Assembly (NCBI RefSeq): GCF_020700235.1 | Contig: NZ_CP085304.1 | Span: 124,001 to 188,000 of the forward strand | Source of the DNA: Haladaptatus pallidirubidus | GTDB taxonomy: Archaea > Halobacteriota > Halobacteria > Halobacteriales > Haladaptataceae | Direction of reading: 5' to 3' | DNA: 64,000 bases | Part shown: positions 1 to 64,000 of the stretch, piece by piece | How the letters are laid out: every line of letters begins with the position of its first letter | Numbering within the stretch: the first letter of the stretch is position 1 | Notes under the pieces: model-generated | The model's database searches: none | Told to the model about the DNA's origin: nothing | The model's input: only the letters and a program-made list of their open reading frames with translations | Made by a program: the position numbers and the translations under genes

Positions 1-1
1 T

Positions 2-325
2 GATCTCATAGCAGATCCACAACGTCGACGAATTTTGATCTATCTGATCGACAATGCTGACCACCCTGTTCCCCTTGAAGCGCTTCTTGAAGAACTCATG
101 TCCGACGAAAGTATTGATTCAGCATACTCTCGGGAGCGTCTCTTGATTCGTCTTCGCCATATTCACCTTCCAAAATTGGCGGATTATGGCGTAATCGAGT
201 ACAACACCTCACTCCAGCTTATTTCGTATACTGAGCATCCACGAGTAGAAGCACTGATACATGCAGAACAAATCGAGAGCGATGAAACAGGAGGTGATTC
301 GAATGCGGACGATCCACATACGTAG
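2..325 (+). CDS. DUF7344-type winged-helix protein (5' partial)
   Basis: The reading frame is open from the window edge, so the start lies outside. A TTG codon at 35 could serve as a start, but the residues before it (ADPQRRRILIYL) match the usual opening of haloarchaeal DUF7344 proteins, which argues for a longer protein. The visible part has the family's helix-rich wHTH layout, with a run like SRERLLIRLRHIHLPKLADYGVIEYN, and a short acidic tail. In this family the role is presumed DNA binding or transcriptional regulation; no target is visible. Family call from pattern recognition. Confidence 0.7.
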   Translation, partial: DLIADPQRRRILIYLIDNADHPVPLEALLEELMSDESIDSAYSRERLLIRLRHIHLPKLADYGVIEYNTSLQLISYTEHPRVEALIHAEQIESDETGGDSNADDPHT

Positions 326-606
326 TCCGTACCATTAGAAATGTGTGTTCCACCTTTGGCCTCCTTAGGTGATGCAATCGTTGTTAGCTTCGTTTTACTC
401 GAGATTCGCCGCCTTCACTATGAGCATGGAGTAGGACTGCTCTTTGCCCCATCGGTGATGGTGCATTAATGCTGCAATAGTCTCCACTCCTGCTTAGTGC
501 AAAATAGAGTAGTGCCTGTTCTTATCTTTTCTAGACTTTCAGCACTCCTCCGGGTATCGTAGGTGTCTTCCAAAGATCAGACCCATTTGATAGAGTCGAA
601 TCTGAC

Positions 607-1884
607 TCAATCGCTCGAGTGAATCTCGATGACCTCCTTCCCGAAATACTCCTGAAGTGGCGCAGGAAGAACGATGCCCTCGCTCGTCTGCTTGTTCTCG
701 ACAATCGCAGTGATAATTCGCTGGGGAACAAGCGCTGTCGCGTTGAGCGTGTGTACCGTCTCATTCTCCTCACCCGGTCGCCGAATGCGCGCATTCAACT
801 TTCGGGCTTGATACGAGGTGCAGTTCGAACATGAGACGACCTCACCATACTCCTGTAGTGGTGGTCGCCACACTTCGATATCGAATTTCTTCGCCGCTGT
901 ATCACCAAGATCGCCAGTACAGACGTTGACCACCCGATATGGCAGCTCAAGTGCTTGCATCACCTTCTCCGCGTTCTCCAACAATTCACCATGGAGTTCC
1001 CACGAATTCGCCGGGTCGGCGAAAATGAACTGTTCGATTTTCTCGAACTGATGCACTCGCCACAGCCCACGCGTCTGCGTACCATGTTTGCCCGCTTCGC
1101 GCCGGAAGTTCGTCGAGAACCCCGCGTATTTCAGCGGTAGGTCATCCGCCTCGATGATTTCATCATACTGCAGAGCAGCAAGCGGCTGCTCCGCGGTTGC
1201 AATCAGATATCGATTGTGGCGCTCCAGCTTATACAGCTGTTCCCGAAAGTCCTCGAGCTCCGCCGCAGCCTCCATCGGTTCCTCGTCCAGATAGTACGGT
1301 GTCTGGACCGGCATGTAGTCCCGCTCAACGAGTAGATCCATCGCGAACTGTTGGAGCGCCCAAGCTAGTCGGACGAGATCGCCTTTGAGATAGTAAGCGC
1401 GTTCACCAGCGACTTCGACTGCTTTTTCGGATTCTACGAGATTGTTCCGCTCAAGTAGCTCAGCACCAAGCACTGCATCGTCTTTCTTTCCCTCGGTGGG
1501 CTCCCAGTGTTTCACTGGGACGTTATCATTCTCATCCGTACCGTCAGGAACCGGTTCATGTACGAGATTTCCAATCTCATACCGGAGATCATTTCGCTCC
1601 GACCGGAGTGTTGCTTCTTGTTCCTCGAGATCGTCGATTGTCGCGTTCAACTCCGCTACTCGCGCGATTGCATCCGAAGCATCCTCTCCAGCCTGCTTTT
1701 TCGCTCCAATTTCATCTGTTAGGTTGTTTTTCTCGTGACGAAGACCGTCCAATCGATGGTGTGTCTCGCGCCACTGTTGATCGAGTTCGCGAACGGTGTC
1801 GACACGACTGGGATCCTTGCCTCGGCGTTTTTCACTTGCTTTGATCTTGTCTGGGGCGTCCCGAAAGAGGGCAATATCAAGCAT
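607..1884 (-). CDS. serS: Seryl-tRNA synthetase
   Basis: Charges tRNA(Ser) with serine in the cytoplasm. The 425-residue length fits bacterial/haloarchaeal-type class II SerRS. The N-terminal ~110 residues form the long coiled-coil arm (Lys/Glu/Arg-rich heptads). The class II core follows: TAEQPLAAL, then motif 2 with FRREAGKHGTQTRGLWRVHQF-like sequence, CSNCTSYQARKLN, and motif 3 around HTLNATALVPQRIITAIVEN with its conserved Arg. The end, VLPAPLQEYFGKEVIEI, is typical. The ATG at 1884 gives the standard MLDIALFRDAPDKI opening. Motif 3 diverges somewhat from the usual HTLNGSGLA wording. A housekeeping gene beside a transfer module may mark the border of the accessory region or be a second copy. 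Confidence 0.95.
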   Translation of the reverse strand: MLDIALFRDAPDKIKASEKRRGKDPSRVDTVRELDQQWRETHHRLDGLRHEKNNLTDEIGAKKQAGEDASDAIARVAELNATIDDLEEQEATLRSERNDLRYEIGNLVHEPVPDGTDENDNVPVKHWEPTEGKKDDAVLGAELLERNNLVESEKAVEVAGERAYYLKGDLVRLAWALQQFAMDLLVERDYMPVQTPYYLDEEPMEAAAELEDFREQLYKLERHNRYLIATAEQPLAALQYDEIIEADDLPLKYAGFSTNFRREAGKHGTQTRGLWRVHQFEKIEQFIFADPANSWELHGELLENAEKVMQALELPYRVVNVCTGDLGDTAAKKFDIEVWRPPLQEYGEVVSCSNCTSYQARKLNARIRRPGEENETVHTLNATALVPQRIITAIVENKQTSEGIVLPAPLQEYFGKEVIEIHSSD

Positions 1885-2225
1885 AGGGTGTCACTGGAAC
1901 ACTCCAGGCTGATACTGGTCGTCTATAGGTTGATTCGGTGTATTGCGTTCAGTGTACTGCATACGTCGTAGTTGGTGGGTTGTGGAATGATGGCTCTCGG
2001 CCAATACAAGCGAGGAAGCGAGGGAGACCGAGCGCCGACGCGTTGAGTTATGCCCAACCGACTGCAGCAGCAGTACTGTCTACTTCCCAAAACGAGGACT
2101 GAGACCGAGACCGGGAAGTAGACTCCATATCATGTGCTGACACTTGTGGACACTTATAGTTTTGTGAGATATATTGGCTAGGCTACGCTCACCCATTGAC
2201 CAAGTGTTTCGCTGATCAAGTGGTT
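1885..2225. other. Intergenic region serS to nuclease-like gene
   Basis: No coding frame recognised. It holds the inverted repeat at 2078-2123 listed separately. The serS promoter should lie near 1890-1960, but I cannot place a convincing TATA box. Confidence 0.4.
2078..2123. repeat. Perfect 11-bp inverted repeat, 24-bp spacer
   Basis: GTCTACTTCCC (2078-2088) and its exact reverse complement GGGAAGTAGAC (2113-2123) flank 24 bases. It could be an operator, a long-loop hairpin or a transfer-origin type repeat. The arm and spacer lengths equal those of the inverted repeat at 14928-14973, at the other end of the transfer module. Confidence 0.7.
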
Positions 2226-2795
2226 CTAAGAGTCAGTATTGGTGGTTGTGTTCCAGCGGCCGTATCCGCGTTGTTTGGCCTGCTGCTGTTTTTGTAGGAA
2301 CTCCTGTCGCTTGCTGAACTGGCCGTCTGGCACGCGAGCGTAGCCGATACGAACCAAATCAGAGTTGACCATGAAATTCCCGATGTAGACATACGCTCGT
2401 AGGTGGCCGTCGTCTGTTGTGCCCACCTCTGGGTCAGAGACGACTGTCACGACTTGATGATCCATTTGTGATTTCGTATAGCGAACTGCCTTCTTGTGGA
2501 TGGGACCTCTCTCAGGGACGCTCACACCGATCAAATCAACAGTGCGGTTCTTCCCATTGTGTTTGATCTTGAGCGTCGTCGGATCGATGATCTTGGTGAC
2601 ACGCGCTTGGAAGCGCTCGCTATCCTCAGGGGTCTCAATGTTCGCCGTCGTCGGCTGCCGCAGAGACGTCGTCTGTGTTTCTATTCTCGTCGTCGTTGTC
2701 GCGGCGTCGCTACTACCACCGAATCCAAGACCACCGAGACAGCCTGCGAGGACGATGAGCAGGGCAAGGCCGAGAATGGGGAGGGAGCGATGCAT
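2226..2795 (-). CDS. Lipoprotein with degenerate thermonuclease (SNase) fold
   Basis: Residues 1-19 are a Sec-type lipoprotein signal ending in the lipobox LAGC (Cys19), followed by a Ser/Thr-rich linker to about residue 60. Residues 62-181 follow the staphylococcal-nuclease pattern: ARVTKIIDPTTLKI, VDLIGVSVPE, HLRAYVYIGNFMVNSDLVRIGYARV and a Gln/Lys-rich last helix. Key residues look lost. By eye, the two Ca-binding Asp positions are Thr73 and Ser92, and the two catalytic Arg positions are Asp87 and His131; only Glu95 remains. So this is probably a membrane-anchored, inactive or altered SNase-fold protein facing outward. It lies 120 bases downstream of the membrane protein at 2916 on the same strand, a possible operon. 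Confidence 0.75.
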   Translation of the reverse strand: MHRSLPILGLALLIVLAGCLGGLGFGGSSDAATTTTRIETQTTSLRQPTTANIETPEDSERFQARVTKIIDPTTLKIKHNGKNRTVDLIGVSVPERGPIHKKAVRYTKSQMDHQVVTVVSDPEVGTTDDGHLRAYVYIGNFMVNSDLVRIGYARVPDGQFSKRQEFLQKQQQAKQRGYGRWNTTTNTDS

Positions 2796-2915
2796 ACTGG
2801 TGGTCGTCTCTGTGTTTAGTTCAACGTTGGGGGTGGCGAATGATGGCCGACACAGATGGTCTGACTACATACCTGTGGCGAGATTCGATCATCGCTGTTT
2901 CAAACAGTGTAGTGG

Positions 2916-3224
2916 TTATTGCGCGAAAATATAGCCGACGAAGACGAGGATGCTTCCGACGGCGAGACTGGAGAGAATGCCAATCAAACGGGAGTAGAGC
3001 TGGTTGTGCCGATAGTCACCAATAAGATGCCCGACGGACCAGATCAAGAGAGCAAGGCAGGTCGTGGTCGTAATGACAAACCAGAGTCCCGATGGCATGC
3101 GAAACAACCCTTGCCATTGCATCGCGTATGCAGAGAGTGTTCGCCAGAGGAACAGGCCTGCAATAAGTAAGCCGATGAACCCAGCGGTCTGTTCTTTCTG
3201 GCGTTGATCTTCAAATACGTCCAT
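2916..3224 (-). CDS. Small membrane protein, unknown function
   Basis: About 102 residues starting at MDVFEDQRQ; an upstream in-frame ATG at 3248 would add eight residues. After a short charged N-terminus come three likely membrane segments: residues ~15-30 (TAGFIGLLIAGLFLW), ~47-67 (GLWFVITTTTCLALLIWSVG) and ~80-100 (LIGILSSLAVGSILVFVGYIFA). I do not recognise the family. Position beside the nuclease-like lipoprotein and the transfer module suggests a plasmid or envelope role, which is inference only. Confidence 0.55.
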   Translation of the reverse strand: MDVFEDQRQKEQTAGFIGLLIAGLFLWRTLSAYAMQWQGLFRMPSGLWFVITTTTCLALLIWSVGHLIGDYRHNQLYSRLIGILSSLAVGSILVFVGYIFAQ

Positions 3225-3443
3225 GCTGAGAAATCGTGTTGATTGCAAATAACTCTTTATCTAATTCGATATACTATTGATATGGTTGTATATGCCGAGT
3301 GGAGCTATGCAATGAACAATCCATAGTAGTAGTTTGCAAGACACTGACCACAACCGGTACTGGCGAGCGAATGAATGCGCCGACCCGAACGCTCCGCAGC
3401 AGGCCGCCTCGACCGACCGGACCGCCACTGCTGACACCGGTGG

Positions 3444-3800
3444 GACAGTCAGACTCCTGTAGCCGGTTGTCAGTCGGATTTCTCGTGTAGCGGACACCAC
3501 ATTTCCGTAGTAATCTGGCCATCTTCAGTCGCACTCGTGCCTCTCGCATCAGTCTTGCACCGCCCGGATGACAGTCCCCTTTGGGTCGTGCTGGGCTGAC
3601 AGTCTGGTGGTGCTCGAGCTCAGAGAATTCAGTGTCTCGCCCGGAGGACAGTCGGCCCTGCTGTACGTGGTAGTTTGCACTCGGTGCAATGCGCCGTCGA
3701 CGCCGCAGCTAGCTAGAGGCTCGGCGTACTGGTCGCCAGATCTGACAGTCCCCTCTGTTGGTGGCCGGCGGACAGGGCAGGCTGTCGCTCGTGGACAGTC
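3444..3800 (+). repeat. GACAGTC motif array, six copies
   Basis: GACAGTC occurs at 3444, 3570, 3598, 3647, 3744 and 3794, several inside a longer GGACAGTCCC or TGACAGTCCCC. I see no copy of the mirrored form GACTGTC in this half. Spacing is irregular (28-126 bp), so this is neither a simple tandem repeat nor a CRISPR array. Confidence 0.75.
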
Positions 3801-3908
3801 CCACGTGCTGACGGTGCTGTCTGCTGTCGTCGCCTCTTCTCGCGCTGGTGCGCTCACTGAAACTCTGGTGTGTCGCCCACATTGGGACCCCGCTGGTGCG
3901 CTCGGGTC

Positions 3909-4014
3909 GGCACCCAGATCAGGCCGTCATATCGGCACCCAGATGAAGCGTGCTGGTGGTGGCACCTGGCCATGCCTCAGGCTGTGAGTAGAGATGTGTC
4001 GCTCGTCGGCACCC
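3909..4014 (+). repeat. TCGGCACCC motif, three copies
   Basis: GGCACCC lies at 3909, 3934 and 4008, each preceded by TC; the first two share the longer TCGGCACCCAGAT. The mirrored form GGGTGCC appears at 4577 and 4628. A second local repeat, CGCTGGTGCGCTC, occurs at about 3844 and 3889. Confidence 0.7.
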
Positions 4015-4062
4015 CCACGCTAGACGCACAGCGTTCTGTCGGGCCTGTTCCGGCCAGAAGTG

Positions 4063-4510
4063 GACTGTCCGGCCTTGTCACGCCCAGTGACTGTCCTGTA
4101 TGGTCGTGCTACGTTCTTTCTCGTGGTCATCACTCTGTCTCGGGGTGCTGCTGCTCGCGATGTTTCTCAGGAATTCCGGTGTGGTTGCACTCTCGCTGTC
4201 GGCTGTCTCGTCGCTCTCCGTGCTGTTCAGACCGTGACTCACTGCCTCTCGCCTGCCGCGGTTGCTACGGTCTTCGTGCTGTCCTGGACGCCAGCGCTCT
4301 CGGTCCCTGTTCACCGCTGCTCCTCAATTTGCCTTCGTCCTCTCTGTTGTCGTCCTGTCTTCAGTCGGTGCACTCCGTTGCTTGCTCTGCTGGTCGCGCT
4401 GCTGGACTGTCCCTTTCTGTTTCTCTCTGTTTCTTCTGGGTCCGGCATGGCCTGACTGTCCCACGGCCTCACTCTGCTCTTTTTCTCCTCGTGTTCTCGG
4501 GTGGACTGTC
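4063..4510 (-). repeat. GACTGTC motif array, five copies (mirror of left array)
   Basis: GACTGTC, the reverse complement of GACAGTC, occurs at 4063, 4089, 4405, 4454 and 4504, mostly as GGACTGTCC or TGACTGTCCC. I see no GACAGTC here. The copy at 4504 shares downstream bases (CCCCTCTGTT) with the copy at 3744. Confidence 0.75.
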
Positions 4511-4576
4511 CCCTCTGTTCGCTCGCTGTTGATGGGCTGTTCGCTCGTCGGTTTCTCGCCTGTGCTGTGCCTGTTG

Positions 4577-4634
4577 GGGTGCCCCTGTTCACGTCATATC
4601 TCCCACCATCACTTTCGTGATAAGTTGGGGTGCC
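4577..4634 (-). repeat. GGGTGCC motif, two copies (mirror of TCGGCACCC)
   Basis: GTTGGGGTGCCCC occurs at about 4574 and 4625. This is the inverted orientation of the GGCACCC motifs at 3909-4014, giving a second motif family that flips across the same centre. Confidence 0.65.
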
Positions 4635-4891
4635 CCTTGCTGCTGTTACACTCGTCATTTGCTCTCTGGTGCCCGCCAGAATTTCCCGCTCTTCTCGGGG
4701 GCGTCCTCGCTCCGCGTTGAGTCGCGCACACACATTTCCAGTTTCTGATAGAACTGTGGGATAGCCCCATGGCGTTATTTTTTGGTGTTGTTCACCGCTT
4801 CATGCACAGCTATCGGGAGTTCTTGATACAGCTGTATAGTGCCCTAATATTGAAGGCGTACTACCTCAATAGTGCTGGGTATAGGCATACT

Positions 4892-5389
4892 ATGGACTCT
4901 GACAACTCCACACCAACCCCTGAAGAGATGCGAGACAAGCTGGGCGACCAGCGCCGGAAAATGCTCGCCACACTCAACCGGGCCGACGAGGCCACATTGG
5001 ATACATCAACACTCCGACAACGGGCCGACGTTCCCACCGGAAGTATCGACCATCATCTCAAGCTGCTCACCCGCTGGAATCTCATTGAGCAACAACCAGA
5101 TCGCACCTACACTGGGCAAGGTGGTTCACGTGCTCGCGTGTGGCAGCTCACCGACGACGGAGTGGCATTCATCGAGGACCATGACGACGTGCTCTCACCA
5201 CCAGAAACCGCACAGACTGCCACACGGGTAACCGCGCTTGAAAATCGTATCGAAGACCTCGAAGCGGAAACTCGCCAGCGGCGGCAGGTTATCATCGATA
5301 TCCTCGAAGTCATCTCCGGAGCACAAGACGACGAAACGCAAAAACAAGTACAACAGATCCTCGCAGAGGCCGACACGAAACTATCGTAA
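4892..5389 (+). CDS. Winged-helix DNA-binding protein with C-terminal coiled coil
   Basis: 165 residues from the ATG at 4892 (MDSDNSTPTPEEMRDK). Residues ~25-95 look like an ArsR/MarR-type winged helix: a helix-turn-helix in LDTSTLRQRADVPTGSIDHHLKLLTRWNLIEQQ, then a wing ending WQLTDDGVAFIEDH. Residues ~110-160 form an amphipathic coiled coil (TRVTALENRIEDLEAETRQRRQVIIDILEVI), so it probably dimerises. It sits between the mirrored motif block and the transfer operon, making it a candidate binder of those motifs (partition, origin or operon control). Its last nine bases overlap the convergent 3' end of the VirD4-like gene. Confidence 0.75.
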   Translation: MDSDNSTPTPEEMRDKLGDQRRKMLATLNRADEATLDTSTLRQRADVPTGSIDHHLKLLTRWNLIEQQPDRTYTGQGGSRARVWQLTDDGVAFIEDHDDVLSPPETAQTATRVTALENRIEDLEAETRQRRQVIIDILEVISGAQDDETQKQVQQILAEADTKLS

Positions 5390-8263
5390 TACGCCAAATC
5401 CACTGTTTGACTCGATACTTTCCTCCTCGTCTCTGTTCGTATCGCATTCACTGCTCAAGTTCTCGGTAGTCGGTGCTGTATCTTCCTCTCGCTCGGTGTC
5501 CACGTCGTCTTCGGTGCCTGTCTCATGCTCGTCCCTCTCATCACCTGTGACTGATTCATCGGTACCTCCTCCGTTCGATTCCAGCTGATAGCTGGATACA
5601 TCGTTCACCAGATCGGTTAACGGTGTCTGTGTCTCGCCTTCATACAGTCGGATATCCATCGGTGTTTGTGTCTCTGGCGGAACCACGATCACGTCCCACT
5701 CGACCGCATCAAGGTCGCCATCCATTTCGTACTCGGGGATCATCGGCGGCTTGATATTCCGCTCGCCACCGCTCGGGTACGCACTCGCGTCGGTGAAGAT
5801 GTCGGCTGCCGACTCGAAGCGTGCATGAACGGTGCCCTCACTGTCGCGTAGCACGTATTCGTCCGTCTGCTCATCATGTACCCAGACGTTCTCCCGACTT
5901 CCAGGTCGGGTCATCGTCTCGCCGTCAATCGTAAGCATCTGAGTGCTGGTGTAGAACCGCCGTTCGTCATCCACCGGGTGATTGCTCCGACAACAGAACG
6001 GCGTGTTTGCGACCGTCTCATACACATTCTCGGCGACGTCCTCTCGGGCAAAGAACAGACAGCGATGCCCGGCGTTGTGGGCTTGGGCGAGATTTTTCAC
6101 CGTCTGTGAGGGTTGGGTGCTGCCGGTCGTGTGTTCACTCTCAATATAGACGTCCTTCGCTCCCGCAAGGCGATTCAGGAGGGCGTGATTGTCCCGATAG
6201 GTGGTCACTTTAGCAGTGATCTCTTCGGGATCGTCGGTGTCGTCGATTGCAAGCATCTCATCAACCCGTGCGAGACCGTCCGGCATTGCGTTGCCCGTCT
6301 GATCTGGAATTTCGAAGATGAAGCCAAGCTGCGTCAGTGGGACATAGGCATCAGCCATCGGTGCCCAGTGTTCCGCCCCGCCGTCATTCTCGCTATCGCC
6401 GACGTTCATGAAGCTCCGAGAGCGCACCTTCACTTGGCTTTGGCCGCTTTCTTCGCGATACTCAAGATAGGCTTCGGGGATGTCCTTGAGCACATGCCGC
6501 CACGCACGTTCGGCGGTCTCAACCCCACCCCTCGCGGGGAGATAGTCGGTGAGCCGATCGAGACATGCCTCAATCGGGATGAACGCACCCGGTTGTCCCT
6601 GTCGGATGCTCTCGTCGTAGATGGCTTTCAGTGCTGCATCACGCGATCGTTCGTCGTTAGCTGTATCGAGTGTCTTAGCACTCGCTTTCTCCGGCGTGAC
6701 ACTCTCGTTCATCCCGCCAAACTTGAGCTGGCGCATCATCTCGTCGTCCGTGAGTGGTGGGGCCGCGAACCGCTCCAGACTTTCAGTGATAATCTCCTCC
6801 GCTTCGTCTTCATCGCGGATGTTCGGATACGGCGCGAACGTCTTGAGCTTGAGCGCACCAGAGAACCGGGTACCGCCGTCCAGCGGGATGCGGGACCAGA
6901 TCCGATGGTTTTCGAGTTCAGTGAAATCCTCGATATCACAGTCACTCAATCTCCGTGTGAGTGGGCGGGCGTCTTCGTCGTCCAGCACGCGGAAGAATAC
7001 ACCCGTGTTGCAGTTGTTTTTGACTGGCTTGAGCACGCCTGACTCTTTGAGTTGCGTCGGATACTGGCAGGCTAAGGTGACCGAGAGGCGCATCGAGCGG
7101 GCGCGTGCCAGCATGTCATCGACGTCAAGGTTCTTGTGGAGGACGCGATCGGCTTCGTCGAGGATCGCGAAGAACGGTGTTTTCTCTGCGCCTTCGATTG
7201 AACGGTTCTGAATCGCATTCCACAGCGGGCGAAGCGTCCCGAGTGTCACAAGTTGCTTGATATCATCGTCGGAAACCGCCGTGCGAACGATGACGATCTT
7301 TTCGTCATCGAGGATGTCCCGAAAGTCGATCGTACTCGCACGACACCCCGCGATTCGGCGGGTGACGGGACTCTCGACCCACGGCTTCAGCCGGGTTATC
7401 ACGGGTCGGACAGCGTCGTCATCCATTTCGGCGATTTCGGAGACGAACTCACCGACCCACGGATCGTCAATCTCCTCGGCGAAGTCCTCACGCCGTTGGG
7501 CGTTCAGGAGGACGAAGTACATATCGAGCACACAGTACTGCTCGTCTCGATCCTCGATCTCGTGATTCGCCTGCATCATCGCCCGTGCCATCGACTCAAC
7601 AATGGCGTTCATCCGCGGTCCCCAGTAGTCGTCGCCCGACAGAACGGCCTTGAGCACCTGAATACGGTCGGTAACGTGCTGTTCAAGCTCTATTTCGCTC
7701 TCACAGTCCGGCACTTCGAGGAAGTTGATCCCGATACTTCGATCGTGATCGTCGTCACCCGGTTCGATCCAGATCACGTCGTCATGCCGATACTCGGGGA
7801 GCTTCTGGAGGAGTTCTTTGCTGTCCTCGGCCTTGGGGTCGAAGTAGATGAACCCGTAGCCTGCCCACGCGAGCTGCACCATCCAGTTCAGCATCTCGGT
7901 CGTTTTCCCCGCGCCAGTGGTGCCGACAACCCAGAGATGCTGAAAGAGCTGATTGAACTCCACTGGTGCTGGATCAAAGCCCTGCTGGGCGCTGTCATTG
8001 TAGCCCAACCACAGTGGCATGTCTGGATGATCGCGAGCGCGTTCGAGCAATTCGCGGATCTCTGGGCCTGCCACCGGTCCCTGCTCTTCGGTCTCAGTGA
8101 TCGTTTCGGTCATTCCATCCGCCGCGTACTCTGCACCTGTTTGGGTGAACCCGTACGGTTCGTTTGTGATCGTCGTTGAGATGGATTCGTTCTCCTCGGC
8201 TTCCTTCTCCGCTGATTCATCCGCCGAATCGTCTTCACCACTCCCGAAGAGTCGGTTAAACAT
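5381..8263 (-). CDS. VirD4/TraG-like type IV coupling ATPase
   Basis: 960 residues from the ATG at 8263 (MFNRLFGSGEDD). An acidic N-terminus leads to a P-loop ATPase: Walker A GTTGAGKTT at ~114-122 (WVVGTTGAGKTTEMLNWMVQ), Walker B FFAILDEADR at ~364-373 and the sensor-like LACQYPTQL at ~398-405. These match the HerA/FtsK superfamily branch that includes conjugative coupling proteins, which feed DNA or protein into a type IV channel. The long C-terminus has a restriction-like or unknown domain and a Thr/Glu/Asp-rich tail. No membrane segments are obvious, so it may need the partner at 8256-9320 to reach the membrane. Its start overlaps that gene by 8 bp (translational coupling). Confidence 0.8.
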   Translation of the reverse strand: MFNRLFGSGEDDSADESAEKEAEENESISTTITNEPYGFTQTGAEYAADGMTETITETEEQGPVAGPEIRELLERARDHPDMPLWLGYNDSAQQGFDPAPVEFNQLFQHLWVVGTTGAGKTTEMLNWMVQLAWAGYGFIYFDPKAEDSKELLQKLPEYRHDDVIWIEPGDDDHDRSIGINFLEVPDCESEIELEQHVTDRIQVLKAVLSGDDYWGPRMNAIVESMARAMMQANHEIEDRDEQYCVLDMYFVLLNAQRREDFAEEIDDPWVGEFVSEIAEMDDDAVRPVITRLKPWVESPVTRRIAGCRASTIDFRDILDDEKIVIVRTAVSDDDIKQLVTLGTLRPLWNAIQNRSIEGAEKTPFFAILDEADRVLHKNLDVDDMLARARSMRLSVTLACQYPTQLKESGVLKPVKNNCNTGVFFRVLDDEDARPLTRRLSDCDIEDFTELENHRIWSRIPLDGGTRFSGALKLKTFAPYPNIRDEDEAEEIITESLERFAAPPLTDDEMMRQLKFGGMNESVTPEKASAKTLDTANDERSRDAALKAIYDESIRQGQPGAFIPIEACLDRLTDYLPARGGVETAERAWRHVLKDIPEAYLEYREESGQSQVKVRSRSFMNVGDSENDGGAEHWAPMADAYVPLTQLGFIFEIPDQTGNAMPDGLARVDEMLAIDDTDDPEEITAKVTTYRDNHALLNRLAGAKDVYIESEHTTGSTQPSQTVKNLAQAHNAGHRCLFFAREDVAENVYETVANTPFCCRSNHPVDDERRFYTSTQMLTIDGETMTRPGSRENVWVHDEQTDEYVLRDSEGTVHARFESAADIFTDASAYPSGGERNIKPPMIPEYEMDGDLDAVEWDVIVVPPETQTPMDIRLYEGETQTPLTDLVNDVSSYQLESNGGGTDESVTGDERDEHETGTEDDVDTEREEDTAPTTENLSSECDTNRDEEESIESNSGFGVLR

Positions 8264-9320
8264 CTTTCTCCCCCGTGATGTACCCGCTGTGCTCGTGGGA
8301 CCCGACCGGCACCTCTTCGCCACGTTTGGTCTGGCGACGATCGAGCTGGGCGATCGAGATATCTGCTGGCGGCAGGTGCACAATTGGGGCGATCTCGAGT
8401 GACGTGAGCAGCATCTTTTCCCCGGACCACTCCCGGCGGGCCATCGTTTCGGCGAGCGTATTCGGCGAACTACTTGGCTCGACGATGAACGCCTGCTCGG
8501 TCTTTGAGTTGTAGTAGCTCGCGAAGGAGGCACCAACCGCCTCAGCATGGTGCTTGACTGCTTTCTTGTCGTCACCGACCGAGAGGTGGCGAATCATCAC
8601 ATCAAACGCCTTCTCTTTCGCACGTCGATCGAGGACGTTTCCGATCTCTGTGGCATCGGCTGTTTCTTTCTCGCGCTTGGTTTCGGCGAGGTTGTGAATC
8701 GTGTAGACACCGTTCAAATGGTAGTAGAGTTCGGTGAGATTCGTCGTCAGAAGCCGTCCTGTCTGCCAATTCCGCGTCGTCGGGCGAAACATGACTTGGA
8801 TGACACTCCGTACTGACTCTCGACCGGTCGCACCGCCTGCTTTCACGGCATCATCCACGATATCGCCGAGGACAGTCTCGTATGGGTCGTCTTCGCGGAA
8901 GCCTTCGAGGTCGCGGCGACGTATTGGCCACCATCGGTGCTTTCGGAGCGTCCACTCACCACCGGCGACGTAATCCCCCTCATCGATGTGTATGAGGTCG
9001 GCCTCTTCCCTCCGAACGTCCGAATCAGGATACTTGTGCCGAAGTCGGGTGAGGAACCAGTGGAAATCGTCGCTGCACGGCAGGTAGCGGAAGCTGATCT
9101 GCTCACCGTCGTAGACGATCTCGGCTGCACGGGGCACGCTTCGCTTCCCACTCAGATCTGAGTGGGAGGGATGGACGGATTCGAACCACTCGATCGCAGT
9201 GTCTATCCCGCCGTCGTCTTTGAACGGCCGAACGCGAATGAGCTCATCACTAGCTTGGTTGTTGGACTCTATACCGAGTTGTGCGGCACTGTACTCGGCT
9301 GACCGACTCAAGCGACTCAT
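8256..9320 (-). CDS. Partner protein of the coupling ATPase, unknown domain
   Basis: 354 residues, ATG at 9320 overlapping the upstream stop by 4 bp. Soluble, mixed alpha/beta; visible stretches include IRVRPFKDDGGIDTAIEWFESVHP, FHWFLTRLRHKYPDSDV and LLTSLEIAPIVHLPPADISI. No catalytic motif. It resembles proteins that precede HerA/TraG-type ATPases in haloarchaeal transfer clusters, where they look like the detached N-terminal domain of the ATPase. I infer it docks the coupling ATPase to the channel or membrane. Confidence 0.55.
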   Translation of the reverse strand: MSRLSRSAEYSAAQLGIESNNQASDELIRVRPFKDDGGIDTAIEWFESVHPSHSDLSGKRSVPRAAEIVYDGEQISFRYLPCSDDFHWFLTRLRHKYPDSDVRREEADLIHIDEGDYVAGGEWTLRKHRWWPIRRRDLEGFREDDPYETVLGDIVDDAVKAGGATGRESVRSVIQVMFRPTTRNWQTGRLLTTNLTELYYHLNGVYTIHNLAETKREKETADATEIGNVLDRRAKEKAFDVMIRHLSVGDDKKAVKHHAEAVGASFASYYNSKTEQAFIVEPSSSPNTLAETMARREWSGEKMLLTSLEIAPIVHLPPADISIAQLDRRQTKRGEEVPVGSHEHSGYITGEKDV

Positions 9321-9577
9321 CGGCCTGCCCCCGGAATGAGTTTTGAGGCTCCGATTAGCACACCGATGATCGCGAGATACGACGCGACGATGTCACCGAG
9401 TAGCGCGCTGAGTTCTGGTGCTGAGTAGCCCAGGAACGCCGGCACGAATCTGTTCGTGAAGAAGACCGCGAACAGCCGCTCGGCGAGGAACGTTGAGAAC
9501 TGCTGGATGAGTGGGACACTCGCGAGTGTATGAAACGCGGCCACTACCATCTCGACAGCCTGGAATAGGAGGTTCAT
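9317..9577 (-). CDS. Small membrane protein in transfer operon
   Basis: 86 residues with two hydrophobic stretches, ~5-25 and ~47-80 (SALLGDIVASYLAIIGVLIGASKL). Both ends overlap neighbours by 4 bp, so it is translated as part of the operon. Position between the VirB4-like and coupling genes suggests a small inner-membrane channel part. Family not recognised. Confidence 0.6.
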   Translation of the reverse strand: MNLLFQAVEMVVAAFHTLASVPLIQQFSTFLAERLFAVFFTNRFVPAFLGYSAPELSALLGDIVASYLAIIGVLIGASKLIPGAGR

Positions 9578-12486
9578 TCCCGCTCACCTCCGTCAACCGC
9601 CATTACCGAACGCTTTGCCGTCGTCTCACTCTCCGACTCATCACTGGTTTGCTGCCCATCATCGAAGCGATCGCCAAGCTGGCGCTGTAAGTACTCATGC
9701 CAGTTGCCGTGGTCACTTGGTTCGTAATCGACGATCGAGAACTCGACCGGATTTACATCCATGCTCATCTCAACCCGTTGCGGGTAGCACTCCCGCGTTC
9801 CATCCTCGTCTACAGCAAGTAGCATTTCCGAATACCCACGGTCCTTGTCGCCCGGCAGAGCACTGTTGACGAAGGTTGCTTCCTCGGCGTTGAGCCCGAT
9901 TTCACTCCCGAACTCGGGGGTCATATCGTCCAAGTGATGAAAGCACATCATCGAGGAGTTGTTGAAGATGACCTCTGCCTGCGATTTGAGCGCACTCGTC
10001 CCCTCGTCGTCTTTCGCGTAGAACTCGCTGATTGACTGGGTGCTAAAGAGCAGCGAGAGGTTATAATGCCGGGAGTGGCGTACAACCTGCTCAAGGAACG
10101 TCAGGTTGTCCGCGTGCTTAGTGAGATACTGCGCTTCGTCAATCAGAATCATCGTCGGGTCGTCGCTTTCTTTGGCCATCTCGTAGACCGACGTGAGGAG
10201 CAACCCGAGCATCAGCCCCGTTTCGCCTTTCCCTTCCTTGAGTTGCAGATCGAGGTAGAAACTCCCGCCATCGGCGTTCAAGTCGAAGCCAGTTTCCTTT
10301 GTGAAGTGCCGATAGCGCGTGCGGAACGCTTCAATGTCCTCGGAGAGCACCCGTTCGGCCGCTTCGCGCGTTCGCAGTGGGACGTCCGTTTCACTCAAAT
10401 CAGCGTCGAGGAGGTCCCCCATCTGGTGAATCTCGGGGTTGTCACCCACCCCAGCAATGTGAGCGATCTCCTGAATCACGTCGCGAAGCGTTGGTGAGTC
10501 GTTGCCGTGCGTGCTCGGATCCTTCGTGATTCCCTTCTCGTTATAGGCACGGCGTCCGGCTTTCTCCCAGACGTTCTTTTTCTCCGCTTCGAGTTCTCGG
10601 TCTTCGAGGTCGTAGAATATCTCGACGAAACTCATGAAGCGCTCCATCGCCTCACTGAACGGCGTCGTACGTCCCACGACCGATAGCTTCTCCTCGGGTG
10701 TCTCTTTGATTTCGAGTGGATTGAGGCCCGTCTCACCGCCCACGACGATCTGCTCAGCATCGAAGAGCTTCGACGGGCCTGCAAGCCCTTCGAGTGGGTC
10801 GATGAGCACGACGTTCATCTCGGGGTTGCGTTCTTTGAGTTGGGTGAGGATCTTCTTCGATGTCGTCGATTTCCCGCTTCCGATCTTGCCGAACACCATC
10901 ATATTGTAGCCCATTCCCCGAAGGTACGGATCGACAATCGTGGGCTCGTCCCGATCGTGATGGATGCCGACCTCAATTCCCGATGGCTCGTAGATGTTGT
11001 TCGACGTGTAGGGCATCTGCTTTGCCAACGCCCGTCCAAGCATCGGCGTGGCCTTATTCATCGAATCGTAGACGAGCGGTGCAGCCGAGTGGGTCATCTC
11101 CTCCTGCTGGAAGTGGGCAGGCACGACCTCGCACCGAGCGGGTTGCTCTTTGAAGCGCTGTTTCATCGTCTTCGCCGCATCGAGCAGCTGCTCTTCGGAG
11201 TTGGCGCGAAGGCTCACGTACGTCGATGTCATGAACAGCCCCGACCCAGACTCAGTCAGGGAATCCTCGATGTCAGAAGCTGCTTGCCACTTGCGATAGG
11301 CTGACTCGGCTCCCCAGTGGCCTTCTTGCTCTTTCTTCTCGTAGTCGCTCCTGTGTTTGATCTTGTTTTTCTGGGACTGTTGCCGGGCATCGGATTTTGA
11401 GATCCCAAGCGCATGGGTTGAGAGCGTAATATGCACGCCGGGTGTGTTCAACACGTCACGAAACATGCCAATATCAGGGTTCTCCGGCCAATTCTCGACC
11501 CACATTCCAAGGACGTAGGTCTCCTCGTCTAGGACAAGATAGCGCTGATCATCATATCGAACCGACTCGGGAGCGAGAAATGACCGATAGTTCTCGGCGA
11601 GTGGATCGCTGTCCTTTGTCTGCACATCAACCTCGTAATCTGCATCTACATCGGCATTCCCGCCCACAACCGGCGAGTCATGGATCAGTGCCCGAATCGT
11701 CTCATCGGGAATCGTGGCTGCATTGTCCGCTCGGTAGTAGGAGCGAAGCAACCGTGTGAACTCGACAAGTGAGATCGGCGTCCCGGTGATACCATCGACG
11801 CTTCCGAGTGCCTGAACGACGCTGTCAACTCGCTTGTTTAGCCGAGCAGTTAAGTCCGTACGGAGCTGCTCGAGGTCATCGCCGTAGTTGTTCATCCGAC
11901 GGGCCTTGATCTGATCGCCGATGAGCGGGAGGTTCGTTGCACTCCCGAACAATCCAGCAGCATCGTCCCACGATTCGGAGAGTTCGACCGGCATGACCTT
12001 CACGAGGATGTAATGCTCGCGAACAAGCACACTCTCGTGGTCGTCGTCGATAATCTCCACTCGTTCATCGAGCAGGCGACGTTGCAGGCGATCCATTCCC
12101 GTGAGGTCTTTTCCGTCAGGCCGTTCAGCCGCCATTTCGTGATAATCCTCGCGATAGCTCTGCTTATCGAGTGAGCGAAGCGTGCTGTACTGCTCAATCT
12201 CGAAATCGACGGTTGTTGAGAGGGCTTCATCCAGCTGCTTGATGCGGTCTTCCCACTGGGATGCCGTTTTCGTACTCATGTTCGCTGGGTCGACGCGGAT
12301 CGCGGCAACAACTGAACGGTCTGCCAATTCCACGGCGTTGTGTGCCGGAAGTGGTCGGTTCACGGGAACCCACTCTTGGGTGGATTGGCCGCTGGTACTC
12401 GTCACGAATCGACGGACGAGAGGGACTGTTTGGAAGAGTTTCTGTGCGGTCGGATGCTCGTTTGCGGGTTGGGCGTTCTGACTCAT
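9574..12486 (-). CDS. VirB4/TraC-like conjugation ATPase
   Basis: 970 residues. The N-terminal ~500 residues match the CagE/TrbE/VirB-type region; the P-loop ATPase has Walker A GKIGSGKSTT at ~533-542 and Walker B TMILIDEAQYL at ~778-788, followed by VRHSRHYNLSLLFSTQS (sensor region). VirB4 proteins power type IV secretion and pilus assembly and are the most reliable marker of such systems. It lies 42 bp downstream of the VirB3-like gene, the usual VirB3-VirB4 order, and overlaps the next gene by 4 bp. The start MSQNAQPANE is the only sensible one. Confidence 0.85.
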   Translation of the reverse strand: MSQNAQPANEHPTAQKLFQTVPLVRRFVTSTSGQSTQEWVPVNRPLPAHNAVELADRSVVAAIRVDPANMSTKTASQWEDRIKQLDEALSTTVDFEIEQYSTLRSLDKQSYREDYHEMAAERPDGKDLTGMDRLQRRLLDERVEIIDDDHESVLVREHYILVKVMPVELSESWDDAAGLFGSATNLPLIGDQIKARRMNNYGDDLEQLRTDLTARLNKRVDSVVQALGSVDGITGTPISLVEFTRLLRSYYRADNAATIPDETIRALIHDSPVVGGNADVDADYEVDVQTKDSDPLAENYRSFLAPESVRYDDQRYLVLDEETYVLGMWVENWPENPDIGMFRDVLNTPGVHITLSTHALGISKSDARQQSQKNKIKHRSDYEKKEQEGHWGAESAYRKWQAASDIEDSLTESGSGLFMTSTYVSLRANSEEQLLDAAKTMKQRFKEQPARCEVVPAHFQQEEMTHSAAPLVYDSMNKATPMLGRALAKQMPYTSNNIYEPSGIEVGIHHDRDEPTIVDPYLRGMGYNMMVFGKIGSGKSTTSKKILTQLKERNPEMNVVLIDPLEGLAGPSKLFDAEQIVVGGETGLNPLEIKETPEEKLSVVGRTTPFSEAMERFMSFVEIFYDLEDRELEAEKKNVWEKAGRRAYNEKGITKDPSTHGNDSPTLRDVIQEIAHIAGVGDNPEIHQMGDLLDADLSETDVPLRTREAAERVLSEDIEAFRTRYRHFTKETGFDLNADGGSFYLDLQLKEGKGETGLMLGLLLTSVYEMAKESDDPTMILIDEAQYLTKHADNLTFLEQVVRHSRHYNLSLLFSTQSISEFYAKDDEGTSALKSQAEVIFNNSSMMCFHHLDDMTPEFGSEIGLNAEEATFVNSALPGDKDRGYSEMLLAVDEDGTRECYPQRVEMSMDVNPVEFSIVDYEPSDHGNWHEYLQRQLGDRFDDGQQTSDESESETTAKRSVMAVDGGERE

Positions 12487-12528
12487 TGGTTTGGGTTTTG
12501 GATGTTAGTTAGCGGTCGATACTGTGGG

Positions 12529-12837
12529 TTAGCGGCGGTTCTGACGGGAATGGAGCTTCACCGATTGCCGGGTGAGCCATTTTGTCCGTTGAGCGACGAA
12601 CTCACCTGCTGTGAGGTACGCCGGTTCGACAGCGAGCACAACTCCTGCACCCGCCAACGCGACGAGTGTTAGGAGAATGCCCGCGATTTGGAGCCGCTTC
12701 GGGAGGAATGGCGTGAGGACCAAGATCCCGAGTGCCGGGTAGATGGCACGAACGAGTTCGTTCATGTCCCACCGGCCGAAGACGTCCCGTCCGCTGGCCA
12801 TTTGATCGAGGACTTCTGCTCCAGGTGAATCTGGCAT
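12529..12837 (-). CDS. VirB3/PrgI-like small membrane protein
   Basis: 102 residues from the ATG at 12837 (MPDSPGAEVLDQM); a longer frame to 12918 has an atypical N-terminus. Two adjacent membrane helices at ~28-65 (LVRAIYPALGILVLTPF and IAGILLTLVALAGAGVVLAV) and a basic C-terminal tail match the VirB3/PrgI layout, as does its position right before the VirB4-like ATPase. It would sit in the membrane and anchor the ATPase. The assignment rests on topology and order, not on sequence identity. Confidence 0.6.
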   Translation of the reverse strand: MPDSPGAEVLDQMASGRDVFGRWDMNELVRAIYPALGILVLTPFLPKRLQIAGILLTLVALAGAGVVLAVEPAYLTAGEFVAQRTKWLTRQSVKLHSRQNRR

Positions 12838-12954
12838 ATGTGATCTAGGTGTGTAGTGGATCACCGCAGCACAGTGCCGCTCAAGAACGACACTGCTTGA
12901 CTGCGAGTGGGAGGACAAGTCCCGTCCTCCGTGGTTGAAAGTCGGTACTGGCTG

Positions 12955-14352
12955 TCAGTCATCGGTATAGCCCTTCCTTCCGGACAACCGCCATCCGCCT
13001 TCGTTCCGACGCTTTCGCATACTTTCGTTCGGACGTGAGGGCGCCATTTCGGGCTGTGATCCCTGCCGTGTTACGGGCGATTTTCTTGGTTCAGGTGAGG
13101 AATCGTCTGTGCCGCCATCTGACCGAATGGCTCGGAGATTTTGGCGTCGATTGTGGAGCCAATTGGTGGTGGATTCTTTGCGCTCTTTGGCACGCTCGTA
13201 GGATTTCTCCATACCCTCTTTCGTAGGACGACTGTTCCCGGCCGCTTTGCTCATCTTCCCTGCATAGCGCCGCGTTGCGATCGACGTCCAACCGAGGATC
13301 GCGATCGACAGGATCGCACCCCCGAGAAAGCCCATTCCGACGAGCATGTCGCCGAGGACTCCAAATCCGAAATCGAAGTCAATAATCAACCCAAGTCGGA
13401 GAAGGAAGGCCGCCGGGAAGACGAGGATGAGCAGCGTGAGATAGTGCCACGCCAATCGGGCGAAGAACCCACGTATCCACTCAGCCGGTGCTGTGAGCGC
13501 CATGATCACCAGAATGGGCATGCACACCTGATAGAGGATGAGCAATGCGTGGCGCGTACCGAACATGATCGCCAAGGCAAATATCTCGGAGAGACTCGCG
13601 CCTTGGGTCAAGATGATAGTGAGTATCCCTCCAGAGGCGAGCTTGGCCAATCCATTCAACGTCGTAGCCATCTCTGCTCCACTTGGGGCGAGTGTGGTTG
13701 CAAAGGCATTGTTCAGCCGGGCGATTGCTGTCCCAATCTGCCACCAGAGGCCGATGAACATCCCGCCAGCTGTCGTCTTAATCAGCAAGTCACCTCCATC
13801 AAGATCTCGTCCAATACCGGGTGCGGTGACCTTGATCGCAGAAAACCAGTGATTCAACACCAGCAGGACCATCGAGGTCGAGCCAACGAATGGAACGTAA
13901 AGCTGCCAGAAGATGTCGTTCCAATTGGGGTTCTGGTTCTCAACCGGATAGCCGAGGATACCGAGATAGCCATCATTTGTCGGGAATGGCGTTCCGACGA
14001 TAAAGCCGGTAAAGGCGTTGATGAATTCCTCGATTGCCGTCGTGATTTGCTCAACAAGCCACGTGCCAGCGAGGAAATTGACCGCGATTTTCGCGGTCTC
14101 TCTCGGCCCCGGAATATCAGGCATGAACCCACCGAAGCCACCACTCCCGGACGAGCCACTGCCCGGCGCATGCGAGCCGTTGGCTAGCGTCGTTGTTGTC
14201 GAATTATTGGCTGCAGATCCGTTGGGCGGAGTAGCTTGAAACATCGGGTGCGACGAGTGGGGGGTGGCGGCGGTCGCCGAGGTAATCAGCATCGGAATGA
14301 GGAGGATGATGGCGAGACTGACAACCAACACTCGTCGGGTGTTGGCGTGCAT
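12955..14352 (-). CDS. VirB6/TrbL-like polytopic membrane protein
   Basis: 465 residues. I chose the ATG at 14352 (MHANTRRVLVV) because a GGAGG sequence lies five bases before it; an upstream ATG at 14370 would put that site inside the gene. A signal peptide (VVSLAIILLIPMLITSATAATPH) is followed by a Ser/Gly/Asn-rich exported stretch, then roughly six membrane helices between ~150 and ~370, and a basic, Arg/Ser-rich cytoplasmic tail of ~100 residues. This layout fits VirB6/TrbL channel proteins. It lies directly downstream of the pilin-like gene. Confidence 0.65.
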   Translation of the reverse strand: MHANTRRVLVVSLAIILLIPMLITSATAATPHSSHPMFQATPPNGSAANNSTTTTLANGSHAPGSGSSGSGGFGGFMPDIPGPRETAKIAVNFLAGTWLVEQITTAIEEFINAFTGFIVGTPFPTNDGYLGILGYPVENQNPNWNDIFWQLYVPFVGSTSMVLLVLNHWFSAIKVTAPGIGRDLDGGDLLIKTTAGGMFIGLWWQIGTAIARLNNAFATTLAPSGAEMATTLNGLAKLASGGILTIILTQGASLSEIFALAIMFGTRHALLILYQVCMPILVIMALTAPAEWIRGFFARLAWHYLTLLILVFPAAFLLRLGLIIDFDFGFGVLGDMLVGMGFLGGAILSIAILGWTSIATRRYAGKMSKAAGNSRPTKEGMEKSYERAKERKESTTNWLHNRRQNLRAIRSDGGTDDSSPEPRKSPVTRQGSQPEMAPSRPNESMRKRRNEGGWRLSGRKGYTDD

Positions 14353-14362
14353 GCATTCCTCC

Positions 14363-14893
14363 TTAGACACCGGGCAGACAGCTGGTATCGACCGGGAAGG
14401 CCATCCAGCCCATCATAATGCCAAGCATCGAGAGACCAACGAGAGCGCTGATGAAGCCCTTGTGGCCTCTCATCTGCATCTGCTTGAACGTGCCTTGTTT
14501 CCCGCTCGACATCGTGAGTGCCTGGCCGCCCCCACCGATGAGTTGGCTCAGTGCGTACGCGCCAACGAGGAACGTCCCGCCAGCGGTGAGAAAGAACGGG
14601 AGTGCTTGACCAATGAATTCGGATTGATTGCAGACGTTCACGCTTCCACTCGATTGGGCGGCGACACGACCGATAACGAGGCCTGATGTGAGCGCGACAC
14701 TGTATGCCTTTGGAATCGCTGTTGCAACCGTCTCGTCCGTGACGCCGATTGCTCGACCGGCACGCACGGCCATCGTGTCTACCAACTCTACACCAGCGTC
14801 AACCGTCCCTGCAATCGTCTGTGAAACGGAGTCACTAGATGCTGTTTCTGATGCGCCTCTATCGCTCTGCTCGTGGTTTCTTGAGGGAACCAT
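14363..14893 (-). CDS. Putative pilin/VirB2-like membrane protein, first gene of operon
   Basis: 176 residues. A soluble N-terminal ~60 residues precede hydrophobic segments at ~63-80 (AYSVALTSGLVIGRVAAQ), ~96-117 (ALPFFLTAGGTFLVGAYALSQL) and ~148-166 (ALVGLSMLGIMMGWMAF). Two closely spaced helices with a short basic loop recall VirB2 pilins, and gene order supports a role in the channel or pilus, but I see no direct family match. Its stop lies 10 bp before the next start. The promoter region holds an AT-rich box (TTTATTTCTATTT, ~14907-14925) and the inverted repeat at 14928-14973. Confidence 0.5.
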   Translation of the reverse strand: MVPSRNHEQSDRGASETASSDSVSQTIAGTVDAGVELVDTMAVRAGRAIGVTDETVATAIPKAYSVALTSGLVIGRVAAQSSGSVNVCNQSEFIGQALPFFLTAGGTFLVGAYALSQLIGGGGQALTMSSGKQGTFKQMQMRGHKGFISALVGLSMLGIMMGWMAFPVDTSCLPGV

Positions 14894-14927
14894 ATTCCAT
14901 CCTACTCAACTAGAAATAGAAATAAAT

Positions 14928-14973
14928 AGTTTACGGACGGTAGTGTCTTTTCGTATTTGACTGTCCGTAAACT
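14928..14973. promoter_or_regulatory. Operator-like perfect inverted repeat between divergent genes
   Basis: AGTTTACGGAC (14928-14938) and GTCCGTAAACT (14963-14973) are exact reverse complements with a 24-bp spacer. The pair lies between the first transfer gene (start 14893) and the divergent winged-helix gene (start 15005). The likely reader is that winged-helix protein, controlling both directions. The right arm is preceded by bases making GACTGTCC, the same core as the motif array at 4063-4510. Confidence 0.7.
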
Positions 14974-15004
14974 ACAAAAGGGCAATGACAGACAACACTT
15001 ACGT

Positions 15005-15262
15005 ATGATACGCTACGAATTGCAGCCGATGGTTCGACTAAAGGATGTTGACAAGCAAATACTCGACCTGTTTCACGAGGGAGACCGAACGCAATCATAT
15101 CTGGTCGACGAAACAGGCTATACGCGGCAATACATCCATCAGCGATTAGAAGTGCTGGAAGCAGCGGGCTACATCGAAAACATCCACGCCAAATCCGCAC
15201 TGTACCACCTCCTTACTGACCCACGCGAAAACACCGAAGACGACCAAGACACAAACTCATGA
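15005..15262 (+). CDS. phiH1-repressor-like winged-helix regulator
   Basis: 85 residues from the ATG at 15005; a second ATG at 15029 is possible. The sequence KQILDLFHEGDRTQSYLVDETGYTRQYIHQRLEVLEAAGYIENIHAKSALYHLL is a compact winged helix like the small repressors of haloarchaeal viruses and plasmids. It faces the transfer operon across an 11-bp inverted repeat, so it probably represses that operon and itself. Its stop overlaps the next start (ATGA). Confidence 0.75.
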   Translation: MIRYELQPMVRLKDVDKQILDLFHEGDRTQSYLVDETGYTRQYIHQRLEVLEAAGYIENIHAKSALYHLLTDPRENTEDDQDTNS

Positions 15263-15429
15263 CTGCCCTCAAAACCACATTCATTGATGCGATCAAGCAC
15301 AGTCGAAAAGTACGCTTCTGGGGCGCAATTCTCCTGGCGCTCCTTGTTTGCTATGTATTTGGTATCAAGGGAATCGGATCATTCATCATCATCCTTGGTA
15401 CTGCTGCGGTCGCAAACTGGAGGGCGTAA
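15259..15429 (+). CDS. 56-residue membrane protein
   Basis: Starts in the ATGA overlap with the regulator. Basic N-terminus (MTALKTTFIDAIKHSRKVRF), then two hydrophobic segments (WGAILLALLVCYVFGI and IGSFIIILGTAAVA). No family recognised. Translational coupling to the regulator suggests an element-maintenance job such as entry exclusion or a small toxin/immunity protein; this is a guess from position. Confidence 0.55.
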   Translation: MTALKTTFIDAIKHSRKVRFWGAILLALLVCYVFGIKGIGSFIIILGTAAVANWRA

Positions 15430-15431
15430 CG

Positions 15432-15626
15432 ATGGGTACCCTCGGGAGAGGAGTATCTGCAATTCTGTTCGCATTTGGAGCCCCATTCATCGCGTTCGGT
15501 CTCTCCTTCATCGGATTCTGGTACTATCTTTCGATGTACCTTCCCGAAGGCTGGGCAAAACCAGCGGCGTTTCTGATTTCGCTTATTTGTGTCTGGGGTG
15601 TCCTCCGCGATATCAGAAAAATCTGA
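15432..15626 (+). CDS. 64-residue membrane protein
   Basis: Begins two bases after the previous stop (MGTLGRGVSAILFAF). Two membrane segments, ~7-30 and ~43-58 (AAFLISLICVWGVLRDI). Third gene of the regulator operon. Function unknown; see the preceding gene. Confidence 0.55.
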   Translation: MGTLGRGVSAILFAFGAPFIAFGLSFIGFWYYLSMYLPEGWAKPAAFLISLICVWGVLRDIRKI

Positions 15627-15635
15627 TCTCGAGGA

Positions 15636-16989
15636 TCAAACCGGCTCCCCATCAACAGTGATATTCTCCATCACATCGCCCGACCCCCGAAAGAGAATGT
15701 TCTCTGTCGCCTGCCAACCAGGGGTTTGAACCCGTAGATTACGAACCGTAACATTGCTTGCTGCATCATCAACCACGAGTGCTTTCGTCGGCGACTCGTG
15801 GATTGTTATCGAGACGTTCTCAATCAACGCTTTCTGCACCCCATGAAGGATAGTGAGACTCCATCCAGTCGGCTTCTTCTGGATGATCTGGGTATTCTTG
15901 ACCGCACAGGAACCATCATCGATCCGAATGGGACGCTGCTCGTAATAGAACTCGTTTCCGAACGACTGATCGATGATGACCTTACACCCGATGATCTTTG
16001 AGTCCGTCCCGCCAATCCGGATGTTTGAGGCGTGTGAATTGCCTGCAATGCAGTTTATCACTTCGACGGTACCGTCTCCTGTGCCGGGATGGCCACCAAT
16101 CACGTAGATCCCATTGTCGGGCCATCCACCACAGATAACCCGTTCTAAGCGGAGCTTCCCCTGCGTGCGTGGATGCATCGTAATCCCCGATGTCGCCCAC
16201 GATCGACCGGCATACGGCCCACCGTCGTAGGTATCTCGCGTGTTGATCGTTTTCTGGTAGGTGAGTCCACCATGTCGAATATCGATATTTTGGGCCCGAA
16301 CGAACGCATTCTCAGTCGCTGGATTCAGTCGAAATGGTCCCTGGCATCCCAGTGAGTGCATCCCGACTTGCCGGATGTTCTGAATCACCGATGTCCCGGC
16401 TGTGTGATGATTCAGAATTTGCATCCCTTCGTTCTCCCCGCGCCAATCAGCTGTGAACCCACCGAACACGAACTTGCCCTGATGTGGCGTATCAGGCACT
16501 CCGATTTTGAAATGCTGAGCAGGGCCGTGATACTCGCCCTTGGTGACATCGAATCCCTCGATCGCGTCCACACGTCCGTGCGTGAGGACCGCGTTCTGTC
16601 CGATGATCCCGAGATTACGGAGTCCAACGTGGCGATGGTTCGTATTGAGCTTATACCGACCAGGTGGAAAGTAAACGAGTGTATCGTTGTCGATCACACG
16701 GTCGAGGACATCATCAATCGCTTGCTTTCCACTGTTGTCTGCGCCTTTCTTTACGATGTTGACTCGGTGTTTGAACTGGTCGGCGTACTTTGTCGGATCG
16801 AGTCCTGACGGCATGCCACTTGTTGAATTCGTGCTATTGGTGCTGTTCGATCCAGTATCAACAGCTCCGATTCCACTGCCGTACACACCCGGACAGTGAC
16901 GCAAGACCGAGACTAGCGGTTGTCGCGAGAAACGCCCGTCGACTGTGCGATTCGTGATCATCTGTGTCAGCGGTTAGTGGTGGTATCAT
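15636..16989 (-). pseudogene. Tat-exported beta-helix lipoprotein, frameshifted at the lipobox
   Basis: The main frame (from 16883 down) encodes ~415 residues of right-handed parallel beta-helix type: KKGADNSGKQAIDDVLDRVIDNDTLVYFPPGRYKL (pectate-lyase-like start), then repeated short strands such as NIRIGGTDSKIIGCKVI. A different frame upstream, from the ATG at 16989, reads a full Tat lipoprotein signal: SRRAFLATTASLGLASLSGC. The two frames meet at 16884, where one extra base follows the lipobox Cys codon. The gene was therefore a surface lipoprotein, perhaps for polysaccharide or cell contact; now it is broken or mis-assembled. An ATG at 16961 in the mature frame would lack a sensible signal. 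Convergent with the small membrane gene at 15432. Confidence 0.75.
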
Positions 16990-17194
16990 AGAGGGATCAC
17001 TCGCGTTTTAGTGCAGGCGTTGTTTCTAGAATACGGTATTACACAACACTAGATAAGTTTTACGTACGTTACTAAATGGATTGAAGTGAGTTTTTTAATT
17101 CAGATGTATTTGTTAGCATTATATGCTAACGAGAAGGTTGAAGAAAGAGTGCGAGGCAGGAAGAGCTAAAAACGCTGTCAGACCGGACGACGAG

Positions 17195-17431
17195 TTAGCG
17201 AGTCGTACCAGGAACGAGATCCCAGACTTTCTCAGTCGCCACGTACTCACCGTCCTGCTCTTCGATGTATCCTTCATCAAGGGCCTCGGCTATTGAATCA
17301 TCAATATCGCCGTCAAAGCGACCATGTTGGGTTGCAGTCACACCAATGTGGTCGCAATCAATTGTCGCACGGTTTTGCCCGCCCGTATTATGCTCGATTA
17401 TCCGAGCGACGATTGCGGCATTCTCGCTCAT
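17195..17431 (-). CDS. 78-residue hypothetical protein
   Basis: MSENAAIVARIIEHNTGG to LVPGTTR. The pattern (helix, Cys/His-containing middle, helix IDDSIAEALDEGYIEEQDGEYVATEKVW) looks like a small winged-helix-type domain whose last part resembles a wing. Acidic, codon use like neighbours. No family named. Confidence 0.5.
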   Translation of the reverse strand: MSENAAIVARIIEHNTGGQNRATIDCDHIGVTATQHGRFDGDIDDSIAEALDEGYIEEQDGEYVATEKVWDLVPGTTR

Positions 17432-17566
17432 GTCAAGTGATCGTGTCTGAACGGCGTTAAATCGGTGGGGGATCTTGGTTAGTATATTATACTAACCTGC
17501 AAACGATTGCCTGTAGGCACACACTCCCGATTGACACAATCACCACTTCGATTGGAGGGCACAGGA

Positions 17567-17905
17567 TTATGAGTCGTGCTTCGCATCCCTTGCTCCGCGA
17601 ACGGTTGCTTCGACCGCCTCGATGCCGGCTTCATGGAGCACATCGCCGACGATGACCGTGTCTGCGACACTTGCCATCTCGTAGGCCGAATCATAGTCGT
17701 GAATCTCGCCCCCATAGAAGAGCTGTGCTGATGAGAGTGCATCTCGTGCGGCAGCCACAACTGCTGGATCGCCGAGGGTGCCAGAATACTCGAGATAAAC
17801 GATCTGCTGACCGAGGATCTGTTCGGCAAGTTCAGCATACGCAACGACATCATCGGTCTCAAGATCCTGCTGATCAAGATCGATTGGGAGCGCTGCAATC
17901 GTCCT
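17567..17905 (-). pseudogene. C-terminal fragment of geranylgeranylglyceryl phosphate synthase
   Basis: The minus frame reads [20 protein letters not shown], then [20 protein letters not shown] and [18 protein letters not shown]. This is the C-terminal half of the PcrB/GGGPS TIM barrel, which makes the first ether-lipid bond in archaea. The N-terminal half is missing: upstream the sequence switches, with a frame change near 17905, into an AAA-ATPase fragment. A functional copy must exist elsewhere since the enzyme is essential. Confidence 0.8.
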
Positions 17906-17985
17906 TTGAAGATTTTCTCGCGTGCTTCCTTGTCGGGAAGGCCCACCTCGTACTGTTGATCAAACCGTCCACGTCTACAGTACAC
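17906..17985 (-). pseudogene. AAA-ATPase fragment joined to the GGGPS fragment
   Basis: About 26 codons read [20 protein letters not shown] then EKIFKG, the RPGRFDxxxxxxxPDxxAR segment of AAA proteins (Cdc48/proteasome-activating nucleotidase group, second region of homology). The junction with the GGGPS fragment falls at about 17905. The two genes are not normally fused, so this is recombination or deletion debris. Confidence 0.75.
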
Positions 17986-18022
17986 GTCACAGCACCAGAT
18001 CTGTATCCTGCTGAGTGAAATT

Positions 18023-19102
18023 CTATCCGAGTCGAACCGGCTTCCCACGGTCGGCCGAGGCATAAACAGCCTCGATAATCTCGACGGCTTTGCGTGCCTC
18101 CTGTCCGTCGAGCATGAACGGCTCCTCGTTCGCTAGCGCGTCAAGGTAGGCCGCGATATTTCGGCGGTGGTATTCGTAGTCAATGGACATCGGGTCAGAC
18201 GCACCCCCGCCACTGGCCATCTCGGTGAATCCCTCACGAACCGCTGTGTCATTCGAGTGCTCCTCGCGAAACTGCCACGTTACGAGCTCATCTTCGAGGA
18301 TTTCCGCGGTGCCGTTACGACCTGCCAGATGGATGCGTTTGAGCGACCCTGGATACATCGAGGTCGTACCGAGAAGTTGGCCGAGCGTCTTGTTTCGGAA
18401 CCGAAATACAGTGGCTGCGGTATCTTCGACTTCCATAAGATCGCTATTGTGCGCAAGCGTGTCCGTGTAGGCAAACACCTCGGCAACCGGGTTGACGTCC
18501 TCGTCGAGATCCATCGTTGCACTGGCGAGCCACTGGATAGCATCCACGCTGTGGATGGACTGGTTCATAATCGCGCCACCGCCGTCGAGTTCCACGGTTC
18601 CCTGCCACGACCCCTCATAGTAATCATCTGGACGCCACCACGGCACGTACGCATTCGCAACCGCAAGCCGACCGAATCGACCTGACTCTGCTGCGTCGTG
18701 CATCGTCTCGACCACGGGGTTATACCGTTGTGGGAAGACGCCTCCAAGCCGAACGCCTGCCGCTTCACAAGCTTCAATCATTTCGTCGATACGTTCGGTC
18801 GTTATCTCAAGGGGTTTCTCACAGAGGACGTGGACGCCGTGATCCGCTGCAGCAAGCGTAGGTTCGAGATGGGCACCGCTCGGTGTGCAGACGATGAGCA
18901 CGTCGGGATCCATCTCTTCCAACATCGTCTTAGTGTCGGTATAATGCGTGCAGTCGAACTCATCGGCGAACGCGCGGCCCTTTTCGATTGTCCGGCAAGA
19001 GCCCCCAACTAGTTTAGCGTTCGACAAGTCAGTTATGGATTCCGCATGCATCTCCGCTACCGCTCCGATACCGGCGATAGCGATACGATAATTCTCCGTC
19101 AT
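18023..19102 (-). CDS. Gfo/Idh/MocA-family sugar oxidoreductase
   Basis: 359 residues from the ATG at 19102 (MTENYRIAIAGIGAVAEMHAE); a longer frame exists but lacks a good start. The Rossmann motif AGIGAVAEMHA is at ~9-19 and the family hallmark CEKPLEIT at ~95-102, then the C-terminal alpha/beta substrate domain (GGAIMNQSIHSVDAIQWL). Such enzymes oxidise sugars or cyclitols with NAD(P) in the cytoplasm. It is divergent, ~100 bp apart, from a TIM-barrel isomerase, a pairing typical of sugar catabolism; the substrate cannot be told. Confidence 0.88.
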   Translation of the reverse strand: MTENYRIAIAGIGAVAEMHAESITDLSNAKLVGGSCRTIEKGRAFADEFDCTHYTDTKTMLEEMDPDVLIVCTPSGAHLEPTLAAADHGVHVLCEKPLEITTERIDEMIEACEAAGVRLGGVFPQRYNPVVETMHDAAESGRFGRLAVANAYVPWWRPDDYYEGSWQGTVELDGGGAIMNQSIHSVDAIQWLASATMDLDEDVNPVAEVFAYTDTLAHNSDLMEVEDTAATVFRFRNKTLGQLLGTTSMYPGSLKRIHLAGRNGTAEILEDELVTWQFREEHSNDTAVREGFTEMASGGGASDPMSIDYEYHRRNIAAYLDALANEEPFMLDGQEARKAVEIIEAVYASADRGKPVRLG

Positions 19103-19202
19103 TCGGTTCGAAACGACTCGCGACCTTGTCAAAAGAATACCGGTTATTTCCCCGATGCCGAAACCATTAACATGATTACGACCATCCACACGAGCGTCGA
19201 AC

Positions 19203-20078
19203 ATGACAACAAACCATACACAAAATACAACGACCAGCGATGGCAGTACCTTCGTTCTCTCCGGATTTGCGGACGAGATCGATCCGAACTTGGAAACGCA
19301 GCTAGACGTTTTTGAAGACCTCGATATCGGCTATTTTGATCTCCGCGGTGTTTACGATACCAACGTCCTTGATTTAGATGATAATTCCCTCGAACGTATT
19401 CGAGATATGATAGACGACCGCGGCATCGCTATCTCTTCCATCGGCTCACCCATTGGTAAAATCGGTATCACAGATGATTTCGAGCCCCACAAAGCACGTT
19501 TTGAGCGCGCCATCAAGGTCGCGGCGTTCTTCGATGTAGAGTATATCCGAATCTTCTCCTACTACATCCCGGAGGGCGACGACCCCTCGAAATACCGAGG
19601 GGAAGTTATGGATCGAATGCGCTGGAAAGCAAAGCGTGCAGAGGAAGAAAACGTGACACTCATCCATGAGAATGAGAAGGATATATACGGCGACACCGCC
19701 GAACGATGTCGAGACGTTCTCACAACTGTGAATTCCTCTAGTCTCCGTGCTGCGTTTGATCCTGCGAACTTCGTCGAAATCGGGGTCAAGGCCTATCCGT
19801 ACGCATTTGTACTCCTCGCCGAATATGTCGAGTATCTCCACGTCAAGGATGCCGAGATGGACGAACGTGGTGAGATACGACCCGCCGGTGAAGGCGACGG
19901 CCGGTTCGACGACTTGATTCGCGTGCTTGACGCACGGGGATTCGACGGGTTTGCCTCTCTTGAACCTCATCTTCAATATGCGGGCCCAAGCACGGGGATG
20001 AGTGGTTCTGAAGGATTTCAGACGGCGGCCGAGGCGTTTCGTTCCGTCCTCACGGAGGTGGGTGTGGACTACGAATAG
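19203..20078 (+). CDS. Sugar phosphate isomerase/epimerase (TIM barrel)
   Basis: 291 residues. AP-endonuclease-2/xylose-isomerase-like barrel: LSGFADEIDPNLETQLDVFEDL, IRIFSYYIPEG, VTLIHENEKDIYGDT (metal-ligand Glu), AAFDPANF (Asp), EYLHVKDAE (His/Lys) and GFASLEPHL (last Glu). These four ligand positions fit the IolE/IolI-type metal site. Probably isomerises the product of the divergent Gfo/Idh enzyme. The first ~15 residues are Thr-rich and less conserved, so the real start may be later. Confidence 0.85.
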   Translation: MTTNHTQNTTTSDGSTFVLSGFADEIDPNLETQLDVFEDLDIGYFDLRGVYDTNVLDLDDNSLERIRDMIDDRGIAISSIGSPIGKIGITDDFEPHKARFERAIKVAAFFDVEYIRIFSYYIPEGDDPSKYRGEVMDRMRWKAKRAEEENVTLIHENEKDIYGDTAERCRDVLTTVNSSSLRAAFDPANFVEIGVKAYPYAFVLLAEYVEYLHVKDAEMDERGEIRPAGEGDGRFDDLIRVLDARGFDGFASLEPHLQYAGPSTGMSGSEGFQTAAEAFRSVLTEVGVDYE

Positions 20079-20112
20079 GGGTCTCTCGTACGAGTTCATG
20101 CCGTGTTATGTC

Positions 20113-21015
20113 TCAAGTAACACGATCACGAAGTGGTTCAAATTGCGATAAACGCACCCCAGATACGGCGATAGCGGCGGCAGTGAGACGGGTTTGAAGT
20201 TTCTCTTCGTTTAGAATAATTCCTCCCAACAGAACCGCGATGATGGCTTGCATACTAAGAATTGGCGACGCAATACTAGCTGGAATCCGTGCAAAAGCAA
20301 GTGCGATGAAGTGTTCACCCACAATCAAGATTGTACCCGCCAGGAAAAGTTTCAGAAGATCGCCGCGAAATTCGGAACGCCAATCACGAATCGCCAGCGG
20401 TGACAGTAGAACCGGCGTTCCCCCGAGTTTGAGTATGACCCACGTCGTCGTCGGGAACGCCAACTCCTGAAGAACGACTCACTGTGCAACGTTCAAAATC
20501 GCTAAGACAAACGCACTTAGGAGTGCCAACTGTGCGGGTCGATACGTGGTCGCTTTCAAAACCGACATCGTTAGTTTCCCACCCTGATAATTCGCGACAT
20601 ATACTGCCAAAGTGCCAGTCCTACGCCAAATATCTGAACAAACGTCAATTACTCGTTGAGCAGAACGATTTCGAACGGAAGAACAAGTAGGCGTGATTTT
20701 ACTGATCGGTGCGACGTATGACACTTGCCCGATCTTGATGGAATGAAACAGGATGAGTAGTCCGGCAGCCAGGAAGGCGATAGTACTGAGTACGAACAGC
20801 CAATCAGTACTGGAATGTCGTGCGGGTAGTGTAACTGGCATCCCTTTCACCTCCGCGACAAGCATGTACCAGGCCGCCGGCGAGACAAACATGAATGTCA
20901 TAAAAACGGTCGACGGCACCCGGTCGAACTGATATTTGTAAAGAAAGAGGAAGTATCCCCAGACGACGGCACCAATGACCGCGTATACCATTCCATTATT
21001 GAGAACGGGATCCAT
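20113..21015 (-). pseudogene. EamA/DMT-type transporter, inactivated
   Basis: Frames from 21015 (GMVYAVIGAVVWGYFLFLYKYQFDRVP) and to 20113 (ASIASPILSMQAIIAVLLGGIILNEEK) together make a ten-helix drug/metabolite transporter. Lesions: a frame change near 20690 and its return near 20610, with a TAA in the proper frame between (after LPFEIVLLNE), and an in-frame TGA at 20479-20481 after NVAQ. The parent gene would export or import a small metabolite at the membrane. Confidence 0.8.
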
Positions 21016-21053
21016 AGTTGATAATGTAACTCAAAGCGTATTTGAGTACCGAC

Positions 21054-21560
21054 TTAATCGATTCGGTACTGTTTGACGGCGTCCTCATCTACGGAGATTC
21101 CGAGTCCAGGCTCCTGAGGCACCTCCAACACGCCACTTGTCGGGTCGACCGGGTCGATCAATAGATCGTCCCGAAGGGGGGTTTCGCTTCGGTCGAACTC
21201 GAAGAGTAGCGGTTCTGGGATGTAATCTGCATGCGGATACTGCGGTACGCTTGCAGCGAACTGGATTGCGGCTGCCAACCCAACGCTGCTGTTCTACACG
21301 TGGGGACGAATCGCCACGTTTTCGGTCGTCGCCATATCAGCAATCCGTCGTGCCTCCGAAAACCCGCCGCACCGACCTAAATTCGGCTGGACGATAGACA
21401 CTGCTCTTGGCGTTCCTATCTCGGAGCATCTAAGAAAAGCCCCGACGGCCGCGTTTCTTGGCTTGCTGGCCGAGAAACACGATTTCTCTCCGAAACGACG
21501 TTCCTTGTTGACGGGATGAGATATCCGACCGGTAAAGTATAGTGGTTCGAGCGGAGATAG
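21054..21560 (-). pseudogene. Mandelate racemase/enolase-superfamily C-terminal fragment
   Basis: The last 74 codons (AAAIQFAASVPQYPHADYIP to KQYRID) and an upstream stretch AVSIVQPNLGRCGGFSEARR are the C-terminal half of a sugar-acid dehydratase. A TAG at 21294-21296 interrupts HV-stop-NSSVGL where a Trp is usual. Further upstream the frame shifts at least once and the barrel start is missing. A complete relative of the same superfamily lies at 25536. Confidence 0.75.
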
Positions 21561-21574
21561 GCGATTGACTAGCC

Positions 21575-22348
21575 ATGGTAAATAGTACCAACCATCTAGC
21601 TGACTGGACGTCACTGTCGCCAGCGCAGAGCCGCCTCACTGACGAACAGTCTCGCATTCAGGCCGAAATCGATGCATTCGAACGGTTTTGTGAACGACTC
21701 AACGACATTCCAGTCCATCTCTCTCATGCTAATGGTGGGTCGCTCAAAACCACGATCTGTTCGTGGTTTCACTTGTCAGAACCACCCCAGGATATAATTG
21801 AGTGTGCGTATCGTGAGACCGTCTTATCTGTTGACCACTGGATGGACGCATACGGTGAGGACACCGTTTATGAGAGTATGGCAAACGAGTTCGGTGCAGG
21901 TATTGTTGCCGGCGTCACAGGTGGGTCAGCAACGTGGTCTCCCCAATTACTGACTCAACTTTGCATTGAAAGTACAACCGCTATCGAAACCCGTCAGCAG
22001 ACAAACCAGATATTAAAAGAGGAACAAGAGCAATTAGAGGATCTTCATGGGTCGCTTGCCCTGATCAGTGAGGAATTAGCAATGGTTGAACGAGGGACGG
22101 ACACATTCTCTGAGTGTAGTAGACGTCTGACGACGACACGGGATCACCTCGACCAGTTGGCAGTCGACCACCAAGCGTATCTCCAACAGCGCTCGACATC
22201 ACTAGTGCATGATGACCTGTTTGCATCGCTCGTCTATTCAGACCTCGACATTGATCATCCCGGATTAGCTGCGCTCGCGACAGCCCGCGATATCCACGAT
22301 CGTATCGAACATCAGCACTGGGCTGGTTTGACAGCCTCTTCCACCTGA
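21575..22348 (+). CDS. DUF7260 haloarchaeal protein
   Basis: 257 residues, mostly helical: AEIDAFERFCERL, the stretch IIECAYRETVLSVDHWMDAYGEDTVYESMANEFGAGI, and a long coiled coil (ILKEEQEQLEDLHGSLALISEEL). This matches the haloarchaeal DUF7260 pattern, which I know as of unknown function and often near mobile DNA. No signal peptide or membrane segment. Confidence 0.7.
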   Translation: MVNSTNHLADWTSLSPAQSRLTDEQSRIQAEIDAFERFCERLNDIPVHLSHANGGSLKTTICSWFHLSEPPQDIIECAYRETVLSVDHWMDAYGEDTVYESMANEFGAGIVAGVTGGSATWSPQLLTQLCIESTTAIETRQQTNQILKEEQEQLEDLHGSLALISEELAMVERGTDTFSECSRRLTTTRDHLDQLAVDHQAYLQQRSTSLVHDDLFASLVYSDLDIDHPGLAALATARDIHDRIEHQHWAGLTASST

Positions 22349-22368
22349 AGGCGGAATAAAATGTTGGT

Positions 22369-22620
22369 TCAGTGGGGTGGATGCAGTTCGTAGACCTGTT
22401 TGCGGGCGTCGTGTATCTTCACCTGCGCCGAGACGAGGTTCGCGTCTTGGAGCTGTTTCAGTGCATATCAGACGGTTCGATTCGGTAAGAACGTTTCCTC
22501 TGCGAGTTGTGCTTGATCAAGCGGCGCGTCAACATCTAATACCTTCGCGACGAGTTTGGCATTCAGCGGAAGGTCACGCAATCACGACCGAAACTCCGAC
22601 TGCGCAACGACTCAGTCATA
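22369..22620 (-). pseudogene. MarR-like winged-helix regulator, inactivated
   Basis: Reading from the ATG at 22620, MTESLRSRS leads (after a one-base deletion and a TGA in place of Trp) into LRDLPLNAKLVAKVLDVDAP, AQLAEETFLPNRTV, TGA (22468-22470, where Arg is usual), YALKQLQDANLVSAQVKIHDARKQVYELH. This is the common ~80-residue haloarchaeal MarR-type wHTH. Three lesions in 84 codons mean it is dead. Confidence 0.75.
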
Positions 22621-22795
22621 GTACTGGATCGGATATCATGTTCAATGTCGGTAATTACCATATCCGTTTGTTGAGATCGATCGTAATATAAACGTGCCCA
22701 TCAATCAGATTGATCCCAATCAAACTGAAGATACTCACCTACCCGCGAATTTGACAGGGACATCAGACCAGTCCAGACGTATCCGGCTCGTTGCA

Positions 22796-24724
22796 TCAGT
22801 CCTCGTCGGATGCGTCGAGTGCTTGCTGGGCCACGCGCTCGCTTGCCTGTTCGACGAACTCTTCAGGAAGGCTCTCGATCTCGCCGGCCTGCACCCGCCA
22901 GAGATTCGCATATAAACCGTTGTTCTCAAGGAGCTCCTGATGCGTGCCGCGCTCGACAATACGTCCGTCTTCAACAACGAGAATGGTATCGGCTTCCCGA
23001 ACGGTGGAGAGACGGTGGGCGATGATAAATGTGGTGCGGTCGGCCGCGAGTTCGTTGATCGAGCGCTGAATCAGCATCTCTGTCTCCGTGTCGACCGCCG
23101 AGGTAGCTTCGTCGAAGATCATAATTGCCGGTCGCTGGAGGATAGTCCGCGCGATGGCGATGCGTTGACGCTGGCCACCCGAGAGTTTGACCCCGCGCTC
23201 ACCAATGTCGGTGTCATAGCCCTCCGGCAGATTGGCGATAAACTCATGAGCCTCAGCACGTTTGCATGCTTCGATGACTGCCTCGCGGTCGGCATCGAAC
23301 TGCCCATACTTGATGTTCTCCTCGACGGTACCGTCGAACAGGAAGTTGTCCTGTCCAACGTAGCCCATCGCTCCCCGTAGACTCGACAGCGTCACATCAC
23401 GGATGTCCAGATCGTCAATGTGGATGGTTCCCTCGTCGACATCGTAGAGGCGCAGGAGAAGCTTGACGACGGTCGTCTTACCAGCGCCGGTCGGTCCGAC
23501 GAGTCCAACGGTCTCGCCCGGTTCGACATCGATGTCGATATCCTCAAGCACTATCTCTTTGCCGTAGCCGAAAGTGACATCATCGTACTTCACGTCGCCC
23601 TCAGCGTCCTCGAGTTCGACGGCATCGGGGGCGTCCAGGATGTGGACTGGAAGGCTCATCAGTCCAAGAATTCGCTTCGTCGACGCCTTGGCGTCCTCGT
23701 AGCGTTCGACGATGTTTCCCATCTGGGCGAGTGGATTGACTAGTCGCTGAGTCAACAGGAGAAACGTCACGAGTGATCCGACCGTGAGATCGCCCGTCAG
23801 CGGTCCTGGCGGGCCGTCAAGGATCCAGACCCCGCCGACGATAAACGTCGTAATGAACGACAGCGAAGTGAGTACCCTGAGCCCTGGCCGGTAAATAAAA
23901 CTCAGGCGCAACGCGAGCCAGTCTAGGCGAAAGTACTTGTAGGAGTGATCCTCGACGCGCTGATCCTCATAGTCCTCTGTGACTGAGGCCTTGATAACCT
24001 GAATGCCATTAAGATTGTTCTCAAGGCGGCTGTTGAGTTCGCCGACGGACTCCCTGATGTCTGTATATCGTTCTTCGGCAAGTCTCATGTACCAGTAGGT
24101 GAATACTGCCGACAGTGGGATAACGAGCAATGTGACGGCCGCGAGTTGTTTGTTCATCCACAGTAGGATCACGGCGGTGCCGCCCATGAGGACAGCCAGC
24201 TGGATTGCTTCGCCCATCATGGAGTCGAGGAACTGTTCGAGCCGGTTTGTGTCGTTGGAGAGGATGGAGATCAGCTCGCCCGTCTGCACTTCGTTAAAGA
24301 AGTCCATGTCGAGGCGTTGCATTTGCTTGTAGGTGGCCGTCCTGGCCTCGTGTTTCACGCGATGAGAAAAGAGGTTTAGGGATGATGCCCTAACGAAAAT
24401 CAATACTGCTTGGCCGACCATTGCGATTCCCATAGCTGCGATTGCAAACCAGAACTGTTCCATTGTGGTGTCCGGCAGCCACGACGCGGGGACGAATGGC
24501 AACTCGAAGGCCGTGTCGTCTCGGAAGATCGAGTCGATTGCCACGCCAAGGATCACTGGCGGAACCAGTGAGAGGAACCGCGAACAGATACTCGCTAGGA
24601 TGCCCACGATAAACCACCGACGAGTGCCGTGGCCGAACCGCATGAACAGCTGGAAAAGGGGATGGTCGATCTCTTCGCGATGTCGTCTGATATACTCCAG
24701 ATCGATTTCTGTGTCTGAACTCAT
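22796..24724 (-). CDS. ABC exporter, fused permease-ATPase
   Basis: 642 residues. Six-helix type I exporter domain (~35-345) then the ATPase: Walker A GPTGAGKTT at ~410-418, Q-loop region MGYVGQDNFLF, signature LSGGQRQRIAIAR, Walker B IMIFDEATSAVD and the switch His in IIAHRLST. A homodimer in the membrane that exports lipids, drugs or peptides. The start ATG at 24724 is well placed (MSSDTEIDLEYIRRHREEIDHPLFQLF). A broken fragment of a second, similar ATPase lies at 53207. Confidence 0.92.
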   Translation of the reverse strand: MSSDTEIDLEYIRRHREEIDHPLFQLFMRFGHGTRRWFIVGILASICSRFLSLVPPVILGVAIDSIFRDDTAFELPFVPASWLPDTTMEQFWFAIAAMGIAMVGQAVLIFVRASSLNLFSHRVKHEARTATYKQMQRLDMDFFNEVQTGELISILSNDTNRLEQFLDSMMGEAIQLAVLMGGTAVILLWMNKQLAAVTLLVIPLSAVFTYWYMRLAEERYTDIRESVGELNSRLENNLNGIQVIKASVTEDYEDQRVEDHSYKYFRLDWLALRLSFIYRPGLRVLTSLSFITTFIVGGVWILDGPPGPLTGDLTVGSLVTFLLLTQRLVNPLAQMGNIVERYEDAKASTKRILGLMSLPVHILDAPDAVELEDAEGDVKYDDVTFGYGKEIVLEDIDIDVEPGETVGLVGPTGAGKTTVVKLLLRLYDVDEGTIHIDDLDIRDVTLSSLRGAMGYVGQDNFLFDGTVEENIKYGQFDADREAVIEACKRAEAHEFIANLPEGYDTDIGERGVKLSGGQRQRIAIARTILQRPAIMIFDEATSAVDTETEMLIQRSINELAADRTTFIIAHRLSTVREADTILVVEDGRIVERGTHQELLENNGLYANLWRVQAGEIESLPEEFVEQASERVAQQALDASDED

Positions 24725-25080
24725 TCGGAACGATACTCCCGGAGTACTATTCCATCAGTCAAAAAAAGATCGGTCAGCGACAGTTTCTCCGCTTTTCCGA
24801 TACTGCCACTGGCGATCCTGTTCAGGTAGACCGGTGCTTCCTGGCGTACTGGACGGTCATAGCTCCTCAAACAGCGCTAGCATATTCTGATAGCTGGTTG
24901 AATATTAATCGACACCTTATTATTATGTTTAGTTAGCAGTCTTCATCATTGGGTTCAATGGATCAGGAAATTCTGATGATATTGTAGGGAATATAGAATT
25001 TATGTACTTAGTTCACCCAGATATGAGCATTGCATTTCACAGGTAAGACGGAAGCCATGGCGATTCTATACGCAAGACGT

Positions 25081-25382
25081 TATTTCTCCGGTCGATGTGA
25101 CCAGATTTGTTCCATGAACGGGATCTGTTCCTCAGGTAGTGCATCAACTTCCACTCCATCTTCTTAGTATACGGCCACACGCCGCTCTCACCGTTCGATT
25201 GCCGGATCATCAGTGACGACATCAAGATAGTGGTCGATGTCATCAACCTCAAGTAGACAGACAGCGACGGTCCCCCTGATATACAGTTCAAAGTTCCGGA
25301 AGCCACCGCGTTCCATTGCATTGGTTACATCGGTGGGGACATTATTGTGAGCCTCAGTGTAGGCTTCAACATGGCTGGAATC
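25081..25382 (-). pseudogene. L-rhamnose mutarotase-like fragment
   Basis: The minus frame reads HVEAYTEAHNNVPTDVTNAM, then RGGFRNFELYIRGTVAVCLL, VTDDPAIER-TGA-ERRVAVY-TAA-EDGVEVDALPEEQIP. The spacing fits RhaM/DUF718 mutarotases, in which AIERW is usual, so the TGA replaces Trp. The ~20 N-terminal residues and start are missing. It hints that rhamnose- or fucose-type sugars were once handled here. Confidence 0.7.
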
Positions 25383-25393
25383 GATATGTTGAC

Positions 25394-25418
25394 TTATAAT
25401 GTTTGTTCTCCATTATAA
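25394..25418. promoter_or_regulatory. Inverted repeat upstream of the dehydratase gene
   Basis: TTATAATG (25394-25401) and CATTATAA (25411-25418) are exact reverse complements with a 9-bp spacer, about 120 bp before the enolase-superfamily start. Size and position suit an operator, for example for the IclR protein encoded at 27262, or an embedded TATA element. Confidence 0.5.
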
Positions 25419-25535
25419 ATCAAATTGATGAGACAACGAGCAGCTCCATGCGTAATCTAGACTGAAGATTACAGATTGCAACTGAAGACGATACCAAACG
25501 ATATTTTATTATCCAAGGGAAGTATCCACAGTTGT

Positions 25536-26711
25536 GTGACTCTCGAAATAACGAGGATCGAAAGCACCGAGTTTGAATATCCGTTAGAAGATGTCGGTAC
25601 AGACTATCACGGATTTAACTTAGTATACGATCCAGGAACAACGACTACGCGAAAATTATTCGCGATCAAGATACATACCGACGAGGGGGTTATTGGTGAG
25701 TACGTGGGGGGAAACTCACCAGGAGCAGCCCAGATCAATATGTTTGCGAACTATCTTATCGGCAAGAATCCGCTTCATCGAGAAAAGCACTGGAGCGAGA
25801 TGAAGCGCGCACTCAGAAAATACGACCGTATGGGTATCGGCCCTATCGATATCGCCTTGTGGGATATTGCCGGCAAGCAATACAACGCACCGATCCACGA
25901 ACTGCTCGGTACCTATCGTGAGCGAATTCCAGCGTATGCCTCAACTTACCATGGCGATGAAAACGGCGGTCTTGACACGCCGAAAGCATTCGCCAAATTT
26001 GCAGAAGAGTGCCATAATCGGGGATTTTCTGGATTCAAAGTACATGGGTGGGGAGGAAGCGAGAATTCACGGGATCTCAATCGCGAAATTGAGACAGTAA
26101 GGCTTCTTGGTGACCGTATCGGCGACAAAATGGATCTTATGCTTGACCCAGCTTGCGAGTATGAAACGTTTGGTGAAGCAATCAAAATCGGCCGTGCCTG
26201 CGACGAAGCAGGGTTCTTTTGGCTAGAGGATCCTTATCGTGACGGGGGCATTTCACAGCATAGTCACCGAAAACTGCGAGAAATGCTCGACACACCGATT
26301 CTTCAAACAGAACATATTCGCGGACTTGAACCACATACCGATTTTATTGAGAGTAGTGGTACAGACTTCGTCCGTGCCGATCCTGAGTACGACGCCGGCA
26401 TCACCGGTGCCATGAAGATCGCACGAGTCGCGGAGGGGTTCGGCCTCGACGTCGAGTTCCATGCGCCTGGTCCCGCCCAACGCCATTGTATTGCAGCGAT
26501 TCGCAACGCTAATTATTACGAATTGGCACTTGTTCATCCTCAGTGTCAGAATACACAACCGCCTGTATATCTGGGTGACTACTCAGACATGCTCGATGAT
26601 GTCGCCGCTGACGGGACAGTCCCTGTTCCTACAGATCCTGGTCTCGGAGTTGAGTACGACTGGGAGTATATCGATTCGAACCAAACAGGTAGCGTCCACG
26701 TCTACAAGTAA
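25536..26711 (+). CDS. Enolase-superfamily sugar-acid dehydratase (mandelate racemase subgroup)
   Basis: About 391 residues if the GTG at 25536 is used (MTLEITRIESTEFEYPLEDVG); the frame stays open further 5' (to 25476) but without the usual N-terminal strand. The capping domain is followed by the barrel: GFKVHGWGG (base position), LMLDPACEY, FFWLEDPYRD and LQTEHIRG give the Asp/Glu/Glu metal ligands, then DPEYDAGIT and VEFHAPGP supply the Asp-His pair. The reaction would be dehydration of an aldonic acid to a 2-keto-3-deoxy acid, the step after a Gfo/Idh-type oxidation. Substrate not determinable. Confidence 0.85.
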   Translation: MTLEITRIESTEFEYPLEDVGTDYHGFNLVYDPGTTTTRKLFAIKIHTDEGVIGEYVGGNSPGAAQINMFANYLIGKNPLHREKHWSEMKRALRKYDRMGIGPIDIALWDIAGKQYNAPIHELLGTYRERIPAYASTYHGDENGGLDTPKAFAKFAEECHNRGFSGFKVHGWGGSENSRDLNREIETVRLLGDRIGDKMDLMLDPACEYETFGEAIKIGRACDEAGFFWLEDPYRDGGISQHSHRKLREMLDTPILQTEHIRGLEPHTDFIESSGTDFVRADPEYDAGITGAMKIARVAEGFGLDVEFHAPGPAQRHCIAAIRNANYYELALVHPQCQNTQPPVYLGDYSDMLDDVAADGTVPVPTDPGLGVEYDWEYIDSNQTGSVHVYK

Positions 26712-27261
26712 GAGAAGATGTAAGTGAGCCCTCCATCGATAAATCGACATCAATTAGGTTTTCAGTCTATTCGATTTCCGAAATCGTTGCAGTTTACCCT
26801 AGTGGACGGACAAGCAAACGGACTTGCGAACCATCGCACCCGTCGTAGGGGATCGGTGTACAGAAGACGTCATATCTACCTGACTTGATTGCATTAGGTT
26901 CTCGATTCCTTCCGCAATAAGAGTATCCGCCTAAAGACGCATATTATGTACGCCATGTTCATCATTCTCTACCATATACTCCGTTGCTCCCTTACTCAGG
27001 TAGATAAACTGAATAAGGCACGTCGATAAACATTATACAATTATTATATTATCGGTGATTATTTGATCGATAATCCGAAGCTGATAGAAATAGCGTCGAT
27101 GTGCCCCTATACATTTCACAATGTGTTTCGAGTTTGATTCAAGTAAGAATTAGTTAGTTAATATCGAAGAAAGGTGTGTATAATTGGGCGAGTCTGATAG
27201 ATATAGCAGGATTCACTAATGATGGAGAAATATTTTTATTTGGTGAATCCAAAAGGGGGCT
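26712..27261. other. Intergenic region before IclR gene
   Basis: AT-rich, no coding frame recognised. The IclR TATA box lies at its right end; nothing else stands out. Confidence 0.4.
27231..27240 (+). promoter_or_regulatory. TATA box of the IclR gene
   Basis: TATTTTTATT ends 21 bases before the ATG at 27262, preceded by a purine-rich GGAGAAA (BRE-like). This spacing places transcription start at or next to the ATG, so the mRNA is probably leaderless. Confidence 0.55.
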
Positions 27262-28032
27262 ATGGACCAGTCTAACAAGGCACAACATCCGGTAAAATCC
27301 GTACATAAAACGTTCGATATTACAGAGGCACTACAGGAACTGGACGGAGCGGGTGTGACCGAACTTGCTGAGTACACTGGAATCACGAAAAGTTCCGTTC
27401 ATAACTATCTTAGTACACTCAGGGAAAGAGGATACGTGGTGAAACAGGGGAATGAATATCATGTAGCTATAAAGTTTCTCGGGCTAGGAGCTTTCGCAAG
27501 ACATCGACAGAACGTCTACGAGGTCGCGAAACCTGAAGTGGCATCACTCGCTCAAGAAACTGGAGAATTGGCGAATCTACTCGTTGAGGAGCATGGCAAG
27601 GGAATTTACATCCTGCGTGAAGTCGGATCTCAAGCAGTGAGCGTTGATAAGTACACTGGAGGGCAAGTCCACTTACATAACACCGCGCTCGGAAAAGCTA
27701 TCCTTGCACATATGCCCGAAGAGCGCGTTAAGTCAATTCTCGATCGGCACGGAATGGTAAGATCAACTGAGAACACGATCACCAGCCAGTCAAAATTGTT
27801 CGATGAGCTAGAACAAATCAGGAAAACGGGGGTTGCCTTTGATAGGCAAGAGCGGTTGAAGGGCTTGAGATGCGTAGCTGCACCGGTTCTGAGAAACGAT
27901 GAGTACATAGAAGCAGCAATTAGTGTTTCAGGTCCGCTGAGTCGAATGCAGCAGGAGCGATTCGAAGAAGAGATTCCGGAATTGCTCAGAAGCGCAGTCA
28001 ATATTATTGAGTTAAATATCGCTTACGGATAG
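27262..28032 (+). CDS. IclR-family transcriptional regulator
   Basis: 256 residues. Winged helix at ~12-75 (ITEALQELDGAGVTELAEYTGITKSSVHNYLSTLRERGYV) and the IclR effector domain from ~85 (VASLAQETGELANLLVEEHGKG, HLHNTALGKAILAHMPEERV, CVAAPVLRNDEYIEAAISVSGP). In haloarchaea such regulators control sugar catabolic genes, sensing pathway intermediates. Neighbours (dehydratase upstream, ThuA and aldo/keto reductase downstream) fit that role. Confidence 0.92.
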   Translation: MDQSNKAQHPVKSVHKTFDITEALQELDGAGVTELAEYTGITKSSVHNYLSTLRERGYVVKQGNEYHVAIKFLGLGAFARHRQNVYEVAKPEVASLAQETGELANLLVEEHGKGIYILREVGSQAVSVDKYTGGQVHLHNTALGKAILAHMPEERVKSILDRHGMVRSTENTITSQSKLFDELEQIRKTGVAFDRQERLKGLRCVAAPVLRNDEYIEAAISVSGPLSRMQQERFEEEIPELLRSAVNIIELNIAYG

Positions 28033-28872
28033 ATATTACTGCGTGATCCGAATCGAGACCTCCTTCATATATCCCTCTGTGGATGGCCTTTGAGAGAGCT
28101 GATTTCGAAGTCCAGCTGGATTCACTATTATTGAATATTGGCCAGGAATAATCACGGAGATTTAAAATTAATCTAATTTATTTATAAATTAATATAAAAT
28201 TGATTGTATTCAATCCCCTCCCCATCTCGAAAGCGTCTATATGAATAACAAAAGTAGTGCTGTTATACAATACTCATTATCGATAGCGGATCCTGCCCGA
28301 AAGGAAAACTAGGGCATATACTGTCGAGGAATATCTTGTTCCGTGTTCAGTAATGCAGACCCGAACAATATTCCTGATCCAGATTTCAACCAGCGCCGAC
28401 ACCACAAATATAAAGAATATGATTGCATAAATAGAATAGATTCCGACTTAGGGGATACTGGTGAGACTTGGTTTCGGCTGCCTTTTTGAATACTCGTGAT
28501 CTCATAGGAAACAAATTTATCCAATAGCCAATCATTCTATTCAGGCTACCGGAGTACCCTGGGTGGGTATTCATTAATGAGGAACAGCTGATTTCCCTCA
28601 ATTATTCTTTCTCTATTTTACATAAATTAATATTATATCATACTATGAAGTTCTTTGTTCGTCTCTTCGGTTGCCACTCGAGAGTGAATTCATACTTACC
28701 AAATTTGAGTTCGAGAAACGAGTACTGCTCCCGGTACGAGAAGAACTACGTCTTGGAGAAGTGAAGTAATGAATTGATTATATAATCACAGGTTTCTAGC
28801 CGTCTGAACTATTGATGTATTCTTACTGCAATCCATTCCTTTATTATCTGTGAATCAATCTATTCATACGTC
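28033..28872. other. 840-bp AT-rich non-coding region
   Basis: Very AT-rich runs (28150-28200, 28600-28640). Short frames at 28309-28601 lack haloarchaeal composition and start context. No repeat or gene remnant recognised. Confidence 0.4.
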
Positions 28873-29580
28873 ATGCCCACCAAGGTTACTGTGTGGAACG
28901 AAAATCGTCATGAACAGCAGGATGAGCAAGCACGTGAAGTTTATCCAGACGGGATTCATACCGCTATTGCAGAAGCGCTGGATAGCAAAGATTACGACGT
29001 GCGGACTGCGACCCTTGACGAACCAGAACATGGTCTTTCGGAAGAGGTTCTCGATGATACAGATGTTCTAATCTGGTGGAGTCATATTGCAAATGACGAA
29101 GTCAAAGACGAGGTGGTTGACCGCGTTATCTCACGTATCCATAACGGGATGGGATTTATACCACTTCATTCGGCAAGAGGATCAAAGGTCTTCAAGCGAC
29201 TGATGGGGACATCTACTCGCATCAAGTGGCGACATGACGATCGAGAACGTCTCTGGGTTGTTGACCCAAGCCACCCGATAGCTGACGGAATTGAGGAGTA
29301 TGTTGAGATTCCTGAAGAAGAGATGTATGGTGAACCGCAAAATATACCGAAACCGGACGAGATCGTGTTTATCGGTTGGTTTGCGGGAGGCGAAGTTCTC
29401 CGAAGTGGATGTTGTTACAAACGTGGGAAGGGTAGAATCTTTTACTTCCAGCCTGGCCATGAGGAGTACCCAATCTATTACCAAGACGAAATTCGTCGAA
29501 TCATAACTAATGCTACTGAATGGGCTACGCCTTTGGAAGGTGTGACAGCGACTTACGGAAATACAAAGGCACTGGAGTGA
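28873..29580 (+). CDS. ThuA-domain protein
   Basis: 235 residues, start [18 protein letters not shown]. Glutamine-amidotransferase-like fold: [73 protein letters not shown]. ThuA proteins take part in trehalose/sugar utilisation, probably with Gfo/Idh oxidoreductases (3-keto-sugar metabolism). The canonical Cys of amidotransferases is replaced by Ser in LHSARG. Cytoplasmic. Confidence 0.85.
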
Positions 29581-29968
29581 GCATTCGTACAACCGAGGAT
29601 GAATCAAGTCTCTCGACACGAGAAAATAAACAATTTTTCGTTCACAACACCTCTCCCTTCATGTGCTAATTTCCTGTGGTGATACCATGTGGTACAGTCG
29701 AACGAAGCACAAAGCGAATGGGACGAACGCGGCGACGTAGGGTAGAAGCCATGGTACAAGTACCTGAACTAATATGTCGAATTACAAATAAATCTTAGAA
29801 ATTGACCATCATGGTGAAAAGGGGTTTGGGCCATCGTATACTGGCGATCGCATCGTGGCAGGTCACTTTGCTCATATTGACCGTCTGATGTGTTGGAAGT
29901 TGAACTGCTTGTATTCGCTCTACGAAACAAAGTTACTGTGAAAAATGACTATTTGTGAGGATGTTTAA
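29581..29968. other. Intergenic region
   Basis: 388 bases between ThuA and the convergent aldo/keto reductase. No gene, repeat or clear terminator recognised. Confidence 0.4.
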
Positions 29969-30958
29969 TTACTGTGATGCCGTCCAAACTGGGTCAATAG
30001 GAGCTTCGAGTCGCTCTATTTCCTCATCAGTGAGAGCGACTCCGAGTGCTCTAATATTCTCATCAAGCTGTTCAGTTGTTTTGGGGCCAATGATTGGCGC
30101 AGTAACAATCTCATTGTGGAGTAACCACGCGAGGCTAACTTGCGTAGGAGATACGCCACGTTCCTTGGCGAGTTCTCGGACAACATCGAGGACTTGCCAC
30201 TCCTCGTCACTATAGACTTCATCGGGGGATCGTCCGCTCTCCCCTAACCGAGACCCATCAGGCGATTCCTCCTCCCGCTCGTATTTTCCCGTAAGAAATC
30301 CACCGTAAAGGGGTGACCACGGAATAACCCCGATATCTTCCTCGTCACAAAGGGGAAGAACGTTCTCTTCCTCGTGGCGACGCACGAGACTATATTCGGG
30401 CTGCATACTGATGAACCGATCGAGATTTTCAACATCGCTGGTATACAGTGCTTTCATGAACTTCCACGCGGGCATTGTACTTGCTCCAATATATCTAACT
30501 TTTCCTTCATTGACGAGATGGTCGAGTGCTGATAACGTCTCTTCGATGGGTGTATTGTCGTCCCAGCGGTGGATCTGGTAGAGATCGATATAATCTGTAT
30601 CGAGACGCTCAAGGCTCGCGTCTGCCTGATCAAGAATGTGTTTTCTAGAGAGGCCCTCACCATTCGGCCCTTGACGCATCTCGTTACGGACCTTAGTGGC
30701 GACAACTACTTCATTTCGGTCGTATTCTTGAATCGCTTTACCAACAATTCGTTCGCTACCGCCAGTCGAATATGTATTTGCTGTGTCTAGGAAGTTGATA
30801 CCGTTCTCGATCGCATGGTCTATTACTTCAACACCATCTTCTTCTCCGACTGTCCAGTCATCTTGATATGTGGGACGCCATCCGCTACCGAAATTCATAC
30901 AACCAAGGCAAAGTTTGGATACTTCCAGTCCAGTCTCGCCTAGGTACGTGTATTCCAT
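29969..30958 (-). CDS. Aldo/keto reductase
   Basis: About 329 residues from MEYTYLGETGLEVSK (ATG 30958; another in-frame ATG at 30970). NADPH-dependent TIM barrel with tetrad Asp58, Tyr63 (FLDTANTYSTGGSE), Lys89 (VVVATKV) and His130 (LYQIHRWD), and the C-terminal cofactor site APIIGPKTTEQLDEN. Reduces sugar aldehydes or ketones; the exact substrate is unknown. Sits in the sugar gene region, transcribed towards ThuA. Confidence 0.9.
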   Translation of the reverse strand: MEYTYLGETGLEVSKLCLGCMNFGSGWRPTYQDDWTVGEEDGVEVIDHAIENGINFLDTANTYSTGGSERIVGKAIQEYDRNEVVVATKVRNEMRQGPNGEGLSRKHILDQADASLERLDTDYIDLYQIHRWDDNTPIEETLSALDHLVNEGKVRYIGASTMPAWKFMKALYTSDVENLDRFISMQPEYSLVRRHEEENVLPLCDEEDIGVIPWSPLYGGFLTGKYEREEESPDGSRLGESGRSPDEVYSDEEWQVLDVVRELAKERGVSPTQVSLAWLLHNEIVTAPIIGPKTTEQLDENIRALGVALTDEEIERLEAPIDPVWTASQ

Positions 30959-31355
30959 GTCTGCCATCACTCGCCAGACTCACTCTATCGTAATGAATCT
31001 TGAGGATCACCGGGTCTGATTGCTTACATCGTTTTCCTAAAGAGCGGCAGAAGTATCCCGTTTTATCGCTCTAAATGGTGTGATGCCGTGATGAATCCGA
31101 CTATGAGCCATTCATGATAGCGTTTAACCGCTAACTGGGTAGTAGCCACTTACGGGAACTTCCACCAAGTGTCTCAGTACCTGCTGAAATCGGAGGCCAT
31201 TTAGGCGGGTGGGTGACTCCCGAAAGAATGCACCGACAGATAACTGCGGCTTCCACGAACGGGTCTCGGATAGCCCCGCGGTGTCGCACAGTTTAGAATT
31301 GAGGCTGCTGTTGACGAATATTTTAAATAGCAATCACTCGCTAGTATAGACACAC
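30959..31355. other. Intergenic region before GH4 gene
   Basis: No coding frame recognised. A GC-richer block at about 31130-31300 stands out from AT-rich flanks and may be a relic of an inserted sequence, but I could not identify it. The GH4 promoter is at the right end. Confidence 0.35.
31318..31329 (+). promoter_or_regulatory. TATA box of the GH4 gene
   Basis: ATATTTTAAATA lies 27-38 bases before the ATG at 31356, giving a start of transcription a few bases before the start codon. Confidence 0.55.
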
Positions 31356-32663
31356 ATGCCCAAAGTGACCTTTATCGGAGCTGGTAGCATGGAGTTTGCT
31401 ACGACACTAATCGGTGACATCCTCTCGTTCGAGGAACTCTCCGATAGCACGATCTCGCTAATGGATATAGATGAACACCGGCTAGCGCAGACGACCACAG
31501 TTGCTGAAGCGATGGTCAACAACGAAGGCGTTGATACGACTATCGAGGCGACGACTGACAGGCGAGAAGCCTTGGAGGACGCAGACTACGTCCTCAACAT
31601 GATCAACGTCGGTGGTACTGAACCATTCGAAAACGAGATTCGAATCCCTCAGAAGTACGGCGTCAAGCAAGCTATCGGTGACACCATCGGTCCGGGAGGC
31701 ATCTTCCGCGGCCTCCGGACGATTCCGATCATGCTCGATATCGGACGCGATATCGAGAAACTCTGTCCGGACGCACTCCTTCTCAACTACACGAATCCGA
31801 TGTCCATTCTCTGCAAGGCGATGTACGATGCGACCGAAGTCAAGACAGTCGGACTCTGTCATAGCGTCCCTCACACTGCCGAGGCTCTCACAGATTACGT
31901 CGGCATCCCCACCGAGGAACTCGATTACTGGGTCGCAGGTATCAACCACGTCGCGTGGTTTCTCGAAGCAAAGTACGAAGGAGAGAGCATTTATCCCTAT
32001 CTTTTCGATGCGATGGATGACCGAGCCGTTTACAAGCAGGACACGGTCCGGTTCGAGATGATGAAGCACTTCGGTTACTTTCCCACCGAGTCTTCCCATC
32101 ACATGAGCGAGTATGTCCCCTACTTCCGTACCGACCAAGCGGTCATCGACGAGATGACTGGTACCACATCGGCAGGACGGATGCCGACTGCGACGTACCT
32201 CGAAGGCTGGAAGGACCGTTCCAAGCAACGGGACGGTTCCCAACCCGACGACGAACTCACGGAGTCTACTGTTCAACTCTCCGAGGAATACGCCTCGCGC
32301 ATCATCCATTCACTGGAAACGGACACGAGCCGCCGAGTCAACCTCAACGTCAGCAACGAAACCTCAGCTATCACGAATCTTCCGTCCGATGCGTGTGTCG
32401 AAGTTCCGGCCCTCATTGACCGTACGGGCATCCGCCCGTGTTCGGTTGGTGAACTCCCGATTGAAGTGGCAGAATTCTCCCATCAACATACGACGGTCCA
32501 CGAACTCGCTGTCGAGGCCGCACTAGAGAATGACCGGCAGAAAGTGCATAGAGCGGTTAAGCACGACCCCTTAACGGCGGCTGCCATCTCCCTTGACGAG
32601 ATTCACGAGATGACTGAGGAACTTATCGAAGCCAACGAAGAGTATCTACCCGCGCTTAAGTAG
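31356..32663 (+). CDS. GH4 alpha-galactosidase/alpha-glucosidase-type hydrolase
   Basis: 435 residues. NAD-binding start VTFIGAGSMEFA, NYTNPMS at ~144-149, metal ligands Cys168 (GLCHSV) and His198 (GINHVAWF), and ESSHHMSEYVPYFRT. GH4 enzymes use NAD+ and Mn2+ for an oxidation-elimination-hydrolysis cycle and act in the cytoplasm on imported oligosaccharides. No signal peptide, in agreement. GH29 follows 120 bp downstream on the same strand with its own TATA box. Confidence 0.92.
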   Translation: MPKVTFIGAGSMEFATTLIGDILSFEELSDSTISLMDIDEHRLAQTTTVAEAMVNNEGVDTTIEATTDRREALEDADYVLNMINVGGTEPFENEIRIPQKYGVKQAIGDTIGPGGIFRGLRTIPIMLDIGRDIEKLCPDALLLNYTNPMSILCKAMYDATEVKTVGLCHSVPHTAEALTDYVGIPTEELDYWVAGINHVAWFLEAKYEGESIYPYLFDAMDDRAVYKQDTVRFEMMKHFGYFPTESSHHMSEYVPYFRTDQAVIDEMTGTTSAGRMPTATYLEGWKDRSKQRDGSQPDDELTESTVQLSEEYASRIIHSLETDTSRRVNLNVSNETSAITNLPSDACVEVPALIDRTGIRPCSVGELPIEVAEFSHQHTTVHELAVEAALENDRQKVHRAVKHDPLTAAAISLDEIHEMTEELIEANEEYLPALK

Positions 32664-32752
32664 CCACCGGAGGGAGGACTCCGCGGTGAGACGATCGAAT
32701 GGGCTGGTGGTGAGACTACGACGAACTTCACCAATGTTGCTGTTAGGAAAGC

Positions 32753-32762
32753 CTATATATGT
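32753..32762 (+). promoter_or_regulatory. TATA box of the GH29 gene
   Basis: CTATATATGT lies 22 bases before the ATG at 32785, so the fucosidase mRNA is probably leaderless and separately promoted. Confidence 0.55.
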
Positions 32763-32784
32763 GTCCCATTAAAATTCGAAGTTA

Positions 32785-34143
32785 ATGTCTAAGAAGTACG
32801 AACCGATGTGGTCATCAATCGATACACATTCCGCTCCGGACTGGTACCACGATGCCAAACTCGGAATCTTCATCCACTGGGGTCTATACTCTGTTCCCGC
32901 CTGGGCGCCCATTGGAGAGCACTACGCCGAATGGTACCCGTATTATATGTACGATAAAGGAAGTTCCTGGTACGAGTACCACCGTGAACACTACGGTGAG
33001 GACGTCGAATACATCGATTTCGCCGGGGAGTTTACGGCCGAAAACTGGGATCCAGACGAGTGGGCGGAGTTCTTCGCCGATGTGGGTGCGGGGTACGTCG
33101 TCCTCACGGGCGAGCACCACGACGGGTTCGCGCTATGGGACTCCCATTACACGAAGTACAACGCCGTGGAGATGGGTCCTGAACGCGATCTCGTCGGCGA
33201 CTTGGCGGCGTCTGTTCGCGATCGGGATATGAAGTTCGCCGCATCGTACCACGCCAACCTAAACTACTACCAACCCGGGTTCGAGGGTCGGTTCGGTCAC
33301 CCCGGTTTCGAGGGCGCTGGCGGAGATTACCGAAGCGAAGACGCCGGGCCGGGGCCGGAGTACGTCGATTTCATGAACGCGAAACATCGGGAGCTCATCC
33401 GCAAGTACGAACCTGATCTCCTCTGGTTTGACGTTCCGTGCGCCGACAGTGATCGCGTCCATGCACGCGAAATCATTGCCGACTATTACAATGCCGCCGC
33501 GGAGTGGGACAAAACGGTCGCCGTCAACGATCGCGCTGCAACTGACGCCAGAGGTTCTCACGCTGACTTCTCTACGCCGGAGTACGAAACCTACGATGAG
33601 ATCTCCGAAGATAAGTGGGAAGCGTGCCGCGGGCTCGGCTTTTCTTTCGGCTACAATGCAGCGGAAACAGAGGAGGACCACCTGACAGCCGAGGAGTTAA
33701 TTCAGTCGTTCGTCGATATCGTTTCGAAAAATGGAAATCTACTCATCAACGTCGGACCCAAAGCGGATGGAACTATCCCCGATCTCCAGAAACGACCACT
33801 CACAGGCCTCGGAACATGGCTTGATACCAACGGAGAAGCGATCTACGGGACGACCTACTGGGCGACCTCCGAAGACTCGATAAGCGACGTTGAGGTGCGC
33901 TATACGTGGAAAGACGAGACGTTATACGCGATCTGCCTCGACTGGCCGACCGATGACCTCGTGTTGGGGATCGAGGATCACGTCGATCTGGAAACGATCG
34001 ATAGTGTCGAACTCCTTGATGGTGACCTGGATCTCGATTTCGACCGAGACGGGGACTTCTCCGTCGCGCTGCCGGAGGACCCTCCGACGGAAGCGCCGGC
34101 GTACGCAATACGGATCAGCGACGTGTCGGGTATCGGTCGGTAG
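32785..34143 (+). CDS. GH29 alpha-L-fucosidase
   Basis: 452 residues. GH29 hallmarks in order: WYHDAKLGIFIHWGLYSVPAW (~20-40), EHHDGFALWDS (~110-120), the nucleophile Asp216 in DLLWFDVP, and KNGNLLINVGPKADG near 328. A C-terminal beta domain follows. No signal peptide, so it cleaves fucose from imported glycans in the cytoplasm. Usually the nucleophile is followed by Gly (WFDG); here it is Val. High GC and codon use match the rest of region 3. Confidence 0.93.
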   Translation: MSKKYEPMWSSIDTHSAPDWYHDAKLGIFIHWGLYSVPAWAPIGEHYAEWYPYYMYDKGSSWYEYHREHYGEDVEYIDFAGEFTAENWDPDEWAEFFADVGAGYVVLTGEHHDGFALWDSHYTKYNAVEMGPERDLVGDLAASVRDRDMKFAASYHANLNYYQPGFEGRFGHPGFEGAGGDYRSEDAGPGPEYVDFMNAKHRELIRKYEPDLLWFDVPCADSDRVHAREIIADYYNAAAEWDKTVAVNDRAATDARGSHADFSTPEYETYDEISEDKWEACRGLGFSFGYNAAETEEDHLTAEELIQSFVDIVSKNGNLLINVGPKADGTIPDLQKRPLTGLGTWLDTNGEAIYGTTYWATSEDSISDVEVRYTWKDETLYAICLDWPTDDLVLGIEDHVDLETIDSVELLDGDLDLDFDRDGDFSVALPEDPPTEAPAYAIRISDVSGIGR

Positions 34144-34229
34144 GCTTGCGTTCGAACTAACCCCGTTCGATCCCATACCGGGTATTTTCTTCTCCTGTGC
34201 GTTCACTGAAAGACGAACATTTTTTGTCG

Positions 34230-34615
34230 ACTACTGTACATCATCCAAAGACAACATCTGGGAGTACGATAACGGAGCCTATGGACTCTGTTCGACCGGA
34301 AGCAAGGGTGTCGGCCTCGATTTAGTGTGCAGTAAACACCGGTCGTGTTGCACCGAGGGCGTGATTGAGGTCGCGGGAGAGGTAGAACTCCGGTGCAGGC
34401 GAGCGGACGAGGCCGAGTGGAAATTGTCGAAGCCGAGGAGATCAGCGCGGTCGACCGCGGCATCGAGCACATCGTCGAGTATCTCATAACCGGTGTCGAA
34501 CCCGAACTCCCGGTCGAGAATGCGCTTCGAGCGATGAAACTCATTTTCGGCGCCTACAAGTCAGCTCGGTTGCGGGCGCGAATCGACATCGACGACAACC
34601 CCTACAGGAGAGGGT
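34230..34615 (+). pseudogene. Gfo/Idh/MocA oxidoreductase, C-terminal remnant
   Basis: Two frames together read NIWEYDNGAYGLCSTGSKGV, GVIEVAGE, then GRGRVEIVEAEEISAVDRGI and the tail EPELPVENALRAMKLIFGAY. This is the last ~110 residues of a Gfo/Idh oxidoreductase with at least one frameshift near 34390 and no N-terminal Rossmann domain. Confidence 0.7.
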
Positions 34616-34775
34616 CGAATCGGGCGAGCTCCAGCCTCGGCCGACGGAAGACTGAAAGCGGTTTCGTCCCGATAAGAGAGTACTCGATCCGCTACGGCGG
34701 GAATCACAAATCCGAAACCGTCATCGATTCAGAGCTAACCGTAATAACGATACTCTCCCCGATCCTTCTCGAATC

Positions 34776-35515
34776 ATGGCACAAACTGACATCATTGTCT
34801 ACAGCGTCCGCGAACTGGATGCTTCGGTGGGGGTGGTAATCGAGCGCGTCGCCGAGGCGAAGTACGACGGAATTCAGTTCTTCGGGCACCACACCCGCGC
34901 TTAACGCCGACACGAAGCCGATTCACAAGAAACTCGCGGAGACCGGACTTCGAGGTCATGAGTGCGCATGTCGTTGCCAGTGATCTCGAAGAGCGCCTCA
35001 GCGAGGTAACTGAGGCCTATCGCTTCGTTGCCGTCGACGAAGCGGTTGTTCCCCACCTTCCGACGGAGGACTTCGAGTCGGCCGAAGCAATCAAAGAAAC
35101 GGCGACGCGCCTTGTCGCCCTCTCGACGGCGCTCGATGACCCGATTGGGATCTTCACTACCACAATCACGAACACGAGTTCATCGAACTCGCCGATGGTC
35201 TTACAGGATTCGAAGCGCTCATCGAATAGACCGACATTGGTATCGAACTGGACATCAGCTGGGTGCACTACACCGGCCGAGATCCTGTCGAACTCATCGA
35301 GACGTACGGAGATCGGATGTCCTTGATCTACATGAAAGACTCGGATGCGGAACGAAACGAGGGTTTCCGCGAGATTGGCGAGAGAGACGGCGACATACCC
35401 GGCTGCGCCGAAGCCGCGCGCTAGTGGTGCGAAGTGGCTCATCTTTGAGCACGACGCACCGGAAGATCCTGCAATCTCGATCGAGGTATGTGCCGAATTC
35501 CTCAACTCGCTGTAG
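34776..35515 (+). pseudogene. TIM-barrel sugar isomerase/epimerase, inactivated
   Basis: Starts with an intact-looking MAQTDIIVYSVRELDASVGV and ends CAEFLNSL-stop, full length for the family. In between are frameshifts (after FFGHHTRA, and around 35000-35130) and in-frame stops, for example TAG after GLTGFEALIE. The readable segment includes HNHEHEFIELADGLTGF, IGIELDISWVHYTGRD and SLIYMKDSD, the metal-site strands. It follows a Gfo/Idh remnant, repeating the oxidoreductase-isomerase pairing seen elsewhere in the window. Confidence 0.78.
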
Positions 35516-35692
35516 AACTGAAGACTGCCCCAGTTAGCTCGTCCCATTCTATCCGGACGTGCGGCCTCCCTCCGGATTGATCGGACAGTTACGAGTAATC
35601 GGGGCCGAGGTCGTCGTAAATACGAGCGATCAGCACCGACTGCCGTTCATTAATTCTTCATCGCGCGTGCAACGGTATCCGTAGACGTTCGA

Positions 35693-37600
35693 TCAGAAGT
35701 TGACCGTTCGTTCGCTCACCTCGACCCTCGTTTCCGCCAATTCCACCTCTCGTCCGTCCATACCGACCGCCGAGACGGTGTACGTGTACTCTTCGTCTCG
35801 CTCGACGTCCATGTCGACGAACGTTGAAGCGGTGACGTTCCGATCGGAACCGAACGTCATCGTAGTGTTATCACGCGTACGATAAATCAGGTAGTGAGAG
35901 ACATACGTACTGTTTAGGTATTCCCACGAGAGGAAAACATTCGGTTCACCGTAGACGTCAATCTCGAGAGAAGCACAGAGGTCGACGTCGGAATCGGTAG
36001 CGAGCGTCGTCGGCTCGTGTAGCACGAAGAGAGCGACCGAGTGGGCTGGTAAGCGGGTTTGGAGTTCGACGCTTCCGTCGCTCACGTCGACCGTCCGTGC
36101 GGGATGGGTAGATTCGAGGTTCTGGCGCGCACGGATCTCCCGGAGTGCCGATCGCGCCGGTGCGGGATCCCCGCCATGCTCTTTCCACGCCGTGTAGGAG
36201 TTGCTGTGAGCGTCGTCAATCCGATACTCGATCAACTGTGTTTCGTCGGAAAGCGGCAGGTTCTCTAGATGAAGGTGGACGCCGCGCTCATCTGTCGCTG
36301 TCAGGTCATCGTCGAAATGCCAGACGAGGACGGACACGTACCCGTCGGCGGCGGTAGGAAGGACGCCGACGGCGTCCGTGGACTCATGTACGACAGGCGT
36401 GAATCGACGGGTCCCAAGTTTTTCCAGAAGGTGGTGACTGTTGAAGACGGGCTTTTTGATGAGATCCGTGGTCGGATAATGGAAGACTGGCGTGAGACGG
36501 CTGCGATTCCCGCTGAACAGGGAACTTTCCCAGTGAAGGTGGCAGTTGTCGGCCACCATGCGGCTCATTTCGTAGCCGTATTCGTTTTCGACGACCCGAC
36601 AGTACAGATCGACGAGCTTGCAGTTGAAGCCCGCGAAGTATCGTGTATTCCGGAATTCGAGCCAATCGAAGTCGTCCGGCCCCATGTTCCCGCTCCACGC
36701 GACGTCGCTTTCGTCATTGAAGAATTCGACGTCCGAAAGCGAGGGATACTCGTCGAGGATATCTAGATACCAGCGGACGTCGTCAATTATCTTCTCCGTC
36801 CGGGGTTGCTGGTCCTCGCGCTTCGGACGAACTCCCTTACAATGGACCGAAACGAAATCAATCGGTGTCCCGATCTCGCCCGTACAGTAGTTCTCCCCGT
36901 TGACGCAGTGATTCAGGAATCGGTCGAAGAGTTCGAATGCGCGTTCTGCCTGCTTCGTTCCCGGGCCACCGACCCGGTAGGCATCGGAGACGCTCTTGAC
37001 CGCGTCTACGGAATAGTCCCAGTAACGGAAGAAATCAGTGTAATCGCCTTCTTCGGGACCCCATGCGGCGTGGTTGTCCGGTTCGTTCCACGTCTCGAAG
37101 TACTAGGTCGCCACCTCGTCGTGGCCGTACCGTTCGGTGAGATGCTGGACGAACGCCTTCACGAACGTCCGCCAGAGATCGTAATCGGCGGGTGCGGGAT
37201 AGTCCTTCTTCGAGTCCCGGAGGTCCGCGGGCATCCGCTCGATCTCCACGATCGGCTTCATATCATGCTCGATGAGGATGTCGTATACCCGATCGACGTG
37301 GGTCCAATCATATTCGAGATGATCGTCCTCGGTGAGCATACAGGCGGCACCTTCGCCGCGCCCGTTGTAGTCATCTCCTTCGTGGAAGTAGTAATCACCC
37401 CGGCCGTGGGACGTGAGGATGTTGTGCATCCGGATGTAGGTCGTCTCGGATGGATAAGAAGTGAAATACGAGTACATCCGCCGGTACTGCGGCGTGTACG
37501 TAAAGTCGGTGTTGTTGTATCCCATTCCGCTGTAAAAGTGCGAAAATGGGACTCCCTCTTCTGAGAAATCGACATCGATACCGTCACCCTCGAGTGTCAT
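35693..37600 (-). pseudogene. GH39-like glycosidase with a single amber codon
   Basis: One frame of 635 codons from the ATG at 37600 (MTLEGDGIDVDFSEEG) to 35693. It is open throughout except for a TAG at 37103-37105 (codon 166). The stop falls seven codons before the acid/base Glu173 in YFETWNEPD, where Trp is usual, so TGG changed to TAG. The barrel (to ~480) fits GH39 beta-xylosidase/iduronidase; the last ~100 residues look like a fibronectin-III-type domain (FLSWEYLNSTYVSHYLIYRT). No signal peptide. No other lesion was found, so the change is recent, or a sequencing error. Confidence 0.8.
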
Positions 37601-37812
37601 TCTGTGACCTGCAGATATCCGAGCAGACGCTTAAGAATTTTGCAGGATTGGCGGAGGCCACGTCCGCTGCGTTGTCTATCGAGGAGTCGACACTGATCGG
37701 ACGCTCGCCTGTTCACGATCGCGGGCGTGCGGGAGGAACAAACCGATTCATTAGTAAAAAACTGGGAGGATCGGTCGAGTGAGCCTGTTCTGCGGTGCGA
37801 GCGACCGGCCAA

Positions 37813-38595
37813 TTATCCGACGGTGTTCAGCGCCTGCTGTAGATAGTCGTAATCGTTCGCGATCGCCTCCCGATACGACAGTGAAGGGGTGACGAACTCT
37901 ACCCCGATGACCCCGTCGAAACCACTGGAATCGAACACATCGAGCACCGCCTCCACGTCGAAGTATGCGTCGCGGAGCAAGCAGCGATTTCGCTTTTCTC
38001 CGTCGGGGTGCTCCCTTTCGATCACGGCCTGTAAGTGGACGTTGTTCGTGAGTGGTGCGAGCCATTCGGCGCTTTCCAGCACCTCCGCCGCCGTGTCGTG
38101 GAAGATCGGCTGCCAGTTGAGTCCGCAGTTGTGTTCGTCGACGGCCTCGATAAGCTTTTTCGCTCCCTCGTCGCGGTAGGTAAGTGTTCCACCATGTTTT
38201 TCGACGGTGACGGTCAGATTACGGTCTGCGGCTCGACGGGCAACGTGCTGGAGGTCATCAACCGTCCGCTCCCAGTGGTCCCGAGTATGCTCACCGTAGT
38301 TCTGCTCTCCCGGCCAAACACGAATGATATCGGCTCCGAGTTGATCTGCGATCTGGAGTTCGGACTTCCACTCATCATCGTAACTGTCCGTTCCTGGGCG
38401 GAGATAGGACCCGTACGTCAGACCCATCGATCTGATGGCGTGCCGTATTTCCTCGTACCGCTCGCTCGGTCCGTCCCCGACGTGGGCTTCCGTTCCCCAG
38501 ATTTCCACGGTTTCGAAGCCGAGGTCGCTCGCGAGGCGGATGATGCGCGTACTATCCCACTCCTTGTTGGAGATCGTACACAGGCCGAGTTGCAT
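37813..38595 (-). CDS. Sugar phosphate isomerase/epimerase (TIM barrel)
   Basis: 260 residues, start MQLGLCTISNKEWDSTRII. Barrel strands with metal-site residues: ETVEIWGTEAHVG, IIRVWPGEQNYGEH, LTVTVEKHGG (Glu), NCGLNWQP, NNVHLQAVIE, GVIGVEFVTPSL (Glu). It lacks the usual Asp in the NWQP strand, so metal coordination may differ. Intact, unlike the isomerase at 34776. It lies divergent from the Gfo6-like dehydrogenase. Confidence 0.82.
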   Translation of the reverse strand: MQLGLCTISNKEWDSTRIIRLASDLGFETVEIWGTEAHVGDGPSERYEEIRHAIRSMGLTYGSYLRPGTDSYDDEWKSELQIADQLGADIIRVWPGEQNYGEHTRDHWERTVDDLQHVARRAADRNLTVTVEKHGGTLTYRDEGAKKLIEAVDEHNCGLNWQPIFHDTAAEVLESAEWLAPLTNNVHLQAVIEREHPDGEKRNRCLLRDAYFDVEAVLDVFDSSGFDGVIGVEFVTPSLSYREAIANDYDYLQQALNTVG

Positions 38596-38973
38596 ACGTT
38601 ATTCAGAGCCGGCCACTACTATGAATTTTTTCCAATACGGTGCTATTCGGACCCACCGATTCACTGCGAATCGGATAGATGGAGCTCTTCGAGGTACGGA
38701 CGAGTTTCTTCGCCGGGCACGGATGCACTCCCATCCAGCCGTCTAGAGATGACGAGAGTGCTGCCAACAGCTAATTGATCTCGAATGGCGTGGTCACCGT
38801 AGCGTCTCGCAACCGACGCCTTCTTGCGACCTCCGCACTCACTTCTGGCGCTGCGTTCGATAGTGTGATCGCTGGGAGCGACCTCGAACGTTTTCGGCGG
38901 CCCTCGAAACGTATCCGATAGTGGATGACCGTATCCGAATGATTATTACCTCCGTCTGCTCCAGCTAGGAAGC
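38596..38973. other. Intergenic region
   Basis: 378 bases between divergent isomerase and dehydrogenase genes. A minus frame ending at 38771 (AAPEVSAEVARRRRLRDATV) may be a small coding remnant, but I cannot name it. Promoters of both genes should lie here. Confidence 0.35.
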
Positions 38974-40050
38974 ATGGGTATTCATTCGTGGATCCAGGAG
39001 TACACGGAACGTGACTGGCAAACCACAACGAACGGCACAGTTCGATTCGCGCTTATCGGACTCGGCTGGTGGACGGTTGATGTCGCCATCCCCGCCATCG
39101 AGTCCTCCACTCTTTGCGAGACGACCGTTCTGGTGAGCGGGTCGAAGGAGAAAGCCGAGCGGATCGCGGACGAACACGACATCGAGCACGGTCTCACATA
39201 CGACGAATACCACGACGGTGCCGCCACCGAGGCGTACGATGCCGTCTACATCGGCACGCCCAACGCTTATCACTTCGAACACGTCAAGTCAGCTGCTCGC
39301 TTCGACAAGGCGGCGCTGTGTGAAAAGCCACTCGAGGCAACCGCCGAACGTGCCCAGCGGCTGGTGGAGGCTGCTGAAGACGCTGATATACCATTGATGA
39401 CCGCCTACCGGATGCAGGTCGATCCTGCGGTCCGATGCGCCCGAGAGTTAATCGAGGACGGATTCATCGGCGAACCGACGCATGTCTACGGGAATAACTC
39501 TCAATCAATCCTTGAGATGATTCCCGACCCCGATCAGTGGCGCTTAGATCCCGACGTAACCGGTTACGGGACCTCTGTGATGGATCTCGGCATCTATACG
39601 ATAAACACGGCGCGGTTTCTCCTCCGACGAGATCCAGTGGCGGCGACGGCTTATATGACATCCGAGCACGATGGTTTCGAAGCCGTTCCCGACGAGCGCG
39701 CCGCGTTCACGCTGACTTTCGAGGGAGGCGTTCCACTGGTTAGTACGGCAAGCCAGAATACGCAGGGCGACACCCAGCTCAAGATCACTGGAACCGAGGG
39801 ACAGATCGACCTTGATCCCGCGTTCCACGGCAAGGTGATTCTCTCGCTCAATCGTGACGATATCCACATCGATATCGAGAACACGTCGTACAGTGGCGAC
39901 GACGAAATGGAAGCGGTGTTCGACTACTTCGCCGACCGAGTACTTTCGGGGGAGGAAATCTATCCGGACGGACACCATGCCCTCGTGGATATGGAGACGA
40001 TCCATGCGATCCACGAGGCTGCTGAGACCGGCTCTTCCGTCGACATCTGA
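38974..40050 (+). CDS. Gfo6-like D-xylose/sugar 1-dehydrogenase
   Basis: 358 residues. The opening IQEYTERDWQTTTNGTVRFALIGLGWWTVDVAIPAIE matches haloarchaeal glucose-fructose-oxidoreductase-like D-xylose dehydrogenases, with GLGWW as the modified Rossmann turn. CEKPLEAT, MTAYRMQVDP and VMDLGIYTINTARFLLRR follow as in the family. It would oxidise an aldose to the lactone with NADP+ in the cytoplasm, first step of the oxidative pentose route that continues with sugar-acid dehydratases. Confidence 0.88.
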   Translation: MGIHSWIQEYTERDWQTTTNGTVRFALIGLGWWTVDVAIPAIESSTLCETTVLVSGSKEKAERIADEHDIEHGLTYDEYHDGAATEAYDAVYIGTPNAYHFEHVKSAARFDKAALCEKPLEATAERAQRLVEAAEDADIPLMTAYRMQVDPAVRCARELIEDGFIGEPTHVYGNNSQSILEMIPDPDQWRLDPDVTGYGTSVMDLGIYTINTARFLLRRDPVAATAYMTSEHDGFEAVPDERAAFTLTFEGGVPLVSTASQNTQGDTQLKITGTEGQIDLDPAFHGKVILSLNRDDIHIDIENTSYSGDDEMEAVFDYFADRVLSGEEIYPDGHHALVDMETIHAIHEAAETGSSVDI

Positions 40051-40254
40051 GCCTGTGAACTCCTCCGACCTCAACAGAGGCGCGAAGCGTTCGAATCGAT
40101 CGGAGGAGCAGAATCCTTCGGGTTCTGAGAGCGTTGGGGTTCGGAGCGTCCCACTCTCCTCGTCTCGATATTCGGGCCACACATCCGATGCACGCTTGTT
40201 TTCGCGTTCTACCAACCGAATGCGGACAATAGAGTCGACCTGCTGGCCGCTTCG

Positions 40255-40636
40255 TACACAGGTCACCTTTCCCGCCCTGAGGGGCGGGGCTTGTCGGTGG
40301 ATTCCAGTTCAGGCCTCTATTCGGAGGCAGGCAAGCACCGCTATAAACTTTCAACATCCCAGACTTCATGGTGAGGTGATATGTCGTCCCCCCGTGCGGT
40401 AACTTTTGCCCCACTCAGAGTAGCCTAAAGCCGAAGTTCTTCGCCGCGTTGTAGTCCGCATTGACCGCGTAACCGCACTTCTGGCAACAGAATCGCTCTT
40501 GTGACGGGCGATTCCCTCGCAGAGTCGTCCCACACTTGGAACAGTGTTGTGACGTGTACGCCGGGTCTACCTGCGCCGTTTCGATGCCTTCCGCTTCAGC
40601 CTTGTACGACGTGTAGTGTCGGCTGGCGTGCGCTCC
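40255..40636 (-). pseudogene. tnpB: IS200/IS605-type TnpB C-terminal remnant
   Basis: Minus frame: EAEGIETAQVDPAYTSQHCS, KCGTTLRGNRPSQERFCCQK, CGYAVNADYNAAKNFGFRLL, then TGA (40415-40417). The four-Cys zinc ribbon (CSKCG...CQKCG) and NADYNAAKN (with the last RuvC Asp) identify TnpB. After the TGA the same frame continues VGQKLPHGG, the normal tail, so Trp probably became TGA. Everything upstream of ~40636 is lost, so no nuclease is made. Confidence 0.85.
40271..40288. mobile_element. IS605-type right-end hairpin
   Basis: CCCGCCC-TGAG-GGGCGGG is a perfect GC hairpin 130 bp downstream of the TnpB stop. It sits where IS200/IS605 elements carry their right-end hairpin and the 3' end of the guide (omega) RNA. 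The left end and TnpA are absent. Confidence 0.65.
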
Positions 40637-40791
40637 TATCCAAAAACGGGACAGTGCCGGCGTCCGAATCTGCCAACCGGAGTTCCTCTATCATAACTCA
40701 ATCATGTTCAGAGGAACTCCATCTACTTCAGCCGACTAAGTTAACAGTGCCACCAAGGAAAATATACACAATAGATGTTATTGTCGTTCGC

Positions 40792-43052
40792 ATGAGGGAC
40801 AATCCTTCATATTCGAAATTTAAGTATCGTGTCAGTCGTCGCCGACTGCTGCGGACGAGTCTCGCCGCGAGCACCGGATTGCTCGCTACGGGAGGACAGA
40901 CAGCGGCCGCCGAAGCAGAGTCAGGCGGATTCATCGACGCCGACCCGATCGACGCCAGACCACTCGACGGCGAAGAGCCCGACTGGACGCTCTACCGCAC
41001 CGCGGAGGATACGGGGACGGACACCGACATGCGGGCGTTGAAGGTGGGGGTCTATGACGAGCAGGTCGGGAAGACGTTCATCACGTACATGGGCGCCGAA
41101 GGGCCAGCACCCACCTACGTCCAGGAGTTCAACCACGCGAACGACAAGTGGACGCCGAAGAAGCAAGTCGGCGACTCCTTCGACGACTCGCACAACTATC
41201 CCACGATGGTCCAGGGCGACAACGGTCGGCTCCACGTTTTCCATGGCTGTCACAACTCTCCGCTGCGCCACGCGACGCCGTCCGCGTCCCACACCGTCCG
41301 AGGCGAGTGGACGGACGAGGCGATCGAGGAAGCCGAGGGCGCTAGCTACCCGATGCCGTTCGTGGCGGACAATGGTGATCTCTACGTCTTTTATCGCGAG
41401 ACGTACGTACTAGGAGAGGATCCAGGCGACGAGGAGTACGACACCGCGTATCGCCCCCTCCGGTACGTTCGCTCGACCGACGGCGGCGAGACGTGGACCA
41501 ACTCGGTGGAACTCACCGGCCACGCCGGCGCCGTCAACGACGGCCGCCGAGACAACTGGCTGAACGAGATCTACGCCGAGCAACTCCACCACGAGTCCGC
41601 CGGGAACGGCAACCCCGAGCGCGTCCACTTCACCTGGATGATCTCCGGCGGTCTCGACGAGGACGGTGAACATTCGCACGGCCATTACCTCCAGAACGTC
41701 TACTACGCGTACTTCACGCCCCACAACCTCCACTGGCACACCGCCGACGGCAAGGACCTCGGCCAAAGCATTACCCCCGAGGAGATGGACGAGCACTGCA
41801 TCGTGGAGAACACGCTAGAGAGCGATAAGTTCACCCGCAGACACAGTGTCCCCTTCGACAAGTGGGTGAATGTGACCGCCGACGGCCGCCCCATCCTCCT
41901 CTACTGCCTACGGGCTCCCAGCGGTATGGAGCCGGGGGGAACTTCGGCAAGATCGCCACCTGGACGGGCTCCGGGTGGGAGAAAAGCGATCTCGTCGACT
42001 ACACCTACCCCCAGTACGGCCTGGAGCGCATCGGCGACGAATCGTTCCGGTACTACGCCGGCGGCGGCGATACGATCGATCTCTACGTGGTGAACGCCAC
42101 CGACACGGGGGCCGACGGGCAGGCCGGGAAGAAGGTGGACGAGATCCCGTTCCCCGGCAACGTCACGGCCGACGGCGGCCTCATCGAGAACTACCGGGAT
42201 CCGGCCCGTCTGACCGCTCCCGAGGACGAAAAGCCCGCCGATATCTACGTCGCGGGGAAACCGAGGAGGCGGGCACCCGAGCCCGGGCCGGACCTCACGA
42301 TCGACGGCAGGGAATTCACCGTCGAATCGGTCGACGAACAAACCTGGCGGATTACCGTCCCGATCGCAAATGTGGGGGCCGATCAGTCGCCGGCGACGAC
42401 GGCGGCGTTGCTCGACGTGACGGACGAACAACAGCACCGGCTTACTACGTTCGATGTGCCCGCTCTTGACGTGAACGAGTACACAATCCTTACCTACGAC
42501 TGGGATACCTCGATGGTTTCTGCCGGGCGGTACGAGCTTCAGGCGGTCGTCGATCCCCACGACGAGATTCAAGAATCGACGGAAACGAACAATGCCTCGC
42601 CGACGGCCGAGATCACTGTAGCTAAACCGCCGACGAGCGACACCTACCTGAGCGATCTCCAGTGGGTCGATGCCACGATCGGCTGGGGCGAGATCGGCCT
42701 CGACGAGAGTGTCGAGGGCAATCCAATCACGATCGGTGGCACCACCTACGAGAAGGGCATCGGCACGCACGCCCGCTCCGAGATCACCTACAACCTCGGC
42801 GAGAACATGTCACGCTTCGTCTCCGACGTCGGCGTCGACGACGAGGTCGAAGGCGACGGGAGCGTCGGCTTCAAGGTTGTCGGCGACGGCGAGACGCTGG
42901 CCGAAACCGACGTTCTCACCGGGAGTGGAGGCGCCACGCATCTCGATGTGGACGTCTCGGGCGTCGACACGCTCACACTCGTCGTGACGGATGGTGGCAA
43001 CGGGATCGACTCCGATCACGCCGACTGGGCTGCCGCGCGGGTGCTCACGTAA
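40792..43052 (+). pseudogene. Tat-exported BNR-propeller/CARDB/NPCBM protein, one frameshift
   Basis: From the ATG at 40792: Tat signal SRRRLLRTSLAASTGLLA, then a beta-propeller of BNR_4 type (SHNYPTMVQGDNGRLHVFHG, LRYVRSTDGGETWTNS) seen in sialidase-like enzymes and some polysaccharide lyases. The frame changes at a six-G run (41934-41939) and goes on as GGNFGKIATWTG. After it come a CARDB domain (~42280-42630) and a C-terminal NPCBM carbohydrate-binding domain (SDLQWVDATIGWGEIGLDES to the end). One missing G explains the break, so a sequencing error is possible. An extracellular glycan-binding or degrading enzyme. Confidence 0.8.
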
Positions 43053-43235
43053 TCAGGTAACGGCGAACCGGAGAAACAGCGGACCGCAGACTGCGTGCCC
43101 GTCAACCCGATCGCCATCATCGCATCCCGGCGAGTACCAGACAACGCGTCAACGACCGCTCCGCTTCACCGTCATTGGATTCACGTCGTAGTCGGTGCCG
43201 CCTGTCCGTTCCACGCGCTGGATCGAGATGCGGAG

Positions 43236-44423
43236 TTACTCGGCTGGCGAGACGCGGACCAACGTCACGCCGTGGGGGTCGACCGTATCGGATAGTTCGC
43301 CGTCAGTCTCCCACTCCTCGTCGGTCCATAGGTCGCGGACGCGATAGCGATCCGCTGTGACGGGGACGTTGACCTCGTCGACGTGAGTGCGCACCTCGTC
43401 GGCTTCCTCACCCTGGTTGAACAGGACAACCGCCGCTTCGTCGTCGACAAGTCGCTTGCTCCAGACCTCGCGCGAGCCATAGACGCGGTCTCGGGTTGCT
43501 TGGATCCCGAGAGGGTCCTGGTTGATCGCGATGGCTTGTTCATTCGTTAGCACCTCGTGTGTGGTTTCGGACAGGTTCCGAAGGTCGGTTCCGGCCATCA
43601 GCGGCGCCGAGAACATACACCAGAACGAGAAGTGTGTTCTCTCTTCTGCTTTGGTGAACGGTCGCTCGACCGTAACGGCCTCGTGCTGTGACTGTCCTGA
43701 GTCCGGCCCGTTACCCACCTGTAACATGTCAGGATCGTTCCAGCCGTCAGGGGCCTGGTATTCTGCGCTGCCCTGTTCGGCGGCCCGATCGATGATCTGC
43801 ACAAGGCCGTCGCCGAATTCGTCGTCTTCGGCACGCCACTTGGCGACGATGTCGCCGGTTGTTCTCCAGAGGTGCCCCCCGACATTGCGTCCCCACGTCC
43901 AGGGGTCGTTGAGTCCCCACTCGCAGATGCTGTATACGATGTCTCTGTCAGTCTCGCGAAGGGCATCACCCATCGCAGCGTACCGTGTGATGGCGTCGCG
44001 TCCGTCGTGGTCGCCGCAGTTGTCGTACTTGAGATAGTCAATCCCCCACTCTGCAAACTGTTGAGCGTGAAGTCGTTCGCGTCCGAGACTCGCGGGATAT
44101 CCCTGGCAGGTTCGTGTGCCCGCCGAGGAGTAAATACCGAACTTCAGACCGCGATCGTGGACGTAATCGGCGAGGTCATCGATACCACTCGGGAAGTCCT
44201 CGGGATGGGGACGGAGACGCCCCCGCGAATCAGTCTCATCTGCCATCCAACAGTCATCAATGACGAGGTACTCGTATCCGACATCGCGGAGTCCCGTTTC
44301 GACTAGTGCATCCGCGGCGTCGCGGATATCCTCTTCAGTTACAGCGCAACTGTACACGTTCCAGGAGTTCCACCCCATCGGCGGTGTCTGGGCCAGTTTG
44401 CTGTTACCACTGTTCTTTGACAT
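43236..44423 (-). CDS. GH27 alpha-galactosidase-type enzyme
   Basis: 395 residues from the ATG at 44423 (MSKNSGNSKLAQTPPMGWNSWN). GH27 hallmarks: TPPMGWNSWNVYSC, YLVIDDCWM, FGIYSSAGTRTCQGYPASLG, nucleophile Asp134 in YLKYDNC, acid/base Asp191 in LWRTTGDI, and NDPDMLQVGN. A C-terminal beta domain ends at TLVRVSPAE. No signal peptide, so it acts on imported alpha-galactosides (or beta-L-arabinopyranosides) inside the cell. Confidence 0.93.
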   Translation of the reverse strand: MSKNSGNSKLAQTPPMGWNSWNVYSCAVTEEDIRDAADALVETGLRDVGYEYLVIDDCWMADETDSRGRLRPHPEDFPSGIDDLADYVHDRGLKFGIYSSAGTRTCQGYPASLGRERLHAQQFAEWGIDYLKYDNCGDHDGRDAITRYAAMGDALRETDRDIVYSICEWGLNDPWTWGRNVGGHLWRTTGDIVAKWRAEDDEFGDGLVQIIDRAAEQGSAEYQAPDGWNDPDMLQVGNGPDSGQSQHEAVTVERPFTKAEERTHFSFWCMFSAPLMAGTDLRNLSETTHEVLTNEQAIAINQDPLGIQATRDRVYGSREVWSKRLVDDEAAVVLFNQGEEADEVRTHVDEVNVPVTADRYRVRDLWTDEEWETDGELSDTVDPHGVTLVRVSPAE

Positions 44424-44540
44424 ACCCCCGAGTTTACAACCGTGGAATAAATACCTACCGCAACTGATCCACGACACTAAACGACCCTCCGGACACGTCG
44501 AGGCTACGTCTACCACCAGAGAGTCCCGATCGGAGCTTGA

Positions 44541-44768
44541 CTACTCGATCTTGTCTTGGGTCACGCTGAAACGGAGTTCGCTCTCGTCGATATCCTTGAT
44601 TTTGAGCACGTACTCGACTTGCTCACGGCTGGTCTCCGTCGTGTGATCGTCACCGTTTGATCCGAGGATAGCCGCCGCATGGTCGAATGTCTCGTCGCCG
44701 ATCCCCGACGACGCTCGGTTCGCTGCTGCCGATAGGAAGCCAAGAGCGGAACCACTCGAAACATCCTG
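44541..44768 (-). pseudogene. Unidentified gene remnant
   Basis: A minus frame of ~75 codons ends VLKIKDIDESELRFSVTQDK; upstream it reads LGFLSAAANRASSGIGDETF and AAAILGSNGDDHTTE. Composition is haloarchaeal and acidic, but there is no start codon (an in-frame stop lies just upstream). Looks like the C-terminal end of a lost gene; family unknown. Confidence 0.45.
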
Positions 44769-44931
44769 TCATCAGTTCGTGTTGTCCATTTTGTTCGCGC
44801 CCAAGTACTTATTGAAATCTACCAATAATAATTAAGTTTAACACGAGTATATATTGGGATGCTCACATCACCGTGAGGTTGCATAACAACGGACGAGGAA
44901 AACAGTAAGGTTTACGGAACGGAGCTGATCG

Positions 44932-47003
44932 ATGAGCGAGACGCGGGCAACGGATTAGGCATAACCAAGCGGCGGTTTGTGCAACTGGTCGGCTTCTCGA
45001 CCGTCGGATTCCCGGCGAAAACTGGTAGTGTAAGCGCAGACGATACTGAAAACGCATGGAAGTACGGGAACTACGTGGAATCAGAGTACCTCCGTTACGA
45101 GGACGGGGAGTTGATGTTCCCCGCGGACGAGGAGGGCAACCAGATTCCGGACTTTAGCTGGGCCGGCTACCGTCTGCGCGAAGACACGATTCCGGACGTG
45201 CCGACGGTGAAGAAAATCGGGCCCGTCGAGCGTATCGCGAAAACAGGGAGTAATGGAACACCCGACTACCATATCTCTGATAGAAACTATTATATGCGGA
45301 GCGCACAACCGAGTATCGTGCCAACAATAGACGGACCGAATGGTAACGTTAGTGCTACGATCGATCCGGAGGGCGAGATTTCGATCGAATTAGACGGAAC
45401 AACGATTCTCGAACCATCCCCGTACAATATCCCGGCTTCCGGATCATTTCCGGATGAGTTCAACTACGAGGGCGTCGAAACCCGTGAGATCGACGAGACC
45501 TACAAGCTCGCACACGGGAAACGAAAGGAGTGTCGTCACCGGGCTACGGAGGCGGTGTTCACCTACGAGGCCGCCCGTGGCGTCGTCGAACTTCAGGTGC
45601 GTATCGCAACCGACGGTGTGGCCTATCGCTATCGCTATCCCGGTGATGAGGGTAGTGTCGGATTCCTGACCGAGGGTTCGGCTTTCAATATTCCGCGCGA
45701 GGCGATCGGATATCTGATGCCCTACGTCTACCATCACGAATCGAGCGGCCGGACGGTGCCGGTTAGCGAGATCGATGATGGTCGCGAGTATCAGTTCCCG
45801 GGGCTCTTTCAGGTAGAGAAGGATAGTTGGGTGCTGCTCTGTGAGGCCGGCGTCGACGGCGACTGGGCAGCGGGACGACTGACCTTCGACGGGGACGATG
45901 GCCTATTTGAAATCACTCACCCGCCAAATATTGCGCGGTCGCCGCGTCCGGTCGACGCTCCGTGGCGAGTCGCGATCGTCGGCGACCTGGCGACGGTGAC
46001 GGAGTCGACACTGACGACTGACCTCGTCGACGGCCCGCGTATCGACGCCGATTGGGTGGAACCCGGGCGAGTCGCGTGGTCGTGGTGGTCCACCGGAACA
46101 GGTGACCTCGAACTCGGGAAAGCGTACGTCGACTACGTGAACGAGCACGGCTGGGAGCACATCCTCATCGACGCGGGCTGGGGTCGCGACTGGATGCCCG
46201 AGTTAGTCGAGTACGCGGACGAACGCGATGTCGGCGTGTTCGTCTGGGCGCACTTCACCGAACTCAACTCGGAGAGCAAGCGCGCTGAACGCCTTCCCAA
46301 GTGGGCCGATTGGGGGATCGCCGGCGTCAAAGTCGACTTCATGGACTCCGACGACCAGGGCCGGCTGCAGTTCTACGACGCAATGGCGGAAGCGTGCGCC
46401 GAACAGGAGCTCATGGTCAACTATCACGGGTCGATCATCCCGACGGGCCTCCGACGGCGCTGGCCGCACGTCATGACCTACGAGGGCGTCATGGGCGCCG
46501 AGAAACACCCCGGCATCGCATCAGAGCACAACACGATCCTACCGTTCACGCGCAACGTCGTCGGACCGATGGATTACACGCCGGTCACGTTCTCGGCCGA
46601 AAGCCTGCAGACCGTCGGCCACGAACTCGCGCTCTCGATCGTCTTCGAGTCCGGCCTCCAGCACTATGCCGATTCGATCGACGAGTACACCGCTCGGCCG
46701 CTCGCACAAGAGGTCCTCGATGCAGTGCCTGCGACGTGGGACGAAACCCGGTTCCTCCGAGGGAAACCCGGCGCGGAGGTGACGCTCGCGCGTCGTTCGG
46801 GTGACGAATGGTTTATCGGCTGTATCACCGCCGGACCGAATCGTACCGTCGACGTGCATCTCGACTTCGTCGACGGCGAACGGGAGGTGACAGTCACGCG
46901 CGACGAGGGAGACGGCGAGACACTCATGTGCGAACGCGAGGTCGCAAGCGAGACGCTCTCGATTCCGGTACCGGAAAACGGCGGATTCGTCGCGCGGCTC
47001 TGA
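44932..47003 (+). CDS. GH97 glycosidase with damaged Tat leader and foreign N-terminus
   Basis: The frame to 47003 encodes GH97: an N-terminal beta domain (PNGNVSATIDPEGEISIELD), then the barrel with VAWSWWSTGTGD, WEHILIDAGWG, GVKVDFMDSDDQ, MVNYHGSIIPTG, YEGVMGAEK. It resembles the retaining (galactosidase-type) branch because of the Asp in VDFMDSD. A twin-Arg leader ITKRRFVQLVGF precedes but has no ATG in frame; the ATG at 44932 (MSETRATD) meets TAG after eight codons, so a frameshift cuts the leader off. Starting at GTG 44979 would lose the Arg pair. Residues after the leader (YEDGELMFPADEEGNQIPDF) look like the start of beta-helix polysaccharide lyases, so the N-terminus may be chimeric. 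Confidence 0.78.
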
Positions 47004-47058
47004 TCGGTGCCCGCCGACCACACCTTTCCGCGGTCGTCGGTTCGATCCGTACTCGATA

Positions 47059-49626
47059 CTACTCCGAACAGCCAGTGAGCCGTCGTTGCTCCGGCGATGC
47101 GCCCGACGGAACGATTACGATATCCTCACCTGCGTCCGTATCGACGGTCACCATCGATCCGTCCACGTCTTCCTGCCGTTTCCCGTCCCGGTACACCCGT
47201 ATGGGATCGTTCCCCCACGGATTTCGAAGTCGGCACGTCCCGCCGTCCCGGGAGTGCACCTCCACAAAACCCACCTTGCCCTCCCTCATCGACGCGGTCA
47301 CGAGAAATCCGTTGCGACAGAGCAGCGTGAATTCGGCGTCCCACTCCACTGGCCACGCTGGAAAGACACGGATAACGGGCTCTTGACCGGGACCAGGGGG
47401 AATGCTCTGACAGAGACCCTCGTGTAATGCGTACGCGACGTTGCCGAGCCGTTGCGCTCCGAGTGCCTGACTGCCTTCGCGCAGTGTCATACCGGTTCGG
47501 GAGGACCGCCAGCTGACCGGTCTCGTCGAACTCCACGAAGTCCTCCTCGGGCCACTTCGCGCGTATCTGATTCAAGAGCGCGTTCTTGAGATCCGAAGCA
47601 CGTCCCAACCGCGCCGCGATCACCCCCAGGGATGACATCACGGGGACGCGCGTTTCCAGTCCGACGCCGTTGGGATGACACTGCTCGAACGTTGCCTCCG
47701 CGAGTTCGAATCGTTCCGGATTCTCGCATGGATTCCTCGTCTCGAGTGTGGCAATGTCGAAGTCGTAATACCGACAGCGAACGTCGAATTCACCCCACAG
47801 GGAGTCGGGATTGGGGAGGCTAGCCGCAGGAGTGAACGCGCTCGCCCAGATTCGCGGTCCGTCGCCGTCACGCGAGTGAATCGAATCGGGGTGGTCACTC
47901 GTCGGGAGCGGTACGAGATTTTCGAGCAAGTCGAACCATTTCGATTGCAAGTCCGCGTCTACGTTGAGCGTCTTCGCGGCGTTGATCGCTGCCGGGAGAA
48001 TTCCGTGTAATCCCACAAGCGCATCGAACGGATCTTTGGCACCGAGCACCGGTTCGCTGTGGTTGACGTGATGCAAGTGGAAAACGCCGTCCGGATCCCG
48101 CGTCAGATTCGAGTAGTGGCGGAAGAACTCTGCGACGCCCCGTAGCATCGGGTACGCGTACTCGCGGAGCCACGTCCCGTCTCTGGTGTACTCGTAGCGT
48201 TTCCAGTACAGATAGGCCAACTCCGGACCGCTGGCGAAGAAGTGATTCACCTCCCCGAACGGTCCGGTACCCTTGTCCGTGTACGTCCAATGACCGTCGT
48301 CGAACCGCCCGGGTGCCTTCCAGTTCCATCGACTGGTGTGGGGATGCTTTGCGGCGGCGAACTCACGGAACTGTTGTGACCGCATCTCCCAGGTTTTTTC
48401 GAGCAAATAGAGCACCCGAAGTCCCTCGGCGATGTCGTCGGGGAGATCGGCGAGTCCGTTGAAACACGTCGTTTCCGGTACGTAGATCCCCTCACTGCCC
48501 CATTGCTGGCGTGCTGCGGTCGCGCAGGCGCCGCGCATTCCCGAGTACAGCTCGAAAAGCGGATCAGTAAGTTCGATCCCGTTCGATGGAAATAGCCCCC
48601 GGTAGTAGAGGCTGAGGTTTGTCCACCACTGTTGAGCGCCCCACCGGCGATAATCGCCGTCTGTGTTCCAAAGCATACCTCCGAAGTTGGGCGGGAAGGA
48701 ACCGCGCGAACTCGATTCCATTAGGTATAGAAAGTACGTGTAATGCTTCTCGACTTCCTCGGCCGCGCCGTCCTCGCTTCGCAGGTGGACGAACGCCCGC
48801 GACCAGAACTCCTTCCACCACCGCTCGTTTGCTGCCCGAATGCCGTCTGCCCCCTCGGCAACCGCGTGATCAAGCCGCTCGCGGGCGACAGCAGCGACGT
48901 TCACGTCACGATCGAAGTTAGCCGCGGTAGCGATTAACACTGTGAACGATTCCTGCCCCGGCTCAGCGACAAGTTGCGCTTCGGTTTGGGTCGGCTGTTG
49001 CATCCGTACGGAACGTCCGACGATTCCGATAGCGATAGCCGAGGTGCAATAGTGCTCGCCCTCTTCGAACGTTTGGACAAGCGTAATCCGATCCTCGCTG
49101 GCGTCGACCGTCGATGTCGCGGTGTGATGTTTCGTTTCGACGACTGGTGGCCTGAGGGCCCGCACGGTCGCCGTAATGGCCCCCGGAGCCTCCTGTTTAT
49201 CCTCGATTCCGATCGCCAGTACGTCTTCTTCCTGCCAAGCAACAGTTTGGGTCGTTACTCCGTCACCTTCCACCTCGGCGATCCCATTGTAGACGGACAG
49301 ATACGCGTCGGTGTCCCGATCTGGGAACGCATCCGGACCCGATCGCGAGAACTCAACATCAACGAACCCGCAGCCGTACCCGTAGTCATTGTCCGACGGT
49401 TGAAACTCATCGTGTCGCCACCATTCGCGTAGACGTCGACCCGATTGAGCTGGAGTTTCAGCGCCGACGGCGTCGTCCAGACGAGGCTCCCCATGCGGCC
49501 ATTGCCCACTGGAGGACCGGCTTCGCTGCGCTCGATGGATCCCTCGTATTCGAGGTCAGCCCGCGAGATCAATGAGCGATAATCGACCGACGCCATCGTG
49601 GATCCGTCATCAGTATCTCGTGTCAT
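47059..49626 (-). pseudogene. GH95-like alpha-L-fucosidase, two frameshifts
   Basis: From the ATG at 49626: ADLEYEGSIERSEAGPPVGN, GRMGSLVW, LQLNRVDVYANGGDTMSFNR. Near 49390 one base is lost and the frame changes (NDYGYGCGFVDVEF continues). The long middle holds ANERWWKEFWSRAFVHL, WNTDGDYRRWGAQQWW and the (alpha/alpha)6 helices; near 47490 the frame returns for MTLREGSQALGAQRLGNVAY and the end at 47059. This order fits GH95/DUF5703-type fucosidases of ~850 residues. No signal peptide. The opposite one-base changes leave no full protein unless they are sequence errors. Confidence 0.75.
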
Positions 49627-49803
49627 AGTGGAGAACTTCCACGTAATTAACGAAGAAGCAAGGGATATATTTGTCGGTGAACGTTCAGAAAACGTTCGAC
49701 TACGTGGAAGTATTCAGATACCATCCGTGTTCGGATAAGGCGCAAAACCGATAAACAGTGCTGTCTTGATGAGATTATCTTCAGAACCCGCGTAGAGAGA
49801 TGT

Positions 49804-51074
49804 TTGCTATCTGAACTATATCCAACAATTATACGACGCCAGTTGACTTCCCTCTTTCCCGTAGAATTCATTGAAGGCATCACTCTCGTGCGCGATACCG
49901 TCCAACGTCACCGGAAAATCGACATCACCATGCTCGTCTGGTCGCTCATCTTAGGCTATGACATGGATGACGAAACACGTTCCATCGCCGCGTTTCAACG
50001 TACCTACTTGACTGCGACCAACCAGACCGTGAGCCGATCCAACTTCTACGACCAATTTACGTCAGAACTTGGCGGTCTCCTAAGTTATCCTTCTCGCGCA
50101 CGCGCTTGAGGAGGTCGAAGTCCCTCACACTATAGTCCCGTAACTCACCCAGTTCCGCGACACGACGATCGCCGAGGCAACCTGAAGACGGTTCCCTCGG
50201 CTCCTTGCGGCGTTTCCAGCTACTCAAGGCGATGAATCCGGTATTCAGCTGTACCTCGTCTACAAAGTCACGAAGCGGACGTTCGCGTAGCTCAACCTCA
50301 CCGACGAACAAACCCACTAAAGCAGCCAGTTCGCGGTGCAGAACTGGCTGCGTGGGAGGCTGTTTTTGTTCGATCTCGGCTTTTACAGCCACCGCTGGTT
50401 CGTGTTAATTGACGAGAACTGTGGGTTCTTCGTGAGCCGGCTGAAGACGAACGCAAATCCAGTGATCGTGGACAAGCGACGAAATGGTGCGGCAGCGCCA
50501 TTTCCGTGACTGGAACCCACCTCCAAGACCTTCTCTCGCAGCTCACGCGGAAACACATCGACGCGACCGCTGAATTCGCCTTCAAGCGTCGACAGTATGG
50601 TGAGAACGAGTCGAGTGAGAAGGCAGCGTTCCGTGTCGTCGGTGTCCGTAGCGAGGACACCGACGACCACTATCTCTACGTGACAAACCTACTGGACGAG
50701 TTCACGCCAGTGCAAGTAGCGGCGTTGTACAGCCTCCAATGGAAGGTCGAGTTGTTGTTCCGTGAGTTGAAATCGCGATACGAACTGGAGAAGTTCGAAA
50801 CGAGTGATCCAGCGATAGGGAGTTACTCGTGATGGCGACTCTGCTGACGCTAGTGATCAGCAGAGCCTCGTTAGCGGTGTTTCAGGAGCTTGAGCCTGGC
50901 GTCGAGTACCCAGAAGAGCGTTGGGCGACGATCTTTCGGTCGGTTGCCCAGCCAGTACTTGCTGATCTGGCTCTTGCATTCGGCCTTCCTCCACCGAATC
51001 TTCCCGAACTGGTGCGTTTGGAGGCACATCAATCCGAGAGCTCACGTCTCACTTTGAACAAACGAGGGGTATAA
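49804..51074 (+). pseudogene. ISH8-type (IS4 family) transposase, inactivated
   Basis: Pieces in three frames cover a whole transposase: LTSLFPVEFIEGITLVRDTV and MLVWSLILGYDMDDETRSIA at the start, the RWFVLIDENCGFFVSRLK strand (second Asp) near 50400, FKRRQYGENESSEKAAFRVV, then YSLQWKVELLFRELKSRYEL. In the last, the YREK signature has Gln instead of Arg. Frameshifts at ~50090, ~50510 and ~50820 break it. I could not find matching terminal repeats of its own. Confidence 0.82.
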
Positions 51075-51147
51075 GCCTTCAGAACGGAGGTTAGCTCTTA
51101 ATCCTACTTCCGCAGTTTATCGCTGATAAGGTGGTCTCTACCAAGAT

Positions 51148-51166
51148 TTACGGTAGTTTACCGTAA
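51148..51166. promoter_or_regulatory. Palindromic operator-like site
   Basis: TTACGGTA-GTT-TACCGTAA, a perfect 8-bp inverted repeat, lies 21 bases before the small gene's ATG. Two more copies of TACCGTAA stand as direct repeats at 51412 and 51423, after its stop. The layout suits autoregulation by a small DNA-binding protein. Confidence 0.6.
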
Positions 51167-51186
51167 TACGTCTCCCTCTATCGGTT

Positions 51187-51366
51187 ATGCCTCTAGACGG
51201 CTACACGACGATCACGATCAGCAAAGAAACTGCTACCAAGCTTTCACGAGGCATGGCACACGATGACTTGGGAACCATGACGATTGCCATCGACTACACT
51301 GCTCAACTAGCGTTAGATGAGGAACCGATGACAACTGTTGAACTCGCCCAACTCTTGTATCATTGA
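51187..51366 (+). CDS. 59-residue antitoxin-like protein
   Basis: MPLDGYTTITISKETATKLS then RGMAHDDLGTMTIAIDYTAQ and VELAQLLYH. An N-terminal beta strand followed by two helices is the ribbon-helix-helix/VapB-like pattern of small haloarchaeal antitoxin-type proteins. The adjacent palindrome supports DNA binding. No toxin gene follows: the next bases are the TACCGTAA repeats and the element's end. Confidence 0.6.
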   Translation: MPLDGYTTITISKETATKLSRGMAHDDLGTMTIAIDYTAQLALDEEPMTTVELAQLLYH

Positions 51367-51631
51367 CTGCAAACCGAAGAAGATGTCACAAATCGATAGA
51401 CAAGACTAGTCTACCGTAACCTTACCGTAATTTAGCCCCTCTGTCGTCAAGAACGGAATTAAACCGCGGAAGTAGGATTAATCGAACACGAATGGACGCA
51501 ACCCTTACGAAGAACTCAATCGAGTCGTTCGAGACATCGAGGTGCTTTCACAGGCTCACGCTGTACCGGTCGTTGAACTCTCGGGCTAAACACAGACGAA
51601 ACATACAAGTGATTCCCCAGTCACCTCAATA

Positions 51632-53065
51632 GTGAAACTCATGCATACACTTGATGGAAGTGCTGTCGATACCGATCCTAGTCATATCTCAATAGCCGTC
51701 ATCGGTGGCGGGAGTCGAAGTTGGGCAAAAACGCTGATGAACGATCTTGGGCAAACAACGGAAATGGCTGGAGTAGTACGTCTCTATGATGTTGACTACG
51801 AAAGTGCAACACAAAACGAGCAGCTTGGTTGCTTGATCCAAGAACATCCAGATGCAGTCGGTGACTGGGAATATCGAGCCGTCGAGACTCTTTCAGAAAC
51901 ACTTGATGGAGCGGATTTTGTAGTCTGCTCAACACAAGATCCACCGGAGGAAACAATGGTACACGATCTGGATGTTCCACAACAGTACGGTATCTACCAG
52001 ACAGTGGGGGATACAGTGGGTCCCGGTGGAACATTTCGAGCTATGCGAGCAATTCCCCAATACCGGGAGATTGCTTCCGCAATTCGAGAGTACTGTCCAA
52101 ATGCTTGGGTCATCAACTACACAAACCCAATGACGGTTTGTACTCAAACGCTTTATGAAGAGTTCCCGGAGATCAAAGCAATGGGAATCTGCCACGAGGT
52201 CTATGGAACTCAGGGCTTCTTGGCGTCGTTGGTGGAAAAGCATCTCGAAGAAGACCAGCCTCCTCGTAACGAAATCGATATCAACGTCAAGGGTGTAAAT
52301 CACTTTACGTGGATCGACGAGGCATATTGGCGGGGGAAGAACCTGATGTCGCTCGTGGAGTTAGAAGCCGAAACGTACGATCCGCCATCTTACGATCCGG
52401 GGGAAATGACTGACGAATCATTCTACACCACCAATCACGAAGTTACGTTCGATCTATATGATCGTTTCAACATCTTACCTGCGGCTGGCGACCGCCATCT
52501 GGCCGAATTTGTTCCCTGGTACCTTGATATCGACCATAATGAGGAAATCCATCGATGGGGGATTCGACTTACTCCAAGCGACCATCGTAGGGAACATTGG
52601 TCCAAAGGTGAATCTTCGCGTCAAGCATTACTCCAAGGAGAAGAGTCATTCGACTTCCGTGAAAGTGGCGAGGAAATGGTCGATATCATGCGTGCATTAT
52701 TGGGAATCGAACCGATGAAGACGAACGCAAACGTTCCAAACCAAGGTCAAATATCAGATCTGCCGATCGGCGCTGTCGTCGAGACAAATGTATTATTCAC
52801 CAATAACAACTGCACTCCACTCACTGCAGGTGGGTTTCCTCCTGTATTGCGAAATTTAATCGGTAGAAATATCACAAATCAAGAAACACTTCTCGAAGCT
52901 AGCTTCGAGGGCGATCTCGATCTTGCCTTTCAGGCATTCTTGAATGATCCCTTAGTTACGATTGATACGGAGGAGGCCAGCCAACTCTTCATTGACCTGA
53001 TTGAGCAGGAGCGTTCGTATCTCATGGATTGGGATTTTGACAATGCGGCAATCCTTGATAGCTAG
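51632..53065 (+). CDS. GH4-family glycosidase, second copy
   Basis: 477 residues from GTG 51632 or ATG 51641 (MHTLDGSAVD). ISIAVIGGGSRSWAKTLMND (NAD motif), INYTNPMTVC, metal ligands Cys187 (GICHEV) and His224 (GVNHFTW), and GDRHLAEFVPWYL. Diverged strongly from the GH4 enzyme at 31356, with an insertion around 235-290, so it probably takes a different glycoside. Cytoplasmic, NAD+/Mn2+ dependent by family. The upstream 51482-51600 stretch holds a short coding-like tail (NPYEELNRVVRDIEVLSQAH) of unknown origin. Confidence 0.9.
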   Translation: MKLMHTLDGSAVDTDPSHISIAVIGGGSRSWAKTLMNDLGQTTEMAGVVRLYDVDYESATQNEQLGCLIQEHPDAVGDWEYRAVETLSETLDGADFVVCSTQDPPEETMVHDLDVPQQYGIYQTVGDTVGPGGTFRAMRAIPQYREIASAIREYCPNAWVINYTNPMTVCTQTLYEEFPEIKAMGICHEVYGTQGFLASLVEKHLEEDQPPRNEIDINVKGVNHFTWIDEAYWRGKNLMSLVELEAETYDPPSYDPGEMTDESFYTTNHEVTFDLYDRFNILPAAGDRHLAEFVPWYLDIDHNEEIHRWGIRLTPSDHRREHWSKGESSRQALLQGEESFDFRESGEEMVDIMRALLGIEPMKTNANVPNQGQISDLPIGAVVETNVLFTNNNCTPLTAGGFPPVLRNLIGRNITNQETLLEASFEGDLDLAFQAFLNDPLVTIDTEEASQLFIDLIEQERSYLMDWDFDNAAILDS

Positions 53066-53206
53066 AGTATGTTGACCCCATGTTATGTAAAAAAATTACC
53101 ACTGTCTGATAGGAGGGCTCTTTGTACGTACGTGTCGACTACTATTTTGGTGTAGACCGATTTAATTTCTATATATTTTCATACAGTACGAGCGACTTGA
53201 TTGACG

Positions 53207-53465
53207 AATTCTCACGCCAGATCATCAATCTCACCTGTCTATACTTTCTCCAGGTTTGCATAGAGGCCGTCTTTAACAAGGAGCTGATTATTCTCGCCCT
53301 GTTCCATGATTTCTCCGTCTTCCAGGACGGGAATCTTATCCTCGTGTTTACTGTTGAAAACCTATATGTAATAATCATCGTCGTTCGATCAGCGGTAATT
53401 CCCTCGATGGCACGTTGGATGAACATCTCTGTTTCAGTATCGACGTCACTAATCGCCTTGGCCAA
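53207..53465 (-). pseudogene. ABC exporter ATPase, C-terminal fragment
   Basis: Minus frame SDVDTETEMFIQRAIEGITA then DRTTMIITYRFSTV corresponds to DEATSAVDTETEMLIQRSIN...IIAHRLSTV of the exporter at 22796. After STV the frame changes; another frame continues EDGEIMEQGENNQLLVKDGL. The switch His is Tyr here. Only the last ~90 codons remain. Confidence 0.75.
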
Positions 53466-53562
53466 GGTACATGCTAACTTGTAAGCCAGCCTTTGAATGA
53501 AGGTGTGGGGTGACAGGACTGTAAAGGAAGATATTAATAAGAGACTCAGTTTCTATGCTACT

Positions 53563-53793
53563 ATGGAATGGTCTTCGGATCGATACTGGGAAATCCTTTG
53601 TAGCTTCGTCCCCTTCTGGTACACACTCTTCGTTTTTAATATTATATTTCTAGTCTTAATTATAATATCTCTTTCTATTCTCCATGATGATCAAGAAAGT
53701 GGTGCTTTCGTGGTAGCACTAATCTCTCTTGTAATTGTCGGTGTGAGTCAATTTGCGGTAGGAATTATGATTAGATTGTGCCGGAATAGGTGA
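53563..53793 (+). CDS. Small membrane protein, unknown
   Basis: 76 residues from MEWSSDRYWEILCSFVPFWY; longer in-frame start at 53497 is less likely. Two membrane helices: ~21-42 (TLFVFNIIFLVLIIISLSIL) and ~52-70 (FVVALISLVIVGVSQFAVGI). Family not recognised. Confidence 0.45.
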   Translation: MEWSSDRYWEILCSFVPFWYTLFVFNIIFLVLIIISLSILHDDQESGAFVVALISLVIVGVSQFAVGIMIRLCRNR

Positions 53794-54057
53794 GTTGGAG
53801 GGATGTTTCTAATTACGTCATAATTACAATTTTAATTATATAACTATATATTTTGGTGGAATTCGATATACTCGCTTTCGACCACTCGTTAGATTTCTTC
53901 TTCATCGTCTGTGGTAAGCTTCAAACTGACTGTTGGTGGATGTCCGTCGTCAAGAAGGATAATTAGATATAGGAACACAAAGATTGAGTTCAGACCTTTG
54001 AATTGACTTAGGGAGAATATCTGATCCTACTCCAATCATACACGTTAGTGTATCTGA

Positions 54058-54297
54058 TCACGTCGACCGTCGGTACCTGTGGTCCTGAATCCGTCCAGCG
54101 ACGCTCAACCCGCCGATGATGAGATATCCTATTATACCCATGAGGATCGGGATTGACCCATACATTCCTAAATAGGCGGCCGTCCACTGGAATCCTCCTA
54201 ACCCAAGAACATAACCAATGATGTAAAGGATGATTCCAGTGAACAGAGTCATTGCCAAATAGGGGTGATCAAGGCGACCTCCAAATAACTGTGGCAT
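54058..54297 (-). CDS. Small membrane protein, unknown
   Basis: 79 residues, MPQLFGGRLDHPYLAM to RRST. Two or three membrane segments (TLFTGIILYIIGYVLGL, AAYLGMYGSIPILMGIIGYLIIGGL) and a basic tail. It lies downstream of the ABC ATPase gene on the same strand but 180 bp away. Confidence 0.5.
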   Translation of the reverse strand: MPQLFGGRLDHPYLAMTLFTGIILYIIGYVLGLGGFQWTAAYLGMYGSIPILMGIIGYLIIGGLSVAGRIQDHRYRRST

Positions 54298-54478
54298 ATG
54301 AGTATTAACGTCAGTAAGGAGGTTAAGTTTATCGGGACATCATATATCAGTCACTTCACAACACACTTGATTCGAAGATAGCGAATTTAAATTTGACACA
54401 TATTATATTATTATATATTTAGAATAATAAATATTTAATTGATGTGAGGAGATGAATAATTTGCCATCCCGATAGTTT

Positions 54479-56689
54479 TCAATCGTCCAATATGGATTCG
54501 CTGGGTGCCTCTTGACTAGCTTCGAGAGTTTCGCTATCCCAGTATGGATGATACTCAGGATACTCTCGGAAACAGGCAGTGTGATGTTCATCATCACCGC
54601 CATCACTATGTTCGAGCGTAGGCTTCTGATTTCGGCATGCTTCCCGTGCTTCCGGACAGCGAGTGTGGAATCGGCATCCTATTGGAGGATTTACTGGATC
54701 AGGTATATCGATGCCCCGAATGGGAGGTTCACCGGTTTCTGATTTTGCTTCCACATCAGCAGTCGACCATTTCAATACTTTCGTATAAGGATGTTGTGGG
54801 TTATTGATTACCTGTTCAGCCGGACCTATCTCCACAATTTCACCGAGGTACATGACACCAATTCTACCCCCAGCATTACCCGCGAAGTATCGAGCATTTG
54901 CAAGGTCATGTGAGATAAATAAGAATGACGTGTCGAACTGTTCTTGCAGAGCAAGCATGAGATCCATCATTTCAACGCGCAGTGAGACGTCCAGAGCACT
55001 TACTGCTTCGTCCGCAAGGATAACATCCGGCTCCATCATGAGTGCCCGGACTAACGCAACACGTTGTTTTTCTCCCCCCGATAGTTGGTGAGGATAGCGA
55101 TCAGCATAATCCTCGGGTGGAGTCATCCCAACGTACTCAAGCATACTCAGTACGCGGTCCCGTCGGTCACCTGGATCCAGATCAGGTTTCCACCTCTTCA
55201 TCGGTACCTCGAGAATCTTCATCACCTTCCGATAGGGATTTAGTGAGCTTCCAGGATCCTGATGAATAATTTGGAGTGAACGGCGAATATCACTAAATGA
55301 GGTGTCAGAATTCTCAACCGTACCATCCTTTGTCTCCCAAATATCCTGACCTCGATATTCTACATTGCCATTGGTCGGACGTTGTGCTGCTATCGCTGTC
55401 TTACCTAACGTTGTCTTTCCACATCCACTCTCGCCAACCAGTGCGACGACATCATTCTCGTAGATATCCAAATCCACCCCATCAACTGCGTGAACAACGT
55501 CTGGGTTCCCGAATAAGCCCTCGAGAATACCAGCTTCCTTCTCGAAATGAACCTCTAAATCTTTCATCGAAACAACCGGATCCACCGACTGATTGCCTTG
55601 AATTTCGACGACCTCTTGCTCGCCTCTATCTTGAGATAGAGGGATAGCCTCTTCGGATTTCTCCCAATGGAAGCATGCGGTCTGATGTCCCGCTGTAACG
55701 TCCTCCAAGGATGGGTCTGAAGCCGTACATTCCTCTGTAGCCAATGGACATCGTGGGTGATAGGAGCAACCTGTCGGTTGGTTCACTGGATCCGGACTTG
55801 AACCCTTAATAGGTCGCATCTTAGAAAGTGGAGCGTCAAGATTCGGAACCGCTTTCAATAACGACCTTGTGTATGGGTGAGTCGGTTGGGAGACGATACG
55901 ATTCGCTGGTCCGACTTCGACGAACTCAAACGCATACATAACTCCCAATCGATCGCAAAGACCTGCAACAAGCGGTAGGTCGTGGGTGATGAATACAACG
56001 GTGAGATCAAACCGATCCTGAATATTCTGGAGTAGACTCAGGATCGAGCGCTGCATCAGGAGGTCAAGTGCTGCAGTTGGCTCATCCATCACCAATACAT
56101 TTGGCTTGAGAACGAGACTCAATGCAATCAGTGCCCGCTGCTTCATCCCTCCGGACAGTTCATGCGGATACGAATCAAGAACGCGCTCAGGGTCTAAGTA
56201 CAGTTCCGAGAGAAGATCATGAGCAAAGTCCATCCCCTCATCGATGTCATAGTTGTGAGCTTCAAGTGTTTCCTTGAAGTGCCCCCGGACATCCATGGTC
56301 GGATTGAAAGAACTCATGGCTCCCTGGAAGACCATTGAAATCTCTTCCCACCGAAGACGACGAAGTTCTTGGTTACTTAAGCTAAGTAAGTCGATCTGTT
56401 CCCCGTTTCCAGGATAGTATGTTATCTCACCGTTCAACTCTCCGGGCTTGACCACTGCATCGAGCATCGCTGATGCGAACATCGATTTCCCGGATCCCGA
56501 TTCACCAACAACTCCGAGTATATCGTAACGATAGATATCGATACTGACGTCGTCTAGTACGCGCGAATCACCACGCTCCATGTCAAATGTGACACTTGCA
56601 TCACTGATTTCCAAGACCACATCTTCGTTTGGATCACTGTTGTTTCGTTCTGCCGAGTTCATGTTTGAAGCCATTTGGTTTCTACTCAT
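54479..56689 (-). CDS. Fused DppD-DppF-type importer ATPase
   Basis: 736 residues with two ABC domains. First (~25-320): Walker A GESGSGKS, LSGGMKQRALIALSL, Walker B VLVMDEPTAALD, and a Cys-rich oligopeptide-type C-terminus (GCSYHPRCPLATEEC). Second (~390-715): Walker A GESGCGKTT, LSGGEKQRVALVRAL, Walker B VILADEAVSALD, and GCRFHTRCPEAREAC. It drives uptake through the permeases encoded just upstream (8-bp gap). The Cys motifs probably bind an Fe-S cluster, as in this subfamily. In haloarchaea Dpp/Opp-type importers often carry oligosaccharides. Confidence 0.93.
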   Translation of the reverse strand: MSRNQMASNMNSAERNNSDPNEDVVLEISDASVTFDMERGDSRVLDDVSIDIYRYDILGVVGESGSGKSMFASAMLDAVVKPGELNGEITYYPGNGEQIDLLSLSNQELRRLRWEEISMVFQGAMSSFNPTMDVRGHFKETLEAHNYDIDEGMDFAHDLLSELYLDPERVLDSYPHELSGGMKQRALIALSLVLKPNVLVMDEPTAALDLLMQRSILSLLQNIQDRFDLTVVFITHDLPLVAGLCDRLGVMYAFEFVEVGPANRIVSQPTHPYTRSLLKAVPNLDAPLSKMRPIKGSSPDPVNQPTGCSYHPRCPLATEECTASDPSLEDVTAGHQTACFHWEKSEEAIPLSQDRGEQEVVEIQGNQSVDPVVSMKDLEVHFEKEAGILEGLFGNPDVVHAVDGVDLDIYENDVVALVGESGCGKTTLGKTAIAAQRPTNGNVEYRGQDIWETKDGTVENSDTSFSDIRRSLQIIHQDPGSSLNPYRKVMKILEVPMKRWKPDLDPGDRRDRVLSMLEYVGMTPPEDYADRYPHQLSGGEKQRVALVRALMMEPDVILADEAVSALDVSLRVEMMDLMLALQEQFDTSFLFISHDLANARYFAGNAGGRIGVMYLGEIVEIGPAEQVINNPQHPYTKVLKWSTADVEAKSETGEPPIRGIDIPDPVNPPIGCRFHTRCPEAREACRNQKPTLEHSDGGDDEHHTACFREYPEYHPYWDSETLEASQEAPSESILDD

Positions 56690-56697
56690 ATTATCAC

Positions 56698-57726
56698 CTA
56701 ACCTTGAATCCGAGACGTGGCGCCACTGTCTTGACTCTCATTACTCTCGATTTCATCCCCAGCCGAAGACGTGTGACGTGCAATGATGCGGGGATTAAAT
56801 ATTCTATCGGTACCCTGTGCGAAGAGGATCAACCCAAATGATAGGAGGATAACCATTATCATCGGTACAATTATCCAGTGAGAGTTCTGCCATGTTGTCA
56901 GTGCCCCACTAGTTGTGTATGCGAGGTTCATCATTACCCCCCAGTTCTGATTCGTAAAGGGAAGGATGCCGAGAAAGTAAAGCCCAACAGAAGAGAAGAT
57001 AACTGTTCGAGCTGAATTGACGAAATTCACCATAATATATGGCATAATCGGTGGGATTACATCTTTCATCAATATATTCGGTGTTGAAACACCCATAAGA
57101 CGAGAAGCTTCGACATACGATTCCGAGCGGATCGTCAGAACCTGCGACCGAATTGCGCGTGCTAATCCAGACCAAGCATTGACTGTCAGGACGACACCAA
57201 CGACCCAGGGGTTGCGGGGTTCGAGGAGGACAGCAAGCACAATCACTAAGGGTAGACCAGGAATCGTCATCAATACATCAGTAATTGTCATTAATACACG
57301 GTCAACAGTTCCTGATTTATAACCTGCGCTAGTTCCGACCGCTGTGGCGACTGCAGTCGAAAATACAGCACCGGCTGTAATCATTTGGAGCATTGCAGGC
57401 GTCGCATGGACTGCCTGATGAGCAACGGATCGACCAAGATTATCCGTTCCCAATGGAGCCTCCGCATACTGGAACGGCATCACCAAATTCGGAGCAATAT
57501 ATGGAGTTGGCTCAGGAATAATGACGACGCCGATAGTCCCTAATAGGATGTAAAAGAGGATGATTAGCGCTCCCACCCGAGCTCTCCAATCCTTCCAACA
57601 GATGACGAGTGGAGCGTAAACCCATTCGTTGAGAGTCTGCTGGTACCGTTCGGTTCGGGTCGTCCCCTGGTCGGAGGACGTCGTGGTCTGATCTCCAAAC
57701 GGCGATGTGTCATCAGTAGCTTTCAC
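56698..57726 (-). CDS. DppC-type ABC permease
   Basis: 342 residues using the GTG at 57726, which has GGGAGG a few bases before it; the ATG at 57756 would overlap the previous gene by 44 bp, the GTG by 14 bp. N-terminal helix (VGALIILFYILLGTIGVVII), then the five-helix permease domain with the ATPase-docking loop VEASRLMGVSTPNILMKDVI. Membrane partner of the DppB-type protein. Confidence 0.88.
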   Translation of the reverse strand: MKATDDTSPFGDQTTTSSDQGTTRTERYQQTLNEWVYAPLVICWKDWRARVGALIILFYILLGTIGVVIIPEPTPYIAPNLVMPFQYAEAPLGTDNLGRSVAHQAVHATPAMLQMITAGAVFSTAVATAVGTSAGYKSGTVDRVLMTITDVLMTIPGLPLVIVLAVLLEPRNPWVVGVVLTVNAWSGLARAIRSQVLTIRSESYVEASRLMGVSTPNILMKDVIPPIMPYIMVNFVNSARTVIFSSVGLYFLGILPFTNQNWGVMMNLAYTTSGALTTWQNSHWIIVPMIMVILLSFGLILFAQGTDRIFNPRIIARHTSSAGDEIESNESQDSGATSRIQG

Positions 57727-58726
57727 GGTTAGCTCCCTCCCCTGCACGCGGATCAATTTTTCCGTATGTCAAGTCTGCGATGTAAATGCCCAGAACCACT
57801 GCAATTGTGATTAATAGAAACGCTCCCATCATCATCAAGTAATCTCGTGCACTGATTGCTTGAAGCATGTAATATCCTATACCTGGATATCCAAATATCT
57901 CTTCAAGGATGACCGACCCACCAAACATGAACCCGATTGAGATCATCAAACCGGTGTACATGGGTAGTATCGCGTTTCGTCCCACGTATCGTAGCGCGAT
58001 TCGGTTCGATGATAAGCCACGCAGATGAGCGACCCGGAGATAATCCTCACCGAGGATACGAACACTGTTTCCTCTCATCGAAAGAGCCTGCATTCCTAGG
58101 CCTGTAACAACGATTGAAGCGATAGGCAGTGCTGCATGATAGAATACCCCGATAATAAATGGCAAATTTATCCCTGGCGTTGTATTTGGATTCATCCGAC
58201 CTCCTGTAGGGAACCACTGATTCCAGAGGCTAAAAATCATGAGGAACATTATTGCTGCTACGTAGTAAGGAATAGAACTAAGGAATATTGATACTAACGT
58301 CGCGATGACGTCGAATTTACTCCCTTCCACGTAAGCCATTATTGCCCCAAGGACAACGCCAAGCGTGAATGTAAGTAGTAACCCAATAGACATAATGAAT
58401 ACTGTCCATGGGAGTGCTGAGGCGAGGATCTCGCTAACTGGTTCCCCATACCAGACCGATCGTCCGAGATCGCCAGTTGCTAGTCCAATCATATAGTCAA
58501 TATATTGCTGTAGTAAGGGGTCATTTGGTTGCATATTTGTGTACGCTTCAACTAGGGCATTTAGTTGAGCTTGATCGAAATTACCTCCCTGCTGCTGAAT
58601 GAGCTGTGCTCTTAAGAAATCCATCGGGCCTCCGGGAAGGAGGCGTACCATTCCGAACGAAAGGGTTGCGACGGTGAATATCGTAAAGACTGCTTGTGCA
58701 GTCCGTTCTAGGTAATAGTTAGCCAT
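57713..58726 (-). CDS. DppB-type ABC permease
   Basis: 337 residues, start MANYYLERTAQAVFTIFTVATLSFGMVRLLPGGP, the typical DppB opening. Six membrane helices; docking loop AHLRGLSSNRIALRYVGRNA. First gene of the permease-permease-ATPase operon, with overlap into the next gene. Its promoter would lie in 58727-58790. Confidence 0.9.
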   Translation of the reverse strand: MANYYLERTAQAVFTIFTVATLSFGMVRLLPGGPMDFLRAQLIQQQGGNFDQAQLNALVEAYTNMQPNDPLLQQYIDYMIGLATGDLGRSVWYGEPVSEILASALPWTVFIMSIGLLLTFTLGVVLGAIMAYVEGSKFDVIATLVSIFLSSIPYYVAAIMFLMIFSLWNQWFPTGGRMNPNTTPGINLPFIIGVFYHAALPIASIVVTGLGMQALSMRGNSVRILGEDYLRVAHLRGLSSNRIALRYVGRNAILPMYTGLMISIGFMFGGSVILEEIFGYPGIGYYMLQAISARDYLMMMGAFLLITIAVVLGIYIADLTYGKIDPRAGEGANRESY

Positions 58727-59109
58727 GTTATATTTTGTTGCGAGACTTGAATCGCCTGATCACCAGAGTATCAACTGAGACGGGAGCTGATGCTTTATGA
58801 ATTCTACGTTTGGCTGTTTTCCCATTAGCCCGTGTGTACAGGTTCCGCATACCATGAGAAATTGAACCATCCACAATAAGTCTTTCGTGGCATACCTGAC
58901 GCTATTCGGTAATAATAACTGAATTGTCTAAACTGAATGGAGCTCGTTCCTAAATGAACCATATAATTTTTAAATAATAGTTTGTAGATTTTTGATCATA
59001 GAGGAAAGATTGAGTTAGCGAGTCCACATTACAGCCACTTGAGGTTGAATTCCATACGAAATCACCGCAAACACTAACAATGAATTGCTCCGACTCTTAA
59101 ACGTGTGTA
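58727..59109. other. Divergent intergenic region (permease / MFS)
   Basis: 383 bases, AT-rich towards the right (AATTTTTAAATAATAG near 58967). Should hold promoters for both directions. No repeat recognised. Confidence 0.4.
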
Positions 59110-60279
59110 ATGCTGGAGAGAGAGCGCTGGACAATTACCGTATTCGTAATTGTCATTATAGGAGCGATTGCAGGACAGACGCGGGGAGCACTGCTACCCA
59201 AGTTTCAGGAATCGTTTGGAATCTCTGATGGATTACTTGGATTAGTTGCTCCTGCCAGCTCTGTAGGATTTGTGAGTACGGTTCTCCTCATCGGATTTCT
59301 AACGGGGCATCTTTCTATAAAACGATACCTCCTAACTGGAACCATTGGTGTCGGGATCGCACTATTGTTAATGGGTATCGCCCCGAGTTATGAATTATTT
59401 TTATCATCTTTGTTTCTAATGGGGATCAGTAATGGAGTGATCCGTGCTTTCGATCGACCGATACTGAGTCATCTTTATCCTGAACGTCGCGGGTTAATAT
59501 TTAACGTATACTCAGCGGTTTGGGCGATCGGTGCCTTCTCCGGCCCACTACTTGTAAATGCGGCAATTGAGTATGGGAACTGGCGCTTCACTTACTTACT
59601 GCTCGGTGTAGCTTTCTTACCACTGATCATACTATTGATGCGGTTCAACCCACCAAGCGATTTTAACAATGAGTCAACGATCTCACTTGACGCAGCAAGC
59701 CAGTTAATTAGAAGACTACCAATCGCTGGAATGACTGCTGGAATGGTGCTTCTCGGGGGAATTGAAGGTACCCTATTCTTTTGGCTACCATATTATGCTA
59801 GCTCCTATTTCCAGCAAGATACTGCAAACATTCTCCTCTCCACATTTCTGTTGGCATATTTTCCCGGACGAATGGCATATGGTATCCTCATAGACCATCT
59901 CGGAGAGCTAGGATTACTGTTCGTAGGGTGTATCTGCAGCCTTCCACTCTTGTATATTACATTCCTCCGCCCACAACCAGCGATAATGTTTGCTAGTGTG
60001 TTTGGACTGGGGATACTTATCTCAGGACTATATCCCACTTTTTCGGCATTGGGAGTGGAAATTGCTCCTGAATACAGCGGACCGGTAAACGCTCTGTCTA
60101 CTGCAGCAATGTCAATCGGGATCGCGATTGTACCAGTGATAGTTGGGGTCATCACTGGACTTTACAGCATTCAAATCTCGATGTGGCTCCTGCCAGCACA
60201 ATTCCTCCTGCTATTAATTGTCCTAATAGTACTACTGGTGGCTAGAAGTCACTCAGCTACCGGCATCTTCTCACAATAG
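59110..60279 (+). CDS. MFS transporter
   Basis: 389 residues with about twelve membrane helices. Start MLERERWTITVFVIVIIGAIAGQTRGALLPKFQESFGISDGLLGLVA gives helix 1 and the first loop. Conserved loop features such as RAFDRPILSHLYPERRG and YFPGRMAYGILIDHLGELG. Probably takes up a sugar or sugar acid, judging only from its place between the importer genes and a Gfo/Idh enzyme. Unlike the importer genes it is on the plus strand. Confidence 0.88.
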   Translation: MLERERWTITVFVIVIIGAIAGQTRGALLPKFQESFGISDGLLGLVAPASSVGFVSTVLLIGFLTGHLSIKRYLLTGTIGVGIALLLMGIAPSYELFLSSLFLMGISNGVIRAFDRPILSHLYPERRGLIFNVYSAVWAIGAFSGPLLVNAAIEYGNWRFTYLLLGVAFLPLIILLMRFNPPSDFNNESTISLDAASQLIRRLPIAGMTAGMVLLGGIEGTLFFWLPYYASSYFQQDTANILLSTFLLAYFPGRMAYGILIDHLGELGLLFVGCICSLPLLYITFLRPQPAIMFASVFGLGILISGLYPTFSALGVEIAPEYSGPVNALSTAAMSIGIAIVPVIVGVITGLYSIQISMWLLPAQFLLLLIVLIVLLVARSHSATGIFSQ

Positions 60280-60374
60280 CCGTACTTGTTCGCAAAGACG
60301 GACCAATTTTTCATTTATAGAACCATCTCCGTATTCACTAACTTATTTATCTGAACTATTATAAATTTGTTTAT

Positions 60375-60407
60375 AAATTTATTAAGAAATTTATTAAGAA
60401 ATTTATT
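60375..60407. repeat. Short AT-rich tandem repeat
   Basis: AAATTTATTAAG is repeated 2.75 times (60375-60407) between two convergent genes. Perhaps a slippage tract or terminator-associated AT stretch. Confidence 0.7.
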
Positions 60408-60514
60408 GTTGTACGATGCAATGACACAGGAGAGTGCCCTACAGACTACGTGCTTCCCAGCCTGGGGGGTACTTCGTTGATAATAATCACTTCATTTTAT
60501 CTCGTTGTTTCCGC

Positions 60515-61582
60515 TCAAGTCGTCAATGATTGTTCAGTATCTTCCAGGAGTTTCTGGACTGCAACAGGATCGCCTGTTTGACTACTCAACAATGCTGCTT
60601 CGACTAGAGCCATTGACTGAAGGTTATCCTGTACATTTGTTACCATCGGTTCCCCACCCTCAATCCACTCGATGAACTGCTCAATTAACCAGAGATGTGA
60701 CCAGGTGTTCCTTGAATTCAGTAGTGGTATCTCGCTTCCAGTGCCAGGTTTGACTCCTGGCCAATTTCCTTCATCATCAGAATCATATTCAAACCGTTCG
60801 ATTTCTCGCCTATCAAGAACAACAGTCTCATCTCGACATTCAGCACGAATATAATCATGTCCCCAACCATTAAGACCTGCCGCGTTCGTTTTTGTACCTT
60901 CATACGTGGCTCGAACACCATTTTCGAAGGTCATATTCACTAATGCCTGTCCATCCTCGGTCCCTGTCCCCCATTCTGGATGCCATGTCTGAGCATATAG
61001 TCGTTCACAACGAGATTCGGCGAGGTCGGCTAAGATGTCAAGTTGATGAACTCCACCTTCAACGAGAGCTGGATATCTGGATCCACTCGATCGGGTGTTC
61101 GCAGTAAACCGACAAACGAGATAATCGAGCGGTCCTGGCTTATTGGATCGAAGGTACTTGCGGAGTGTCGTTTTATCTCGATCAAAGCGATGGCTCATCG
61201 TAATTCCCATTTTCACATCAGCTTCCTCGACTTTCTTAGCGATACGAACTGAGGTCTCGAGTGTCTCCGCAATTGGTTTTTCCGAAAAGATGTCGAGATT
61301 ATAGTCGATCGCAGCATCAACGATGGACTCACGAGCAGCGGGCGGCACTGCGTTTGTACAAAAATCGACTTCGTGTTCGGAAAACGCTTCTTCAATGTCG
61401 GTATAACATCGGTCTTCTGGCATCCCTAATTCGTTTTTTGCATTCTTCAGAGCCTCTTCACTTAGATCTACTGCTGCTACGACATTAAATAGATCCGCAT
61501 CTATGGCAGATGGAAGGAATTCTTTGCACCACACTTCGCCCCAACCGCTCGTTCCGATATGAATTATATCGTACGTCATCAT
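60515..61582 (-). CDS. Gfo/Idh/MocA-family oxidoreductase
   Basis: 355 residues, MMTYDIIHIGTSGWGEVWCKEFLPSAID. Rossmann turn GTSGWGE, NAVPPAARE, hallmark SEKPIAET, MGITMSHRFDRDKTTLRKYL and EGGVHQLDILADLAESR (catalytic His region). NAD(P)-dependent sugar or cyclitol oxidation. It lies between the binding-protein gene and the permeases of the importer, suggesting it acts on the imported sugar. AT-richer than its relatives at 18023 and 38974. Confidence 0.88.
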   Translation of the reverse strand: MMTYDIIHIGTSGWGEVWCKEFLPSAIDADLFNVVAAVDLSEEALKNAKNELGMPEDRCYTDIEEAFSEHEVDFCTNAVPPAARESIVDAAIDYNLDIFSEKPIAETLETSVRIAKKVEEADVKMGITMSHRFDRDKTTLRKYLRSNKPGPLDYLVCRFTANTRSSGSRYPALVEGGVHQLDILADLAESRCERLYAQTWHPEWGTGTEDGQALVNMTFENGVRATYEGTKTNAAGLNGWGHDYIRAECRDETVVLDRREIERFEYDSDDEGNWPGVKPGTGSEIPLLNSRNTWSHLWLIEQFIEWIEGGEPMVTNVQDNLQSMALVEAALLSSQTGDPVAVQKLLEDTEQSLTT

Positions 61583-62108
61583 AATCAGACTGTGAGAACA
61601 ACTGATGGGTAATAAGTGTTTTGTATGCGGCTATTTGAATCCACATATTCATGTATATATTCAAATATTGATTATTTATCCAGTGTGCGATCCTTCCGAT
61701 TTCCGGATTTGTAGCGAGTGTCGGTATTGTACCATCGGTACTTCCTACTGACTTCTCAGAACATTCACCGAATTAGTAAGCGGACGTGGTGAGATTCGCC
61801 GTGGACAGTTTCAGCTTTTCATAGATGCATTTCTGCGTGGCAGAAGCCGCGAGTACGAATGTGTTGGCGAACACAGCCGACAGCTGGCACTCACGAAGGG
61901 CGGGCCCGTGGCCGCGGGCTGACGACCTCGAACAAAACACTACGACTGGTGAGGCAGCTGATTTCTGGCATAGCTCACCAAGAAATCACATCACTGTTCA
62001 CGATCAACTATACCCCACATACTCCACTCAGTGGAGTCATCATTGAATTTTTGCAAAATTCCCTTTGTAGAGGTCTACTGTCCTATAAACGTCTAAATTT
62101 GATGGAAG
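61583..62108. other. Intergenic region
   Basis: 526 bases. The part 61740-61990 is GC-richer and holds an open frame (61825-62046) that I do not recognise and doubt is a gene; it may be an insertion relic. No inverted repeats seen. Confidence 0.35.
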
Positions 62109-63941
62109 TTATCTCATATTATGCTTTCCTTTGCGGATAGGCCAGTAGGTAGGACGGTCGAGATGCATGTCGACGTCATTCTTAGGATCTGGGAATTTCC
62201 ACTGTTCAGTACTCACATACGCGATGGCTTCCCAGACCCGCGCTGGGAAATGGTGAGCGGACTGATTATACGCCCATGCAATCTCTGTTATGAGTTTTTT
62301 ACGTTGTGCTTCGTCGCTTGCCACGCCTAACTCTGAAATCTTCTTGCGGACGTCGACCGTTTGAATCGATCCGTTAGGGTTGCCTGCTGGCATTGGGATA
62401 TCGACTTTACTAGGAACAGGATACCCGTCGCTGTCTTTTCGGTCATAGAAGTGAGTCTGGAAGTTGGCGTACGGAAGATTGGCGCCGCCACCTCCCCAGT
62501 TACAGGCTGCAAGATCGAAATTTCCGTTCGGGATTGTTTCCCCGAAGAATGTGGAGTCCTCTTGCTGTGTCTGTTCAACTTTGATTCCAAATTGCTCTAG
62601 ATCAGCAGACACTGCCTGTGCGACAGACAACCATGTTGCGGCGGTATGCGACTTTACAGAGAGCGTCCACCGATTTCCATCGGGGGTATGCCAAGCTTCT
62701 CCATTCTTTTTGAACCCTTCTTTCTTTAGTAGTTCAGTAGCACGTTTGTGATTTGGCTCTTTGTATGCGTATTTCTCGAAACTATCCAATTTATCACCGA
62801 TTATCTCCTTCGCTTTATTTGGCATTATGCCTGTTGGGGTTGGAATCGACCCGTATAGATCAGAGGGTCCAGGCATCGCCATACGTAGGTGTTTACGTGT
62901 GATTACATGCCCAAGCGCTTTACGAACCAGTCGGTTGTCAAAATATTTAGTTTTTGAAATATTAAGAATAACACCTTCGCCGACGAATCCCGGATGTGTA
63001 GTGACGTGACCTTGCGGGAATCTATCTAACTGTTCAGGTTGAGGATCGGTTTGGGGAGTCCCATCAATTTCCTTATTGATGATAAATTGTGGAACAGCAC
63101 TTCCGCCTGGTGATAGTCGGAGGCCGTACTTTGGAAGGTTTATATCATCAGCAGTAATATATGGATTGGCGTAGTCCTCGAACTTGGTTAGGATGTACTT
63201 ATTGTCCGTGATTTTGTTATGCTTGAAGGGCCCGTTCCCCATTGGTTTGTCAAGTTTGAACTGGAGGAGTTCCTCCTGCACGGCTTTCTTATCAGCTTCT
63301 GATTTCGCTTCTTGGAACTTCTTCGCATATTCACCGAAGATCGAATTGGGCATATCGACTGGTCGGTCGAATAGCTCAACAAGCAGAATTTCTTCGTTTA
63401 CTGGTCCAGATAGAGTGAATTCTACCGTCTTGTCATCGACGACCTTTACGTCCTTGAGGAAATTCCAGACAGACATCTCTAACCCTTTTTCGATGAGAAA
63501 CTGGTTTTCGATGTCTTTGGCCGTCACAGGATTTCCATTATGCCACATATGATTTTTACTAATATTCACAGTGACAACGGCACCCTCTTCCATTTTATCT
63601 GGTAGCTTCCAGTCCTCAGCGATCATGGGGTGCCAATTTTTATCCTTGCTATAATAGTCATACTTAGCAAACATATCGTATGCCAATGACGCTACGTTTT
63701 CGCCATAGTTCTGAGGCCGCATTCGATTGAATTGCGCATCCTGAGGAGGGATGTTCATGTAGGAGGTGAATTCGTTGTCCTTACCGTTGCTACCATTACT
63801 GTTCGGACTATACTGCTGTCCACCGCAACCCGCGATCCCAGCTATTCCCGCAGAACCAACGGCCCCAAGAAACTTCCGACGGTTAAATGCAGCTGGCATC
63901 TTACTGTCTGACTTTAAATCGCCATTGTCGTACGATGGCAT
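62109..63941 (-). CDS. Dpp/Opp-type substrate-binding lipoprotein
   Basis: 610 residues. N-terminal Tat lipoprotein signal FNRRKFLGAVGSAGIAGIAGCGG (Arg21-Arg22, lipobox Cys39), then a Ser/Asn-rich linker. The SBP_bac_5 fold follows: PMIAEDWKLPDKMEEG, LGHVITRKHLRMAMPGPSDL, ATELLKKEGFKKNG. Anchored outside the cell, it delivers oligosaccharides or peptides to the permeases at 57713 and 56698. About 3.4 kb separates it from the permease genes, with the oxidoreductase and MFS genes between. Confidence 0.92.
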   Translation of the reverse strand: MPSYDNGDLKSDSKMPAAFNRRKFLGAVGSAGIAGIAGCGGQQYSPNSNGSNGKDNEFTSYMNIPPQDAQFNRMRPQNYGENVASLAYDMFAKYDYYSKDKNWHPMIAEDWKLPDKMEEGAVVTVNISKNHMWHNGNPVTAKDIENQFLIEKGLEMSVWNFLKDVKVVDDKTVEFTLSGPVNEEILLVELFDRPVDMPNSIFGEYAKKFQEAKSEADKKAVQEELLQFKLDKPMGNGPFKHNKITDNKYILTKFEDYANPYITADDINLPKYGLRLSPGGSAVPQFIINKEIDGTPQTDPQPEQLDRFPQGHVTTHPGFVGEGVILNISKTKYFDNRLVRKALGHVITRKHLRMAMPGPSDLYGSIPTPTGIMPNKAKEIIGDKLDSFEKYAYKEPNHKRATELLKKEGFKKNGEAWHTPDGNRWTLSVKSHTAATWLSVAQAVSADLEQFGIKVEQTQQEDSTFFGETIPNGNFDLAACNWGGGGANLPYANFQTHFYDRKDSDGYPVPSKVDIPMPAGNPNGSIQTVDVRKKISELGVASDEAQRKKLITEIAWAYNQSAHHFPARVWEAIAYVSTEQWKFPDPKNDVDMHLDRPTYWPIRKGKHNMR

Positions 63942-64000
63942 GGCACGTAGATTGGGGGTTCTGTTATATAAATTTGTTCATCATTCGTCTTTAGCTAACC

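Follow-up and report, generated by a model that had tools for sequence, protein, structure and literature searches.

A conserved non-coding block of phased motif arrays beside VirD4/VirB4-like genes of haloarchaea: a candidate transfer site

Introduction

What might a non-coding block filled with short repeated motifs do beside the transfer genes of a haloarchaeal plasmid? The question arises in the window, the 64,000-nucleotide stretch of Haladaptatus pallidirubidus DNA analysed here, which corresponds to positions 124001-188000 of the 276-kb plasmid-like contig C4 (NZ_CP085304.1) in a genome of 6.27 Mb. The original prediction described two motif families mirrored around one centre and proposed a bidirectional replication origin, a partition site or a place where the transfer machinery encoded nearby is loaded. 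Archaeal conjugative plasmids have been reported without recognisable relaxases, and their transfer mechanism has not yet been worked out in detail (PMC9905601). In the literature that we searched we found no description of a haloarchaeal oriT, and the prediction's remark that no haloarchaeal origin with these motifs had been described also stands within that literature.

Results

The block contains four motif arrays that switch within a short interval

The block and its parts lie in the window as follows.

3249..4768, no strand assigned: conserved cis-element, non-coding, carrying four motif arrays ordered A-B-A'-B' (supported by DNA homologues, indels and motif columns)
3444..3800, plus strand: array A, six GACAGTC (3444, 3570, 3598, 3647, 3744, 3794)
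3909..4014, plus strand: array B, GGCACC(C) at 3909, 3934, 3961 and 4008
4015..4062, no strand assigned: switch interval, across which one motif family inverts its core and the other exchanges its centre base
4063..4510, plus strand: array A', five GACTGTC (4063, 4089, 4405, 4454, 4504), A-poor and pyrimidine-rich
4577..4634, minus strand: array B', GGGTGCC at 4577 and 4628, the inverted core of array B

The repeats are genuine and far exceed chance expectation. GACWGTC occurs 11 times within the 1.52-kb block and nine times across the other 62.5 kb of the window, a density of 7.2 per kb compared with 0.14 per kb (about 50-fold; Poisson P ~1e-15 at the outside rate). When the block was shuffled 5000 times, the mean number of sites was 0.42 and the maximum 5. 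An equal motif density elsewhere in the replicon had been named as grounds for abandoning the original prediction; on the whole 276-kb contig the block is the only cluster with at least four GACWGTC per 1.5 kb.

A motif scan recovered the predicted six GACAGTC on the left and five GACTGTC on the right, unmixed, but the nature of the switch had to be revised. GACAGTC had been said to flip into its reverse complement. Since the motif is nearly palindromic (GAC-W-GTC), the left/right flip concerns the centre base alone; this base does switch, but the flanks keep their plus-strand orientation and there is no inversion. In 134 left and 109 right copies, 88 of the 109 right sites fitted better un-inverted, with a mean difference of 2.80 bits versus 1.67 +/- 0.19 for shuffled flanks, and over all 243 aligned sites the flanks hold the plus-strand orientation (GGTGACAGTCC / GGTGACTGTCC) beyond the effect of composition. 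For the second motif the core does invert, with GGCACCC at 3909, 3934 and 4008 and GGGTGCC at 4577 and 4628 in the window, and this inversion is real across copies (41/46). The full motif TCGGCACCC, found at 3907, 3932 and 4006, however has no reverse complement anywhere in the window. Both families indeed switch within 4015-4062, as a single centre implies, but the order is A-B-A'-B' rather than the A-B-B'-A' of a true mirror image.

As predicted, pyrimidines dominate the plus strand of the right half, with 64-70% C+T and A falling to 4-6% at 4249-4548. AT skew shifts from about -0.15 to -0.77 in this half, while GC skew changes much less. The skew change expected at ~4000 was thus absent from GC skew, which does not flip there, and present in AT skew, which does.

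A wHTH gene and transfer ATPase genes accompany the block

The genes flanking the block are listed below.

2226..2795, minus strand: SNase-fold lipoprotein, left of the block and transcribed away from it (Pfam SNase, 5.4e-9)
4892..5389, plus strand: wHTH protein of 165 aa with a predicted C-terminal coiled coil, candidate array-binding adaptor (profile matches)
5381..8263, minus strand: coupling ATPase resembling VirD4/TraG (T4CP); its gene and the wHTH gene converge (Pfam, NCBIfam)
8256..9320, minus strand: 354-aa protein, a conserved partner of the T4CP at many loci (tblastn; no Pfam match)
9317..9577, minus strand: 86-aa protein in the same gene row as the T4CP (tblastn over loci)
9574..12486, minus strand: VirB4-like transfer ATPase (NCBIfam VirB4_plasma 5e-40, CD1110 VirB4-like 3e-30)

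The T4CP matched TrwB_AAD_bind (1.4e-6) and TraG-D_C (2.6e-5) as well as TraD/VirD4-like NCBIfam models, and its exact start was taken from the overlap in a close homologue. A profile of the wHTH protein (alignment, n = 20) matched archaeal, PadR-like and ArsR-like wHTH structures. The protein's similarity to Replic_Relax PF13814 was weak and fell below threshold (E 7e-4), and its single-sequence structure prediction was poor (mean pLDDT 54).

Nearly every complete block detected purely through DNA similarity had both the wHTH gene and a gene for a coupling protein beside it. The block was nearly always just upstream of the wHTH gene, which was convergent with the VirD4 gene, often with VirB4 next; at some loci the coupling gene sat a few kb off. 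The SNase lipoprotein gene was detected by tblastn left of the block at about half of the loci. Of the functions first proposed, loading of the adjacent transfer machinery is the one that the presence of VirD4/VirB4 beside almost every complete locus supports. Identity of the wHTH protein among loci was 37-57%, far more variable than the motifs. As the protein varies more than its putative targets, a host protein may be the binder.

SWIM zinc-finger genes, and sometimes SprT-like genes, recur a few kb left of blocks (L067, L070, L031). A seryl-tRNA synthetase gene is carried on the plasmid-like contig C4 at 607-1884 of the window, on the minus strand.

Order and phase of the arrays are conserved across haloarchaeal loci

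The block, 1.2-1.5 kb in size, recurs at over 25 loci, which belong to Haladaptatus, Natrinema, Haloterrigena and Actinarchaeum. A DNA search revealed a second copy in the same genome (89% identity), copies in seven of the eight other sampled genomes of the genus, and copies on plasmids of Haladaptatus, Natrinema and Haloterrigena, while a protein-guided search added loci in Actinarchaeum and further families. Three GACTGTC about 50 bp apart occurred in 17/382 genomes of the order, including every genome of the genus; a reversed control almost never matched, and the matches outside related genera include simple repeats.

Spacing over copies had periods of ~25.5 bp in array A, ~25.1 bp in B and ~24.9 bp in A', and the sites followed a ~25-bp lattice with a mean cosine of 0.58-0.87, compared with at most 0.25 for random positions. 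The centre bases of GACWGTC ran A...A then T...T, unmixed, in 22/23 analysed copies. At L017, the sole mixed copy, the wHTH gene is broken by a TAA stop, which is what would be expected if array and protein decay together. Across five pairs of copies, motif columns were 88% conserved versus 59% for the rest of the block.

In another family, locus L096 (contig C11 of genome G285) kept the A-B-A'-B' order and the ~25-bp lattice with different motifs (GGATGCC, GGTGTCC, GGCATCC and GGACACC), 1.5 kb upstream of a wHTH gene. Two plasmid loci of Halococcus dombrowskii (L058, L059) carry GGACCCCC repeats upstream of the wHTH gene, partly 26-27 bp apart; the lattice test on these repeats was not significant, and we therefore count them as suggestive only. 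No such array was present upstream of the wHTH relatives found by profile at L084-L092, and a 25-bp lattice scan of all sampled wHTH relatives showed the distant ones to be mostly without arrays. A search for wHTH relatives in viral contigs found none.

The block has frequently changed much less than the genes around it: between the window and L028 it shares 84% DNA identity, compared with protein identities of 37% for the wHTH protein and 40% for the T4CP. The opposite is seen between the window and L031, where VirB4 and the 354-aa protein are 96% identical and the block is barely alignable. The block therefore appears to move as a module.

The block is neither a gene nor a structured RNA

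Some 1.2 kb conserved without a common gene annotation might be a protein gene that was annotated wrongly, or specify a large structured non-coding RNA. In five pairs of copies, 52/54 short indels were not a multiple of 3, a pattern that rules out coding, and the mismatches had no codon periodicity. Coding homologues over the block, which would have counted against the original prediction, are thus ruled against. Rfam gave no match at threshold for the block, and RNA folding of both halves was no better than for shuffled sequence (z -0.18 and +0.39). These results make an RNA or protein gene extremely unlikely.

Genes for replication and partition are far from the block

On C4 the Orc1/Cdc6 genes are located at 35.9-38.3 kb and the block at 127 kb, about 88 kb away; ParA genes lie at 0.3 and 39.5 kb, the latter beside the Orc1/Cdc6 pair. 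On a complete 80-kb plasmid (NZ_CP111039), orc1 and parA lie together, about 27-29 kb from the block around the circle. Neither replicon has next to the block the orc1/cdc6 gene of an Orc1-type origin or the parA/parB operon of a ParA-type centromere. The extremes of cumulative GC skew on C4 fall at 72 and 196 kb, away from the block, and on the 80-kb plasmid no extreme coincides with the block either.

These positions bear on two of the functions first proposed. A bidirectional replication origin, perhaps a second one, could explain why the arrays are phased and iteron-like and why AT skew changes locally at the centre, and haloarchaeal Orc1-linked origins are likewise repeat-containing intergenic DNA on a megaplasmid. 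The block differs from those origins in having no adjacent orc1 or other replication gene, the Orc1/Cdc6 genes being far off on the replicon, and the skew is confined to the block, with no cumulative extreme there on C4 or the 80-kb plasmid; an origin now seems very unlikely. A partition or incompatibility site, or centromere, on which the wHTH protein would act like AspA of pNOB8, fits the phased palindromic sites next to a wHTH gene. The wHTH profile has weak matches to AspA structures (E 0.22-0.24), and the two loci from Halococcus have a ParA gene at a distance of 3-6 kb. At loci other than Halococcus, however, the ParA/ParB neighbour is absent, ParA accompanies orc1 at the distances given above, several arrays can share one replicon, and the linkage is to VirD4/VirB4 instead. 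We consider a partition site quite unlikely.

The arrays might also form an extended operator, coated by the wHTH protein or a host regulator, that controls the divergent SNase and wHTH genes and thereby the transfer genes. The block does lie between the leftward SNase gene and the rightward wHTH gene at many loci, and the wHTH protein resembles transcription regulators. Yet 11-20 sites over 1.2 kb would be unusual for an operator, a gap that generally exceeds 340 bp separates the wHTH start from the nearest GACWGTC, the array persists at the roughly half of loci that have no SNase gene, and it is better conserved than the genes that it supposedly regulates. Regulation as the role of the arrays is therefore unlikely.

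The block resembles transfer origins and loading sites

A transfer origin or loading site best accounts for four features taken together: linkage to VirD4/VirB4, replication and partition genes located apart from the block, phased arrays, and the orphan copies described below. On balance we favour, by a modest degree of confidence drawn from comparative sequence evidence, the reading of the block as an oriT or translocase-loading site of a haloarchaeal conjugation-like VirD4/VirB4 system. Like an oriT, it has adjacent genes for a coupling protein and a transfer ATPase, and it is non-coding with repeats and inverted repeats as putative accessory-protein sites. The relaxase and recognisable nic site of an oriT were not found: the genome has no match to PF03432, the sole relaxase family searched, and no nic site was identified in the block. 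Related plasmids were typed as non-mobilizable. The block likely works in the manner of an oriT or a clt site, as a candidate for either class.

Among known systems, pCW3 of Clostridium perfringens (PMC6137059) has a wHTH gene (tcpK) beside the short tandem boxes of a non-coding oriT, in a transfer gene row that includes a coupling ATPase. That oriT is 150 bp long and has a known relaxase, TcpM, whereas the haloarchaeal block measures 1.2-1.5 kb, has no recognised relaxase, is archaeal and is built of four arrays (A-B-A'-B') on a 25-bp lattice. The clt of Streptomyces, with its 8-bp TRS (PMC4170104), is likewise made of short repeats on which a DNA-pumping ATPase assembles. Double-stranded DNA is transferred by clt/TraB, which provides a model for loading without nicking (PMC4170104). 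TraB, however, is a single FtsK-like protein that itself reads the repeats (PMC4170104), whereas the block is accompanied by VirD4 and VirB4 homologues and by a wHTH protein distinct from them, and its arrays run in both orientations; its coupling neighbour is VirD4-like, not TraB. In the staphylococcal pWBG749 family (PMC8136818) the accessory-protein binding sites of oriT diverge between subtypes, but these oriT sites are shorter and have a relaxase and the accessory protein SmpO. Haloarchaeal integrated elements with fusexin genes (PMC9259645) are mobile elements that also carry VirB4, TraG/VirD4 and HerA-type genes; the parts of that report consulted here describe no cis-acting transfer site.

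A mechanism can be proposed on this basis. A DNA-binding protein, most simply the adjacent wHTH protein and possibly a host-encoded one, would occupy the phased sites ~25 bp apart and form an ordered nucleoprotein complex, to which the A-B-A'-B' arrangement would give polarity. The VirD4 ATPase would then be recruited to this complex, and DNA would be processed or entered near the switch interval at 4015-4062. A bolder version, which we regard as fairly unlikely, is a relaxase-free archaeal transfer origin, where phased arrays would hand DNA, possibly double-stranded, from the switch interval to the VirD4/VirB4 pump, and where motif sequences could vary provided that the order and the 25-bp phase persist. 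A compact conserved cis-element beside VirD4 offers a concrete sequence for cloning, deletion and footprinting, and its signature could find mobilisable haloarchaeal replicons that standard typing calls non-mobilizable.

Orphan and partial copies of the block

Orphan copies without nearby transfer genes are a common, though not defining, feature of oriT sites, and staphylococcal pWBG749-family oriT mimics (PMC8136818) lie on replicons without transfer genes. Here, L014 has a complete array and no wHTH or T4CP gene nearby, L010 has an array with a truncated wHTH gene and no nearby transfer genes, and partial copies also occur. Contig C2 carries one complete locus and four partial or orphan arrays, and the idea of one block per replicon was dropped for this reason. 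A split block suspected on contig C5 of genome G007 was rejected when the second locus proved complete.

The partial copies comprise several left halves and one right half. Their ends fall mostly within about 200-250 bp of the block centre rather than at one nucleotide, and L113 and L114 end earlier; their clustering hints that DNA may be processed or recombined there. Three left halves (L115, L125 and L127) have an identical junction after CACAGCC or a variant of it, at ~7130, 6527 and 6759 in block orientation, adjoining a conserved gene of ~267 aa with no Pfam match. The exact junction shared together with the adjacent gene indicates that the three descend from one ancestor, and a precise nic site read from shared breakpoints was accordingly discarded.

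On contig C1 of genome G000 a segment is repeated 551,849 bp apart (~1,648,039 and 2,199,888), with both block copies and several ATPase genes showing this same offset. Either a duplication introduced by assembly or an integrated plasmid present in tandem may account for the repeat.
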